Positions 1-64,000 of a stretch of 64,000 nt of DNA are shown here, piece by piece (position 1 is the first letter of the stretch; each line of letters opens with the position of its first letter). The notes beneath the pieces were generated by a model that was given only the letters and a program-made list of their open reading frames with translations, did not search any database and had not been told where the DNA came from. The translations under genes were made by a program, and so were the position numbers. Origin of the DNA: Dactylorhiza incarnata (taxonomy: Eukaryota > Streptophyta > Magnoliopsida > Asparagales > Orchidaceae); the NCBI GenBank assembly GCA_033032865.1, contig JAWHQI010000258.1, positions 2,976,001 to 3,040,000 on the forward strand. The letters are read 5' to 3'.

Positions 1-342
1 CAAAGCATGAAAAGTTCCAATAAATAAAATAAAGCAAGACCAATTTTAATTAATAATTATAAGGATAATTATTAATTAAAATATTCTTATTTTAAAAAGC
101 ATGATAAAATTAATTAGTAATTATAATTAAATTATTATAATTATTAATTAATGTTCTTGTGTCGCAGACGGAGGTTGTAGCGGCGATGGCGTCCGTCAAT
201 AAAATCGTCGCGGTGATGGCGGCGTAAGTCTTTGGTTGGAGAGGCTCCGTCGTCCGCAAGCGTGCCGGTAGCATCCGAAAGCACCTCGTTGCTATCATCT
301 TCTTGTTGCGGGCCGTCGTTTCCATCACTTTCGGCCCTCGAC
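1..342 (-). repeat. Copy of the gypsy E polyprotein tail and untranslated/LTR sequence (partner at 3700-4041)
   Basis: This stretch repeats 3700-4041 almost base for base at an offset of 3699, and the match stops at both copies right after the same CCTCGAC. It holds an AT-rich untranslated part (1-143) and the last ~65 codons of a minus-strand polyprotein. The window therefore opens within or next to the 3' end of element E. Whether bases 1-143 are untranslated region or the start of the 3' LTR cannot be decided here. Confidence 0.8.
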
Positions 343-2288
343 GGGTTTAACCGATGGTGAGGCATGTTGGGTAACAAGGATCCTGGGATTAAATCTATCG
401 CGTGCTGGATGTCTCGTAATGGGGGTAACGTAGGGGGCAGCTCTTCCGGGTAGACATCGATAAATTCCTCTAACATGCTCCGCAGGGCGGGTGGTAAACA
501 ATCAAACGAAGGCACGTCTTCCTTGATTTGTAAACAAACTAAGGCATATAGGACACCATCCAAAAATGTCTGGCGTGTGAACTCTTTCTTACCAATCAGA
601 CTTAAGGTTTTCTTCTCTACGGGCACAATTGTGTCTTTCGAGGCGCTCGACGGGTCCTTAGGCGGAGTGGGTTTGAAGATAATAGTCTTGCCCTTAAACT
701 TAAACTCATAAGTGTTGGCTCGCCCGAACTGGGTGACATCATGGTCATAGAGCCATAGGCGACCCAATAAAACATGACACGCATCCATTGGGATGACGTC
801 ACACCAGACCTTCTCCGAATAAGCCTTGATGGCCAGTGGTACTAAGCAACGTTTTGCTACCGGAAGGGATGTCTTATTAACCCACGCGACCTTATAGGGG
901 TTGGGGAGTGGTTCAGTCACTAACGCCATCCAGGTAACCGCATTCTCAGAAATAACGTTCATGCAACTTCCGCTATCAATAATCAGCTTACACCACTTCT
1001 CGCCGCTTTTAAAATTTAACGAAAAGATGTTCGTCCGATTCCAGTCATCAGACGCACGCGGGGAGGCGTAAATACAACGCATCACCATCATGTTGGTGTC
1101 ATCATCTAAATCACTCGGCACTCCCTCCGAATCGGAGTCATCACCGGCTTCATACTCGAGCTCGGCGGCGGCGTCAGCAGTGTCCAACAAAGCTAAGGGC
1201 TTGGCCTTAGTGGGGCATTCACTTGCGTAGTGCCCTTGAACACCACAGCTAAAACAAGAAGCGTTCAATTTGCTAATCCGACCTACAGGCACACGATCGC
1301 CGGACGGGTTACACATATTCCTAGCTGTAATGACGACGGAGCTCGAATCAGTGGATCGAAACTTCCCTTTATCTCTCATGGCTAACGGAGGAGGTCCTAA
1401 GATGGACTTGTTCTTTTGGAATGAACGCGACTTAGATTTGTGCGCCAGGTGCTTCTCAATGTCTAACGCGGCATTATACGTGGTGTTCAAATCAGTGTGA
1501 CCATAGCGAAGGAATTTACCCTGAATTTCGGGACTAAGCCCTTTGCGGAATCGGGAGAGGGTAACTTCGGGCATTTCCTTAACGTCACATCTAACCATCA
1601 TATCTTTCAAGATCCCCATGTACTCCGCGACCGAGCGGTTCCCTTGCCGAAGGGAGGTTAACTCATCAAACATTTGTGTTCGATGATACGTTGGGACGTA
1701 CTGGTCAGTCAACAGGGCTTTCATGCCCACCCTACCAATGGGAGGCAAACCATCCCTCGCACCTAAACGCCGCTCCTCATTGAGCCAGTATGACTTAGCT
1801 CGACCCAACAACTTCATACGCGCCACACGCACTTTATCCTCGTCAGTCAAATTTTGCCACTGAAAGTAGCATTCTATCTCCGTAACTCAATCCAAGAAAA
1901 CTTGGGGATCACCCAACCCATCATAGGATGGTGGTTTGATCCGGACAGCCCTAGTGATATCAAAGTCGTGCGGTGCTCGTGGGGCCTGTTCGGGATTACC
2001 ATTAGGATTAATGTTCCCTTCAGCACGTTGGTGGGCTGCAGGGTTTGGGGGGTCAGGATCAGGGACACGATTAACGTTAATATTTTCCCCTACGTGTTGA
2101 CGGGCAGCATGATCCTGAGGTGCCCTTTGGGCTAGTCGAATCGCGTGTAACATCTCACGGATGTCCGTCAACTGATCATTGAACTCCTGGCGGAGTTCAT
2201 CAACAGTCGTTGGACCGTGACCCGAGTCCCGATCGTCCGTCATTTGAGACGAGGACGTAGGATACTCTGTGCCAAGTCTCGTACGCAT
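144..2288 (-). pseudogene. Ty3/gypsy gag-protease polyprotein, internally deleted (element E)
   Basis: Minus-strand retrotransposon polyprotein read from ATG at 2288 to a stop at 144. The frame is continuous except for one TGA at 1887-1889, where the family normally has Trp in the motif FLDWV. Visible in order: a gag domain; a CCHC zinc knuckle (CFSCGVQGHYASEC); an aspartic protease with the active-site triplet in IIDSGS; and the first residues of reverse transcriptase (HAIDLIPG). There the frame jumps directly to the basic polyprotein tail ending RHKNIN. The rest of RT, RNase H and integrase are missing. It sits just inside the primer binding site and LTR on its right. It cannot encode its own reverse transcription, so it is a relic or is mobilised in trans. 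Confidence 0.88.
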
Positions 2289-2715
2289 GCAACGTAGACC
2301 TAACGATTTTGACTAGAAAATGTTTATAAATGGAAAAAAAAATTTGATTTTATAATAGAAAATGATATGTAGAATATTAAAAAAAAAATTGATTTTTTTT
2401 GCTGGAAAAGAACAGATTTAGGACGCTAAACGCAGACCAGAAATTTTAAACAGGCTAAAAATTTTATGAAAGATAATTTTTCTCCCGCCTAATAACTAGG
2501 GTAGTAAAATATTTTTTTTTCTTGCAGAGAAAATAATGGGGGATGTCCAGAAATTTTTTTTTTTTAATTTCGCAGAAAAATAAAAATTCTAGACCGCTAT
2601 TCGCAGACCGACGAAAATTTATTTTTAAACTTTCAGCGTAGAAACGTGTGTAGAATGTGAGTGCCGGCGTTCTAAGAAAATAATAGGAATGCGTCAATTA
2701 AGAAATTGACACGAA
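2289..2715 (-). other. Leader between primer binding site and gag of element E
   Basis: AT-rich untranslated leader with several A and T homopolymers and no credible coding frame. It lies between the primer binding site and the gag ATG at 2288. Confidence 0.6.
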
Positions 2716-2731
2716 CCTGGCTCTGATACCA
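2716..2731 (-). other. Primer binding site, initiator tRNA-Met type
   Basis: Read on the minus strand this is TGGTATCAGAGCCAGG, the classical plant retrotransposon primer binding site complementary to the 3' end of initiator tRNA-Met. It directly follows the LTR end and fixes the minus orientation of element E. Confidence 0.88.
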
Positions 2732-2734
2732 AAT

Positions 2735-3842
2735 TGATGTAGGCCTACGCTCTCTGATACACTCGTTAACGGGTAGATCTACGACGAACGCGCGACTCAA
2801 GAAGAATGATGCAAATGCAAGCCACACAGTGCAAGTGCACCGGACTAGGCAAAGAGAAACAATTGCCACACGAAGGACCGTTAATCCTCTAGAGATCTCC
2901 CAAGGGCGATAAGTCAATGTTCGATCAAGCGAAAAGGACCCACCCGATCCGATCAAGCTATGCGTTGTACCAAAAGAGATCCACCGAAAAATTTTGATTC
3001 GGAAAATGGTAGATCTCTCCCAACAAAAAACGGGGCTCGCCAAACCCCTTCGAAGATTAAAATAACGGATGAAAAAAATGCCACTTTCAATATGAAGAAA
3101 ACCACGAAAAATTCAGTGATTCGAAGATCACGCCACAGTATTCCACCACAAGAAAAATCAAGAGAGAGAAACACACAAGTGGTTTGTTCGTTACCCGCTT
3201 GAGATAGGATTGGCCTCAAGCAATACCCTCGCACGACCGTTCCTTTTCGGATCCACCGGAAGAGCGTTGTTTGGAGAGGAATCCGTTCGCCGTCTTGCTT
3301 CACCGTATCCAAGATCCGCCGAATACCGCTTAGATCCCGTGGAGGAGTCCGTAGAGAATGAAGAACCGTCCAAGGCTAGGAGAGAGAAAAGGTGGTGGGA
3401 TAATTCCGTGGTAGAGAGGGGGCGGCTAGAGGGGAGGAGAGGGAAAGATCTCTAAGAGAAGAGGGTGGCCGGCGGCTAGAAGATGGAGGAGAGGAGGGGG
3501 CGGCCTCCCTTGGCCGAACCTAGGAGAGAGGGAGAGAGAGGGGGGCGGCCAAAGAGAAAGAGGGGGGAAATCCAAGAGGGAGAGATTTTAGGTTTCAAAT
3601 TTTATTTCATTCCTTGTTAATGCAAATCCTCCAAAACATAGCCTTATATAGGCTTTTACAAACACAGCGGCTAATCGCAGTCCAAATTAAAACAATAAAC
3701 AAAGCATGAAAAGTTCCAATAAATAAAATAAAGCAAGACCAATTTTAATTAATAATTATAAGGATAATTATTAATTAAAATATTCTTATTTTAAAAAGCA
3801 TGATAAAATTAATTAGTAATTATAATTAAATTATTATAATTA
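2735..3842 (-). repeat. LTR of gypsy element E, shared by two internal regions
   Basis: The inner boundary is set by the primer binding site (LTR begins TGATGTAGGCC at 2735 on the + strand). The outer boundary is uncertain and lies between about 3690 and 3842. A TATA-like CCTATATAAG is present on the minus strand near 3642-3651, as expected for the U3 promoter. On its left lies a gag start; on its right lies the 3' end of another polyprotein copy. One LTR therefore serves as the 5' LTR of one element and the 3' LTR of the next. Confidence 0.65.
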
Positions 3843-4060
3843 TTAATTAATGTTCTTGTGTCGCGGACGGAGGTTGTAGCGGCGATGGCGTCCGTCAATA
3901 ATATCATCGCGGTGAAGGCGGCGCAAGTCTTTGGTTGGAGAGGCGTCGTCGTCCGCAAGCGTGCCGGTAGCATCCGAAAGCACCCCGTTGCTATCATCTT
4001 CTTGTTGCGGGCCGTCGTCTCCATCACTTTCGGCCCTCGACCTTGAGGGCAAGGTCGTTT
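3843..4060 (-). pseudogene. Polyprotein C-terminal tail of a second gypsy E copy
   Basis: Minus-strand tail ending RHKNIN, nearly identical to the tail at 144-342, preceded by PEKTTLPSRS before the acidic stretch. Everything upstream of this tail is lost at about 4060-4080, where an unrelated sequence starts. It is the 3' end of a second E copy joined to the shared LTR. Confidence 0.75.
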
Positions 4061-4074
4061 TTTCGGGCGGGGCG

Positions 4075-4441
4075 TGTTGACACGATGCGAGTCGCCGCAC
4101 GCCGATATTAGTCTATGTAGCCCGGGAGCATTATTGTATTTTGTATTTCCCCACTCCCCTGTATATAGGAGTGGTAATGTCTTTAGTTGGGCATCCTTTT
4201 GGAGTCTTAGGTTTTGGCTCTCTTGGAGAGTGGAATGTCAAGGAGGACCAATCCTCCGGATGCTTGGCAAGAGCTTGTGTCTCGATTGTATCTTTGTTTG
4301 TTTAATGCAACTTCATGATTCTTGATCTCGATACGACTGTACTGTATCATATATCCGTACTCTGCTGTCTCTGCACATTGAGTGTTATCGCGACTAGTTT
4401 CGATCGTTTGTCTCATGATTACCCCACGTGCCCTGACTTGG
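4075..4441 (+). repeat. Possible LTR fragment beginning TGTTGACACGATG
   Basis: The sequence starts TGTTGACACG, has a TATA-like TGTATATAGG near 4160, and leads directly into plus-strand integrase sequence. It resembles an LTR but no partner LTR or clean target-site duplication is seen, so the boundaries are a guess. Confidence 0.35.
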
Positions 4442-5945
4442 TGAAATCTATTTGGGGGTTTTGAGAGATCCTCCTGAGCCCACTGATGGGTTTGATATTG
4501 TAGAAGGATACTTATATTGTGGGTCTCGTCTCTGCATCACCAGAACATCCTTCAGGGACTTCTTGATTTGGGAAATGCACGGTGGCGGCGCAGCTGGCCA
4601 CTTTGGAAGAGACAAGACTGTTGTTTTAGTTGAGGACCACTTCTATTGGCCCGCCATGAAAAGGGATGTGGCACATATTGTGCGACACTATGGCACATGC
4701 CAGACAACGAAGGGTTCGAAACAAAATACCGGTCTTTATACTCCTCTTCCAGTCCCATACCAGTCATGGGTCGACATTAACATGAATTTCGTATTGGATC
4801 TTCCTCGCACTCAGAGGAAACACGATTCTATTTTCGTAGTGGTAGACCGGTTTTCGAAGATGGCTCATTTATTGTCTGCCGCAAGACCACCGACGTGGCT
4901 TATGTGGCGGCCCTTTTCATGAGAGACATTTTTCGTTTACACAGATTACCCAAATCCTTAGTTGACCGTGACGTTCGATTTCGATTTATGTGCTACTTTT
5001 GGAGAACATTATGGCATAAAACGGGTACGACTTTGAAATTTTCTACCGCCTATCACCCACAGACTGACGGCCAGACGGAAGTCGTTAATAAGAGTTTAGG
5101 GAATTTGTTACGGTGTCTAGTTGGTGATCACTCGTCGGTTTGCAATTCAGTGTTGCTCGTAGCGGAGTTTGCATATAATAGTTCCATCAATAGGTGTACT
5201 GACATGAGTCCATTTCATATAGTGTCAGTTTATGAACCTAGGAAACCTATTGACCTTGCCCCTGTTCCCTTAGAGACACTTCCTAGTGAGTCCGCCGAGT
5301 CTTTCATTCATCACATACATGAACTGCATGAATTGATCCGGAAAAAATTGCTAGCAGTAATGAATTATATAAAGCACAGGCAGATGAACACAAGTGTGAG
5401 CAACACTTTCGGGTAGGCGAGCAAGTCATGATCCGACTTCGCATGGAGAGGCTCCCAAAAGGAGCCGCTAAGAAGCTACAACCGAAGCGAATGGGCCCTT
5501 ATAGGATTATAAAAAAATTGGAACAAATGTCTATGATGTCGATCTCCCAGTAAATATGGGTATTCATCCCGTATTTAAAACTGAAGACTTAACACCGTAC
5601 TTTGAGCCTCTCGAGCATAAGGATCCATACCTTGATCCACTTCATATACCCTCCCCGTCACAGCTTGACTCTTCCTCTGGCCACCTTGGACAAGCACTCG
5701 CGGACTTGCCCGCACCATCTATGATTCCATCGGTTTTTCTGGATCCACCAGCACGAGAGGTGAGAGCATTACTGATATTGTGGCGTGTGAGTGCGTTTCC
5801 ACGGCAGAGGGCCCTTCTTGCCGTTACTTGGTGCACTGGAGTGGACGCCCCTTATTTGATGATACATGGGTATCTGCGGCGGAGCTTGATAGATTTGCCC
5901 CTGATCTTCGACGCAGTACGATCATCTCCATTCCTCGGAGATGAA
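4442..5945 (+). pseudogene. Ty3/gypsy chromovirus integrase and chromodomain, 5'-truncated and frameshifted (element F)
   Basis: Plus-strand integrase of a chromovirus. It begins with an H2C2 zinc-binding segment (HFGRDKT near 4600, HYGTCQ near 4690). The catalytic core follows, including VDRDVRF and FSTAYHPQTDGQTE. The frame shifts by -1 near 4890-4910 and breaks again near 5400-5560. The C-terminal part has HPVFKTEDLTPYF and then, in another frame near 5765-5930, a chromodomain-like segment (CRYLVHWSGRP and DDTWVSAAEL). Gag, protease, RT and RNase H are absent. Chromodomain integrases in this family target heterochromatin; this copy is dead. Confidence 0.88.
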
Positions 5946-7430
5946 TGTTTTTCAGTCGGGAGGAGTTGGTGGAGATCGGCACTGGAGTACAGGGCACCGG
6001 TCGGCGGGACCCACTTCCGTATATTCGCGCAGGAGGCGATGATCGGATCGGCGATCCGAGACCAAGAGCACGTCCGGCTCGTCGTTCTATTATTTTTATG
6101 TATTTTATTTTTATTTTATTTGGGCTTATTTTTGATGTTTTAGGACATCGGGCATAACGGCCAATCATAGGCGTTCACCGCCGGTGCCCAATCGCCCCCT
6201 CTTGTTATAAATAGAGGCGGATGCTGTATTTTAGAGGATGGTGTATTTTGTAAGTGATTCCAGAATTCACAGTCATTCGTGGTGTGACGCCGCGAGCCCG
6301 GGGTGCGACGCCTCGGCAAATTTCAGTTATCTTTTATCCTTTTATTATTCTATTCTTATTCAATTATTTCCCTGTGAAGCCACTATTCCCTGCCTATTCC
6401 CACGATTCCCTGTTATCGAAAGGAGGAAACCGCAATGTTCCTCCTTCCCGACGCCCGTAACTGCACGGCTCTCCATTGCAACTCCTCCCAGTCGCTCGAA
6501 CATCTCCCCTCACCTACAGAAAAACATCATCCCATGTTCATTGTGCTTCTCCTTCACTTCCGCGATCAACATCGCACCTTCCATTAACCGCAAAGAAAGC
6601 CGCACGGTTCCAGTCCATCTTCCGCTCGCTGATCACGTCCATTGCAATCGAGGACCAGCCCTCTCCTCCCGCACACCATAACTCCACCGCCACCCATCTT
6701 TTCCTCCCCCTGTCCGACGGAAACCTCCTCATCTCCTTGCCCTGCCTCTGTCGTGGAACCACCTGTTAATCCGCAACATTCACAGCTTGGTTTTGCTCCG
6801 TCGAACTGAGCCGCCCACCCCCTGCTCACCTCCCTCTTGTCACCCTCTTCAGCCAAGGTATTCCTCCAACCTCCCTAATCCAGTTCTGTCTCCCCCATAC
6901 GCAGCAGCCCCGCCATTCCCGACCTTGTCCTCCACTGTACTTCTTCCTCCCTCCCTCCTCCAGATTCTTCCCTGTCGTGGAGCCTCCTGTAAACCGCAAA
7001 CCTCATTGTCCTCCCTCCGTGGATCCACCTTCTTCCCATAACCCCAACTGTCCAGCCATTCCCACATCAAAATCGCAAGTCAGCACACATTTCCTCCTCC
7101 CCGTCTACTACCAGGGATGGTATTCCCCTCGCCACAACCATCTTAAAGTTCCCTTCCATTACAACTATTGCACTCGTCTCATGGAGCCATGCCTACCATT
7201 GCCCTCGGATCACTATTGCTATGTGAGGTGTTTTGGTACCGTGTTTATTTATTCCATTATTATATATTGGAAAACACCTTGTATATGTTTGGGAATTTGG
7301 TTTGTTTGGCGTAGTTGTTTGCGTTTTCCTTTTATCTTATTAAGTCTATTCGTGGAGGTTCATAGCTGATAGCACCTAGTGCGTAATCGAATATCACCTT
7401 TGCTTACTCACTTGAAATTTCAAGTTCATC
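5946..7430. other. Probable 3' end of element F, then unrecognised pyrimidine-rich DNA
   Basis: 5946-6420 follows the polyprotein stop and contains a TATA-like TTATAAATAG near 6206, consistent with a 3' LTR remnant. 6420-7130 is rich in C and T with short open frames that lack any domain or codon bias. No gene, RNA or clear repeat is seen up to 7430. Confidence 0.4.
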
Positions 7431-7934
7431 TTGTGATTGATTTGCCGAGCTTATATAAATATAACTGCTAAGTTTTATTTCCAGGTTAATGTGAAATTTG
7501 TCCACGCATCATTTAGATTGGACTTGCTTGGGTCCACTGTGCATTGTTCCATATTTGGAGCCCCATATAGAGATCGGTTGGAGCAAAACCGATCTCCATT
7601 TCTAGATAATGGAGACCGGTTGGAGATGTTCTTGGAACAACCAAGTTCTCCATATTTGGAGAACAATAGAACATGGTATAATGAGGATCTCTAAATATAG
7701 AGATTCTCATTGGATTTGCTCTAAAGACATTAGAAACTGAACTTTGTTCGAACTTAGATTATTATCTCATTTACGGATCAAGTTAACCAACAAAATAGAT
7801 GATTATATCTGCTTTTCTTATTCCCAGCTTACTTTTTCATTATCAAGTTAACTGGTTTATCAATGGAATCCCATTTCCACGGCGGTCTTGCTGGAGACGT
7901 GGGAAAAGCTTAAAATAGACCTGAAGGACAGTAC
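7431..7934. other. Hairpin-rich short repeat remnant left of the TruA exon
   Basis: 7550-7725 is full of short inverted matches (for example GAGATCGGTTGG with CCGATCTCC) and ends ATTGGATTTGCTCT, the style of a Tourist/Harbinger-type MITE. Terminal repeats could not be fixed. The remainder of the interval should hold downstream TruA exons if that gene were intact, but none is recognisable. Confidence 0.3.
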
Positions 7935-8213
7935 CTCGACAGAGCCAGTCACTGTCCGGCAGTTAGGCTGCTTCTGCGATCCAAAGAACCCGGTTCCAAT
8001 ATACTCAACAGCAACGAGGTACCTCTGCACCCTAGGGTTCTGGCTCATGCCCGGAGTTTCCGGCTCCAGTGCCTCCTCCGGCGCCTCTTCCCCGGCACCT
8101 TTGAAGCCTGCTCTGTCTTCTGATAATTTAGCCAACTTGTAGGGTTCCCGTGATTCCGAGGGATCACTGATGAGGCGCTTCGCAGAATCAGTCGCCGGCG
8201 TTGGCGGCATCAT
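7935..8213 (-). CDS. tRNA pseudouridine synthase A-like, first exon only
   Basis: Minus-strand exon starting at one of two adjacent ATGs (8213 or 8210). After a variable N-terminus of ~65 residues it reads VQRYLVAVEYIGTGFFGSQ. This matches the first strand of TruA-type pseudouridine synthases, where the G-x-Q motif binds the tRNA. The exon closes TVTGSVE followed by a good donor, GAG|GTACTG at 7934. TruA enzymes isomerise uridine to pseudouridine in the tRNA anticodon arm. The catalytic Asp segment (SRTDAGVHA in the family) belongs to the next exon and is not found in the ~1.5 kb to the left. Either it is displaced by insertions or this is a broken duplicate. Upstream ATGs up to 8378 are in frame but sit in low-complexity sequence. 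Confidence 0.7.
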
Positions 8214-8564
8214 TCCGATCGGCAAAAGAGGAGAGATTTTTCGGACCGGGCTCTTATGTTTTTGCGCATGGGGCTGGAAAGAGGGGGTAAATCGGACAGC
8301 GCGACCAACCGCGATCAACACGCGATCATCCCTGGAAAGAGGGGGAAGTCGGCCAGCGCGACCAACCGCGATCAGCACGCGATCATCCCGAGAGATTTAT
8401 CTACGCGTAACACGGGTTCATAATTTCAACTGGATAGATTGTTTGGGAAAATAATATGATCGTATTTAAAAGTGTCGTATTTTGCTGAAATTCGTGCTGG
8501 TGAAAATATACGGTGGGATCGGGGTCACGCATGGTGATCTAAGGTGCGTTACACGCACCAATAT

Positions 8565-8579
8565 CCCCCCCCCCCCCCC
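8565..8579. repeat. Poly-C tract of 15 bases
   Basis: Homopolymer of 15 C next to the repeated motif TGCGTTACACGCACC. No function is evident. Confidence 0.9.
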
Positions 8580-8732
8580 GACCAATCATGATGCGTGTAA
8601 AGCGGTTTTTCGATAGATATCTTGAATTTATTCGGCGTTAATCCTGATAAATCTGATTGGCCATTATATACCCCAGTTAAAAATTGCTCGCAAAAGAGAG
8701 ACCTAGTGACCACTTTGATGTGGGAAAAAAAG

Positions 8733-8980
8733 GACTTTTGGCACTAAGCACCCTCCAATTAAGGGGGTTTGGCACTTTGCACCCTAATTATTTAGTCTTG
8801 GCACTTTGCACCCTCGAAATAGATTAAGTGTGGCATATTGCACCCTCACCAAGCTATTTTCATAGAATTAAATTAGTTAAACAAACTAGGTGAGAGTGCA
8901 ATATGTCACACTTAACCTATTTAGGGGTGCAAAATGTCAAACCCTCCTAATTTGAGGGTACAAAGTGCCAAAAAATCCGA
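8733..8980. mobile_element. MITE-like element with long terminal inverted repeats
   Basis: The left end reads TTTTGGCACTAAGCACCCTC and continues AATTAAGGGGGTTTGGCA. The right end, reverse-complemented, reads TTTTTTGGCACTTTGTACCC and continues TCAAATTAGGAGGGTTTGACA. The inverted repeats run ~45-50 bp. The element is ~250 bp, has no coding capacity, and repeats a GGCACTTTGCACCC motif inside. A long inverted repeat of this kind fits a Mutator-like MITE, but no clean 9-bp target duplication is seen. Confidence 0.7.
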
Positions 8981-11327
8981 GAAAAAACAAATTTATATAA
9001 TTTAACTAGATATAATTGTACCCTAAAATAAAATCGTCGCAGCCCCCAGCCTTAACCCCCGCTCCTCCTTCTCCAGCCGCCTCTTCCCGTCCCGCATGGA
9101 GTTTCCAACCGTGAAGTCCGAGGTCGAGCGGCGAGTGAGAGAATGGGGAGGATAGAACGGACATAGGCCGGCTAAGGAATCTAGAAGCGAAGCCGCAAAC
9201 GCGGTTCAGCTCATCTCTGAGGCGTGCGTTCTCGATCCTGAGGTACTACTCTTCCAGCGACACCTCGCCGGTCCGCCGCAATTTCCGCAGTCGGGCTGCG
9301 CATCGCTTCCCTGATCGTTGGGTTCTCCGAGCATAGCTTATCGCATATTGATTCCAAAATTTTAAAGCTTAAATTCATAGACCTATTTTAAACTTAGGCC
9401 ATCGCGATTTTGGGAATCGTTTTTTAGCTTAAATTTTGGTTCCGTTTATCCCCTTGTTTTGTTTTTCATTACATTTTTTTTTTCGCAAACACCTTTTTCC
9501 CAAAAATGCATTTTTTTTTCTGTAAACAAAAACGTTGTTTTTTTTACCGTTTGAATAGTCTTCATTTGAAACCTCCAATTTCACAAAACATCATTTTGTG
9601 TGATTCCAACCGCATAAGGGAGCTACATTCAAGAACATCTTTTTATTTTCATCTCCAACCGCTCCCTATCCAGCCACAACCACCCACCCAAGCAGACCCT
9701 TTATTTTGTTGGGTTCATAAGTTTCATATGCTAACCACTAAATACAAGCGAAATTTCTCGGCAGCTGCACAATATTATTTTCCCTAAAAAATTGCACAAA
9801 TACTCTTTTCACAAAGAGCAGTGGCAAACTCATTTACCCTAAAATACACGATATTAACATCGTGCGTGTTGAAGCCAGGAAACTTCTATCTCCAAATATT
9901 TGAATCAATGCAACCAGAGGCTACTTGCTCAGCGACCCAACTAGATGACTTGGAAGGCAATAACGAAGAAGCTCGAACAGCAATAACAGGACTCCAGGTG
10001 CTGCAGCAGGGTGGTCTCACCACGTACCCAGAAGCTCAGGAGAGATTTCTCCTCCACAACCAAAGATGGTCGAGCAGGGTGCGAGGGAAGCACCAACTTG
10101 GCGAATATCTAGGATGACGGTTGAGGGTGACGGTCAAGATCTCACAGGGCAAGTCTTCAAAAATGGGGTTCCGAAAGCTCAGTCAAAGATGTCAATCCAA
10201 GTACCCCCGTGGTTCTATTTATAGGAAAACTAAAAGGGAGGGGGTCTTATTTATAGCCCAACCCAACCCGGCGACTATGCAACATTGAAAGAAATCTCGT
10301 CTGGCTTCGACGAGTATCTCCTATGGTCGCCCACCTGGCGAGTATGAGGGGCTGCTCGCACATGCTTGCTCATACTCGTACAAACCTTCTACTGCTTCTG
10401 CTGGCTGAGTTGTCTTTGATCTATGAATTCTGTCTTCTGCTTTGACCTTTGACTTAAACTTCTGCCTACGTGGCCTGAATTTGGTCATACCCTCGAAGAA
10501 TATGAGTTATACAGTGCGGGATCGCAAGAACCATTTCATTTCACCTCGATAAGTTCCCATTTTCTCCCAACAGAACACTTGTCTTCACCCGCTCAGTCGT
10601 CGAAAAAGCACAATACCAGGGCCTTATGGACTAAACTTCTCCGACCTTCTTCGTCGAGCATTTCTCCCACAACGCTTCTCCAACTAACATACAGATCCAT
10701 CTTCCACGCCGTCCGTCGAGCATCTCACCAACTCAAGGAACCACTAACACCCACGTCGATAAATATAGCATTTCCTCCCTCGGAAAAAGAAAAGAAGACT
10801 GCTCGGACATCATGCGATTCACATCCAGCTTCGCCTTCGTCTCACTCCCAATCAGATCCAGACCTCCTTTTGACTCCATTTCAGCCTCCAAGTATCCGAG
10901 ATTGGCAGATTCATTGTTAATTGTTGCATGAATTATGTTGCCAATGTCAATCCTTCATTTTTGCATGATCCATGTTATAATTTCACAGTGAAATCAAGCA
11001 ATAGTTGAGCTATATTAGAATGTTTAGGGATTTAGCGAAATTTGCAATAAGAGTTTCATCTATGGATATATACGAGACCACGCGTAGTTGTTTTCCAATC
11101 ACATAAGATTATTTCTGTGGTCCAAGCAGCATTGCAAGCGGAATTCCTCCAAACATTATTCTCACGATTGTGTCCGACAACCCTTCTTCCCACCATTGAT
11201 TCTCTCAACGTGTCATCCAAGCGAAACAGAGCCTAAACCATCATCACGGAGGTACCAAATCATTGTCGCGAAAGATTTAAACATAGATCAGGCTCGAAAA
11301 GACACAATTGTACCAAACCAAGCTTAA
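8981..11327. other. No recognisable gene
   Basis: Mixed sequence. 9020-9330 is GC-rich. 9400-9800 is AT-rich with long T runs. 9820-10560 holds a TATA-like TCTATTTATAG near 10212. 10560-10920 contains a Ser/Thr/Pro-rich open frame of 113 codons with no domain, signal or repeat that I recognise. Nothing here can be named. Confidence 0.4.
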
Positions 11328-12347
11328 GGCTCTGTTTGGCTCCAGGATTTCGCTCCAGTGTGCGGCCAAAATTTTCACCGCTCTGCCAAACAGTGAAAAG
11401 AGGTCCAACGGTGGAAGTCGCCACCGTTGCGGTTTTTTGGGGTTTCCGAGTCGTGATAAAATTTCACGACTCGTAAACCGTGACTGCCGCTGCTGCTCAT
11501 TTCCGGTTCGTCCCCCTGTTTCCGTCACTCTTCCGGCTGCTATTTTCAAGTGTCTCTCCGCCTCTCACGCTGCTTCCCTCCGCCTTTCGTGCCAGCCCTA
11601 GCAGGAGCCGGATGAGGAAAAAAATAAAACGATCCTAGGTTATTCTCCGTTCAGTTTCTCCGGAGCAGCTGACTTCTCTGGAGATGTTTTCATTCCTCCG
11701 GCAATCTGGCTTCTCCGGCGATGTTTCCATCCCTCTGGCGATCTGACTGCTGTTTCAAAATCCTATCTCGCGGAGCATTCTGACAATAGATAGAAATTTT
11801 AAAGTCAAATTAGAGAAATGTTGTCAGATGCACCCCTTATGGTGGCTATCGGTAATTGATGTGATTTTTAATCCAATTTTGTGAATTAAGTTCTTTATGC
11901 ATAAGTTCTTCAAAACCGTGGAAGCAGTGAGAACAAGTTCTTCAAATTTATTGGAATAGGAGGTTAATTCTGACTTTGGTTGGTATTTTTTTTAACTCAG
12001 AGTTCAATTAGTAATCGACATTGTTGGGACATCTTCCTCCCAATAGATAGAAATTTTTCCTTCTTATCTTCTCCAACTGTGACTGTATTTGGCAATAAGT
12101 TGGGAACACCATCTAACATCAATTCTTCACTTTAGTTATGATTTTAATGGACTGCACATTGTACAATTAAAAATAGACCGCACATCGCACAGTTATTTTG
12201 TCAAATAACTTAAACATAATCTCTGTTGAAGCAGCACTGCAAACGATATTCTTCCAAACAGTTTTACAGATTCTGTCACCACTCTGCAAAACAGCTGATT
12301 ATTCCACCACTGGTTAGCCAATCGTTGCAGCTGAGCCAAACAGAGCC
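11328..12347. mobile_element. Inverted-repeat DNA element, non-coding
   Basis: Begins GGCTCTGTTTGGCTCC and ends CTGAGCCAAACAGAGCC, so the two ends are an inverted repeat of about 14 bp. The GGCTCTGTTTGG terminus recurs in small plant DNA transposons. Inside are AT-rich sequence and short frames with no transposase motif, so it is non-autonomous. Flanking bases (TTAA on the left, GCC on the right) do not form a clear duplication. Confidence 0.6.
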
Positions 12348-12719
12348 GCCACTATTGTACATTCCGCCTACCATAAGCAAATAAAACCCACGAAAATCCA
12401 ATGATTGGCCAAATCCACTGCAGCAGCTCCTCAGCCCTAAGCCGAGATAAGTAAATATTTTTTCTAAAATAAAGGCGCTGAAAAAACTTATAATTTAGGA
12501 TCAATTCAGAAAGAAAGCCAGGCATCTTAATTATCAATCTACATAGTTGGTGAGGAATGAAACATTATTTGTTATATTTCTAGAGCATTCTTATATGCAG
12601 ATTGTATTTGGATACATGCATGCATGCCGTATTTGGCTATATGTAGACCGCAAATACCAATTAAACTCCCTTTTTACCTAAAATCTAGTTGCACGCAGGC
12701 CGCAAATCCTACCAGCATT

Positions 12720-12880
12720 CCTCTTGTCGCCACGTCGCTTTTCCCCGCTGCAAGTTTCTCGATGGATTTCTTCCCAGAGATGAGCTCGAGGAGGAGGATT
12801 CCGAAGTTGTTGATGTCGCAGCTCTCAAAGACTTTGCCCCACATAACGTACTCGGGCAATGATTGATGCCATGGAAACAG
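12720..12880 (-). pseudogene. Receptor-like cytoplasmic kinase fragment
   Basis: Minus-strand fragment reading SLPEYVMWGKVFESCD, then FGILLLELISGKK and SIEKL. It corresponds to kinase subdomains VIII-IX (APE loop through the DVYSFG region) of plant receptor-like cytoplasmic kinases. The conserved DVYSFG has decayed to DINNFG and no other kinase segment is nearby. A solo LTR is inserted 36 bp to its right (12917), on the side where the upstream part of the kinase would be expected. Confidence 0.65.
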
Positions 12881-12916
12881 TTTGAAGCTTTCTTGGCTTG
12901 CTCTACTTACAGATAG

Positions 12917-13378
12917 TGTGAAATATTTAACTTGGTCGGAAGAACACGTCAACCAATAAGGGAATAAGGACACCAAAAGATGAACACACTTTTCACAATA
13001 GTAAATGTTTGGCAGCTAGTTACAAATGAACATGGCTGAAAACAAGTTGCAACCAACTTGATTCACGACAGCCAATAGTAGAAAAGAACTGGTCACGGAC
13101 AGTGTCCGCTACTCCTCTGGAGCACACCACACAGGTGATACTCGCTACCGCCGGCGTTAGCTCTCAAGTCGCTACTCGCAAGCTCACTGCTCGCACTCTC
13201 AGGTCGCTAGTCGCTACTAGTCGAAGTTCGCTACTCGCCACACTTAACGCCCGCGTTAGCTCCTAAGGCCCCGCGTTATCTCGCGATCAAGAAACTCTCT
13301 ATAGGTCGCTTGCCGAACTGACTCTGGGTTCGCTGCTCGCTAGGTGATGATGCTCGCCACTTTGAATGCATGCTCTTA

Positions 13379-13453
<75 letters not shown>

Positions 13454-13553
13454 GCCCCTCCTATTTATAGGAAGAAGTGAAGTCTTCTAGAAGCCGAGCT
13501 AACGCCAGCGTTAGCTCTAACGCTTGGCGTTAGCTCACTTCAAAACTCTAACA
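12917..13553 (-). mobile_element. Solo LTR of copia family A, target duplication GATAG
   Basis: In minus orientation it runs from TGTTAGAGTTTTGAAGTGAG to AAATATTTCACA, matching the LTRs at 51984-52600 and 21060-21300. It is flanked by perfect 5-bp duplications GATAG at 12912-12916 and 13554-13558. No internal region remains, so it formed by LTR-LTR recombination. It carries a TATA box (CCTATAAATAG on the minus strand, near 13474), short palindromes around CTAACGCCAGCGTTAG, and an extraordinary G run. Confidence 0.9.
13381..13452. repeat. Uninterrupted run of 72 G
   Basis: 72 consecutive G residues within the solo LTR. The same site in the related LTRs holds only a short run (six to seven G/C near 21217 and 52080), so the tract has expanded or been mis-assembled. 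Confidence 0.85.
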
Positions 13554-13611
13554 GATAGAGCTGACACTTTGTCGACAATAAAAAGAAGGGGCAACAGGAA
13601 AGGCATTTTAG

Positions 13612-14083
13612 ATGTCGTCTGTCGTCAATTCATCACGAACCACTGTCATGACTCCCACCGCATCTTCTTCTTTCTCCTCCTCCCTCGTCATATTTCTCTC
13701 AACAATCTCCCTCCTCGCCACCACAACCACTGGCTTCGGACCCTTAGTCACCATCGCCGACGATAACTACACCCTCCCAAGCCCTCGTGTCTCCAACCTA
13801 TGCCGCCTTCTTGCTAATCTCTTCGCCACCACTCCCAAATCCCAAACTCACCTAGGTATTCACCAATCATTTCCACGTGGATTCCACCTCCGTTAGTGTT
13901 TTGGGAGTCGTTGAATGTCGTAAGGATGCCCCGCCCACCATCTGTGTCGATTGCCTCACCGAGATAGCCGCCGCAGGCTTCAAAGGCACCTGTGCAGGAC
14001 GCAAATCTGTCACCGTTCATTACGACTATTGCCTCCTCTATTGTGACGTCTATCCCATTTGTTCGGTCCACCAAAAATTTTAG
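13612..14083 (+). pseudogene. DUF26 (stress-antifungal) secreted protein or CRK ectodomain, frameshifted
   Basis: The ATG at 13612 (or M13 at 13648) leads into a hydrophobic Ser/Leu-rich signal peptide ending near TTTTGFG. The first frame ends at 13896. The homology continues in another frame from about 13860, with VVECRKDAPPTICVDC. This is the diagnostic DUF26 spacing C-x8-C-x2-C, followed by further cysteines. DUF26 domains occur in apoplastic CRRSP proteins and cysteine-rich receptor kinases and bind carbohydrate or act in defence. No second DUF26 repeat, membrane helix or kinase follows. The copia solo LTR ends only 58 bp upstream of the ATG and has replaced the native promoter. Likely dead. 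Confidence 0.72.
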
Positions 14084-14337
14084 AGAACTGATTCCTTGTG
14101 AGAAACAGAGGAAGGTAATGGGGGGTGGGGGGGCAATTGCGGAGCTTCATTTGCTCTTTCCGGAAGACAATTGGTCCCAAAGAGATCTTGGGCCAGACTC
14201 AGTCGAGCTCGGCTTGGGGTGTGTCTAGGAGATTGACCCGAAGCAGTTAGACGTTTGGTCGGCAGCAGTGGGAAGATGAATGGTTGTTCGGTTGTGGTTG
14301 TTGGAGAGGGATCCCACCTATCCTGCTCACCCAGATT

Positions 14338-14465
14338 CGTCACCATCACCTCGACGGCGCCTCCATCGCCACTGACCGCCTTACATGGAGCTTCCAAGAT
14401 CCGTCACCATCACCTCGACGGCGCCTCCATCGCCACTGATCGCCTTACATGGAGCTTCCAAGCTC
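14338..14465. repeat. 64-bp tandem duplication
   Basis: Two adjacent copies with a 64-bp period containing CACCATCACCTCGACGGCGC; they differ at one or two bases (GACCGCC versus GATCGCC). It is a local duplication in non-coding DNA downstream of the DUF26 remnant. Confidence 0.85.
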
Positions 14466-16265
14466 TGCAAGACCTTCAATTTAAATCTCAATGCTCCACG
14501 TGATCATGAGGACGTTGAACTAAAAGCTCCGGCCAAACATGTATAAAATTTGGTCTGCATATAAAATTTACATCACTGCATGTATACAATTTGGCTTGCA
14601 AATATAAACAGTTTGCATTTAGCGATTTGCAGCCTGCATATAACAATCAATAATCTATTTCTAAAGCAAAGTCACGGTATGTAACACACGGTGATAAAAA
14701 AAGATAACCGTGCGGGAGCAAATAGAGCCATATGACATAATTCCAATGATGGAGATGATCTGTGATAATATACGTCCGTATTTGTATAATATGATCGTAT
14801 TAAATAATGATCTTATTTTATAACAATCATGCATGAAAAATAGTGCTAGCGAAAATAGGCTGTGGGAATGGAGGCTCGCACCAACAATTTAGTCATATGA
14901 ATGGGTCGTGCAACCGTATACATGTAGCGGCGTACATATATATATGCCTTTTTAAATTAATATTTTCCGGATGAACAAAGAAGTTGTTAGAAGGGGCGCT
15001 CAACCCCTCTCCACGGTTGACTGCAGTCCACCGATCCAACCCCTCTCCAGGTGGCAGACACTCCTCCAGGCACACTTGCCTTCGGGCCACACAGACCCTC
15101 TTCTACCACGTGGCGGGTTGTTGAGGTCGGCGAGGCGTTGCACGCTCGGCCTCGATCCCCCGACATCCTTCTCCATAAGAGGGGCACTCAACCCCTCCTA
15201 TCACCCAACTGCGCTGCATCATTAGCACTTTTCCTGGTTCTATCTATTACTAGGATGAAGAAGACGTCATTTCCCAGTATGAGCTCAATCAGACTTTCTT
15301 TGTCTCGTCAATCCTTCCCCTCGCCCTCATATGATCGCCTTCTTTTTTTCATATTGAGCCGCAGCAAAGCAAAGAGGGTATGGTCGGTCGTCTTGCGCTC
15401 TGACTTGGAAGTGGTCTAAGTAGGTCAATATGGATTGAAACCTAGCGGGGAAAGTCTATATAGAGAATAGAGATTCATCTGACGATTTTGACTATGTATC
15501 ATTAAGAACACGACTCGTTCCACCAAGCAAAAGGTAGGAAAGACCAGAGAATGAAACTTTGACAACCAACTTCTGCATTAGACTTTTAGGCACCTTGGTC
15601 GGAACCGAAAGATCCCACTACAGCCATTCCAGACATCAGCTTAGGCGCGCGAGTCAGAGACGGAAAGATTACTCAATCAAGTCTGTGGGTTCAGACATGT
15701 GACTCCTCCTCACTGAGCTTGACAGAGAGTGAAGGGCCTTCTTTTTCATTCTGAGATCCATTGAGGTGAGGGCCTTCTTCTTTCTTCGTCCATTGCATAG
15801 GAAACAATGATGTAGCGTCTTCCTTTCTCTTGTCCTTATGGGTTGGAAGACTGACCTGGCCTTCACTCTCTTGTCTTTCTCTCCATTCCACTCCCTTGTC
15901 CTTCACATCCTTGTCACCACTGTGGTGCTTGTCCTTCTCTCCCTTTGCCTTGGGCTCTCTGAGGAGCGGCTTCTTTCACTTTTGAACCGAGGAAAGTTTT
16001 TAACCATTCACCCGCTTGAAACAAAGTCAAGTTTGGGTAGAGCTCCTTACTCTGCTGATTTCATCTCTGATCCTGTTGTGTTCTAGTTTCATTCCGCTGG
16101 GAGAAATCCCCCTCAGGTCGAGCTGCTGCACTCTGAGACCTCTGCCGAGACAGGTCCGAACTACTACTCCAATTCATAGGAAGTAGACTTTCTCTACCCC
16201 TATACTTTATGAACAAAGGCCTTTTTTCCACTGAACAAAACCTATTTAGCCTGTGGTTCATACCA
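14466..16265. other. No recognisable gene; 15.2-16.2 kb of foreign-looking unique DNA
   Basis: 14466-14970 is AT-rich and empty. 15000-15200 has dense short frames on both strands but no domain. 15230-16260 has a different texture: balanced composition, many CTTTCTT and GGAAAG blocks, and no repeat. It resembles plant mitochondrial intergenic DNA, but this is an impression only. Confidence 0.3.
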
Positions 16266-16269
16266 GGGA

Positions 16270-17186
16270 GTCTCTTCTGTGGTGCTGCCGGAGAGTGGAG
16301 AATCTAGCAGGAAGAGAGGGTCACTGAGGACCCTACTGTGGAGTTGGAGCTATCTCCCAGTGCTCCATCGCCATCTGGCTCAGGTGGAGCATCTGGCTCA
16401 GGAGGAGCTTCTGGCTCAGGGGGAGCTTCGAACTCTAGAAGCAGGGAGAGCACTGCTTCAAGAGGAGCTCAGAGAGGAGATCAAGCATAGGAGTCTACCG
16501 GAGTGGTAGATAGTGGCCAAGCCTTGAGGAGGTCGAAGCGGACCATCGTCCCGCTGCTCGCTATAAGGAGGGGAACTTCGTGAGTTTGGTCTCCTGCTTC
16601 TTCGCAGGACCACTCGACGAGAGGGAACCTGCCTGCTTTGAGGATGCAGTTGGCATCAAGGAGTGGGACGCGACCATGATTGAGGAGATGGAGGCCCTAG
16701 AGAAGAATGAGACATGAGACCTGGTTTCCCATGATGGAGGGCATCAAACCTGTCACCTGCAAGTGGGTGTACAAGGTTAAGAAGAGAGCGGATGGAGAAG
16801 TGGAGTGATACAAGGCGAGGCTTGTCGCTCGAGGCTTCTCGCAAACCTACGGAGAGGACTACGAGGAGACATTTAGTCCTGTCGCGAAGATGACGTCGGT
16901 GAGGACGGTCATCGCTCTAGCGGCGTGCCGAGGTTGGAAGTTGTGGCAGCTTGATGTGAAGAACGCGTTCCTGTATGGAGAGATTGACAAAGACATATTC
17001 ATGGTGCAACCACCTTGATACGTGTCCAAGTCACTGCCACATCACGTCTGCAAGCTGAAGAAGGCCCTCTACGGGTTGAAACAGGCGCTGAGAGCCTGGT
17101 ATGAAAAGATTGCGGAGTACTTGCAGTTCTGCGGCTATGATGCCTCGGACTCAGACTCTAGCATGTTCATGAAGAAGAGTGGTGGT
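16270..17186 (+). pseudogene. Ty1/copia polyprotein, family A1, first part (linker to RT), degenerate
   Basis: Plus-strand remnant starting in the Ser/Gly-rich linker before reverse transcriptase (near 16280) and passing through FAGPLDEREPACFEDAVGIK into RT. It closely parallels residues ~760-1010 of the intact element at 44591. Several stops and frameshifts are present, for example ETWD replaced by a stop near 16715. Gag, protease and integrase are missing to the left. The frame is interrupted at 17186 by a solo LTR and resumes at 20076. Confidence 0.85.
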
Positions 17187-20075
17187 TGTAACGCCCCTGA
17201 TTTTCGTTAATTATTTTACGTACCCTCTGTGACGTAATTTTGGCGTAAGGGAGTTATGTCAGCTCGTCTAGTAGTGTGTTGAGCCTTAGCTTAGTTAAAG
17301 TATGTCTTGTAGATCGAGCGTACGAGTTTTCGCATCGTTTCGAGTTAAGGTAAAGATTTTGGGTGGATTTCAAGATTTTAGCTTCGGGAGGCTTTAGCCC
17401 GAGTTTGGCCCGTCGGAATTGAATTCTGACTTCGTCGTTGGATTCGTAGCGCCGTGTTTCAGTTAAGGTGCGAATTTCGTAGAAATCTGAGGTGATCTAG
17501 TTTCCCTCGCGGTTTAAGTAAATTGGGGAATTAATTAATTAATTAATTAATAAATCAGGTCTTATATAAAGCCTAAAATCCCTTTCCCCTATTCATCTTC
17601 TCCCTCCCTCGATCAAATCAGCCGCCGAGCGAAAGGGCGAGTGCGGAGCTTCGAGGAGCGTTCGATCGGCGATTTCTAGGGCTGTAGTAGTCGGAATCGC
17701 GTTTGGAGAGAAGATTTGGAAAGCTCTCGGCGAGATCTTCGTTCTAGCGGTAAGCTTTTCCCGTTTTATGGAATTATTGGAGTTAGGATAGTGACCTAAC
17801 CCCTTCTTTCGACCCGAAAAGTTTCAGGAATCTGTGCTCGTGTGTTTCCCTAGCCGATCCATAGCTTTCGGAGCGGAGATCTTCGAGTTTGCAAGGTTAA
17901 GGCAAGTGGCATTTTTCTTTCTCCTTCTCTTTGTGTTTGGAGTGTTGTTTCTTGCTTACGGTTGTATTGCATCATATTAACTCTTGATCTTGGAGTGTTG
18001 TTGGCTATTTCAAACTCTTGAACTCTCTTTTGAGATCACCCTAAATGTCTACATTTTTTTTCCCTCTAGAAAAATCAGTTGAAGCCCAGAATTTTCGGCC
18101 AATACTCGAAAAATGTATAAATCTCGAGAGATCCCGGCTTGCCTCGAGAAATCACCTACCTTATGTCTCGAGAAACTGCTTATTTCTCGAGAAATTGCCT
18201 GTCTTGTCTCGAGAAATCCTTTCCATGTCTCGAGAAATCCCTTGCTTTGTCTCGAGAATTCTTTGATGTCTCGAGAAATCCCTTGCTTTGTCTCGAGAAT
18301 TCCTTGATGTCTCGAGAAATCCCTTGCTTTGTCTCGAGAATTCCTTGATGTCTCGAGAAATCCCTTGCTTTGTCTCGAGAATTCCTTGATGTTTCGAGAA
18401 ATCCCTTGCTTTGTCTCGAGAATTCCTTGATGTCTCGAGAATTCCTTCTGATGTCTCGAGAAATCACCTTTCGTATCTCGAGAGACTGCCTTTTTTCGAG
18501 AATTCAACCTTCTATTTCTCGAGAAGTCCTCAATTTGAGGTGGTTTTTGTGTGGTTTCCGGTGGTGGGATTTCAAAATTTGGACGGGGCTCTGCCCCGCA
18601 CCCCGCAAGGGCTCTGCCCCTTGACCCCGCTCGCTGATCGGTCAGCGAGACCACCGCCAGGGGCGCTGCCCCTTGGACCCCGTTAGGGGCTCTGCCCCTA
18701 AGACCCCGCCAGGGGCGCGGCCCCTTGGAACCCCGCCCGGAACGCATGTGATTTCGTTGAGTTTTTTTTCTGTGTTTGAATCTCGTGTCCCATCGGGTGT
18801 ACTTAGATGATTGCCAGTGACCCTTCGGCGCTCCTGATCTCGAATCCCTCTCGTTTGAACCACTTTTTACTCGTTGTGGTCCGTTAACATTTGAGTCACT
18901 CTTATGATTCATATTGATCGATGTGTACTTCATCTTGACCCTATTTCTTAGGGCCTTCCAGTGATTATCCTTTCGGGCAGCATCCCGTGTTTAATTAAAA
19001 TTTAAGTAATAAGAACTACTGTCTTTAGCCTTACACAGTAGTTGTGTCTGGGGGATAGTGGGGGAAAATGTTACAGCCTTGCACGGTAGTCGTGTCTGGG
19101 TGGTTGGGTCTAGTGGTACCCCCACCTGGTTTTGGGCTTTGGGTAGCGGAGGTAGTTAACCGCTCCCGTATAATTTGAGCTGATCAGTCTCTATAATTGA
19201 TAAAACTAAATAAATGAACGTGTTGTTTCTCTTTTGATATTTAGTGCACTTGATGCTTGTTGGTTCTTTGTTCAGAGCTCTCTTTCGATAAATTTGGCTT
19301 GGGTTGGTACCCCTTATGTCTTGCTTGTTTTTCTGCTAGTTTTCTGCCACTTGTAATCCCTTTCTGAGGCGTTCTTCGTTTTATTGAATGCCTCAGGTTC
19401 AGAGCCGTAGCGGCTAGTGGTGTAGCCTGAAGTTCAGAGTCTCTGTAGCTGTTCACCCCGCTGTTGCGAGGTAGTTGTTTTTAGTTACTTCTTTTGCTCA
19501 GACATACTAGTTGGTGCCAATGGGTTAGTGTCATGTTGTTGACGCCCATTGTGCCCCTTTTTATACTTTATAGTTTATTTGCCAGATTATGCCACTACTT
19601 TTAGATCATGTGTTATCTTACTCTCTGGGAAGAATTTATGTTAGGTGCACTATAGTTATAAATGGCTTTTCCTTCATCCTCATTGCATTCTTTTGAACTG
19701 AAAATCTTATCTTTAAAGTCGCCTAAAAGCATTTTCTATACTTATAATACGCCTAGTCATGTGCATATCATTGACTTATATCCTGACATTGCATACATTT
19801 AAGGATTTTAAGTGAACTAAATCAAGTACTTTCCGCTGCAATTAAATATACTTTCTCGGTGGACTAGTTGATCCACGAACTGAGAGACGCAGTTCTTACC
19901 TCAAACCCTATAAATGATTTCAAATGACGAATTATCATGAAAACATGGTTTATTTTAATAAGTAATAGGTTCCCGCCTGAGCGTCTGCAGTTGTCTCCTG
20001 CATGACGTGGCATCACGACGTGCATTTTCTCTTACTCTGATATTCTTAAATTCGGGGAAAATGCGGGTTGTGACA
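17187..20075 (+). mobile_element. 2.9-kb gypsy-type solo LTR inserted in copia A1
   Basis: Begins TGTAACGCCCCTGATTTTCG and ends GCGGGTTGTGACA, the termini typical of large Ty3/gypsy LTRs. It is flanked by GTGGT (17182-17186) and GAGGT (20076-20080), a 4/5 match to a 5-bp target duplication. Removing it brings the copia RT frame back together. A TATA box TATATAAAG lies near 17563. It contains a CTCGAG minisatellite and a GC-rich segment near 18590-18740; the long minus frame across these (18049-18933) looks like repeat-driven openness, not a gene. Confidence 0.85.
18115..18530. repeat. 41-bp minisatellite carrying paired CTCGAGAA motifs
   Basis: Regular 41-bp units at about 18234-18440 alternate TGTCTCGAGAAATCCCTTG with TTTGTCTCGAGAATTCCTTG; degenerate half-units flank them on both sides. 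Each unit holds two CTCGAG palindromes. Confidence 0.85.
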
Positions 20076-21065
20076 GAGGTCTTCACGTGTTGGTGCTGTT
20101 GTACGTCGACGACATGATCGTGACAGGGAATAACCGTGAGGAGGTCGCGGCGCTGAGACAACAGCTCTCTATACGATTCAAGATGAAGGATCTTGGTGAA
20201 CTGCACCATTTCCTTGGCCTCCAAGTTGAGAAGAGAAGAGGTGGGCTGTATGTTTCCCAGAGGGCGTATGCCGAGAGGATCGTCGAAAGATTCGGCATGA
20301 AGGAGGGGAAGAGCAGTTCCGTTCCTCTAGAGGCTGGGTTGAAGCTTCGGAAGGAAGAAGGGAGGATTCTTCCTGATCTGAAGATCTTTCGGGCTCTGAT
20401 TGGGAGTCTTATCTACTTGACTATCACGAGGCCGGATATCGCCTTTGCTGTCGGCCGAGTTAGTCGGTATATGCAGGAGCCGCGGAAGCCTCATCTGGTG
20501 GCAGCTAAGGGGATACTGAAGTACGTGAAGGGAACCCTTGAGATGGGGTTGTCCTATGGAGAGGAGTATAAATTCAAGCTGCATGGGTACACGGATGCAG
20601 ACTACGGAGGTGACGCTGATGATCGCAAGTCGACATCAGGTTACGTGTTTGTAGGGAGCTGCTGCTATCTCGTGGTGTAGCAAGAAGCGGGACTCTATTT
20701 CCCTTTCTACCACGGAGGCCGAGTACAAGGCGTCGTCCTTAGCAGCTCAGGAGTGTGTCTGGCTAAGGAGACTAGTGGAGGATGTGGACGAGAATGTCAG
20801 CGGACCTACTGTGCTTCGCGGGGACAATGAGAGTGCATTGAAACTGGTAACCAATCCAGTGTGTTATGCAAGGACCAAACACATAGAGATCGAGCATCAC
20901 TTCATCAGAGAGAAGGTGATGGGTGGCTTGATCGCAGTGGAGCATATGCGGAGTGATGACAACCTTGCGGATATATTCACAAAGCCCCTATCTGCGGGGC
21001 CATTCCGGAGGCTTCGCTCGTTGCTTGGAGTTGTTCCCGGAGCTCACTTCAAGGGGGAGTGTTGA
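20076..21065 (+). pseudogene. Ty1/copia polyprotein, family A1, second part (RT-RNase H)
   Basis: Resumes the RT frame with VLLYVDDMIVTGN (the YVDD catalytic motif) near 20093-20130. It continues through VGSLIYLTITRPDIAFAVGR into RNase H, with a frameshift near 20670 after SGYVFVG. It finishes with the RNase H tail ending HFKGEC at 21065. The stop codon lies inside the LTR that starts at 21060. With the part at 16270 this is a dead element close in sequence to families A and C. Confidence 0.88.
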
Positions 21066-21300
21066 GTTTTGAAGTGAGCTAACGCCCGACGTTAGAGCTA
21101 ACGTCGGCGCTAGCTCCTTCTCGCTGAGCTAACGCCAGCGTTATAGCTAACGCCCGCGTTAGCTCCTTCTTGCATCTTCCCTCTGTTTTGTCTATAAATA
21201 AAGGGGTACCCCTCCCCCCTCTAAGAGTATGCATTCAGAGTGGCGAGTATATGCATCAAAAGTGGCGAGCATCGAACCCGGAGTCAGTTCGGCAAGCGAC
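21060..21300 (+). repeat. 3' LTR of copia A1, truncated
   Basis: Starts TGTTGAGTTTTGAAGTGAGC directly after the polypurine tract AAGGGGGAG. It has a TATA box (TCTATAAATA near 21190) and palindromic CTAACGCCAGCGTTA motifs. It breaks off at about 21300, at GGCAAGCGAC, where gypsy gag sequence begins. Confidence 0.85.
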
Positions 21301-21827
21301 CTGATAACTTCTCAAAAAGAAGTTATTAGCTCCTTTATTTTAGTGAATATTGAGAAATTATATGAAAGATAACGATGAATTGACTAATAAACTTCATGTC
21401 TGTAATTGTGGACAGTTTTATCGACAAACGTGCAGTACATTTACTTATGCCCCGGGCCTTGCGAACACCCAGGTAGTTTCTCAACGACCTGGTAATTTAG
21501 AAAACACATGCCCCCGTTTTTCGGAAGGGGACCTCAAAGACTGGTTATATGAACTTAAACGATATTTCGAATATAATGAGATCAGAGTCCAAGACTATTT
21601 ACTAATCGCTGCGTTTCATTTAGACAAACCCGCTTCAAAATGGTACCAAGCCACCTTAGAGGATCATCCCGCTTTAAACTACCAAATGTTTATCGATGCA
21701 ATTCAAAAAAGGTTCGGGCCCTCTCCTTATGTAAAACCAGCCGGACTGCTAACCAAGCTACAACAATCTAACACAGTCCTCGCCTATAAAAAGGAATTTG
21801 AAGAATTAATAACTAAAGTACCCTGGC
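21301..21827 (+). pseudogene. Retrotransposon gag fragment (Ty3/gypsy-like)
   Basis: Plus-strand fragment including CPRFSEGDLKDWLYELKRYF and DKPASKWYQATL, the pattern of gypsy gag (retrotrans_gag) domains. Neither end of an element is present. It is bounded on the left by a truncated LTR of copia A1 and on the right by an inverted piece of the same LTR family. Confidence 0.75.
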
Positions 21828-21903
21828 GAGAAGGAGCTAACGCTGGCGTTAGCTCGGCGAGAAGGAGCTAATGCCGGCGTTAACTCACTTCAAAACTCAA
21901 CAG
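21828..21903 (-). repeat. Inverted fragment of the copia family A LTR start
   Basis: Reverse-complemented it reads TGTTGAGTTTTGAAGTGAGT followed by AACGCCGGC palindromes, i.e. the first ~75 bp of the LTR seen at 21060, in opposite orientation. Confidence 0.8.
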
Positions 21904-22825
21904 AAGTTGAATATTAAAGCAGATCCGACGGCTCTAAGAATCTGTAAATATTAAAGGGAGTTGGTATTAGCAGTCCGGAACGGGCTATTTGCAGTCCATC
22001 ACTATTCGTAGTCCATAAATTTTATTTGTAGTCCAAAATTATATTTGCACCCCACTCTCATCACAAATAAGCGAAACTCTTTGCTGATTTATTAAGCACT
22101 AGAAGTCTACAGAAACATCTTAAAGACTCTAAAACAATTTAAAAACCTAGCACGAAAATAAGTTAAATGGCATGCAAACCTTTCTCTAACCAGAAAACTG
22201 ACTATTTTTTTTTGGATTTTTGCTGGATAATTTACTTGTTTTTTTAAGAAGGTGAATCTAAGAGGGGGAAAAACGATGCAACCGATAGGACTACGGCTAG
22301 GGTTTAGGCAATGGGAGGAGAGAGATGGAGAGGTGGTTATTTGATGGGGTGCAATTAGCGAGAATTGGACTGCGAATATAATTAAGATTTTTACAATTTT
22401 TGGGATGCGAATAGCAAGAATTGGGCTGCACTCTCGTATTAAAAGGGAGGGAAATGCGAAATGATTCAAATTCCTGTGCCTCTCATTAAGTTTTGGTCTT
22501 AATTATTTAATTAGGAATAATGGATTATGCCGGCATAACTTTGACCAACTTATTAATTGTTGTTTTCTTTCCCAAACTTGTCTGTGGAAAATAAATACAT
22601 CACATCACCTGAGATTTTCTCTTCCGAGTGGTGTTAAAGAGACATCGGTGATAAAGACACATCAAAAAATTATTAGATATTTTTATCTTAAAGTTGGTGT
22701 GCTTATAGCATATTTAGATTTTTTTTTCTTAAAATTAATGTGCATATAACACTTTTGGGTGTGCCTTTAACACCTCTCGGCGGCTTTAAATGATCAAAAC
22801 TGGTTGTGGCGCCTCTCACAACAAA
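21904..22825. other. Upstream region of the receptor kinase
   Basis: AT-rich and non-coding. 21950-22450 repeats phrases such as GCAGTCC and its complement and may be an old inverted-repeat element, but the ends are unclear. A possible TATA box ATAAATAC lies at 22591-22598, ~235 bp before the kinase ATG. Confidence 0.35.
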
Positions 22826-25309
22826 ATGGCGTCTCTCATCACCCTTTTCCTCCTCCGGCTCTTCTTTCTCCGCCTCATCCTTCCGGTGACCGGCCAACAA
22901 GATCTGAGCAGCAGCTCCTCTTTCTCCGTCTCAGATCCACCTTGGCTCCCCTCGCAGAGCAATCGTTCGCTCCTTTCCCCAAACTCCCTCTTCTCCGCCG
23001 GCTTCCTCCCGTCCCTATCCAACTCCTCCGAATTCCACTTATCGGTCTGGGTTGAAGCCTCTGTTGATAAGACGCGCGTATGGGCTCTCGGCCCCGTGTC
23101 CTCCTCCTCTCGTCTGTTCATCTCCGCTGCCGGTGATCTCACCCTCGCCGGCCTATTGGGCGAAAACCTCTTCCCTTCCTCTGCTTCCGCCGCGCCCAAT
23201 ACCACTTTCCTCCGCATAAACGATGACGGATCTCTCACGTTCAGCAATTGGACCAGCTTCGCGTCCCATGGCGACACTCTCCTCCCCAACCAGCTTCTCC
23301 GGAACTCCTCCGTACTCTCCTCTGGGTACTATGGCTTCGATGGATCATCATTATTGTTTGATAACCAGTCGTTCTGGCGATTTTCGCCCGCCATCTCGTT
23401 GATCACCTCCGACGGTGCCCTAATGGCCGACCCAACGAACCAAGGAAACATGCTATATGCCAGTGATTATGGCCGAAGAGACACGCTTCGCCGGTTAACA
23501 CTCGACGCCGACGGAAATCTCCGTCTCTACAGCCTCTGGAGAAACTCCGACGGCCGTTGGAAGATCGTTTGGGTTGCGATGCCCGAGCTCTGTGCCATCC
23601 CAAACACTTGCGGCCCCTATTCGATCTGCGTTCCAAATGAAACCTACAATGCCATCAAATGCATCTGCGCCCCGGGTTTCCACGCCTCCGCCGACGGCCC
23701 CGAATGTGTGCGGAATAAGGACTACCTCCCGAGCAGCAAGTTTTTACAGCTAGACTACGTTCAATTCACGGCGAAGCAAGGCACAGTGAATCTTTCTCCG
23801 GTCGATTTAGATCGATGCCGATCCACCTGCCTTGGGAATTCCAGCTGCGTCGGCTTCAGCTACGCCATCGATGGACTGAAAAACTGCTACAATCATTACG
23901 GCGAGCTCGTGAATGGCCGCTGGTCCGCGACTTGGCCGATCACAACGTTCCTTCGCGTCGCGAGCTCCGAGACCGACGATTCCAATTTCACCGGATTGAC
24001 AGCGATGATCGATACGGTCTGCCCTGATCACACTAGCCTTCCATTTATGCCAAAGGAGGTGAAACCCACGGCAAGGAATATCGCCATCATCGCGACGATC
24101 TTATCGTTCGAGCTTATCCTCGGTGCGTTCTGCTTCTTAGCGTTCCTGCGCCGCTACACGAAATATGTAAACATGGCTCGAACATTAGGGCTCGAGTTCT
24201 TACCTGCCGGACGCCTGAAGCGGTTTTCCTATTCCGAGCTTCGGGAAGCGACCAAGGATTTCTCCAACATCCTTGGGAGCGGCGGCTTCGGCAAGGTCTA
24301 TTATGGGAAGCTCTCCGACGGCCGCGCAGTCGCCGTGAAGCAGCTGCGAAAGAGCTCCGGCGACACCGAGTTCTGGGCGGAGGTCAACATCGTCGCTCGG
24401 ATGCACCACCTCAATGTCGTCCGCATTTGGGGATTTTGCACGGAGAAGGAGCAGCGCTTCCTCGTATACGAGTACATCCCCAACGGTTCCCTTGACAATG
24501 TCCTCTTCCAGGATCCGGAGGAGTTCACCGGCGCCGAAGATGAAGACAGCAAGAGATATTCCAAGATCTCCGGCGGAATTCACCGGCCAGTTCTGGATCT
24601 CAGCATGCGGTATCGAATCGCTCTCGGAGTGGCGCGTGCGATCGCATATCTACACGAAGAATGCCTGGAATGGGTATTGCACTGTGACATCAAGCCGGAG
24701 AACATTCTCCTCGACGACAATTTCTGCCCTAAAGTCTCCGATTTCGGGCTATCGAAGCTGACGAGCAAGAAGGAGAGGGTATCCATGTCGAGCATAAGGG
24801 GAACGAGGGGATACATGGCGCCGGAGTGGGTTATGAATGAGGAGCCCATCACGGCGAAGGCCGACGTGTACAGCTTCGGCGTTGTGCTGCTGGAGCTGGT
24901 GGCCGGAATGCGAAACTGGGATTTCCGGCGGGATTCGGTGGAGAGCGTGGATTGGTACTATCCTAGGTGGGCGTACGATAAGGTGTTCGTAGAGAGGAGG
25001 ATGGAGGACGTATTGGATGCAAGAATTTTGGTGAGCTTTGATGATCGGGTGAAAGTGGAGACGGCGGAGAGGATGGTGAAGACGGCGATGTGGTGCTTGC
25101 AGGACCGGCCGGAGGCTCGGCCGTCGATGGGGAAGGTGACGAAGATGCTCGAGGGACTGGTGGAGCTTACTGAGCCGGCGAAGCCCACCATTTTTTACTT
25201 ATCCGAAGGAAATGTGGGCGCGAAAATTCTGCATCACTCCTTGGGTTTTAAGAGTGAGATGCAGGATCATCATTCTCCGTGTTCACTTGGCTCACTAGCA
25301 GGTCGGTAG
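22826..25309 (+). CDS. G-type (bulb) lectin S-receptor-like Ser/Thr kinase, single exon
   Basis: Intact plasma-membrane receptor kinase. I chose the ATG at 22826 because MASLITLFLL opens a signal peptide and sits in AAAATGGCG; an in-frame ATG at 22790 adds 12 residues (numbering here is from 22790, 839 aa). Order: signal peptide 13-36; bulb-lectin domain ~45-200 with many N-glycosylation sites; EGF-like cysteines 268-306; PAN-like cysteines 343-390; transmembrane helix ~430-453; kinase ~491-790. Kinase residues visible: GSGGFGKV 496-503, Lys517, catalytic HCD 631-633, DFG 651-653, APE 677-679. HCD instead of HRD makes it a non-RD kinase, a class linked to innate immunity. Intronless structure is usual for this subfamily (similar to Arabidopsis At1g34300). 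The ligand is unknown. Confidence 0.96.
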   Translation: MASLITLFLLRLFFLRLILPVTGQQDLSSSSSFSVSDPPWLPSQSNRSLLSPNSLFSAGFLPSLSNSSEFHLSVWVEASVDKTRVWALGPVSSSSRLFISAAGDLTLAGLLGENLFPSSASAAPNTTFLRINDDGSLTFSNWTSFASHGDTLLPNQLLRNSSVLSSGYYGFDGSSLLFDNQSFWRFSPAISLITSDGALMADPTNQGNMLYASDYGRRDTLRRLTLDADGNLRLYSLWRNSDGRWKIVWVAMPELCAIPNTCGPYSICVPNETYNAIKCICAPGFHASADGPECVRNKDYLPSSKFLQLDYVQFTAKQGTVNLSPVDLDRCRSTCLGNSSCVGFSYAIDGLKNCYNHYGELVNGRWSATWPITTFLRVASSETDDSNFTGLTAMIDTVCPDHTSLPFMPKEVKPTARNIAIIATILSFELILGAFCFLAFLRRYTKYVNMARTLGLEFLPAGRLKRFSYSELREATKDFSNILGSGGFGKVYYGKLSDGRAVAVKQLRKSSGDTEFWAEVNIVARMHHLNVVRIWGFCTEKEQRFLVYEYIPNGSLDNVLFQDPEEFTGAEDEDSKRYSKISGGIHRPVLDLSMRYRIALGVARAIAYLHEECLEWVLHCDIKPENILLDDNFCPKVSDFGLSKLTSKKERVSMSSIRGTRGYMAPEWVMNEEPITAKADVYSFGVVLLELVAGMRNWDFRRDSVESVDWYYPRWAYDKVFVERRMEDVLDARILVSFDDRVKVETAERMVKTAMWCLQDRPEARPSMGKVTKMLEGLVELTEPAKPTIFYLSEGNVGAKILHHSLGFKSEMQDHHSPCSLGSLAGR

Positions 25310-25616
25310 GATTAAATATAGGCCAATCCTAAGTCGCTACTTGTTCGCCGGAGAAGATTTGTAGAATTAAAAGAAGGCTCATATGTGTAGGTGGGAGAGA
25401 AATACAACCGTATGTTCTCAGATCGGACGGTATATAAAATACTAACATTATTATTACTTATAAATACAGGAGTATTTAGGAAAAATATAACCGTATGATC
25501 TGTGATCAACGGCTTAAATGGGCTCCTCTCACCATGATCTTGGGTGAGAGTTTCTCACATACAAATTTTTCTATGTGAAAAGATAGAAGAATAAGGGGGA
25601 AAGAGAAGAATAATCT
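25310..25616. other. 3' flank of the receptor kinase
   Basis: AT-rich non-coding stretch following the kinase stop, presumably 3' untranslated sequence. It ends at the target site of the TR-GAG element (ATCT just before 25617). Confidence 0.5.
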
Positions 25617-27356
25617 TGTTGCGGGTCGCTTAGGGCTCTTGGTAGACCGGTTTACTTGAACCACCTTAGCTCGGGAGCGAACCAAGCGCGCAAACAGTCA
25701 ATTTGAGATTTGTTGATTACACTGAGACTTTTTAGCGTGGAAAACCCGGAAAGGGTAAAAAACCACGTGGTAGGAGCTGTGCCGACCAAACTTCCACTAT
25801 CTTCTGGGGGGTTACAATTTGAGACATAGAAGTCGAGCGCGACAGGCCGCTGCTCGTTACAAAATAGAGAGAAAGATAGAGAAAGAGAGAATTCCGAAGG
25901 TGACAGACCACCTACAGAAAAACTAAGTCATTTCTCCTTCTGAGAAAGGAGAACAAAAGTGAGAACGTTCTGGAGAACAAAAGTGAGCACGCTGAGACGC
26001 CTTTCGGGAAAAAGGAAATCTTCGAGTCCGAAGGAGAATTTCACGAAAGTCTGCAAGAAGCACTCCCGGGTCCAGAAGGCAAGGTCCCTTGAAATGAAGC
26101 CCTGGGGCTCCTTTTATAGCTTTGGCCGGGGGTAGCCCGGTAATTTCGCCGTTGTAACCGCCGTAACCACCTTGCGGACGAATCATATTTTTCGGTTCAG
26201 AGCACACGGATCGCCATTTTTCATAATTGACCATCTTGCCCCTCGGGCAGTTCGGGCAGTTTTGTTGGAGGCGAAAAAGGCGACAAACTGTTCCTGAAAT
26301 CTGAGAAACTGGAAAGACAAAAAGTGAGCTTGCTAGAAAGACAAAATGTGAGAAGTCAGAAAAGACAAAAAGTGAGCTGAGTGCGCTCAGAAGCGTTCTG
26401 AGCGCGCAACGAACGGAGAAGCAATCTAGGCAACTGGGGAAGCGATCTGAGAGCGCAACGATCGGAGAAAACGTCCTGGTTGCTTTGTGAGGCGTTCTGA
26501 GCATGCAACGAACACGGAAGCGCTCTGAACGCGCTTAGAGGCGTTCTGAGCGTGTGACGAACACAGAATTGTTCGGGGCGGAATCTGAAACCTGAAGGGC
26601 GTACGGCGAGCCTGAAGAGGATACGTCTAAACTCCACCATGGGGGAGGTGGCTCGACCGCACCCCAAGAGGGATGCGGCCTGGGCCGTACCCCAAGAGGG
26701 ATGCGGCCTGGGCCGTACCCCAAGAGGGATGCGGCCTGGGCCGTACCCCAAGAGGGATGCGGCCTGGGCCGTACCCCAAGAGGGATGCGGCCTGGCCGCA
26801 CCCTAAGAGGGGGTGCGGCCTGGCTACAGCCCGCACCCCAAGAGGGGGTGCGGCCTGGCCGCACCCCAAGGGGGGTGCGGGCTGGCCGCACCCCAAGGGG
26901 GGGTGCGGGCTGGCCGCACCCCAAGGGGGGTGCGGGCTGGCCGCACCCCAAGAGTGGGGTGCGGCCTCGCCGCACCCCAAGGGGGGTGCGGGCTGGCCGC
27001 ACCCCAAGAGAGGTGCGGGCTGGCCGCACCCCAAAAGGGGGGTGCGGCCTGGCCGCACACCCAAGAGGGGTGTGGTTAGGCCGCACCCCTCAAGGGAGGC
27101 TCGACGCTACCGCGCGGTAGCGCCAGGCGGTTGCGTTGCGCTTGCTGCGGGCGCTACCGCGCGCGGTCCTGCTTTGCGCGGTGATGTAGTGTTTGGATGC
27201 GGCGATCGCACGCGGTCTTGTACGGGTGGTTGATGGCGGAGATAGTGGGCTTGCCCACTCTCCCACTTCCCTCTTTATCATCTTAGTGGGCCTTTGGGAT
27301 AACCACCTCTTTGACTTGTATATAAATGAATAAGAATCTTGTATGAGTACGCATCA
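25617..27356 (-). repeat. TR-GAG 3' LTR (left copy, 1740 bp)
   Basis: Homologous to 29773-31556 over its whole length. It contains a hairpin-rich 28-bp minisatellite at 26640-27095 and ends GTATGAGTACGCATCA. Confidence 0.92.
26640..27095. repeat. 28-bp GC-rich hairpin minisatellite in the left TR-GAG LTR
   Basis: About 16 units built on CCCCAAGAGGGATGCGGCCT followed by GGGCCGTA, grading to the right into GTGCGGCCTGGCCGCAC units. Each later unit is a near-perfect palindrome able to fold as a hairpin. Long open frames here in several registers come from the absence of stop triplets, not from a gene. Confidence 0.9.
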
Positions 27357-28231
27357 TAAGCCCCCCAAACCTTCGGAGTCCGAATTACTGCTCGGAGGAG
27401 TTCGGAGGTTTTGATTTTCCTTTGCGACAATTCCGACCATCGTCATCTCCGTGCGACGCGTCGTACCATGCCGAGGGTAAGCTGTTGCGATTTGCGCAAC
27501 TATGAGTCTGTCGTCTCGCGAACTTTCTGGAAGTCGTCACTTGGCTCCAGTTGTGGGAGAAACCTACATCTCGTCTTGTTCGGTTGTGATCTTGCCACCC
27601 AGCGATTGTGCTAGAGATCGTGACGAGTTTGTCGTTTAGCGTTGAAACCTGGGGAGCTTTGGGGCGATGCGATGAAGCAGCATTGAGGCGAGGTGCGCAA
27701 GGTGTGCTGAGGTGAGGTTCCCAAGCAGCGCCGAGGTAGTGCGCCCCAGCAGCGCCGAGGCAATGCGCCCAAGCAGCGCCGGCGATGCGCCCAAGCAGCG
27801 CCTAGGCGATGCGCCCAAGCAGCGCCGAGGCGATGCGCCCAAGCAGCGCCGAGGCGTGCGCCCAAGCAGCGCAGAGGCAAGGTGGTCTTTTGGGCAGACC
27901 TAGTTGAAATTGTTGTACTTAACGCTTATCCTCCACTCGTGAGAGGCCTCTTCTCTTCACCATGTTGGCGAATTTGCTGCTATGTGTTAATATCGAAGAT
28001 CGTGGGTTTAACTTTCGTAGCCTTATTTTGGATGATTCGCATTGCTGATAGAGCCAGAGAATAGCCATAGTAATTTTAGATACACAACGGATACATCCGC
28101 ACAAGTACAACTTGTGGCTTACTGTTTAAAAGCAAAAACTGGAAGAAGCAAAAACAGAAATTGATGATATATGAGACGCGGGTTGTGCGCGCTCTACTAG
28201 GGGGAAAGTTCCCCTACCCAGTACCGCTCGC

Positions 28232-29710
28232 TTATCCGCGTTGGGGTACGACGTTGTCCTCTACTGGATTGTCAGCATGCGGTCCGTGCTGGTTCGGGAT
28301 CTGGTTTAGTAAAAACCTTCCGAGAAGGCCTTGTTGGACAAGACGCTCGAATTCTTCCTTCAACCGCTTGCAGCTTTCTGTACTGTGTCCATGCCCGCGA
28401 TGGAAGTCGCAATATTGCGACTGGTTTCTTCCGCTTGACGTAAGCGGTTCGGGCCTGCGGAGCGCATTGCTATCGCGGATGGTGAGGAGAACGTTAGTCC
28501 TGGTAGTGTTCAAGGGAGTGTAGTCCTGATGCTGGCGAGATCTTCGGTCTCGGCTGGGGTTGTCGTGATGCTTGTTGTTCTTATTGGGAACTATCTGCAG
28601 TGACGACTCCTCTTTCTTCCTCTTCGAGCTCCCCTCGAACTGCCGGCGGTGTGCTTCGATGGCCTCGTCGGCGGCTATTTGAGCTTCAACTCGGTGAACG
28701 AGGTCGGGGTAACTTGGTACGGTTTCTCTCATGAGAGCTGAGTAAAAACCACTTGGGCGGAGTCCTCCAAGGAAGACACCCCGCAAGAGCTCGGGATCGA
28801 CTCCTGGGATCTGTCGAGCCTCCGTAGTGAAGCGTCGGAAGAAATCTTTGAGTGTTTCTCCGTCGTTTTGGCGGATCCCTGAGAGATGGGAGGGATCTCG
28901 GACAATTCTGCGGTTGGCGATGAATTGGTTCACGAACTGCTGTGTCATTTCTGCGAAGTTGTTGATAGCCCCATTCCGCAGGGAGTGGAACCAAGTTCGC
29001 GCTTGCCCTTTCAAGGTTGTCGGGAATACCTGACAGAGGAGCTGATCAGGGGCGCTGTAAATCCTCATAACGGTGGTGAAGTGATTGACATGTTCCAACG
29101 GATCGTCCGTCCCATCGAATGTCTCGATGCTGGGAAGCTTGAAACCATTCGGAATTGGATGTGCCAAGACTTGAGGCGACAACGGGGAGCCGTGGTGTGC
29201 GGGACGGCGGGTGAGAGTTGCGCGTCGTCCTGCTTGGGCGTACTCTTCTTCTATCATGTCGCGTATTTCCTCTCGCGTGGTTCTTTCCACCGCTCAGACG
29301 GGAGCAGCTCTTCCTTGGCGGGGGTGAAGGGGGTCAGCCTCCGGTCCTCTAACCGGCGGAGCAGGGTGAGCGGAGCTTGCAGCGTCGGAAAAATCTTCTG
29401 AGGCTTCACCTTCCCGATCGGCTCCCTCGACCGGAGCATGATTCAGAACTGGGGGTGGCGGAGCGTTCGATGCTGGAGGCTGAATGGGAACTCGAGGTGC
29501 CCCAAGGTTTCTCACGAGAGTCAGCATCTCGGCTTGTTGCTCTTCCATTTGCCGAATGCACCCTTCCAGCACCGTTGCAGGCGTAAGCATTGCCTCTTCT
29601 GCGAGAGGCGCATTGATGAGCAAGTGGGAGGGAGCTGGGTCGACATGCCCTTCCGGGATTGAACCTTCAGTTGTGCGAGCACTTCTCCTTGCCATTGCAA
29701 TTGGCGGCAA
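28232..29710 (-). pseudogene. Ty3/gypsy gag of the TR-GAG element with one in-frame stop
   Basis: Minus-strand gag starting at 29710 and ending at 28232. The frame is open except for a single TGA at 29294-29296 between RAAPV and AVERTTRE. The N-terminal third is Pro/Ala-rich. The central part is a retrotransposon gag (capsid) domain with LKGQARTWFHSLRNGAI and GETLKDFFRRFTTEA. Near the C-terminus is a zinc-binding segment YCDFHRGHGHSTESCKRLKE, the form found in Tat/Athila-type gypsy gag. The stop could be a simple CGA-to-TGA loss or a readthrough or reinitiation point; the downstream frame alone (from 29290) still carries the capsid and zinc region. Gag packages the element RNA into virus-like particles. 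Confidence 0.88.
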
Positions 29711-29754
29711 GTGTTACCTTCAGTTATCTTTGCTGAACTTTGGGAACGAATTTC

Positions 29755-29772
29755 CCACAGACGGCGCCAAGC
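29755..29772 (-). other. Primer binding site of the TR-GAG element
   Basis: On the minus strand, right after the 5' LTR, the sequence reads TTGGCGCCGTCTGTGGGA, a form common in Tat/Athila-like gypsy elements. It confirms the orientation and the gypsy affiliation. Confidence 0.75.
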
Positions 29773-31556
29773 TGTTGCGGGTCGCTTAGGGCTCTTGGTA
29801 GACCGGTTTACTTGAACCACCTTAGCTCGGGAGCGAACCAAGCGCGCAAACAGTCAATTTGAGATTCGTTGATTACACTGGGACTTTTTAGCGTGGAAAA
29901 CCCGAAAAGGGTAAAAAACCACGTGGCCGGAGCTGTGCCGACCAAACTTCCACTATCTTCTGGGGGTTACAATTTGAGACTTAGAAGTGGAGCGCGACAG
30001 GCCGCTGCTCGTTACAAAACAGAGAGAAAGATAGAGAAAGAGAGAATTCCGAAGGTGACAGACCACCTCCAGAAAAACTAAGTCATTTCTTCTTCTGAGA
30101 AAGGTGGAGAACAAAAGTGAGAACGTCCTGTAGAACAAAAGTGAGCACGTTGAGTCGCCTTTCGGAAAAAAGGAAATCTTCGAGTCTGAAGGAGAATTCC
30201 GCGAAAGTCTGCAAGAAGCTCTCCCGGGTCCAGAAGGCATGGTCCCTTGAAATGAAGCCCTGTGGCTCCTTTTATAGCTTTGGCCGGGGGTAGCCCGGTA
30301 ATTTCGCCGTTGTAACCACCGTAACCACCTTGCGGACGAATCATATTTTCCGGTTTAGAGCACACGGATCGCCATTTTTCGTAATTGACCATCTTGCCCC
30401 TCGGGCAGTTCGGGCAGTCCGGACAGTTTTGTTGGAGGCGAAAAAGGCGACAAGCTGTTCCTGAAATCTGAGAAACTGGAAAGACAAAAAGTGAGCTTGC
30501 TAGAAAGACAAAATGTGAGAAGTCAGAAAAGACAAAAAGTGAGCTGAGTGCGCTCAGAAGCGTTCTGAGCGCGCAACGAACGGAGAAGCAATCTAGGCAA
30601 TTAGGGAAGAGATCTGAGAGCGCAACGATCGGAGAAAACGTCCTGGTTGCTTTGTGAGGCGTTCTGAGCATGCAACGAACACGGAAGCCCTCCGGACGCG
30701 CTTAGAGGCGTTCTGAGCGCGTGACGAACATAGAAGTGTTCGGGGCGGAATCTGAAACCTGAAGGGCGCACGGCGAGCCTGAAGAGGATACGTCTGAACC
30801 CCACCATGGGGGAGGTGGCTCGACCGCACCCCAAAGGGGGGTGTGCCTGGGCCGTACCCCAAGAGGGATGCGGCCTGGGCCGTACCCCAAGAGGGATGCG
30901 GCCTGGGCCGTACCCCAAGAGGGATGCGGCCTGGCCGCACCCTAAGAGGGGGTGCGGCCTGGTTGCAGCCCGCACCCCAAGAAGGGGGTGCGGCCTGGAC
31001 GCACCCCAAGAGGGGTGCGGGCTGGCCGCACCCCAACAGGCGGTGCGGGCTGGCCGCACCCCAAGCGAGGTGCGGCCTGGCAGCACCCCAAGGGAGGTGC
31101 TGCCTGGCCGCACCCCAAGGGGGGTACGGCCTATCCGCACCCCAAGCGGGGTGCGGCCTATCCGCACCCCAAGCGGGGTGCGGGCTGGCCGCACCCCAAG
31201 GGGGGTGCGGGCTGGCCGCACCCCAAGGGGGGTGCGGGCTGGCCGCACCCCAAGAGGGGGGTGCGGCGTGGCCGCACCCCAAGAGGGGTGCGGTTAGGCC
31301 GCACCCCTCAAGGGAGGCTCGACGCTACCGCGCGGTAGCGCCGCGCTTGCCGCGGGCGCTACCGCGCGCGGTCCTGCTTTGCGCGGTGATGTAGTGTTCG
31401 GATGCGGCGATCGCACGCGGTTCGGGCGGTTGGTGGCGGAGATAGTGAGCTTGCCCACTCTCCCACTTTCCTCTTATCATCTTAGTGGGCCTTTGGAATA
31501 ACCACCTCCTTGACTTGTATATAAATGAATGAGAATCTTGTATGAGTACGCATTCA
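29773..31556 (-). repeat. TR-GAG 5' LTR (right copy, 1784 bp)
   Basis: Counterpart of 25617-27356, with scattered substitutions and a minisatellite of slightly different length. The two LTRs are clearly diverged, so the insertion is older than the copia element at 43301. Confidence 0.92.
30810..31310. repeat. 28-bp GC-rich hairpin minisatellite in the right TR-GAG LTR
   Basis: Same unit family as 26640-27095, but with a different order of variants and a different number of GATGCGGCCTGGGCCGT units (three versus five), showing independent change of the arrays after insertion. Confidence 0.9.
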
Positions 31557-32144
31557 ATCTGAAAGAACATCTTAGAATTATCTTTTTACATTTATTCCAT
31601 ATTCTATTATCATTCATTTGACTATATTTATATCCTTCCTATATATTACAATATCTATACAATGCTCAATTACAAATATACCCCTAACATACTAGTATAC
31701 TATATGTTACGCGCTGAAATTAGGTGTGTGATAGAAGTCTTAGGGATCCTTATTTATAAGGCGTTGTTACTTGCACATCATGTTTGGCTTTGTGCACATC
31801 AATACTATGTGCACATCCAAAATCTTATATGCATGTCAAAATGAAAATTTGAATTTTTTTCTTTGTTGGATTGAGTTTTTGTAGCAACTTGCAGACTTTC
31901 TGTCTCCCCGGCGAATCCCAAAAGATCGAACGCATTCTCGAGGCCTTTTCAGAGTGATTCTACGAGCAGCAATGGTAGGATGTTTTTGTGAGCAAAGACG
32001 TCATTTTCATCCTCTGTTATTCCCTCATCATGCTGAACACAGACCAACATAACACACAGGTGAAGATGACTGAAGAGGAGCTCATAAAAACAACAGAGAC
32101 GTCAACGGAAGAATGGATGAGGAGGCGTTTCGTGTGCTGGTTGG

Positions 32145-34362
32145 TGTAACACCACCATCCGTTAAGAAGCATATGACAGAAGGTCCGGTCGGGGCCCCAC
32201 GTCATATACTACAAAATAAACGGGAACGTCACTTAATTGAAATACCAAATGACACTAAACGACGAACCTAACTCAGAGCATTCTATGCGGAAGCAAAAGA
32301 GAGAGAGACAAAATTATAAACCACAAAACCCGAACCCGGGTATGTCCACTTCTATTAACTCGGAATGAAATGCTTTACAACAACTATTTTTTGGCACGAC
32401 GGCCTTACAATTTACCAACATCGGCGCGCAGGCCGGTCATACATGAAAAGCAAAAGAACATCAAAAGGCCTTCAAGGGCCGCAGCAGCACAAGGGCTTCA
32501 GCCCGCTAAGAGCCCGTTAAGTTCCCGCTCGGTCCAGCACCTGTACAACAAGCCCACCAAAAACGGTGGCAAAACAGGGCAACGGTCAGCTAAAGCTGAC
32601 CAAATTATAACGACCCCACCCCTTCGAGGGGGTGGCAGTTTCCCGTCCCTGCAAGAGCATCACAGCATATATATATATAACAGAATGAAGCAGCTAGCAA
32701 AGCCCACAACAGTTCATACATATGCAATCAATCACAAACGTGAGAAAGGTCTCCACGTCTCGTGCTCGCAAGGCACTCTTCGGTGGACTCCACCTTCCAC
32801 CACCATCCCCTTGATGGTTTTGCCCTTCGAGGCTAAAGTCGGTGACCCGAATACCAGGGTACCCCGTACTTTAATTGTGAACTTCCCCATAGTCCGAAGA
32901 CTCTTCCCCATTGCTTCCCGACATGCTGAGCGAGGCTTATTAATCAGGCGCACAATGGTTCGGGTGCGGGTTCGCCAAATGCCCATTGTTCACACACTCG
33001 TTGTACAACACGAAATGTGGGTATGGCGTCCCCTCAGCCCAGGTATTCTCAACTAGCCAGGCCCTAAGGAGACTAGGTTCCCTCAACTAGACCCCTCACA
33101 AGGAAGGCGTACGCGCCTCGGGTCCACCCAGCAGGACATTACAAAACACAGGCACGCAGGCCGCAAGTCCCACAACAAGCTGGGCACAGCAAACATCACC
33201 AGAACCAAGTCTGGGAGCTGTCGCCTGGCGATATCCAATATCGCCAGCGACAGTGAACAGAACTCCATTTTGGCTTCTAGCTGTGGGTGCTTCCCGGGGC
33301 ACACCCACAGGCATTGCTGCACATGCAGTAGCACTCCCACTGCCTCAGAACGCACAAAATCACCAGAACCAAGTCTGGGAGCTATCGCCTGGCGATAGTC
33401 AATATCGCCAGCGACAGTGAACAGAACTCCTTTTCTGCTTCTAACTTCGGGTGCTTCCCGGGGCACACCCCCAGGCGTTGCTGCGCATGCAGTAGCACTC
33501 TCTAGTCCTACGAAGCAGGATATCAACACGGAGTTTTCCCCCGGCACGCACAATATCAAAAAGCATCACCAATCCGGACGAACCGTCTCGGATGGGCTTC
33601 ACACAGCGCGCCTACGTCCATTTCACGCATGGACTCTACATGTATGCAAGATTTGACGGGGATAACACAAATCGACCCGTCGGAGGCCACGATCTCACCC
33701 TTTTGGGTAGGGGCCTCAACGATGCACGGAACGGACTAGAACATGTCCAAATGAGGGTAAAGAGGATCGTTACCCTTGGGAGCCGCTTCAGAGCCATCCC
33801 TTGATTTTTGGCACGGATGGAAAGGGCGTATAGCCCTCCTCTACGTGTAGCCACCAACGTTGAGGGAATCAGAGTAGTGTAGCTCCACCAAATCCAAGCT
33901 CTAGGCTAGGGTTTACTATTGGATCTCCTTCTCCAAGCTCTCCCTCTCTCTCTTTATTAAAACCCTTAGTGAATAATGAGTTTCAAGTGATTTTCGGCCT
34001 TTCTATGTCAGCCACCGAGCCTCCCTGTCCAAAACAAGGCCCCAAAGTCAATGTGCCATCAATGGTCTCGATTTCGGCTGCAAAGTACAATTTGGAGCTG
34101 TCGCCTGGCGATAGCCGCTGCCGCCTGGCGATAGCCGCTGTCGCCTGGCGACAGCGGTAAAGAACCGACTTCGACCAGTCAACGCCACAGCTGCGAACAG
34201 TGCATGACACGTGTCACGATGTCGCCAGCGTTATACTTGCTGTCGCGCGATAGCCTCTCGACAGAGGCCTTCACGCCAGACCGCTGTCGCCGGGCGATAG
34301 CCGATATCGCCAGCGACAGCGCTGGATTCCAGAAATCCAACTTTCTGAAATGGGGTCTTACA
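32145..34362 (-). mobile_element. 2.2-kb gypsy-type solo LTR, target duplication GTTGG
   Basis: The + strand starts TGTAACACCACCATCC and ends GGGGTCTTACA, the near-palindromic termini of large gypsy LTRs. It is flanked by identical GTTGG at 32140-32144 and 34363-34367. Orientation is uncertain; minus is suggested by the TGTAAGACCCC terminus. It contains two ~155-bp tandem copies (33205-33350 and 33361-33500) and palindromes of the type GTCGCCTGGCGATAG near 34096-34310. Open frames inside have no domain. Confidence 0.85.
33205..33500. repeat. ~155-bp tandem duplication in the solo LTR
   Basis: Both units start CACCAGAACCAAGTCTGGGA and contain the palindromic CTGGCGATA...TATCGCCAG pair. They differ by about a dozen substitutions. 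Confidence 0.8.
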
Positions 34363-34497
34363 GTTGGAGCGGTGTGCACATAGATTTAGGATGGGTGGGT
34401 TTGGAAAATATATTTAATGGTGTTTCATTTCTTTTTTGAGTGTGCACATAGCATTTATGGTGTGCACGTAACAACGCCCCATTTATAAAGGGATGCT

Positions 34498-36056
34498 ATC
34501 AGAATGAACAAAAAAAAACTAAAATTTGTGTATAACGGTATCCCGAGCTTTTAAGCTATTAAGACGGTACGATTGATCAAATGCTAATTTTGATCAATCA
34601 TCCGAAGGGCAATATGGTCTAACAAAATTTTTGTAACTATCATATATGCCCTTTCATTTTAAAAAGATGGACCCATACCCCACAATTAATCACAAGTTTT
34701 TGCTCTTATCATGATGGTTTTTCCTTCATATAGGCCGTCCTAGAATATATTGGCAATATTAAAGGTCGGTAAGATCAACCTTAAACTTGATAAACTAGCT
34801 ATATAGAAATTGTCATTGATCCATTTAGTATTTTGAGGGGTTCAAATTCAATTGGTTGTGGCTTCCATTATAGTCTGTTTAGATTCCACTTTTTTGTACC
34901 TCGCAGTGATCTTTTTTTTTTGTAGATTCTTGTGAACTTTTTCATGTGCTCTTGCATTTTAGTTACCAAAACTTCATAGTCCCCTTTCAGCAAATTCAAG
35001 CAGGTTGAGATTGTGTTGGGTGTTTAGGAGTATGTAAGGGCGAATGGGCTTCTTTGTCAACAAGTACATCACATTTTTATACTTAAACATTCTTTGCTCC
35101 ATTACAAAATCTCATTGCATTGCCTTTTGGTTGTATATATTGTTAGAAATAATAATTATGTGTGTCATATGTGTTAATTATGCACATTAATGAGTGTCAT
35201 TAACATTGACCCAATTTAGGTGATCTAATTAATTTGGTCGATTACGTTTCATATTGAATAGACGGTTTAAGTAATGTGTGGATACCGAACGTCATTTATA
35301 TTTATATTATGAGTTTAAATGTAAATGACCGCATTAGGATTTATTTATAAATAGATTATGGTCCCCGGGTCACAATGTATCATTTTATTTTTACTCTCAT
35401 TTAATTCTAGCATTCCATCGCTGGAGAGAGCCTAAAGAAGAAGATGAGAAGTCGTCTTCTTCGTCAGGACCTTGTAGACTTGGAAGATCCGTGTCCGCAA
35501 TAATCCATCCTCATGGATTCAGGCATGCTTCCGCTCATGTATTTATCTCGATGTTTCGACTAGAGCGAATCCGTCTCCGTCATAGATTCACGAATTCTCT
35601 CTATCATATACAACATATTGTATTCCATGGCATTTTATTGACCGCCTTAATTTAACTGGCCATTTATGGGTGAGGTACGCTATTAGCGTTGGATCATGAA
35701 TTATCCGTGAGCTGTATAAGACTTTGCTACCAACTGAGAACAACGGATGTCCAAAGATTCTCTGAGGTCCCGCCATACACCTGAGAGATATTTTAAAGAG
35801 GTCATCTTATGAAGATACCAAAATCTCCTAATTTGTATGTTATGATCATGCGCATTGAGTTGTGAAAAGAATGTCGAGATGAAAATAACAAAACCTATCA
35901 TTGATATTTGTGTTGTTGAATAATGTTAGAGAATGTTCGAAATATGTTGACTTGAGCAACAATCTTGCTGAAACAACATCTTTGAAATATGTGTGGCAAG
36001 AAAAATGGGAATACATGTGTTATGTCAGATAATGGTGGACGATAATATTTCATATT
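34498..36056. other. AT-rich intergenic DNA with one candidate solo LTR
   Basis: No coding signal. 35141-35606 starts TGTTAGAAATAATAATTATG and ends CTCTCTATCA. It is flanked by TATAT and TATAC (4/5 match) and holds a TTATAAATAG TATA box near 35346, so it may be a short solo LTR. The rest shows nothing recognisable. Confidence 0.4.
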
Positions 36057-36239
36057 TGATGGGGGTTCATAACAGAGACTCGTATTTATAAGATAAATGG
36101 GCAGAAAATGTTTCCAAAGACGACAAATAATTCCAAATGCGGAGTTTATTTCCAAAAATGTTCCCCCACCGATTCGGCGAAAAAGATAGGCGCGCGAAGC
36201 CGCGACGAGCGCAAAGGCGGCGCCACCTCCCCTCGCGGG

Positions 36240-36485
36240 AGCGATCCCCGCAACCGCACCCCCTTGGGGTGCGGCCAAGCCGCACCCCACGTGGGGTGCA
36301 GCCATGGCCGCGCCCCCTTTGGGGTGCGGCCAAGCCGCACCCCATGTGGGGTGCGGCCAAGCCGCGCCCCCTTTGGGGTGCGGCCAAGCCGCACCCCGCG
36401 AGGGGGGGTGCGGCCGGGCCGCACCCCCTCGGGGTCTGGCCGCGCCACACCCCGCACAGGGTCCGGCCGCACCGCACCCCCTCGG
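36240..36485. repeat. GTGCGGC-CAA-GCCGCAC hairpin array
   Basis: Six to eight units of ~30-60 bp, each with the palindrome GGGGTGCGGC CAAGCCGCAC CCC, separated by short variable spacers (CATGTG, CTTT, GCGAG). It is the same hairpin theme as in the TR-GAG LTRs but with different unit length and spacers. Confidence 0.85.
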
Positions 36486-37184
36486 GCTACGGTCGCGTCG
36501 CCCTTCTCACCCCGTGCGGAGTATGGCCCTCCCCCCCTCTCTTTCTTTCTCGACAGGGGGCTTGCGAGGAGCCCTTCTAGGCGTACTCCTCGCCTGGGGC
36601 GTTGGGTCATGTTTTCTCCTTAGGGCGCAACCTCCCGTTCCGCCATTCGCTCAGAATACTTCGCAACACGACCGGGACGCCTCCGCGATGCGTTGCACGC
36701 TCGGAACCCTTTAGCGCTCGCACGTGCTCGGAACGCTTCCGAACACGTTCAGAGGCGTTCTCACTTTTTGTCTTTCTGACTTTCTCACTTTTTGTCTTTC
36801 TGACTTTCTCACTTTTTGTCTTTCCAGCGTGCTCATTTTTTGTCTTTCCAGTTTCTCAGATTTCAGGAACAACCTGTCGCTTTTTTTGCCTCCAACAGAA
36901 CTGTCCGAACTGCCCGAACTACCCGAACTACCCGAAGGGTAAGGTGGTCATTTACGAAAAATGGCGATTTGTGTGCCCCGAACCGGAAAATATGATTCGT
37001 CCGTCGAGCATTTATGGAAACTGCAAACGGCAAAATTACCAGACTGCCCTCGGCCAAAGCTATAAAAGGAGCCCCAAGGCTTCATTTGAGAGGACTTTGA
37101 CTTCTGGACCCGGAAGAGCTCCTTGCAGACTTTTGCGGAATTCTCTTTCGGCGCTTGAAGATCTCCTTCGTGGACTTGAAGATT

Positions 37185-37445
37185 TTCTTCGTCACGAAGA
37201 GCGACTCAGCATCTCACTTTCCGTTCCGGAAAGGTGACTCAGCTTCTCACTTTCGTTCTGGAAAGACGACTCAGCTTCTCACTGTCATTCCGGAAAGGCG
37301 ACTCAGCTTCTCACCTTTCGTTCCGGAAAGGCGACTCAGCTTCTCACTTTTCATTCCGGAAAAGCGACTCAGCTTCTCACTTTCGTCCCGAAAAGGCGAC
37401 TCAGCATCTCACTTTCGTTCCCGAAAGGCGACGCAGCTTCTCACT
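37185..37445. repeat. ~33-bp minisatellite
   Basis: About eight units of GGAAAGGCGACTCAGCTTCT followed by CACTTTCGTTCC inside the solo LTR. Confidence 0.85.
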
Positions 37446-37909
37446 CTGGTTCTCCAGAATTCTCAGAAGGGAAAAAGACTTAGTTTTTCCGAGAGGTGGC
37501 TTGTCACCCTCGGAGCTCTCTCTCTCTCCTGTTGTAACGGGTAGCGGCCTGTCGCGCTCGAGTTCCAACCATCAAGTTGTAACCACCAGAAGATAGTGAT
37601 GTTTGGTCGGCACAGCCCCGGCCGCGTGGTTTTTACCCTTTCCGGGTTTTCCACATTAAAAAGTCCCAGTGTACTCAGCAAATCTCGAATTGACTGTTCG
37701 CGCGCTTAGTTCGCTCACGAGCTAAGGTGGTTCAATTGGACCGGTCTACCAAGAGCCCTAAGTGTTCCGCAACAATACTAATGAGATAAGAATGAAGAAA
37801 TGTGAATGAAGCCTCACTAGCAATGATGAGTAATAACGCTTTGGACAAGATAAGTGTATAACTCATAATTCGTTAAGATCAGGAATGCATAAGGAAAAGA
37901 CCTCGGCGG

Positions 37910-38340
37910 GCCTCCTGTATTCACCTCGGAGGGCCTCCTAAATTCACCTCGGTAGCCTCCAATATTCAGCTCGGCATGCCTCCTAAATTCACGTCGGCGG
38001 GTCTCCTGAATTCACCATGACGGACCTCCTGAATTCACCTTGGTAGCCTACAGTATTTACCTTGGCGGGCCTCCTAAATTCACCTCGACAGCCTCCAATA
38101 TTCATCTTTGCGGACCTCCTGAATTCACCTCAGCAGCCTCCAGTATCCACCTCTGTGGGCCTCTTGAATTCACCTCGACAGCCTCCAGTATTCACCTCAA
38201 CGGGCCTCTCAAATTCACCTTGACAGCCTCCAGTATTCACCTCTGTGGGACTCTCAAATTCACCTTGACAGCCTCCAGTATTCAGCTCAGTGGGCCTCCT
38301 GAATTCAGCTCGGCGGGCCTCCTACTTTTAGCTTGGTAGA
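37910..38340. repeat. ~50-bp minisatellite
   Basis: Tandem units alternating GGGCCTCCTGAATTCACCTC with GACAGCCTCCAGTATTCACC, diverged by 10-20%. The plus-strand open frame across it (38040-38339) is a repeat artefact. Confidence 0.85.
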
Positions 38341-38576
38341 ATTTTCCTCATCAGCGGAGTGTCCCCTATCTTTTCCTATAAATAAGACATAATTGTAACG
38401 AGTGGAAGGGAGTTCACACCCTGCGAAGAGTCGTTCATTTGAAGATTTGGCGAGATCACCTGCCTTCCACCGAACTGACACCACACTTGTCTCGGGAGGG
38501 GGAGTTCCTATAGACTCTTTGGTATGCAACGGGGACTCCACGATGTAACACGACCACCTCGTTTTGTAATAAAACA
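38341..38576 (+). repeat. Probable promoter-to-poly(A) end of an LTR
   Basis: A TATA box TATAAATA at 38377-38384 is followed 190 bp later by AATAAA at 38568-38573 and a CA end at 38576. With the minisatellite as U3 this looks like one LTR in plus orientation, but the left boundary and a partner are not found. Confidence 0.45.
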
Positions 38577-38589
38577 GTTGTGACCTCTC

Positions 38590-39890
38590 TCTTGTTTACT
38601 TTGTGCCTATGCCTGCTAATTTGGCACCCTTGCATCATCGTCAGAACTTCATGTCTGGACGCCCAGCTGCAGTCTTCCGAGTTCAGTCTGTCCAATGACA
38701 TCAAATTCTTACACGGGTTGGGCAGATGCACTCTCTCAAGCCTACTTATCGCTTCATCCTGCATCTGCAAGTCCACTGTGTCTATCCATGTGACCTCACA
38801 TCTAGAGTCGTCGCCCATAATGAACAATCAGACCGTCACCTCTAAGGAACTGAGCATGAACGCATCTGCGAAAGTGTATTCCGACGCACCAGAATCAAGT
38901 ATCGAACTATCATAAACACTTCGACTCTCAGTGAAGCAATAAAAGCCTTCATCTCCTACCAAATCCAATGTCACAATGTCCGCATCCTGGACGTTACCTG
39001 CAGTACCAGAACTACATGTACGTTGCGGACAATGTCTCTTAATGTGACTAACCTATATATAGTGGAAACATGTCACTACCTTTTTCGATGCTGACCGAGC
39101 CCGTGCATTACTGGATCCTCTATCAAAACTCCTTCTGTGTTCATGCGCTGCCAAGATCTAGTCACCCCTAGGAGTGGGGTATTTCAACATCTGATTGGAT
39201 AACAACGCCGATGTGACTTCTTCCAGCCCCACCGTATCCTTCTCATACAGGAGCGTAGTCACCATGTACTTGTATGATGCCGAGAGCGAGGTAAGAAGCA
39301 AGAGGGTTTTATCTTCTTCCTCTACCTCCGATCCACCACATGCAATTGACTTAGAATACCATTGAACACATTGAAGTGTTCCTGCAGGTTACCACATTCA
39401 TGCATCTTCAGCGTTGGTTCGGTAACAATCTTGTCGTCACAGATTTCGCCAGGTACGGTCGCTCAAGCTTCTCCCAAAGCCCGTCTGTCATCTCTTCAGT
39501 CCCAATGTTGAAGAGCAGTTGGTCAGCAACGTACATCCTGATTGTGCTCGTGGATCTTTCATCAAGATCCTTTCATTTCTCATCCAGTACTATTGCGGGC
39601 AATTTGTCGCGCCCCTGCAAGACTCGAATCAAACCTTGATGAATAAGCATATCTTTCACTCGAACCCTCCATAGGCTAAAATTCCCACTATCGTCAAACT
39701 TCTCCACTGAAAATAGCTCAAGAACTAAGTTCTTCCCTGTCATGACTATCCTTGGCAAAATAGAAGAACTGATTTGTTCAAAGGTCAGATCTGAAAGGGT
39801 GGGAAGAGAACCTAGTTGTTCACCACCGCAGTCAAACCCGTCCTAGAATGTCCAATCACGGTCGCCTATCGAACCTACCTATGATACCAC
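38590..39890 (-). pseudogene. Ty1/copia gag-protease fragment, minus strand (element G)
   Basis: Minus-strand copia remnant. Near 39760-39573 it reads KNLVLELFSVEKFDDSGNFS then LWRVRVKDMLIHQGL, the start of copia gag. Toward 38900-38820 it holds a protease segment SSILDSGASEYTFADAFM. The region between has stops and frameshifts, and all downstream domains are missing at about 38590. A degenerate initiator-tRNA primer binding site (GTGGTATCAT on the minus strand) lies at 39881-39890. Confidence 0.75.
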
Positions 39891-40535
39891 TTTTTGGGAT
39901 TTCTCATAACCTTTAGGATAGTCACAATAATCGCAGGGACACAAAGAATACACAATATTCTTGGGAAAAATGAATGCACGATAATTAATCAAAAATTGCA
40001 AAAATGAGAGACAAAAGTACCAATTCGTTACAAGCACATCGTGAATGTGATGAATTAGCTTGATATGCGAGCGGACAAACGATATTGGAATGCAATCCTT
40101 AGAAGGGAGCACACGGTTCGCTCCAACAAACCTTCGTCGTCGTCAGACGACCAATTACCATCACCGCCACCGGATAAGTCGACGCATAATAATTCCCATC
40201 TCGCTGCTCACTCCACCGCTTTCCCCATTACAACCTCGCCGCAATCACTGCAGGCCGCCGCAACCTCGCTGTCTTTTTCTTCGTGGATTCACCTTCAAGA
40301 GTCTCTTTCTCCAAGATGAGAATCGATGGTGTATCATTCCAATCCACAATCCAATCCTTTATATAGTCATTTATATGCCTTGGCTACTTTCCTAAAAGCT
40401 TCATTGCATGTGAAACACATGGGCGGCGTGGAAGAGAAAAGTCTTAATTGGAATAAAGGCTTTTGCAAAAGGGCACAAAACCAAATTTTCTACTCAATCT
40501 ACCAGAAGGAGCTCTCAGTCGCTTGAACTAATACA
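39891..40535 (-). repeat. Probable 5' LTR of copia element G
   Basis: Lies immediately outside the primer binding site of element G. It has no gene; a TATA-like TTATATAGTC is near 40360. The outer boundary is guessed from the start of copia B integrase sequence at about 40540. Confidence 0.4.
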
Positions 40536-40539
40536 TGAT

Positions 40540-42020
40540 GATATACAATGCCCAACCTCTACAGAATCACTAGGGAGTAAGAGCTACTATCTCCTCTTTA
40601 TAAATGATTACACAAGTTATACTGGATTTATTTTCTAACCTATAAATCAAAAGCTCTTGTACATTTCAAAAATTCAAAACTCCAGTTGAGAATCAACTCA
40701 CCCGCCGGATAAAAAAAAATCTTTTCGCACTGATCGGGGAGGAGAGTTTCTGTCCCATTCATTTTTAAGTTTTCGTGAAGAGCAGGGGATGAGAAGGGAG
40801 TTGACAGTGCCACATTCTCCTCAACAGAATGTCGCTGCCGAACAAAAAAAAAACAGAACAATTGTTGAGATGGTCCGCGCTATGATGTTCAAAACCAAAC
40901 TCCCAAAAGACTTCTTGGTTGAAGCATGCAACACGGCTGTTTACATCATCAATCGAGCATCAACTAATTAGAGCCTAGTCAAAATGGCACCCCATTAAGC
41001 TCTCTTCCAACACAAGCTAACTCTCTCACATCTCAGAACTTTTGGATGTCTTGCCTACATTCTACAAGAAAAAAGGAGATAAGCTAGAGGAGATCATAAA
41101 AGCAATTTTCATTGGCTATAGTACTAAACACTCCAAGGCGTATAGAGCTTATGGCTGTAACGCACTTTCCACCAGCTCGGCGAGCCTGATCAGGATTACA
41201 TTATCGGGCTACAGTCCAATCACCTCAAAGCCTCTTCACGCATATTTCTCAGCAGTGGCGCATTGTTGAGGCCGGGCGGGGAGGCTTTGGGTTGCTTGGG
41301 CTGCAGCCCGGTAACGTAATCCTAGTCAGGCTCGCCGCGCTGGTGGAAAGGGCGTTACAAAGACCCCCTCAATAAAGAAGCTGAGCATCTCCCGGGACAT
41401 CGTTTTTAATGAGTCGGCCTGCTGGAATTATATTGGGATTCAAAATCCGGGACAACGAACTTTATTTTTCCATCTGGACAGGGGGTTGAGCCCGAGTCAT
41501 CTCTCAAGGCTCCATCCTTCCCTCACCTGATGCTAAGCCACCTGATATCAACTCTCCTTAACCCAATCCATCATCAAATTTTGATTCATCATTATCTCAT
41601 ATTAAAAGTAGAAGCTTAGCAGAAATTTATGCAACTTGTGATATTGCCTTATTCTCCACCACCCCCCAGCAACTTATGAAGAGGGAGCAAGTCAAAATGA
41701 ATGAAAAATTGCCATGGAGGAATAAATAAGTACTAATGAGAACAACTCTACATGGGAACTAACATGCAAACCGCCCAATAAGGATATAATTGGGTTGAAA
41801 TGAATTTACAAATTAAAAAGCAATGAAACCGGCGATATCATCAAAAACAAGGCCAACATAGATGCAAAGGGGTACTCTCAACACCCCGACCGTGATTATG
41901 ATGAAACATTCGCCCCAGTTGCCCGAATGATAATCATTCGAATGATAATTACATATGTCGCCCAACATAAGGTACCCATGCATCTATCAGATGGATGTAA
42001 ATTGCAGTTTTTTAAAATGG
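40540..42020 (+). pseudogene. Ty1/copia element B, integrase and start of RT, degenerate
   Basis: Plus-strand integrase core remnant with FINDYTSYTGFIF, FRTDRGGEFLSHSF and RRELTVPHSPQQN (residues of the D-D-35-E core), then KLPKDFLVEACNTAVYIINR. RT starts near 41760 (GYSQHPDRDYDETFAPVARM). Numerous stops and frameshifts are present. A small palindromic element interrupts it at 41157, and the gag-only element D interrupts it at 42026. The sequence continues at 50702. Confidence 0.82.
41157..41358. mobile_element. 202-bp MITE with ~43-bp terminal inverted repeats
   Basis: The left arm starts GTAACGCACTTTCCACCAGC. The right arm, reverse-complemented, starts GTAACGCCCTTTCCACCAGC, and the match continues to GGATTAC. 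It sits inside the integrase-RT linker of copia B, after KAYRAY and before DPLNKK, so the insertion can be placed precisely. No obvious target duplication is seen. Confidence 0.8.
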
Positions 42021-42025
42021 GATAA

Positions 42026-42284
42026 TAATACGAACAAGAAGGAGATTGCTTGGATTAATGAAACAACGAATACAATCCGGAGCAAGCTCCGGCCAACTCT
42101 CGGAAGCTGGTTCCTCCAAAGAGCTTCTCTCTAATGAGAGCCCAAAGACAATAGATCCCAAAAGATAACCTAACTCCAAAAACCACCTCCTTATATAGGG
42201 AGGGGGGCTCACATCAAACCTAATAACATTTAAAAGAAAACATTAATAATAATAATAATAATAAGAGGATGCGTGCGCGTAACA
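42026..42284 (-). repeat. Element D 3' LTR (left)
   Basis: Contains CAAGAAGGAG near its left end, ATCCCAAAAGATAACCTAAC in the middle, and a (TAA)n microsatellite near 42243-42264. Homologous to 50443-50696. Confidence 0.9.
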
Positions 42285-42339
42285 ATACATCCCGTCAGAA
42301 AAGCGACCTTGACCCCAAGGTCAGAACGTCGAACGCCGA

Positions 42340-43300
42340 TCAGTAATGATATGCTCGTGGTTGGGATGTCGTCGATGTGCCCGGGGGGTCGCCTGGTAGT
42401 CCGTCTGAGAGCAGCAGAGCGTCAAAGTCGGCGACGGAGAGCGCGGCCACGTCGTCGCCGATGAGGAACCGACACTCCTTCACTGAGCACACATGACCAG
42501 GAGAGTAGGGTTGCTTGCAGCGGAAGCACAGACCCTTGCTCCGTAAGTCGTTGTACTCCTGGTTGGCCAGGCGGTGTGTAGGGACATGTCGAGTGTTGGT
42601 TGGGCCCATAGTTGGTGGATGGGGTAGGGGAGGTGGCAGAGGTGGAGGTTTAGGATGGGTTGAGAAATAAGGTTGGGAGGGATGCCTGGAGGAAGGTGAT
42701 GCGAAAGGAATGTCGTCGGACGTCGCGAGAAATTCTGCCTCCACAAGGGGGGAGAGGCTGATGGCTTGGTGGACCGTTATTGGTTTGAGGGTGCGGAGAC
42801 GGGAGCGGAAATGGGGTTGCAAGACGTTCATGAAGAACCCCAAGTAATGATCTGGGGGGAGTCCGGGAACATAGGTGACCAATTCCACGAAGGCATCAAT
42901 GTACGAGTCAATGGAGCCTGTGTGTCGGACCCCGCAAAGTCGCTCGATCATGGGGCCGGAGTAGCGGTCGTCATACCGCTGAATGAGGATATCGGGGAGA
43001 GCTGTCCAAGTGAGGTCGGGAGAGGTCTGACGGAGCCAACGGACCCAATGGAGGGTAGACCCTTCCATGCCGGTAAGTGTTGTGGAGACCCGTTGTGTCA
43101 GAGGGGTCTGGTGAATGTCGAAGAACTGTTCGGCACGGGCAATCCACCCGAGGGGGTCAGTCCTGTTGAATGTGGAAATGTCAGGTCCGCGATACAGTAG
43201 AGTAGGTAATTCCACCAAAGCGGGTGTATCGGGGATCACAGTGCTGGGGGATCCCACAGCAGAGGCGGTAGGAGGCCCATGATGCTGGCTGGGCTGTAAG
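42340..43300 (-). pseudogene. Ty3/gypsy gag of element D, C-terminal 320 codons
   Basis: Minus-strand gag with a capsid domain (LGWIARAEQFFDIHQTP, then GSTLHWVRWLRQ) and a zinc knuckle CFRCKQPYSPGHVC near 42540. The frame is open to the stop at 42340. Its first ~34 codons lie at 49981-49878, on the far side of copia C. When one copy of the GTAAG duplication is ignored the two parts are in frame (1065 bp), so gag was intact when copia C landed. No enzyme domains follow. Confidence 0.85.
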
Positions 43301-44502
43301 TGTTGAAATTATTGAAGTGGAAGTGGAGGAGGCTTTTGGACCTGGGCGGTCTGGGAAGTGACCGGGCGGTCTGGCGTGAACGCACGGTCTGGCGGTCTGA
43401 CAATGGCGGTCTGTTCTATTGGTCAGCTGCAGCTTCCAGGGTTGACCGCTGGTCTGGTCCAAGGGCTGCTGGAGGAGGTCGTGCGGTCTGGCTGTGACCG
43501 CATGACGGCTGATCATCCTCAGGGTCGCGCGGTCTGTCTCTGACCGCGTGACAAATTGTTCTCTTCAAGGACGTGTCGGTCTGGCATGACCGCTCGGGTT
43601 GGCTCTTGAATCCGGTCTGGTGGCTTTCCATAGGGTTCTGAAGGAGTTCGCGGACTAAGTCATTCTTAGTCGCGCGGTCTCAGTTCGCGGTCTCAGGAGG
43701 AGACCAGGAGGGCGAGCTGGCTGTGTTTGCGGTCTCAGGCGAACACAGGTGGTGGGTGACTTCTAGCCGGTCTGGCGATCTCCGTGTGGAGTCGTGTTCA
43801 GACCAAGGGAGTAGCGATCTCCCGCGGTCTGGAGTGAAGTCGGCGCTCACCAAAATGAAGCAGGAGGGTTGCGGTGATCGCGCGGGTTGACCGGTAAGGT
43901 CGCGCGGTCTGATGGGTGGTGACTCTATCTCATAGGGTGGTGACTGGATCAGGTCTCACGCCTATAAATAGGGAGCCACTGTAGCAACAAACAAGAACAC
44001 ACCAAGTGTAAGCCAAGTTTGCCTAGTTCCTGCGGTCTGTGTTTTTGACCGAGCGGTCTCTGATTGAATTCTTCCTTGTGCAGCTTCTGCGGATAGTGCA
44101 GGCAGCAGCGATCACCTCTTCCTCTGAAAGTGTTCGGGCGGTCTGCGGCTTGGAGTTGTGGTGCTGGAGTTCGGGAATCAGGAGATCGGCAAAGGAGCGG
44201 TCTGGTGCAGCGGTCTGGTGGTGTTTCGAGATCGGGAGCGGTTGCGGTCTGACAGCAGCGGTCTGGCAAGCTGCTGAGTTCGGCAAGAGACCGTGCGGTC
44301 TCAGTTATCTTCAGTTTCTGTTCTTTCTCTTTGAAGTTTTGTGCTGACGAAATCATGTCTCGTCGAGCATGTCTTGCCTTGTAATTGAAGTGTTGCTATC
44401 AATAAAGATCGTTTTGTTCGCCTAAGATTGTCTCTGGTTGTTTGGCTTGCATCTCTAGTTGTTATTCCTGCTTGCTCTCACAAGGTCCGGAAAAATTTCA
44501 CA
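43301..44502 (+). repeat. Copia C 5' LTR
   Basis: Starts TGTTGAAATTATTGAAGTGG and ends GGAAAAATTTCACA. U3 and R carry some two dozen copies of CGGTCT/GCGGTCTG plus the complement GACCGC. TATA box TATAAATA at 43963-43970; AATAAA at 44401-44406. Confidence 0.97.
43963..43970 (+). promoter_or_regulatory. TATA box of copia C
   Basis: TATAAATA within CCTATAAATAGGGAG, ~540 bp before the LTR end. It is repeated in the 3' LTR at 49333-49340. Confidence 0.8.
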
Positions 44503-44520
44503 TGGTATCAGAGGTAGGTT
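44503..44520 (+). other. Primer binding site of copia C
   Basis: TGGTATCAGAGGTAGGTT directly after the 5' LTR, complementary to initiator tRNA-Met. Confidence 0.92.
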
Positions 44521-44590
44521 GGAGTTGAAAGAGCAGTGAATAACTTAGAGTAGCCATCGCCTTTGTGAAGAAGGAACCAGAGGAAGAGCA

Positions 44591-47500
44591 ATGGAAGGTG
44601 GTTTTGCAAGAGGTCTTGGTATTGAGATGCTTACATCGACTAACTTCAAGAAGTGGAAGTCGTGTATGCAGAGCTATCTTCTGGGTGAGGACCTCTGGGA
44701 GGTGGTAGGAGGAGATGAAACAGAAGAGGTAAAGGCTGTAGAAGGAGGTGATAATGGACCGGCCGTGAGGGCATGGAGGAAGACCAACGCCAAGGCCGAG
44801 TTCACCTTGAAGCGTGCCATTTCACCTGATCTCTTTGATCACATCTTGGGGTGTGGATCAGCTGCTGAGATCTGGAGAGCCCTGGATGGGCTATTTAACA
44901 AAAAGAATATAGCAAGGCTACAGTTCTTAGAGAATGAGCTGGCGAGGTCAGCTCAAGGTGATCTTTCTATCTCGAACTTTTTTTTGAAGATGAAGAATCT
45001 CTGCGCTGAGATATCAGCACTGGATCCTGATGAGCCAATTTCTGAGGCGAAGCTGAAGAGGCACATCATCCGCGGCTTGCGGAAGGAATATTTGGCCTTT
45101 GTGACGTCGGTACAGGGATGGGCAAATCAGCCGTCTCTGCTAGAGCTGGAGAATCTGCTAGCTTCGCAGGAAAGTCTGACAAGGCAGATGGCGGGAGTGT
45201 CTGTGACTGGGGGAGACGGCGAGGTGCTCTTCTCAGGGAAGAAGAAGAAGTGGGAGAAGAAGAAAAAGATCGCGGGAGGCTATGGGCCTTCAACTTCTGG
45301 GCAGCAGGAAAGGGGGTATGCTCCCAAGGCTGACGGGAAGAAGAAGGGGGAAGGTCCGAGATGCTTCAAGTGCGGGAAGGTTGGGCACTTCAAGAAGGAA
45401 TGCCCAGTTGTCACTCAATCGGGGCATGTTGCTGGAAAGGTGGAAGTGGAGGCCAGGCACATTGATGGAGGATGGGGAGGAGCCTTCTCGGCTTCGGTTG
45501 AAGCCTCGGCTACTATCAACTATCAAGAGGACTGGATCGTGGACTCGGGGTGTGGTCATCACCTCACCGGAGATGAGTCGAAGCTTTCATCAGCACAACC
45601 CTATACAGGTAACAATGCTATCATCACCGCTGATAATACTGTGCATCCAGTCGAGAAGGTGGGGGTTGTTTCTTTGGGCAGTGATAGAGGGCCACTTACC
45701 TTGAAGAGTGTCTATCATGTGCCCGGGATGAAGAAAAACCTCTTCTCAGTAACCAACGCTGTTGACGCTGGGTATCACGTTCTGTTCGGCCCAACAGAAG
45801 TGAAATTTCTACGAAATGTAGAGGCCGTGAAGGCGGAGGTTGTTCATGTTGGGAGACGGGCAAAGGACTTGTTCGTTTTGTCGACAAGTTCCTACGTCGA
45901 CAAGATGAAGACGAATGATGGTGCCGTGATATGGCATGAGAGGTTGGGGCATGTAGGGATGGACAAGCTGAAAGCTATGGCGGTGAGAGGTCTGGTCAAG
46001 GGCCTGCCAAGTCTATCTTCCTACGGAGAAGGTCATGTTTGCGCAGGATGTCAGTTCGGCAAGTCTCATCGACTACCGTTTGACAAGTCGCAGACAAGGA
46101 GTAGTGTGCCGTTGGAGTGCATCCACGGTGACTTGATGGGACCTACTGCTACCCCAAGCCTCGGAGGCAGCAGGTATATGCTGGTGCTGATCGATGATTA
46201 CACCAGATATGTCTGGGTATATTTCCTGAAGGAGAAGGCGGAAGCGTTTGCCAAGTTTGTGGAGTTCAAGGAGCTCGTGGAAGGTCGGCTGAATCTGCGG
46301 ATCAAGAAGCTGAGGACGGACAACGGAGGAGAGTTCACCTCTGCTGAGTTCTCCAGTTTTTGCAGGAAGGCAGGCATCCGGAGGGAGCTTACTTGTGCAC
46401 ATACTCCACAGCAGAACGGTGTTGCAGAGCGGAAGATCCGTCATCTGACGGAGACTTGCAAGTGTTGGCTGCATGCCAAGAGTATCCCAAAGTCCTTCTG
46501 GGCGGAGGGAATGTCTTGTGCTGCTTACGTCATCAACAGGATGCCTCTGAGCCCCATCAACATGTTGACCCCGCATGAGATGATGTTCAAGGAGAAGCCA
46601 AGCGTGGCACACCTTCGGGTGTTCGGTTCCACCTGTTACGTGCACATCCCTGATGCTCTTCGGACAAAGCTAGAAGCGAAGGCTAGGAAGCTAGTCTTTG
46701 TGGGATACGATGAGAGGAAGAAAGGGTGGAAGTGCATGGACCCGGAGACGCGGAGATTTGTTGTATCTCGCGACGTCGCGTTCGATGAGGTGACATCTTA
46801 CAGGGGGTCCTCTGGAGTGGAGTTACCAGAGAGCAGGGTGGAGGAGCCGGAGCAAGCTGTGGAAAATCTTCAGGTGGAGCTACCTGTGTCACCAGGTGGT
46901 CCATCGCCTTCTAGTTCTGAGACGGGAGCTTCTGGTTCAGGGAGCAGGGGGAGCAATGCTCCTAGCACGTCTGGAAGGGGAGCTAGGGAAGAAGCAGCTG
47001 AAGATGATGCGGTTCAGGGGAAGGAGCTGAGGAGATCGAAGCGAGCGATCATCGCCCCTGATCGCTATACAGGAGGAAACACCGTGAGCTTTGTCTCATG
47101 TTTCTTCGCTGGTCCCTTAGATGAGAGGGAACCGTCGAGCTTTGAGAAGGCCAGAGGCGTGAAGGAGTGGGATGTTGCAATGCAAGAAGAGATGTCAGCT
47201 CTTGAGAAGAATGAGACCTGGTCTCTTGTGCCCAAGCCTAAGGGCATCGCTCCTGTGACATGCAAGTGGGTCTACAAGCTTAAGAAGAAAGCTGACGGCA
47301 GTATCGAGCGTTACAAAGCTCGCCTTGTAGCTCGGGGGTTCTCGCAGCAATACGGTGAAGACTACGAGGAGACTTTCAGTCCGGTGGCAAAAATGACTTC
47401 AGTTCGTTTTATTATTGCCTTGGCGGCGTTCAGTGGATGGAAGATTTGGCAGCTCGACGTCAAGAACGCCTTCTTGTACGGAGAGATTGACAAGGATATC

Positions 47501-48676
47501 TTCATGGTCCAGCCTCCAGGCTTTGTGTCTGAAGATTTTCCGGAGCATGTCTGCAAGCTGAAGAAGGCCCTGTATGGGTTGAAGCAAGCGCCGAGGGCGT
47601 GGTACGGGAAGATCGCAGAATATCTCCTATTCTGTGGATTTGTTGCTTCAGACTCAGACTCAAGCTTGTTCGTCAAGAAGAGCGGGGAGCTTCAAGTCAT
47701 CGTGCTGCTTTACGTCGACGATATGATCGTGACGGGGAACTCGAAGGAGGAAGTAGCACAGCTTCGGGCCGAGCTGGCTATCAGGTTCGAGATGAAGGAT
47801 CTTGGTGAGCTTCACCATTTTCTTGGACTTGAGGTGCAGAGGAAGGAAGGTGGAGTGCTGGTGACCCAAGCCGGATATGCGGAGCGGATCGTGGAGCGGT
47901 TCGGCATGAAGGAAGGGAAGTGCACTTCCACACCTCTGGAGAAGGCTATGAAGCTTCGGAAGGATGAGGGAAGGATCATGCAAGATCCGTTGGTGTTCCG
48001 AGCTCTGGTTGGGAGCTTAATCTATCTGACGATCACGAGGCCGGACATTGCATATGCAGTGGGCAGGGTGAGTCGGTTTATGGCGGAACCACGAGTACCT
48101 CATCTGCTAGCGGCCAAGAACATTCTGAAGTATGTCAAGGCGACCTCGGACATGGGTCTCTTATACAAGAAGGATGCGGGCTTCGAGGTGCATGGATACA
48201 TGGATGCCGATTACGGGGGAGATTCGGATGATCGAAAGTCGACATCTGGATTCGTCTTCATGGCGGGCCCTACGGCTATATCATGGTGCAGCAAGAAGCA
48301 GGATTCCGTGTCAGTCTCTACTACGGAAGCGGAATACAAGGCTTCGGCCTTGGCAGCTCAGGAAGCCATCTGGCTTAGGAGGTTGGTAGGAGACGTCCAC
48401 AAGGAGGTTCGGGAGCCGACTCTGCTACGCGGTGACAACGAGAGTGCTCTCAAACTGGTAACCAATCCAGTTTGTCACGCGAGGACCAAGCATATTGAGA
48501 TCGAGCATCACTTCATACGGGAGAAGGTGCTGGAGGGATCTCTTTCGGTCGAGCATGTGCGGAGTGCGGACAATGTCGCAGACATCTTCACAAAGGCGCT
48601 GGCAAAGGGGCCGTTCACACGGCTAAGGGAGCTACTTGGGCTAGTTTCCACTTCCCACTTCAAGGGGGAGTGTTGA
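44591..48676 (+). CDS. Copia C Gag-Pol polyprotein
   Basis: 1361 codons without a break. Domains in order: UBN2-type gag 1-200; zinc knuckle C258-x2-C261-x4-H266-x4-C271; aspartic protease with D318 in IVDSG; integrase with an HHCC zinc segment from HERLGHVG, and core motifs LIDDYTRYVW, RTDNGGEF and PQQNGVAERK; Ser/Gly-rich linker ~760-830; reverse transcriptase with VLLYVDDMIV; RNase H with STTEAEYKA. The product makes particles, copies the RNA and integrates the cDNA. Gag and Pol are in one frame with no visible shift site. The last codons KGE are encoded by the polypurine tract, and the final Cys and stop by the LTR terminus TGTTGA, so the gene overlaps the 3' LTR by six bases. Confidence 0.97.
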   Translation: MEGGFARGLGIEMLTSTNFKKWKSCMQSYLLGEDLWEVVGGDETEEVKAVEGGDNGPAVRAWRKTNAKAEFTLKRAISPDLFDHILGCGSAAEIWRALDGLFNKKNIARLQFLENELARSAQGDLSISNFFLKMKNLCAEISALDPDEPISEAKLKRHIIRGLRKEYLAFVTSVQGWANQPSLLELENLLASQESLTRQMAGVSVTGGDGEVLFSGKKKKWEKKKKIAGGYGPSTSGQQERGYAPKADGKKKGEGPRCFKCGKVGHFKKECPVVTQSGHVAGKVEVEARHIDGGWGGAFSASVEASATINYQEDWIVDSGCGHHLTGDESKLSSAQPYTGNNAIITADNTVHPVEKVGVVSLGSDRGPLTLKSVYHVPGMKKNLFSVTNAVDAGYHVLFGPTEVKFLRNVEAVKAEVVHVGRRAKDLFVLSTSSYVDKMKTNDGAVIWHERLGHVGMDKLKAMAVRGLVKGLPSLSSYGEGHVCAGCQFGKSHRLPFDKSQTRSSVPLECIHGDLMGPTATPSLGGSRYMLVLIDDYTRYVWVYFLKEKAEAFAKFVEFKELVEGRLNLRIKKLRTDNGGEFTSAEFSSFCRKAGIRRELTCAHTPQQNGVAERKIRHLTETCKCWLHAKSIPKSFWAEGMSCAAYVINRMPLSPINMLTPHEMMFKEKPSVAHLRVFGSTCYVHIPDALRTKLEAKARKLVFVGYDERKKGWKCMDPETRRFVVSRDVAFDEVTSYRGSSGVELPESRVEEPEQAVENLQVELPVSPGGPSPSSSETGASGSGSRGSNAPSTSGRGAREEAAEDDAVQGKELRRSKRAIIAPDRYTGGNTVSFVSCFFAGPLDEREPSSFEKARGVKEWDVAMQEEMSALEKNETWSLVPKPKGIAPVTCKWVYKLKKKADGSIERYKARLVARGFSQQYGEDYEETFSPVAKMTSVRFIIALAAFSGWKIWQLDVKNAFLYGEIDKDIFMVQPPGFVSEDFPEHVCKLKKALYGLKQAPRAWYGKIAEYLLFCGFVASDSDSSLFVKKSGELQVIVLLYVDDMIVTGNSKEEVAQLRAELAIRFEMKDLGELHHFLGLEVQRKEGGVLVTQAGYAERIVERFGMKEGKCTSTPLEKAMKLRKDEGRIMQDPLVFRALVGSLIYLTITRPDIAYAVGRVSRFMAEPRVPHLLAAKNILKYVKATSDMGLLYKKDAGFEVHGYMDADYGGDSDDRKSTSGFVFMAGPTAISWCSKKQDSVSVSTTEAEYKASALAAQEAIWLRRLVGDVHKEVREPTLLRGDNESALKLVTNPVCHARTKHIEIEHHFIREKVLEGSLSVEHVRSADNVADIFTKALAKGPFTRLRELLGLVSTSHFKGEC
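48662..48670 (+). other. Polypurine tract of copia C
   Basis: AAGGGGGAG immediately before the 3' LTR, the primer for plus-strand DNA synthesis. It is also translated as part of the polyprotein C-terminus. Confidence 0.9.
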
Positions 48677-49872
48677 AATTATTGAAGTGGAAGTGGAGGA
48701 GGCTTTTGGACCTGGGCGGTCTGGGAAGTGACCGGGCGGTCTGGCGTGAACGCACGGTCTGGCGGTCTGACAATGGCGGTCTGTTCTATTGGTCAGCTGC
48801 AGCTTCCAGGGTTGACCGCTGGTCTGGTCCAAGGGCTGCTGGAGGAGGTCGTGCGGTCTGGCTGTGACCGCATGACGGCTGATCATCCTCAGGGTCGCGC
48901 GGTCTGTCTCTGACCGCGTGACAAATTGTTCTCTTCAAGGACGTGTCGGTCTGGCGTGACCGCTCGGGTTGGCTCTTGAATCCGGTCTGGTGGCTTTCCA
49001 GAGGGTTCTGAAGGAGTTCGCGGACTAAGTCATTCTTAGTCGCGCGGTCTCAGTTCGCGGTCTCAGGAGGAGACCAGGAGGGCGAGCTGGCTGTGTTTGC
49101 GGTCTCAGGCGAACACAGGTGGTGGGTGACTTCTAGGCGGTCTGGCGATCTCCGTGTGGAGTCGTGTTCAGACCAAGGGAGTAGCGATCTCCCGCGGTCT
49201 GGAGTGAAGTCGGCGCTCACCAAAATGAAGCAGGAGGGTTGCGGTGATCGCGCGGGTTGACCGGTAAGGTCGCGCGGTCTGATGGGTGGTGACTCTATCT
49301 CATAGGGTGGTGACTGGATCAGGTCTCACGCCTATAAATAGGGAGCCACTGTAGCAACAAACAAGAACACACCAAGTGTAAGCCAAGTTTGCCTAGTTCC
49401 TGCGGTCTGTGTTTTTGACCGAGCGGTCTCTGATTGAATTCTTCCTTGTGCAGCTTCTGCGGATAGTGCAGGCAGCAGCGATCACCTCTTCCTCTGAAAG
49501 TGTTCGGGCGGTCTGCGGCTTGGAGTTGTGGTGCTGGAGTTCGGGAATCAGGAGATCGGCAAAGGAGCGGTCTGGTGCAGCGGTCTGGTGGTGTTTCGAG
49601 ATCGGGAGCGGTTGCGGTCTGACAGCAGCGGTCTGGCAAGCTGCTGAGTTCGGCAAGAGACCGTGCGGTCTCAGTTATCTTCAGTTTCTGTTCTTTCTCT
49701 TTGAAGTTTTGTGCTGACGAAATCATGTCTCGTCGAGCATGTCTTGCCTTGTAATTGAAGTGTTGCTATCAATAAAGATCGTTTTGTTCGCCTAAGATTG
49801 TCTCTGGTTGTTTGGCTTGCATCTCTAGTTGTTATTCCTGCTTGCTCTCACAAGGTCCGGAAAAATTTCACA
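48671..49872 (+). repeat. Copia C 3' LTR
   Basis: Same length as the 5' LTR; differences seen are GGCGTG for GGCATG near 48955, CCAGAG for CCATAG near 48999, and TAGGCGG for TAGCCGG near 49136. Confidence 0.97.
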
Positions 49873-49877
49873 GTAAG

Positions 49878-49981
49878 TTCTGGAGCATGGTCAAAATCGA
49901 GGCAAACTGCTCGACCTGTGCCTCGAGACAAGCGTTGATGGTGGTGAGGGAGTGTTCGAGGGCTTCCATGTTGGATTCCAT
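49878..49981 (-). pseudogene. Element D gag, N-terminal part separated by copia C
   Basis: Minus-strand start of gag, ATG at 49981 (MESNMEALEHSLTTINACL), interrupted after ~34 codons by the copia C insertion; it continues at 43300. The N-terminal helix-rich segment is usual for gypsy gag. Confidence 0.8.
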
Positions 49982-50442
49982 CCTCCCCTTTGACATATGA
50001 GGATGCACGAGGGATAGAGTGTCGCAGGAGAGTGTCAGAGAGGGCGGAGATGTGCGAGCTGGAGACGGAGAGTGGAAGCGGGCAGGGCGCAGCGGAGACT
50101 GAGCGATGGTGCCGATCCGGTTGGTTTAGGGCGTAACAGTCGTTGTATCTGGCGCTGGGTCGAGAGATCGGGCGGACGAGGCGTAGATCGCGGAATCGGC
50201 GCGGATCACGTGCACAGGCGGAAGCGGCATGCACAAAAGGAAGCGGCGAGCATTGGCAGAAGCGGCGTGGATCGCGGAAGCGGCGATGAATGCGGGGCCG
50301 CGCGCGCGAATCAGTCGGAGGCGGAAGCGGCGAATCGCGGAATCAGTGTGGATCGCGGAAGCGGGACTGCACGAGCTCTAGGACAGCGGAGTGCAAGACT
50401 CTGGCGGCAGCAGCAGCGGGCGGAGCGGCAGGTCGGACCAAA
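49982..50442 (-). other. Leader of element D
   Basis: Untranslated region between the element D 5' LTR and gag. It is rich in repeated GGAAGCGGC/CGGAATC phrases. A primer binding site may be TTTGGTCCGACC on the minus strand just inside the LTR. Confidence 0.5.
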
Positions 50443-50696
50443 TAATACAAACAAGAAGGAGGTTGTTTGGATTAAAGAAACAATGGATACAATTCAGAGC
50501 AAGCTCCAGCCAACTCTCGGAGGCTGGTTCCTCCAAAGAGATTCTCTCTAATGAGAGCCCAAAGATAATAGATCCCAAAAGATAACCTAACTCCCCAAAC
50601 CACCTCCTTATATAGGGGGGGGGGGGGGGGGCTCACATCAAACCTGATAACATTTAAAAGAAAACAATAATAATAATAGGACACGTGTGCGTAACA
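50443..50696 (-). repeat. Element D 5' LTR (right), with a 17-G tract
   Basis: Homologous to 42026-42284. At 50615-50631 it has 17 consecutive G where the left LTR reads GGGAGGGGGG. Confidence 0.9.
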
Positions 50697-50701
50697 GATA
50701 A

Positions 50702-51673
50702 TTTCAGAGGATGCATAGGTAGAGAAACCAAAAGGTTTTCTAATTAAAGGGAAAGAAAAAAGGTATACAAACTTAAAAAAGGCACTCTACTGACTTAAGC
50801 GAGCCCTGCGAGCGTGGAACTCCAACATTGATCACTACATGTGCAACCAAGTATTCGCCAAATGCCCAATTGAATCTCACTCTACCGGAAGAGAGGAACA
50901 GACGACACTACCCTTTTATGCATCTATATCGACCTTATCATTACATGGATGTCTCCTACTCTTATCACTCAGCTGAAGCAAAACCTCAAGAAATAGTGTA
51001 GCATGACTGACTTTGGTCTCATGCGGTTTTTCTTAGGGCTTCAAGCAACCCAAAGTGAGAATTTCATACTCATCTCATAAGAGAAATATGTGAGAGACCT
51101 CTTGAAAAAGTTCTAGCTTGAGAATTGCAATTTAACAATTACACCAATGTGTCCAGAGGAACGACTAGACCTGATATTGAATTTGTCGTCAATATCGTCT
51201 CTAGATTCGTCGCCGACCCCAGTCATCATCATCTACAAGCCCACCGCAAGATCCTTCGTTATCTAAAAGGCACTCTAGATTATGGTATCTTGTATGAACA
51301 TAATACTGACCCGATTAACTTTAAGAGGCTTCTATGACTCTGATTGGGAGGGGACATAGAAGATTGCAAAAGCACAGGGGGCTATATTTTCTTTGTCGTG
51401 AGTAACCACATCTCCTGGTCATCCCGCAAACAACAAAAATTTGCACTTTCATCCACTGAAGCCGAGTATATGACTCTCACAAATGCCGCTTGTGAATTCT
51501 TGTGGTTAAAAGAAGCAGAAAACTTTATTCAAGAGGAAGGGTCAGGGAAGAATAGAAGAAAGAGAAGACATAAGCAGATGGAGAAGATAGTAAGAAGAAA
51601 AGAGGAGCGACGAATCTGCTTTGTGACAATACCTATGCCATTTCCTTGGCAAAGAATTCAGTTTTCCATCTCA
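50702..51673 (+). pseudogene. Copia B RT and RNase H, degenerate, first copy
   Basis: Continues the RT of copia B with KGKEKKVYKLKKALY, and later PDIEFVVNIVSRFVADPSHH and LRYLKGTLDYGILYEH. RNase H motifs follow: KQQKFALSSTEAEYMTLTNA. Stops and shifts occur throughout. The last 374 bp (51299-51672) recur at 52601-52974 on the other side of a truncated copia A. Confidence 0.82.
51299..51672 (+). repeat. 374-bp direct repeat, left copy
   Basis: Starts CATAATACTGACCC and ends GTTTTCCATCTC; ~97% identical to 52601-52974. The two copies bracket the copia A fragment. Confidence 0.9.
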
Positions 51674-51989
51674 CGAGTGTGTCTGGCTAAGGAGACTAGT
51701 GGAGGATGTGGACAAGGAGGTCAGCGGACCTACTGTGCTACGTGGGGACAACGAGAGTGCATTGAAACTGGTAACCAATCCAGTATGTCATGCAAGGACC
51801 AAGCACATTGAGATCGAGCATCACTTCATCAGAGAGAAGGTGTTGGGTGGCTTGATCGCTGTGGAGCATGTGCGGAGTGAAGACAACCTTGCGGATATAT
51901 TCACGAAGCCCCTATCTGCGGGGCCGTTCCGGAGGCTTCGCTCGTTGCTTGGAGTTGTTCCCGGAGCTCACTTCAAGGGGGAGTGTTAG
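51674..51989 (+). pseudogene. Copia A RNase H tail, 5'-truncated
   Basis: Begins abruptly in RNase H (CVWLRRLVEDVDKEVSGPTV) and runs open to HFKGEC and a TAG stop inside the LTR at 51984. It is near-identical to the A1 tail at 20775-21065. Everything upstream in the element is absent and the left edge abuts copia B without an LTR. Confidence 0.85.
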
Positions 51990-52600
51990 AATTGAAGTGA
52001 GCTAGCGCCAGCGCTAGCGCAAGCGCCAGCGTTAGCTCATACTCGTCACCCCCTTGTTTTGCCTATAAATAGAGGGGTACCCCCCTCTAAAGAGAAATGC
52101 TTTCAGAGAGTGGCGAGTATTGCATTGAAAATGACGAGTATCCTCAACTTTGAGCGAGTTTGAGATACCAGAGTGCTACCTGGCGAGCATCGGACTTGGA
52201 GTAAGTTCGGCCAGCTCCCTTGAGCGAGTAGCGAGTATTGGAGATACCTCCCGACGCTAGCGATAGCGCTCGCGGTAGCGAGTATTGGAGGAAGCGGCGC
52301 GTGACGAGTAGCTGGGAGTGCGAGCTGAGAGCTAACGCCTGGCGCTAGCGATACCGCCGGCGGTAGCGAGGAGCGAGTATCACCTGTGCGGTGTGCTCCG
52401 GAGGAGAAGCGGACCTTGTCCGTGACCAAGTTCTTACCTACTATTGGCTGTTGTGATTCAAGTTGGATGCAACTTGTATTCAGCCTTGTTCAGTTGTAAC
52501 TAGCTACCAGAGTTATTATTGTGAAAGATTGTGTTCATCTATTTGGTGTCTTTATTCTCCCGTTGGTTGACGTGTTCTTCCGACTTCAAAATATTTCACA
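51984..52600 (+). repeat. Copia A 3' LTR (617 bp)
   Basis: Starts TGTTAGAATTGAAGTGAGC and ends CAAAATATTTCACA; TATA box CCTATAAATAG near 52062. It is the full-length reference for the solo LTR at 12917 and the partial LTR at 21060. Palindromic CTAGCGCCAGCGCTAG motifs lie near its start. Confidence 0.9.
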
Positions 52601-53130
52601 CATAATACTGACCCAATTAACTTTAAGAGGCTTCTATGACTCTGATTGGGAGGAGACATAGAAGATCGCAAAAGCGCAGGAGGCTATATTTTCTTTGTCG
52701 TGAGTAACTCCATCTCCTGGTCATCCCTCAAACAACAGACATTTGCACTTTCATCCACTGAAGCCGAGTATATGACTCTCACAAATGCCGCTTGTGAATT
52801 CTTGTGGTTAAAAGAAGCAGAAAACTTTATTCAAGAGGAAGGGTCAGGGAAGAATAGAAGAAAGAGAAGACATAAGCAGATGGAGAAGATAGTAAGAAGA
52901 AAAGAGGAGCGACGAATCTACTTTGTGACAATACCTATGCCATTTCCTTGGCAAAGAATTCAGTTTTCCATCTCCGTTGCGCCACCGTTTCATTCGTGAG
53001 CAGGTCGAGAAAGGCACAATCCAAACCCATTTCTGTTCTACTAGAGAACAGATAGTCGATGCCCTAACAAAGCCGCTCACTCGAGACAAATTCCTCACTT
53101 TAAGGAAGAAAATGAAGGTCCAGATTAAGT
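52601..53130 (+). pseudogene. Copia B RNase H and C-terminus, second copy
   Basis: 52601-52974 repeats 51299-51672. The copia B frame then continues past the duplication with LRHRFIREQVEKGTIQTHF and DALTKPLTRDKFLTLRKKM to a stop at 53130, the normal copia RNase H terminus. Confidence 0.82.
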
Positions 53131-53626
53131 AGACGTGTTAAAGATGTAATCTGCACCGCACGACAAAATAATCAATCACAACCGTCCACTTCATTTAAAA
53201 AGACAAAGCAGGCAAAATTAATGAAAACCAGAATACAATGTATCCAGTTAACTGGATCATCCTTCCCTAGATGCGTTTCATATTCTGCAATTAAAAGGCA
53301 AACTGTTAGTATAAATAACCATATATTGAACAAATGATGTATGAATAAATGAAATCTATTGTCATGTCTGATTATAAAAACTTATACTGTAACTCTGTGC
53401 TAAAAAAACAACATATGGGTAAACTTTATCGATTCATAAACATTAGCCATAATTATGCACCTTTAATCATTCTTTATTTATCATGTAACAAATACCTACA
53501 TCAAATACTCATGCATTCTATGAATTGTCGCACATAACAAATGAAAACAATAACAGCATGAACGTGATAGCGCACTTGTAAACAACACAATAGATCCACG
53601 ATAAAACGTGTATTAGTCGTGTGTTC
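53131..53626. other. AT-rich DNA between copia B and the cytochrome b561 gene
   Basis: Holds the copia B 3' untranslated region, perhaps an LTR remnant, and the 3' flank of the cytochrome gene. No separate feature is recognisable. Confidence 0.5.
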
Positions 53627-53878
53627 TCATGGAAGTACAACGGATAAAACCACGGTTATGCCAAAGAGGATAATGGCTATTCCCGTGAAGTTAAGCACAA
53701 GCGCTTCATTGCCTCGATGGAGTCCCAGGAACCAGAATCTCCTTATGATCCCTGTGGCCGCGCTTCCTACGGCCAAGATGAATATTACCAGGCCGAAGAA
53801 GGCGTGCCACGGCTTCAGATTTGCTCTCATCATCATCGTCGTCCCGGGGAACACGAAGAAGATGAAACCAATCAGGAA
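53627..53878 (-). CDS. Cytochrome b561 (ascorbate ferrireductase), last exon
   Basis: Minus-strand exon of 84 codons with acceptor GACAG|TTC at 53879 and stop at 53627. It encodes FLIGFIFFVFPGTTMMMRA, then LKPWHAFFGLVIFILAVGSA and a final hydrophobic helix. The His in PWHAFFG is one of the four conserved haem ligands of cytochrome b561. The last two membrane helices and the loop between them match the family, and the C-terminus VVLSVVLP is where such proteins normally stop. These proteins move electrons from ascorbate across vacuolar or plasma membranes to Fe(III)-chelates or monodehydroascorbate. Phase 0 splicing fits the exon at 57548. Confidence 0.88.
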   Translation of the reverse strand, partial: FLIGFIFFVFPGTTMMMRANLKPWHAFFGLVIFILAVGSAATGIIRRFWFLGLHRGNEALVLNFTGIAIILFGITVVLSVVLP

Positions 53879-54829
53879 CTGTCAAGTTCAAAAGCATATA
53901 ATTATCATTATCTAGTACTCGTTATATATATTTATAACATGACTTTGCATAATTTTATATGTAATATTGATTATGACCTTGAATTTAGAACTAAGGGCCG
54001 CAAACTAGCTTTAATAAATATTGGAACATAATAAAATGAATGCATTGAACCCCAAAATCAATTGTTTATAGATCCCATGACACGATTTATTTTAAGTGCA
54101 TGAATAAACCTATCATGAGTCGAGGTGTAGAGCTCCATCCTTAGCATACGTCTTTGGCGTGCGTTTTTTTTTAGGGTAAAGTACCTATGACATTCATATA
54201 TTACAGAGGAAAGATATTTGATCCCCTGTAAGTTTCAAAAGCACAGTTATAATCCCCTAATTTTTCATAACTTGGACATTTGACCCCCTACAAATTCTTT
54301 ATACAGAGTGTCAAATGTTTCGGTTATGAAAAATTAGCGATTACCGCAGTTCTCTTAAAATTTACATGATGTCAAATGTCTTTTCTCTATAATATAAGAG
54401 TTTCACCAATACTTTACCATTTTTTATTAAGTGGTGTGGGAGTGAGTTGATCTGCTCTATTTCTATCTTTATGATTAATTCGTATAATCGTGATTTATTG
54501 GATTGTTGATGATCTGGTCTATTTCTGCCAATCTAAATTAGGCCTGAATAAGCCTACTTGATGAGCAATGGGACTGCGACGGTATCCGACCATCAATCGA
54601 TGACTCCGACAAGTTTAACTTAGTTTCATGTGATATACTCTTTATGTAGACCACAAATGTTTATTTTTTAATTTAATGTAATTGACTTGATTAACTGATC
54701 ATTTTATATCATCAATTCATTTCAAACATGACACCTATGCCTGTGTACATTTGTAGGCTCCTGATTGGTCATTCAACTTGCATTCAAACACTTCCTGTCT
54801 AATAATTTTAGCTTTTTGAAGGGCTTAAA
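53879..54829. other. Cytochrome b561 intron 2, 3' part
   Basis: AT-rich intronic DNA with no coding signal. Possible weak inverted repeats around GACATTTGACCCC near 54280 suggest an old MITE, but the ends are unclear. Confidence 0.5.
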
Positions 54830-55398
54830 TTACTTGTATATATACCTGGACAGAGTAAAGACACATATAGTACCTATATATATCTTGACAGAGTAAAGAC
54901 ACATATAGTACATATATATATCTGGACAGAGTAAAGACACATATAGTACCTATATATACCTGGATAGAGTAAAGACACATATAGTACCTATATATACCTG
55001 GACAGAGTAAAGACACATATAGTACCTATATATACCTGGACAGAGTAAAGACACATATAGTACCTATATATATCTTGACAGAGTAAAGACACATATAGTA
55101 CCTATATATACCTGGACAGAGTAAAGACACATATAGTACCTATATATATCTGGACAGAGTAAAGACACATATAGTACCTATATATACCTGGACAGAGTAA
55201 AGACACATATAGTACTATACACAAATCTGGACAGAGGAAAGACACATATAATACCTATATACATACCTGGACAGAGTAAAGACAGATATAGTGCTTATAT
55301 ACATACCTGGGCAGAGTAAAGAAACATATAGTACCGCAATAAAGATACATATATATAGTACCTCAATACATACCTGGACAGAGTAAAGACAAATATAA
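54830..55398 (-). repeat. Minisatellite derived from the exon 2/intron 2 splice junction, distal block
   Basis: About 15 units of 38-40 bp. On the + strand each contains GACAGAGTAAAGACACATAT followed by AGTACCTATATATACCTG. The reverse complement reads ATGTGTCTTTACTCTGTCCAG|GTATATATAGG, codons MCLYSVQ then a GT donor. The true exon end at 57548 reads MCLYSLQ with CAG|GTATTT. About nine units keep a GTAT donor; others have GATA in its place. Confidence 0.92.
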
Positions 55399-55402
55399 TA
55401 CC

Positions 55403-56623
55403 TGTTGCGGGTCGCTCAACGTTCTTTCAGACCGGGCGAATCGAACCGTCTTAGCCCGAGAGTGAACCGAGCGTGCAAGCAGTCACAGAGAGAACGAACA
55501 GGTGGCAAGAGGACGTTTTTACCGTGGAAAACCCGAAAAGGGTGAAAAATCACGTGGTCGGATCGGCGCCGACCAAATTTCACTAAGTTGTGGAGTGTTA
55601 CAAGTAATGATGCGAGAATCGGGAGCGACAGGCCGCTCCCGTTACAATTGCAGTTGAATGAAGGTCTCTAAGTGTGACAGGTCACCTCTCAGAAAAACTA
55701 AGTACTTTTCTCGGCCAGGAAGTCTTTAAAGTCCGCAGGAGATCTTCAAGCGACGATGGGGGTCTTCAAGCGACGAAGGAGGTCTTCGAAGGTTGAAGGA
55801 GATCTTCGGGTTCCGTAGGAGATCTTCGAATGCTGAAGGAGATCTTCGGGTTCCGAAGGAGATCTTCGAATGCTGAAGGAGATCTTCGGGTTCCGAAGGA
55901 GATCTTCGGGTTCCGAAGGAGATCTTCGAATGTTGAAGGAGATCTTCGAATGCTGAAGAAGATCTTCGAGGGAATTCCAGAGAGCTCTCTCCAGTCCAGA
56001 AAAACCAAGTCCCTTGAAATGAAGCCCTGAGGTTCCTTTTATAGCTTTTGAGGGTGGTTAGGGTGGTTATGGTGGTTAGGACGGCTATCCGCACACCATA
56101 ACCAATTTATGTGTTATATGCACATTTATCATGAATATGGCTATGCGCACACTAGTTTGTATAGTTTTTAGGATGATATGTATTCATATGACGGATATGG
56201 TTGCGCGCACACCATAACCATATTATTTGCTAGACGCAGACCGGATGCCCACTCATCATGAATATGGCTATGCGCACACCAATTTATATAGTTTGGTGAT
56301 GATATGTATTCATATGATGGATATGGTTACGCGCACACCATAACCATATTATTTGCTAGATGCAGACCGGATGCCCACTCATCATGAATTATTATTTGCT
56401 AGATGCAGACCGGATGCCGCGCGGCCTTGCGGCCGCGCGTGGTGCTGTGCGTGGCTTCGTGCGGTGGTTGCGGTGGTTGCGGCGGTTGCGGTGGTTGCGG
56501 CGGTTGCGGTTGTGGGCGGTTTTCTCCTCTTTCTTGCCCATGCCTCCACCATCTTAATGGGGAGTGGGGTTTTTTGGCTAATCGCAACCTGTGTTTCTCT
56601 ACATAATAAATGATAACCCATCA
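55403..56623 (-). mobile_element. Solo LTR inserted in the splice-junction minisatellite
   Basis: Starts TGTTGCGGGTCGCTCAACG and ends AACCCATCA, with perfect ATACC duplications at 55398-55402 and 56624-56628. It is related to the TR-GAG LTR by its termini and the GAAAACCCGAAAAGGGT block. It holds a minisatellite of GGAGATCTTCGGGTTCCGAA units (55735-55975) and GGTTGCGGT repeats (56455-56515). Confidence 0.9.
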
Positions 56624-56628
56624 ATACC

Positions 56629-56898
56629 TATCTAATATACATACCTGGACAGAATAAAGATACATATAGTACCTCAATACATACCTGGACAGAGTAAAGA
56701 CAAATATAATTCCTATATACATACCTGGACAGAGTAAAGACACATATAATACCTATATACATACTTGGACAGAGTAAAGACACATATAGTACCTATACAC
56801 ATATCTGGACAAAGTAAAGACACATACAATAAATATATATCTGGACAAAGTAAAGACACATATAGTACCTATACACATACCCGAAGAGAGTAAAAATA
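56629..56898 (-). repeat. Splice-junction minisatellite, proximal block
   Basis: Seven further units of ~40 bp. The last, at about 56880-56896, reads CCCGAAGAGAGTAAA and shares GAAGAGAGTAAA with the authentic exon rather than the GGACAGAGTAAA of the other units. Similarity to the exon therefore rises toward the exon. Confidence 0.92.
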
Positions 56899-57522
56899 GG
56901 CGTGCAAATTTGGCCCGGGCCCGGTTGCCCGGCCCGGGTCTGAGTCCGATTAAGCCCGGGTCTGGTTAAGCCCGGGCCAGGCCTAAGGGGGCTCACCAGG
57001 CCCCCTTATTTGGCCAGGGCCCGGCCTGGTGCCCGGCCCGGACCAGGCCCAGGCCTGCCTGGGCCCAAAAGCCTTTTTTGCTGGGCGCTGCCACTGCCCA
57101 TCATTAAATTGCTGAGCGTGGCAACGCCCTAGCAAATAATGCTGATATCAGCATTAAATGCTGATATCAGCATTATATATCAGCATTAAATGCTGATATC
57201 AGCATTATATATCAGCATTAAATGCTGATATCAGCATTATATATCAGCATTAAATGCTGATATATAATGCTGATATCAGCATTAAAATGCTGATTATCAG
57301 CATTAATCAGCATTATCAGCATTTTAATAATGCTGATAATCAGCATTTTGGGCCTGCCTGGGCCTAGTTTGGTAGGCTCAGGCAAGTCCTTTTATTTTGA
57401 AGAGGCCCGGGTCCGGCTTGGGCCCAATTTAAGCAGGGCTCGGCCTAAGCCTGGCAGCAAAAAAGCCCGGGCCCAGGGGGCCCGAGCCCAGCTTGGGCCC
57501 GCCGGGCCTTTTTTTGCACGCC
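56899..57522. mobile_element. GC-terminal inverted-repeat element (hAT-like, non-autonomous)
   Basis: The left end GGCGTGCAAATTTGGCCCGG is the inverted copy of the right end (reverse-complemented GGCGTGCAAAAAAAGGCCCG). The flanks are rich in CCCGGGCCC. The centre (57125-57345) is a chain of GCTGATATCAGC palindromes separated by ATTAAAT or ATTATAT. No transposase. The possible 8-bp duplications (TAAAAATA/ACAACAAT) are imperfect. Confidence 0.7.
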
Positions 57523-57547
57523 ACAACAATAGTACCTATATAAATAC

Positions 57548-57750
57548 CTGAAGAGAGTAAAGACACATAGTGCCAAATCCAATCCAAGAGTGCAGGCTAT
57601 CAAAGTTAGGCAGAGTCCCATCCTTCTTAATAACTGTGAAGATGGCATACAGCCCAAGAACACCCAGCACCACACCCATCAAGTTCAGCAGCACGTGCGC
57701 AGTTTTCTTCCACTTTCTTCTCCCGGGAACCATCTTCAACGCCATTATAG
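57548..57750 (-). CDS. Cytochrome b561, middle exon
   Basis: 203-bp exon on the minus strand, acceptor GGATTAG|CT at 57751 and donor CAG|GTATTT at 57547. It encodes IMALKMVPGRRKWKKTAHVL, a membrane helix, then FDSLHSWIGFGTMCLYSLQ. The His in KKTAH and the His in SLHSW are two of the four haem ligands of the b561 fold. The exon begins in phase 1 (it needs one base of an Ala codon from the exon before) and ends in phase 0, matching 53878. Its last seven codons and donor are the template of the intronic minisatellite. Confidence 0.9.
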
Positions 57751-58774
57751 CTAATCCACCACAATAAGAATTAATTAAGAACAAAATAATAATTAATACT
57801 ACTCCTCTTCACCCTACACTATCAAGTTATTAATATTTTATATTCGTTTGAAAGAGATTAATCTAAAAATGTTATGGCAGCTGTGGTTTGGTGCTTATTT
57901 AAGGGGAAACATTTCTACACGCTCATCGCATAATGAGTATGGTGCGTGGAAGTTTTTTTCCTCTCAAAATTACAGTTCTAAATTACGATATGAAAATTAT
58001 AGTCAGTTTTTTTCGATTATTTTTTATTCAAAAATTATAATTCAAAATTATAATTGTAAATCCAAATGTATTTTTATGACTGCTTTTTATTCCAAAATAT
58101 AAATATATAAGTACTTACAAATATCATAATTTATTTTGAAAAAATAACAACTAACCAAATAAATGTAATTTTGAGCCTTAAAAAACATATATAAAATTTT
58201 CCCCTAATTAAGTGCTCGTGTGCGGAGATTTTGTCCGTCCGATTTGCTATCGGATCGCCAGCAAAATTTGAGATTAAAAAAGCAAAAAATGATATTCGGT
58301 CGGATTTTAAAAGACATGAAGTATGGACATATTTTTTTTAAATAATTATTTTATGAATAAATAGGATGCTAAAATAATTGTAAAAATACCTTAAGGAATA
58401 TTCTATAATTTATTTTATAAAAAATAAAAAACAATTTAATAAAAAACATTTTTTTTCTACGGGGACATAATAAAAAACATTTTTTCTAATTTATATCTGA
58501 CATTTAAATATTTACTCCCTCAAACAAAATGCAGCTGGATTATGAATTATTCAATACTACTTTTTAATTTTAAAAAAAATAATTAATTAAGCAAAGCTTG
58601 CCTTGGCCAACGCAGATTATAGGGCCAAACAGCATCAGCACATGGTGCGCCTGTGGAATTGGCAGCGTTATTGGAGACCATAATCAAATATTAATAATCC
58701 TAATCAATTACTCTAATTACCGAGAACTTTAAAATGGAAATCAGAAATCAGAAATCAGAAAAATCTGCACTGAC
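57751..58774. other. Cytochrome b561 intron 1, AT-rich
   Basis: No coding signal. I searched the minus strand for the expected HPxxMxxG helix segment (CAY CCN in an open context) and did not find it. Confidence 0.6.
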
Positions 58775-58963
58775 GTTTAGCAGGCGGGCCAAATCATTGG
58801 ATTGCAAGGAAAAGCCTTCCCGGAAATGTGAGATCCAGATCAGCATAAGAGCTATGGCCGCTGCGGCGAACAGCTGTGCCACCCAAATTACCGGCAGCGC
58901 AGTTATCCTGTACCTCCCACCTTTCTTCCCTGATTCCGCCGCCGCCGCCGCCGCCGCCGCCAT
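58775..58963 (-). CDS. Cytochrome b561, first exon, 3' end lost
   Basis: ATG at 58963, then a run of eight Ala from a GCC repeat, KKGGRYRITALPVIWVAQLF, the first membrane helix, and ISHFREGFSLQSNDLARLLN. This is the standard N-terminus of plant cytochrome b561 up to the Asn that precedes Val-His-Pro. The family continues with about 49 bp encoding VHPxxMxxGxxxxxGE, which includes the fourth haem His. Here the frame instead runs into SADFSDF and a stop in an ATTTCTG repeat. GTCAGT follows AAC and could act as a donor, but joining it in phase 0 to the phase-1 middle exon would shift the frame. The gene is therefore probably inactive. Confidence 0.82.
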
Positions 58964-59555
58964 GGAAAAAGCTCCGCCCGAAAAGCGAATGAGTAAGAAA
59001 GAGAGAGGGAGAGAGAGGATTGCTGCTCTTTCAGGTCTTAGTGCAGCAGTAATTCAGCGAAAATATATAATTAAGAGGAATGCTTCATTAACATACGTTA
59101 AATTATATATATTAAAAATTTCATGACTTTTTCCATTCCAAATTATGAAAAAATTCTGTCTTTTACGGCATTGCCGGAGTATAAATGGTCTCTGTGCAAA
59201 AGATATCCTTGCAGGGCCAGGCGACCCGCCCAGACCAATGAATAGATGTAGAAATGAGTGGAAAATATCAAAATACTCTGTTAAAAAAAATTGTGCGTGT
59301 AAAAACCAAAGATTATCGAGCAGGATACACTATCACATCGTTGCTTTCCTCAAGCATGATTTTTTACATGTGATTGAACGAAAATACGGTCATATTTCAT
59401 TAAGATCTTATTATGTCTGTATTTTCGCACAATTTTCACCGTTGGATCGCGGCAAGATGCTCTGTGGTCGAATCTGGCCTCAACATTTTGTTGGGCTAGC
59501 TAGAGAGCACGCAAGTCTGATCAGAGCACCTGCAAATTAGTTTGAGCGGTGACAC
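58964..59555. other. Upstream of cytochrome b561
   Basis: Putative 5' untranslated and promoter region for the minus-strand gene, then unassigned DNA. A plus-strand open frame at 59145-59540 has no recognisable domain. Confidence 0.4.
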
Positions 59556-60250
59556 TTACGCGACCGCTTGACGGTATAGAATACACAAGCATGGACAACA
59601 CAGTAAAAACAAAAATAAAAGAGTGATTTTAACGTGGAAACTCAATAGTGTGAAAATCACAGGACGATCAGAGTCAAACATAGAAAGCCGTCACTGAAGA
59701 TGTGTGAAAAACAAATAGACAAATACAAAACTTTCACTCTTTGATTCACAGAGGATCTTCACCAATTTCGCACCACACAATATACTCAATAAATAATAGC
59801 AGAAAAATTGCAGGTTTCTGACAGTGGTGGACGAGACAGATTACACAATCCTCTCCAAGAAGCCTCTTCGAATCATTGCCCAGATCGATCTGCTCTAGAT
59901 TCAATCCGTGCATCAAAGTATTTCTCATCAACGCTGCATACTAACATCCGGACGCTCACCCCAAACTAAGACTGATTGTCGCAAATGCCTCCTAAGAAAA
60001 GCTTTCAAAGTTTGTATTTGGAGAGAAGTAGATGTCTTCATCATCATGCATTATGGCTACTTATAGAGCCAAACTCTTAGAGATAGTTGTGGTAGATGAC
60101 ATGATATAGATGCAGTGGGTGACATGAGGTAGCTTCGATAGGTGGAGTTAAAAATTATCATGATACGCATGTCAATTTTATGATAAAAATGGTGGCTATC
60201 CTTTTCCCACTTAAGAAGAAAACAACTTAATAAATCTTCTCCTTTTCAAC
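59556..60250 (-). repeat. Probable 3' LTR of a copia element (minus strand)
   Basis: Lies downstream of the minus-strand copia pol at 60300-62190. It has phrases typical of LTRs (GTGTGAAAATCAC near 59648, a purine-rich AGTTGAAAAGGAGAAG on the minus strand near 60245). Exact ends not found. Confidence 0.4.
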
Positions 60251-60299
60251 TAAGTGGAGAAAATAGTTATCATAATAATCTCACTTTAAATCTCCAATT

Positions 60300-62190
60300 T
60301 GTCTCTCGACAAGATCTTTATCAATATGTTTCCCCGTCAGTCAATAGACCCGGTGAAGCCAAATTTGAGTATACGAGACTCAGATCAAACGATTTTCTCC
60401 ACAAAGGATGGGAACCACACCCAACAATTTCCATTTTACACTTATATGAAAGAGATCGACATGTCGACGATCCTTTACACAATATTCAAAGTCCATCTCG
60501 ATCGACACGGTCTTCGTAAGCATATCTGCTTCATTGTCATCTGTGTGCACTTCCTTCAAATAAAACTTTCTCTACTCCAAAATATCGCATATCCAATGAT
60601 ATCATGTGCCAATGTGCTTGGACCTGGAGTGGAAGGTGAGGTTCTTCTCCAAATTAATCGTGTTATGACTGTCACATGGAAGTGTGTAATGCTCACGAGT
60701 GAACCTAGCTATTTGATGGAGCTCTTCATCCAAAGAAGCTCTTTTTCTGCCTCGGTAACCATAATAAACTTTCTCTGTAGTCGATAGTGAAACACACTTA
60801 TGCAATCTCAACTGCATAAAATGTCTCCCCCCACCGCAAACAAGATTAAATATCAAGAGATTGATCTCCTGGAGTGCAAATCTCAATCCATATCAACATC
60901 GATGTAGCCCAGCAGCTCTAGCTCACTATCTCCAAACCTTAATATCAAATATGACATCCCATATAGGTACCTCAGAATCTACATTACAACACTCCAATAT
61001 TCTATCCCAAGATTGGAGAGAAACCTACTAACAGTGCCAACGACGTGCGATATATCAAGGCGGGTGTAAAACATAACATACATAAGACTGACAGCTGCAA
61101 AAGCATATGGAACCTTCTGCATCACCTCTTTCTCATCAAGTGTGCTCAGGCACTGGTCAACGATAAGTCTAAAATGAGTCGCAAGTGGCTTGGTCACCTT
61201 CTTTGCTTGATTCATACTCAATCTTTGCAACAAATTCTTGATATCTCTTTCTTGCGATAACCACAGTAACTTGGAGCATTTGGATTTCAGAATATGCATC
61301 CCCAGGATGATCTTTGTCGCTCCCAAATCCTTCATTGCAAATGCGAAGCTCAACTGCTGCTTCAACTCAGCAATGCGAGTAGGGTTTCTCCCGACTATCA
61401 ATATGTCATCTATATACATTAGTAAAATGATAAAATCCTCTAGAGCATATTGCTTTACAAGCACGCAGTGATCAAGGGTGGTCATCCTGAATTCAATCTC
61501 CCCCATAAAAGCATCAAACATATTGTACCACTACTACGTGACCTACTTCAGATCATATAGACTCTTCTTCAAGCGACATACCAGACTCTCCTTTCACTTG
61601 ACCTTGAACTTCTCGGGTTACTCCATATACAATTCTTCATCAAGATCGTCATGTAGAAAGATGATCTTAGTATACATCTCCTCAACTTCAAGGTTTAGCT
61701 TTGTAGCAAGACGATATCTTCACAACTGAAGAAAAATTCTCATCGAAATTAACAACATATTTTTGATTGAAACCATTCAATACTAATCTGGCTTTTGTAT
61801 GTGGGTGATGTAGATGGGTCTCCCTGCTTCACTCTAAAGATCTATTAATTTTGTAGAGTTTTCTTGCCCTTAGGCAATCTCACTAGCTCATATGTATAGT
61901 TCTCCTGTGTGGACTACATCTCTTTTTGTGTTGCAACCATCCACTGCTTCTTCTTTAAGCTCTCTACTGCCTTATCATAACTATCAAGTTCTCTCGTTGT
62001 CAGACCTGATGTATTTTAGCTTCTTCCCAAACTACCTCTCCACCTCAATGTAGAATTTTCGAAAAGTGTCGAGGACCTCATTTTTAGTCATAATAGCAGA
62101 CACCCAAAGTTTTCTCGAACAATCATCAATGAACGTCACGAAGTAAGATGCTCCTTCTCTCGTTTGGACCTTCAGTGATGATAACTTCCC
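60300..62190 (-). pseudogene. Ty1/copia integrase-RT-RNase H remnant, minus strand
   Basis: Near 62150-61850 the reverse strand holds decayed integrase core and linker phrases. 61521-60979 is an open stretch of RT: LDHCVLVKQYALEDFIILLM then YIDDILIVGRN (the YxDD catalytic motif), AFAMKDLGATKIILGM, and TRLDISHVVGTVSRFLSN. RNase H pieces continue toward 60300 with frameshifts. The lineage differs from the A/C family (YIDD and shorter motifs). Gag and protease are absent. Confidence 0.8.
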
Positions 62191-63545
62191 AAAAGAAAGT
62201 TATTTCCCTACTTATTTTATTCTAATTTTCATTAAAAAGAGGAAAATAATCCCCAATTATAGTAAATATATTTAAATATTTTATTAATCAATATTGGACT
62301 AATTACAGTCATTTTCCATGGTTTTCTATCAAAGATTGGTCAAAGAATTCAAGTTGGGGAAGCAATGGATCATTTATTGCTGATGCAGAAAATAGGTTGC
62401 AACGCCTAAAATTAGCAGGTTGCAACGTGGCGGCGAAATTCAGATTTTGAATTTTAAAAGTGGCGCCTATTTGCAATTCCAAAGGAGGCATCCCTTCAGT
62501 TTTGGAAAGGAAGTTATGAGCACGAAATTAAAGCACTAAGGGGGGGATTATTCTTGGAGAGAACGGGGAATAGAGGGGAGAGAACTTTGGAGGTCTTCTT
62601 CTTTCTCTTGAAGGATTTCGGCTAGGGCTTGGAGAAAGGAAGTGTGGATCATCACGAAGGAGAAGGATCTGAGTCTAGCAACATACCTACAACGTTTTTG
62701 ATTTCCTTAATCATGTCTAGTAAGATCTACTTTGATTTGCTACTCCTCTCTTCCTTCATGAACTAATTTTCTAAGTCTTGCATGTGTGAAGTACCTTAGT
62801 TGTGATGATGACTTGATTTTCATTTATAATTTGTGAATTTATTGACGTTGATCTTTATTAAATTTATGATCTTTTCTTGGGATTTTGGTTTATGTTTCAT
62901 CTTTAAAGTGCTTGGCAAAAATTCGAGAGATGAGTCGGGCTAGATGAACGTTTATTCGCACGAAGATATTCGAGAGAGGAGTCGTGTAGTTTTTAACCAA
63001 ACTTCCGTATTTATACTTCATCGCGAGATTCGAGAGAGGAGCGTTGAAAGTGCATCATAAATCTTAATATAATTCCAAGAGAGAGAGAGATCTCCTCTTG
63101 AATTAGCAACCGTGATTCTAGCACTTCATGTTATTTTAATTTCATCTAAGTTGGAGACGACTAGAGGATTTGAAATAAACGGATAATGGAGATCGAGAGA
63201 TAAAGTTATCCAATTTAGAATCGTTGCAAGAGAATCGTTAATACTTCATGAATTATCATTTTTATTAGTTATCTTCATAGCAAGGGAAATCACATGTGAG
63301 ACTATCTTTCCAAGTGAAGTTAAAGTAATTTAAGTAACCATAACTAGAATTGTAGTTGTTTTATTTTGCACTATTTACGTTTCTCTACCAATCATTATTA
63401 CTTGCTTGAATTTAGAGAAAATGCAGAATTAATATTTGTGAGCGCTAAGTTAAACACTTCCTCGTGGGAACGATCACTTTCTCATCATTTTATTACTTGT
63501 ACGACACGTGCACTTGCGTATTTATATACACCTATCACGGGCTAG
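62191..63545 (+). other. LTR-like non-coding sequence
   Basis: Non-coding, with several ATTCGAGAGAGGAG repeats (62925-63090). It contains CTCGTGGGAACGATCACTTT and TATTACTTGTACGACACGTG near 63460-63510, a phrase typical of the 3' end of large gypsy (Tat/Athila-like) LTRs. No partner LTR is present, so only a remnant can be claimed. Confidence 0.4.
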
Positions 63546-64000
63546 GCTCGGTGGTAGTGTTTATTTCCTACAGAATTGTTTCCGCGTTGCAACGCAAGGA
63601 AATCTCGCGTTGCAACCGGCTAGCCTCGGTGGGAGCAATGGCAAACGAAACGGCGGGCGCCGGTTCATGTGAACCGGTCGCTTAACCTTATTTTACCTAA
63701 ACCGGCCGACCTAAACCACCAAATGCCGCATTCAAATAAAACCCCAGCCCCGATTATGCATTTAGGGCACGCGAACTGGAGGGGTTTTGGCGGAAGCGAG
63801 TACGGCGCTGTCGAGGAGCATCTTCGCGAGCGACGATCATCGGCGTCCCGGCGTCATCTTCCTCCACTGACTTTTTGGGCTGCATTAGTTCCCTATCTTA
63901 CGCATATCGACAGCGATTTCCAAGTCTCAACGCGATCCATAAGGTAACAAATGGAGCACCGATTTTTTTTCTGTATCGTTTCTATTTTGCTATGTTTTGG
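63546..64000. other. Unassigned end of window
   Basis: GC-richer DNA with two short open frames and no recognisable domain. Confidence 0.4.

Follow-up and report, generated by a model that had tools for sequence, protein, structure and literature searches.

Background

Minisatellites that span an exon-intron boundary are a described class of sequence, to which the plant case presented here adds. The human gene IFI6 (6-16, G1P3), whose transcript is interferon-induced, reportedly carries a minisatellite with multiple splice donors, an arrangement said to have been described by Turri et al. in 1995. According to a passage in PMC4526556, two downstream repeat units of IFI6 are used as donors and several mRNA species result; passages in PMC3618361, PMC2572611 and PMC2915984 cite the same report. 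In amphioxus, tandem minisatellite-like repeats lying across exon-intron boundaries are called 'mirages' and, in passages of PMC3087553 and PMC3902484, are recorded for Adh3, globin, troponin C and PGBD5, the second of these papers adding PGBD5 and citing troponin C. PMC4974935 shows for the potato RdRp gene that a tandem duplication across an intron-exon boundary can create an intron, and recursive splice sites, or ratchet points, are described in part of PMC8758631 for introns of more than about 10 kb. An intronic minisatellite is reported from an earthworm (PMC12783039), and passages of that paper do not describe boundary copies. No plant array of the boundary-spanning type was recognised in the open-licence literature searched, a body of work outside which most subscription journals lie.

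The DNA analysed in this study (hereafter the window, meaning the whole 64-kb stretch) contains a well-formed exon-intron boundary minisatellite of an orchid, most likely neutral and mostly bypassed. An earlier, sequence-only reading of the window had regarded such arrays as an undescribed class, a claim that fails because the amphioxus mirages and the human IFI6 minisatellite were already described.

Host gene and structure of the array

The array lies within a gene whose 230-aa product contains a Cytochrom_B561 domain (PF03188, E 6e-36, Pfam match of the joined product), matches the ascorbate ferrireductase PDB 4o6y over residues 22-230, and has its best match, 91% over 88% of the query, in the protein P0001 of Platanthera guangdongensis. 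Four coding exons were identified (Table 1), and the boundary that the sequence-only reading had labelled exon 2/intron 2 is in fact that of exon 3 and intron 3. Intron 2 (within 58650-57751) is of the GC-AG type with the donor AAG/GCAAGC, as judged from the reading frame and the homologues. No Rfam family was found at gathering score in 53500-59100. Elsewhere in the window, a receptor kinase gene (22790-25309) also has its best match in P. guangdongensis (P0033, 91%), and synteny and orthology with P0001 and P0033 are suggested for the two orchid genes. The window thus belongs to an orchid close to Platanthera but of another species than P. guangdongensis. A pure run of 72 G at 13381-13452 is possibly a sequencing or assembly matter.

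Table 1. Positions in the window of the cytochrome b561 gene, its repeat array and the inserted elements.
Feature	Position	Strand	Remarks
Exon 1 (coding part)	58963-58775	-	Reading frame and PF03188 match of joined product
Exon 2	58650-58602	-	Joined frame VGQAIMALK agrees with GQAIMAFK of homologues
Exon 3 (exon 2 of the earlier reading)	57750-57548	-	Final 27 bases supply the exonic share of the repeat unit
E0, source segment of repeat	57574-57537	-	38 bp: 27 exonic and 11 intronic bases; donor CAG/GTATTT
Intron 3	57547-53879	-	3669 bp; host intron of the array
GC-rich 624-bp element	57522-56899	-	10-bp terminal inverted repeats GGCGTGCAAA; between exon 3 and U01
Proximal block, U01-U07	56898-56624	-	Mostly 40-bp type GTATGTATATA with GTATGT
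1221-bp element read as solo LTR	56623-55403	-	TG...CA; 5-bp target-site repeat GGTAT on both sides; inside array
Distal block, U08-U21 and one truncated unit	55402-54837	-	U12-U21 are a near-identical 38-bp type
Exon 4 (coding part with stop)	53878-53627	-	Supplies the true acceptor for intron 3; contains invariant His172

The true end of exon 3, ATGTGTCTTTACTCTCTTCAG (57568-57548, minus strand), is followed by the intron start GTATTTATATAGGTACT, and intron 3 contains 21 copies of this boundary, roughly 38-40 bp each, as well as a further unit that is truncated. Unit spacing is 36-40 bp inside the blocks and 67 between U08 and U09, where the truncated unit sits, while U01 is partial (29 bp), being cut by an insert. 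The whole unit length, not merely a motif, aligns to the boundary: 32 of 40 aligned columns are identical between E0 and the unit consensus, and two of the eight differing columns come from an AT that the units have in addition. Aligned locally to the array, the 38-bp boundary segment scored 51 at best, far above the maximum of 34 in 2000 dinucleotide shuffles of the segment. The exon-end copies noticed in the sequence-only reading are confirmed. The 27 exonic bases alone scored 34 (shuffle maximum 30), and no coding 27-mer from beyond the final 72 bases of exon 3 scored above 16. Since the exon encodes a conserved stretch of the protein family, it is the likely source of the units. A fuzzy scan for copies (18 bases, at most 6 substitutions, both strands of the window) returned 38 matches on the minus strand, of which 22 correspond to the exon with its 21 units and the other 16 have 5-6 mismatches, together with 19 on the plus strand, each with 4-6 mismatches; no second array was found among these matches on either strand.

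Of the 21 units, AG is present in 19, GT in 14 and both in 12; the count for GT agrees with the earlier estimate that roughly two thirds of the units keep a donor. The seven units lacking GT have AT at the donor position. Loss of GT (7/21) did not differ significantly from loss of AG (2/21; Fisher 0.13, for units that are not independent). The most variable unit column is +5 (10 G, 11 A), which is confounded with the loss of two bases that distinguishes the 38-bp type from the 40-bp type, and the second most variable is the donor G (14 G, 7 A). Such variability of the donor G is not the pattern expected from selection for working donors, and selection keeping the donors was rejected.

History of the array and the exon end

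The array probably arose by tandem duplication of a 38-bp segment, with 27 bases from the end of exon 3 and 11 from the start of intron 3. Within the intron the copies would then have multiplied through slippage or unequal exchange, like any ordinary minisatellite, and two mobile elements later split the array. Slippage between two GGYACTAT direct repeats that already lay 38 bp from each other was considered as the origin and rejected, as the first copy begins with the intronic GGTACTAT, which is thus a product of the duplication, not its cause.

Both the solo LTR and the 624-bp element sit within the array, indicating that they arrived after it. No clear target-site duplication was seen around the 624-bp element, within which lies an array of AATGCTGATATCAGCATT palindromes (57135-57347). 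Three arrays of a similar GC-rich self-complementary unit, CCGCACCCC...GGGGTGCGG, occur elsewhere in the window (26657-27089, 30824-31307 and 36254-36482). The solo-LTR-like element has internal tandem repeats of its own, and partial relatives of it lie at 37471-37747, 29773-30017 and 25617-25862; in addition, a 1361-aa open frame on the plus strand (44591-48676) reads, by eye, like a copia-type retrotransposon polyprotein.

Mean divergence is 0.039 among U12-U21 and 0.144 among U02-U11, a difference reached in 1 of 5000 block-label shuffles. The distal block has been homogenised more recently and the proximal block has diverged, which fits minisatellite turnover; U21, the last unit, is identical to the distal consensus, and U01 is exon-like. 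U06 and U08, which along with U07 and the truncated unit lie on either side of the solo LTR, are near-identical (0.025), a likeness around the LTR that fits a local two-unit duplication before its insertion.

The sequence-only reading had further proposed that the array grew outward from the exon. As that reading had noted, the nearest unit, U01, shares exon-specific bases, CTCTCTTC, with the exon; it is the only unit to do so, and the two group together in a quick tree (drawn without support values). Otherwise no gradient of similarity away from the exon was found among the 21 units, gapped or ungapped. Over columns free of gaps, similarity to the exon is higher in the distal than in the proximal units (Spearman -0.49; the 21 units are not independent of one another). 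When gaps are counted, the two are about equal, with matches to the exon at 33 of 40 columns for the best proximal units and at 32 of 40 for the most frequent distal type. That part of the earlier reading was not supported.

The exon end itself differs from most of its copies at one residue. Exon 3 ends in SLQ in the window, U02-U21 read mostly SVQ in the exon frame, and P. guangdongensis P0001 also has SVQ. Among the 15 homologues (of 32) aligned at this residue, V is found only in P0001, with I in nine and L in five. There are several potential explanations for this single residue: an SVQ exon may have seeded the array, with the exon and U01 later changing together; alternatively, the array may have rewritten the exon in Platanthera; or the residue may have changed in parallel. 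Should sequence indeed pass between exon and array, the repeat would be editing a neighbouring codon.

Predicted use of the copied splice sites

Donor strength was estimated as the computed duplex energy, in kcal/mol, of each donor with the U1 5' end. Predicted pairing is -7.3 for the true donor, -9.5 for U01, -10.2 for U05-U10 and -7.4 for six distal units, the remaining units being weaker (-4.0 to -0.2). Pairing is thus predicted to be at least as good as that of the true donor in 13 of the 21 units, and better by more than 2 kcal/mol in seven, so that a silent bypass of the copies is not self-evident.

Reading past the true donor meets an in-frame TAG at bases 10-12 of intron 3, and all 21 alternative donors are computed to give the same 150-aa truncated product ending ...LYSLQVFI. 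Because this stop is shared by all decoy products, frame differences among the units are irrelevant for a simple donor shift, and the earlier expectation that different units would give different reading frames was not borne out. Protein diversity through reading frames was rejected on the same count. The truncated product lacks exon 4 and its invariant His172, a residue with a haem role, and misuse of the decoys would thus cost function.

The array is probably a plant 'mirage', with copied donors that are largely bypassed and a first donor that makes the functional mRNA. Under this interpretation the decoy donors would be mostly silent, the first donor, that of the true exon end, would be the one used for the functional product, and the array would have no selected function.

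It is also possible, although unlikely, that the decoys are partly used, with the CAG/GTATGT of U05-U10 competing with the weaker CAG/GTATTT of the true donor, so that a premature stop and nonsense-mediated decay follow, expression is lowered by the array and copy number tunes the gene. The stronger predicted pairing of U01 and U05-U10 would favour such competition, as would the premature stop that follows from every one of the units, and downstream repeat units are reported as donors in the passage on human IFI6 (PMC4526556). However, the decoys lie at least 667 bp downstream of the true donor and behind two inserted elements, the donor transcribed first has the advantage, and GT is gone from seven of the 21 units; moreover, passages of PMC3087553 and PMC3902484 report that splicing is undisturbed by the amphioxus mirages.

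Another set of explanations concerns the acceptor side of the units. In 12 of the 21 units GT comes directly after CAG and a tract rich in pyrimidines (12-13 of 15), while the gene's own three acceptors have only 8-9 pyrimidines in 15. A scan of both strands of the window for this layout (at least 12 of 15 pyrimidines, then CAG/GTR) gave 13 sites, which are the exon 3 end and the 12 units; the threshold was picked after the units had been seen. Since exon 3 itself ends in a pyrimidine-rich CAG/GT, amplification of that end made twelve intact recursive-type sites. A proposal that these sites step intron 3 out without a trace while the array also exchanges sequence with the exon, rewriting adjacent codons, is very improbable. 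Recursive (ratchet) use as such, in which exon 3 is joined to a unit's CAG and the regenerated GT is spliced onward until intron 3 has been removed stepwise and a clean mRNA remains, is likewise regarded as very improbable. A unit taken at both edges would keep the protein intact, as in 12 of 121 acceptor/donor pairs (all of zero length); one further pair adds 114 nt in frame, but 108 break the protein. In addition, intron 3 measures 3.7 kb, compared with the introns of more than about 10 kb for which recursive splicing is described in part of PMC8758631, and such a layout is what copying would give when the codons at the exon end happen to be rich in pyrimidines. The idea that the minisatellite is a dispersed repeat from elsewhere, its resemblance to the exon end being secondary, is very improbable as well, given that the match takes in both the donor and the coding bases just before it in a conserved exon, and that the window holds no second copy. 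The preferred interpretation is still that of a mirage whose copied donors would be largely bypassed.

Comparison with described systems

The orchid array resembles the human IFI6 minisatellite in offering repeated donor sites at a splice junction. In IFI6, however, the donors used reportedly yield several mRNA species, whereas every alternative donor of the orchid array would lead to one and the same 150-aa truncation, so that distinct coding isoforms are predicted for none of the 21. Like the tandem duplication in potato RdRp, the orchid case involves a plant gene in which splice signals were copied along with exonic and intronic parts; in potato, a single duplication gives rise to a new intron, while in the orchid about 21 copies lie in an intron that was already old, without implying the gain of a new one. 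The 12 units in which AG directly precedes GU behind a strong 3' splice site tract are similar to ratchet points, from which they differ in the short intron (3669 bp), the clustering of the units and their origin as a copied exon end, and they are seen as a layout in DNA.

The closest resemblance is to the amphioxus mirages. As in these, the orchid units span the exon-intron boundary, and many, but not all, keep AG/GT. Mirages have homogenised inner units and distinct boundary units; in the orchid U12-U21 are homogenised and U01 is exon-like, while the last unit equals the distal consensus. Mirages are also characterised by length instability between haplotypes or tissues, and the orchid array is known from one sequence. 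Unlike the amphioxus cases, the array is found in a plant, has 21 units and has received mobile elements. Mirages would thereby be extended to a flowering plant, with a layered history that can be dated (the array first and the two mobile elements later), and the locus offers a natural test of how, with about 14 near-identical donors in a row, the spliceosome settles on the first even though later ones appear equal or better.
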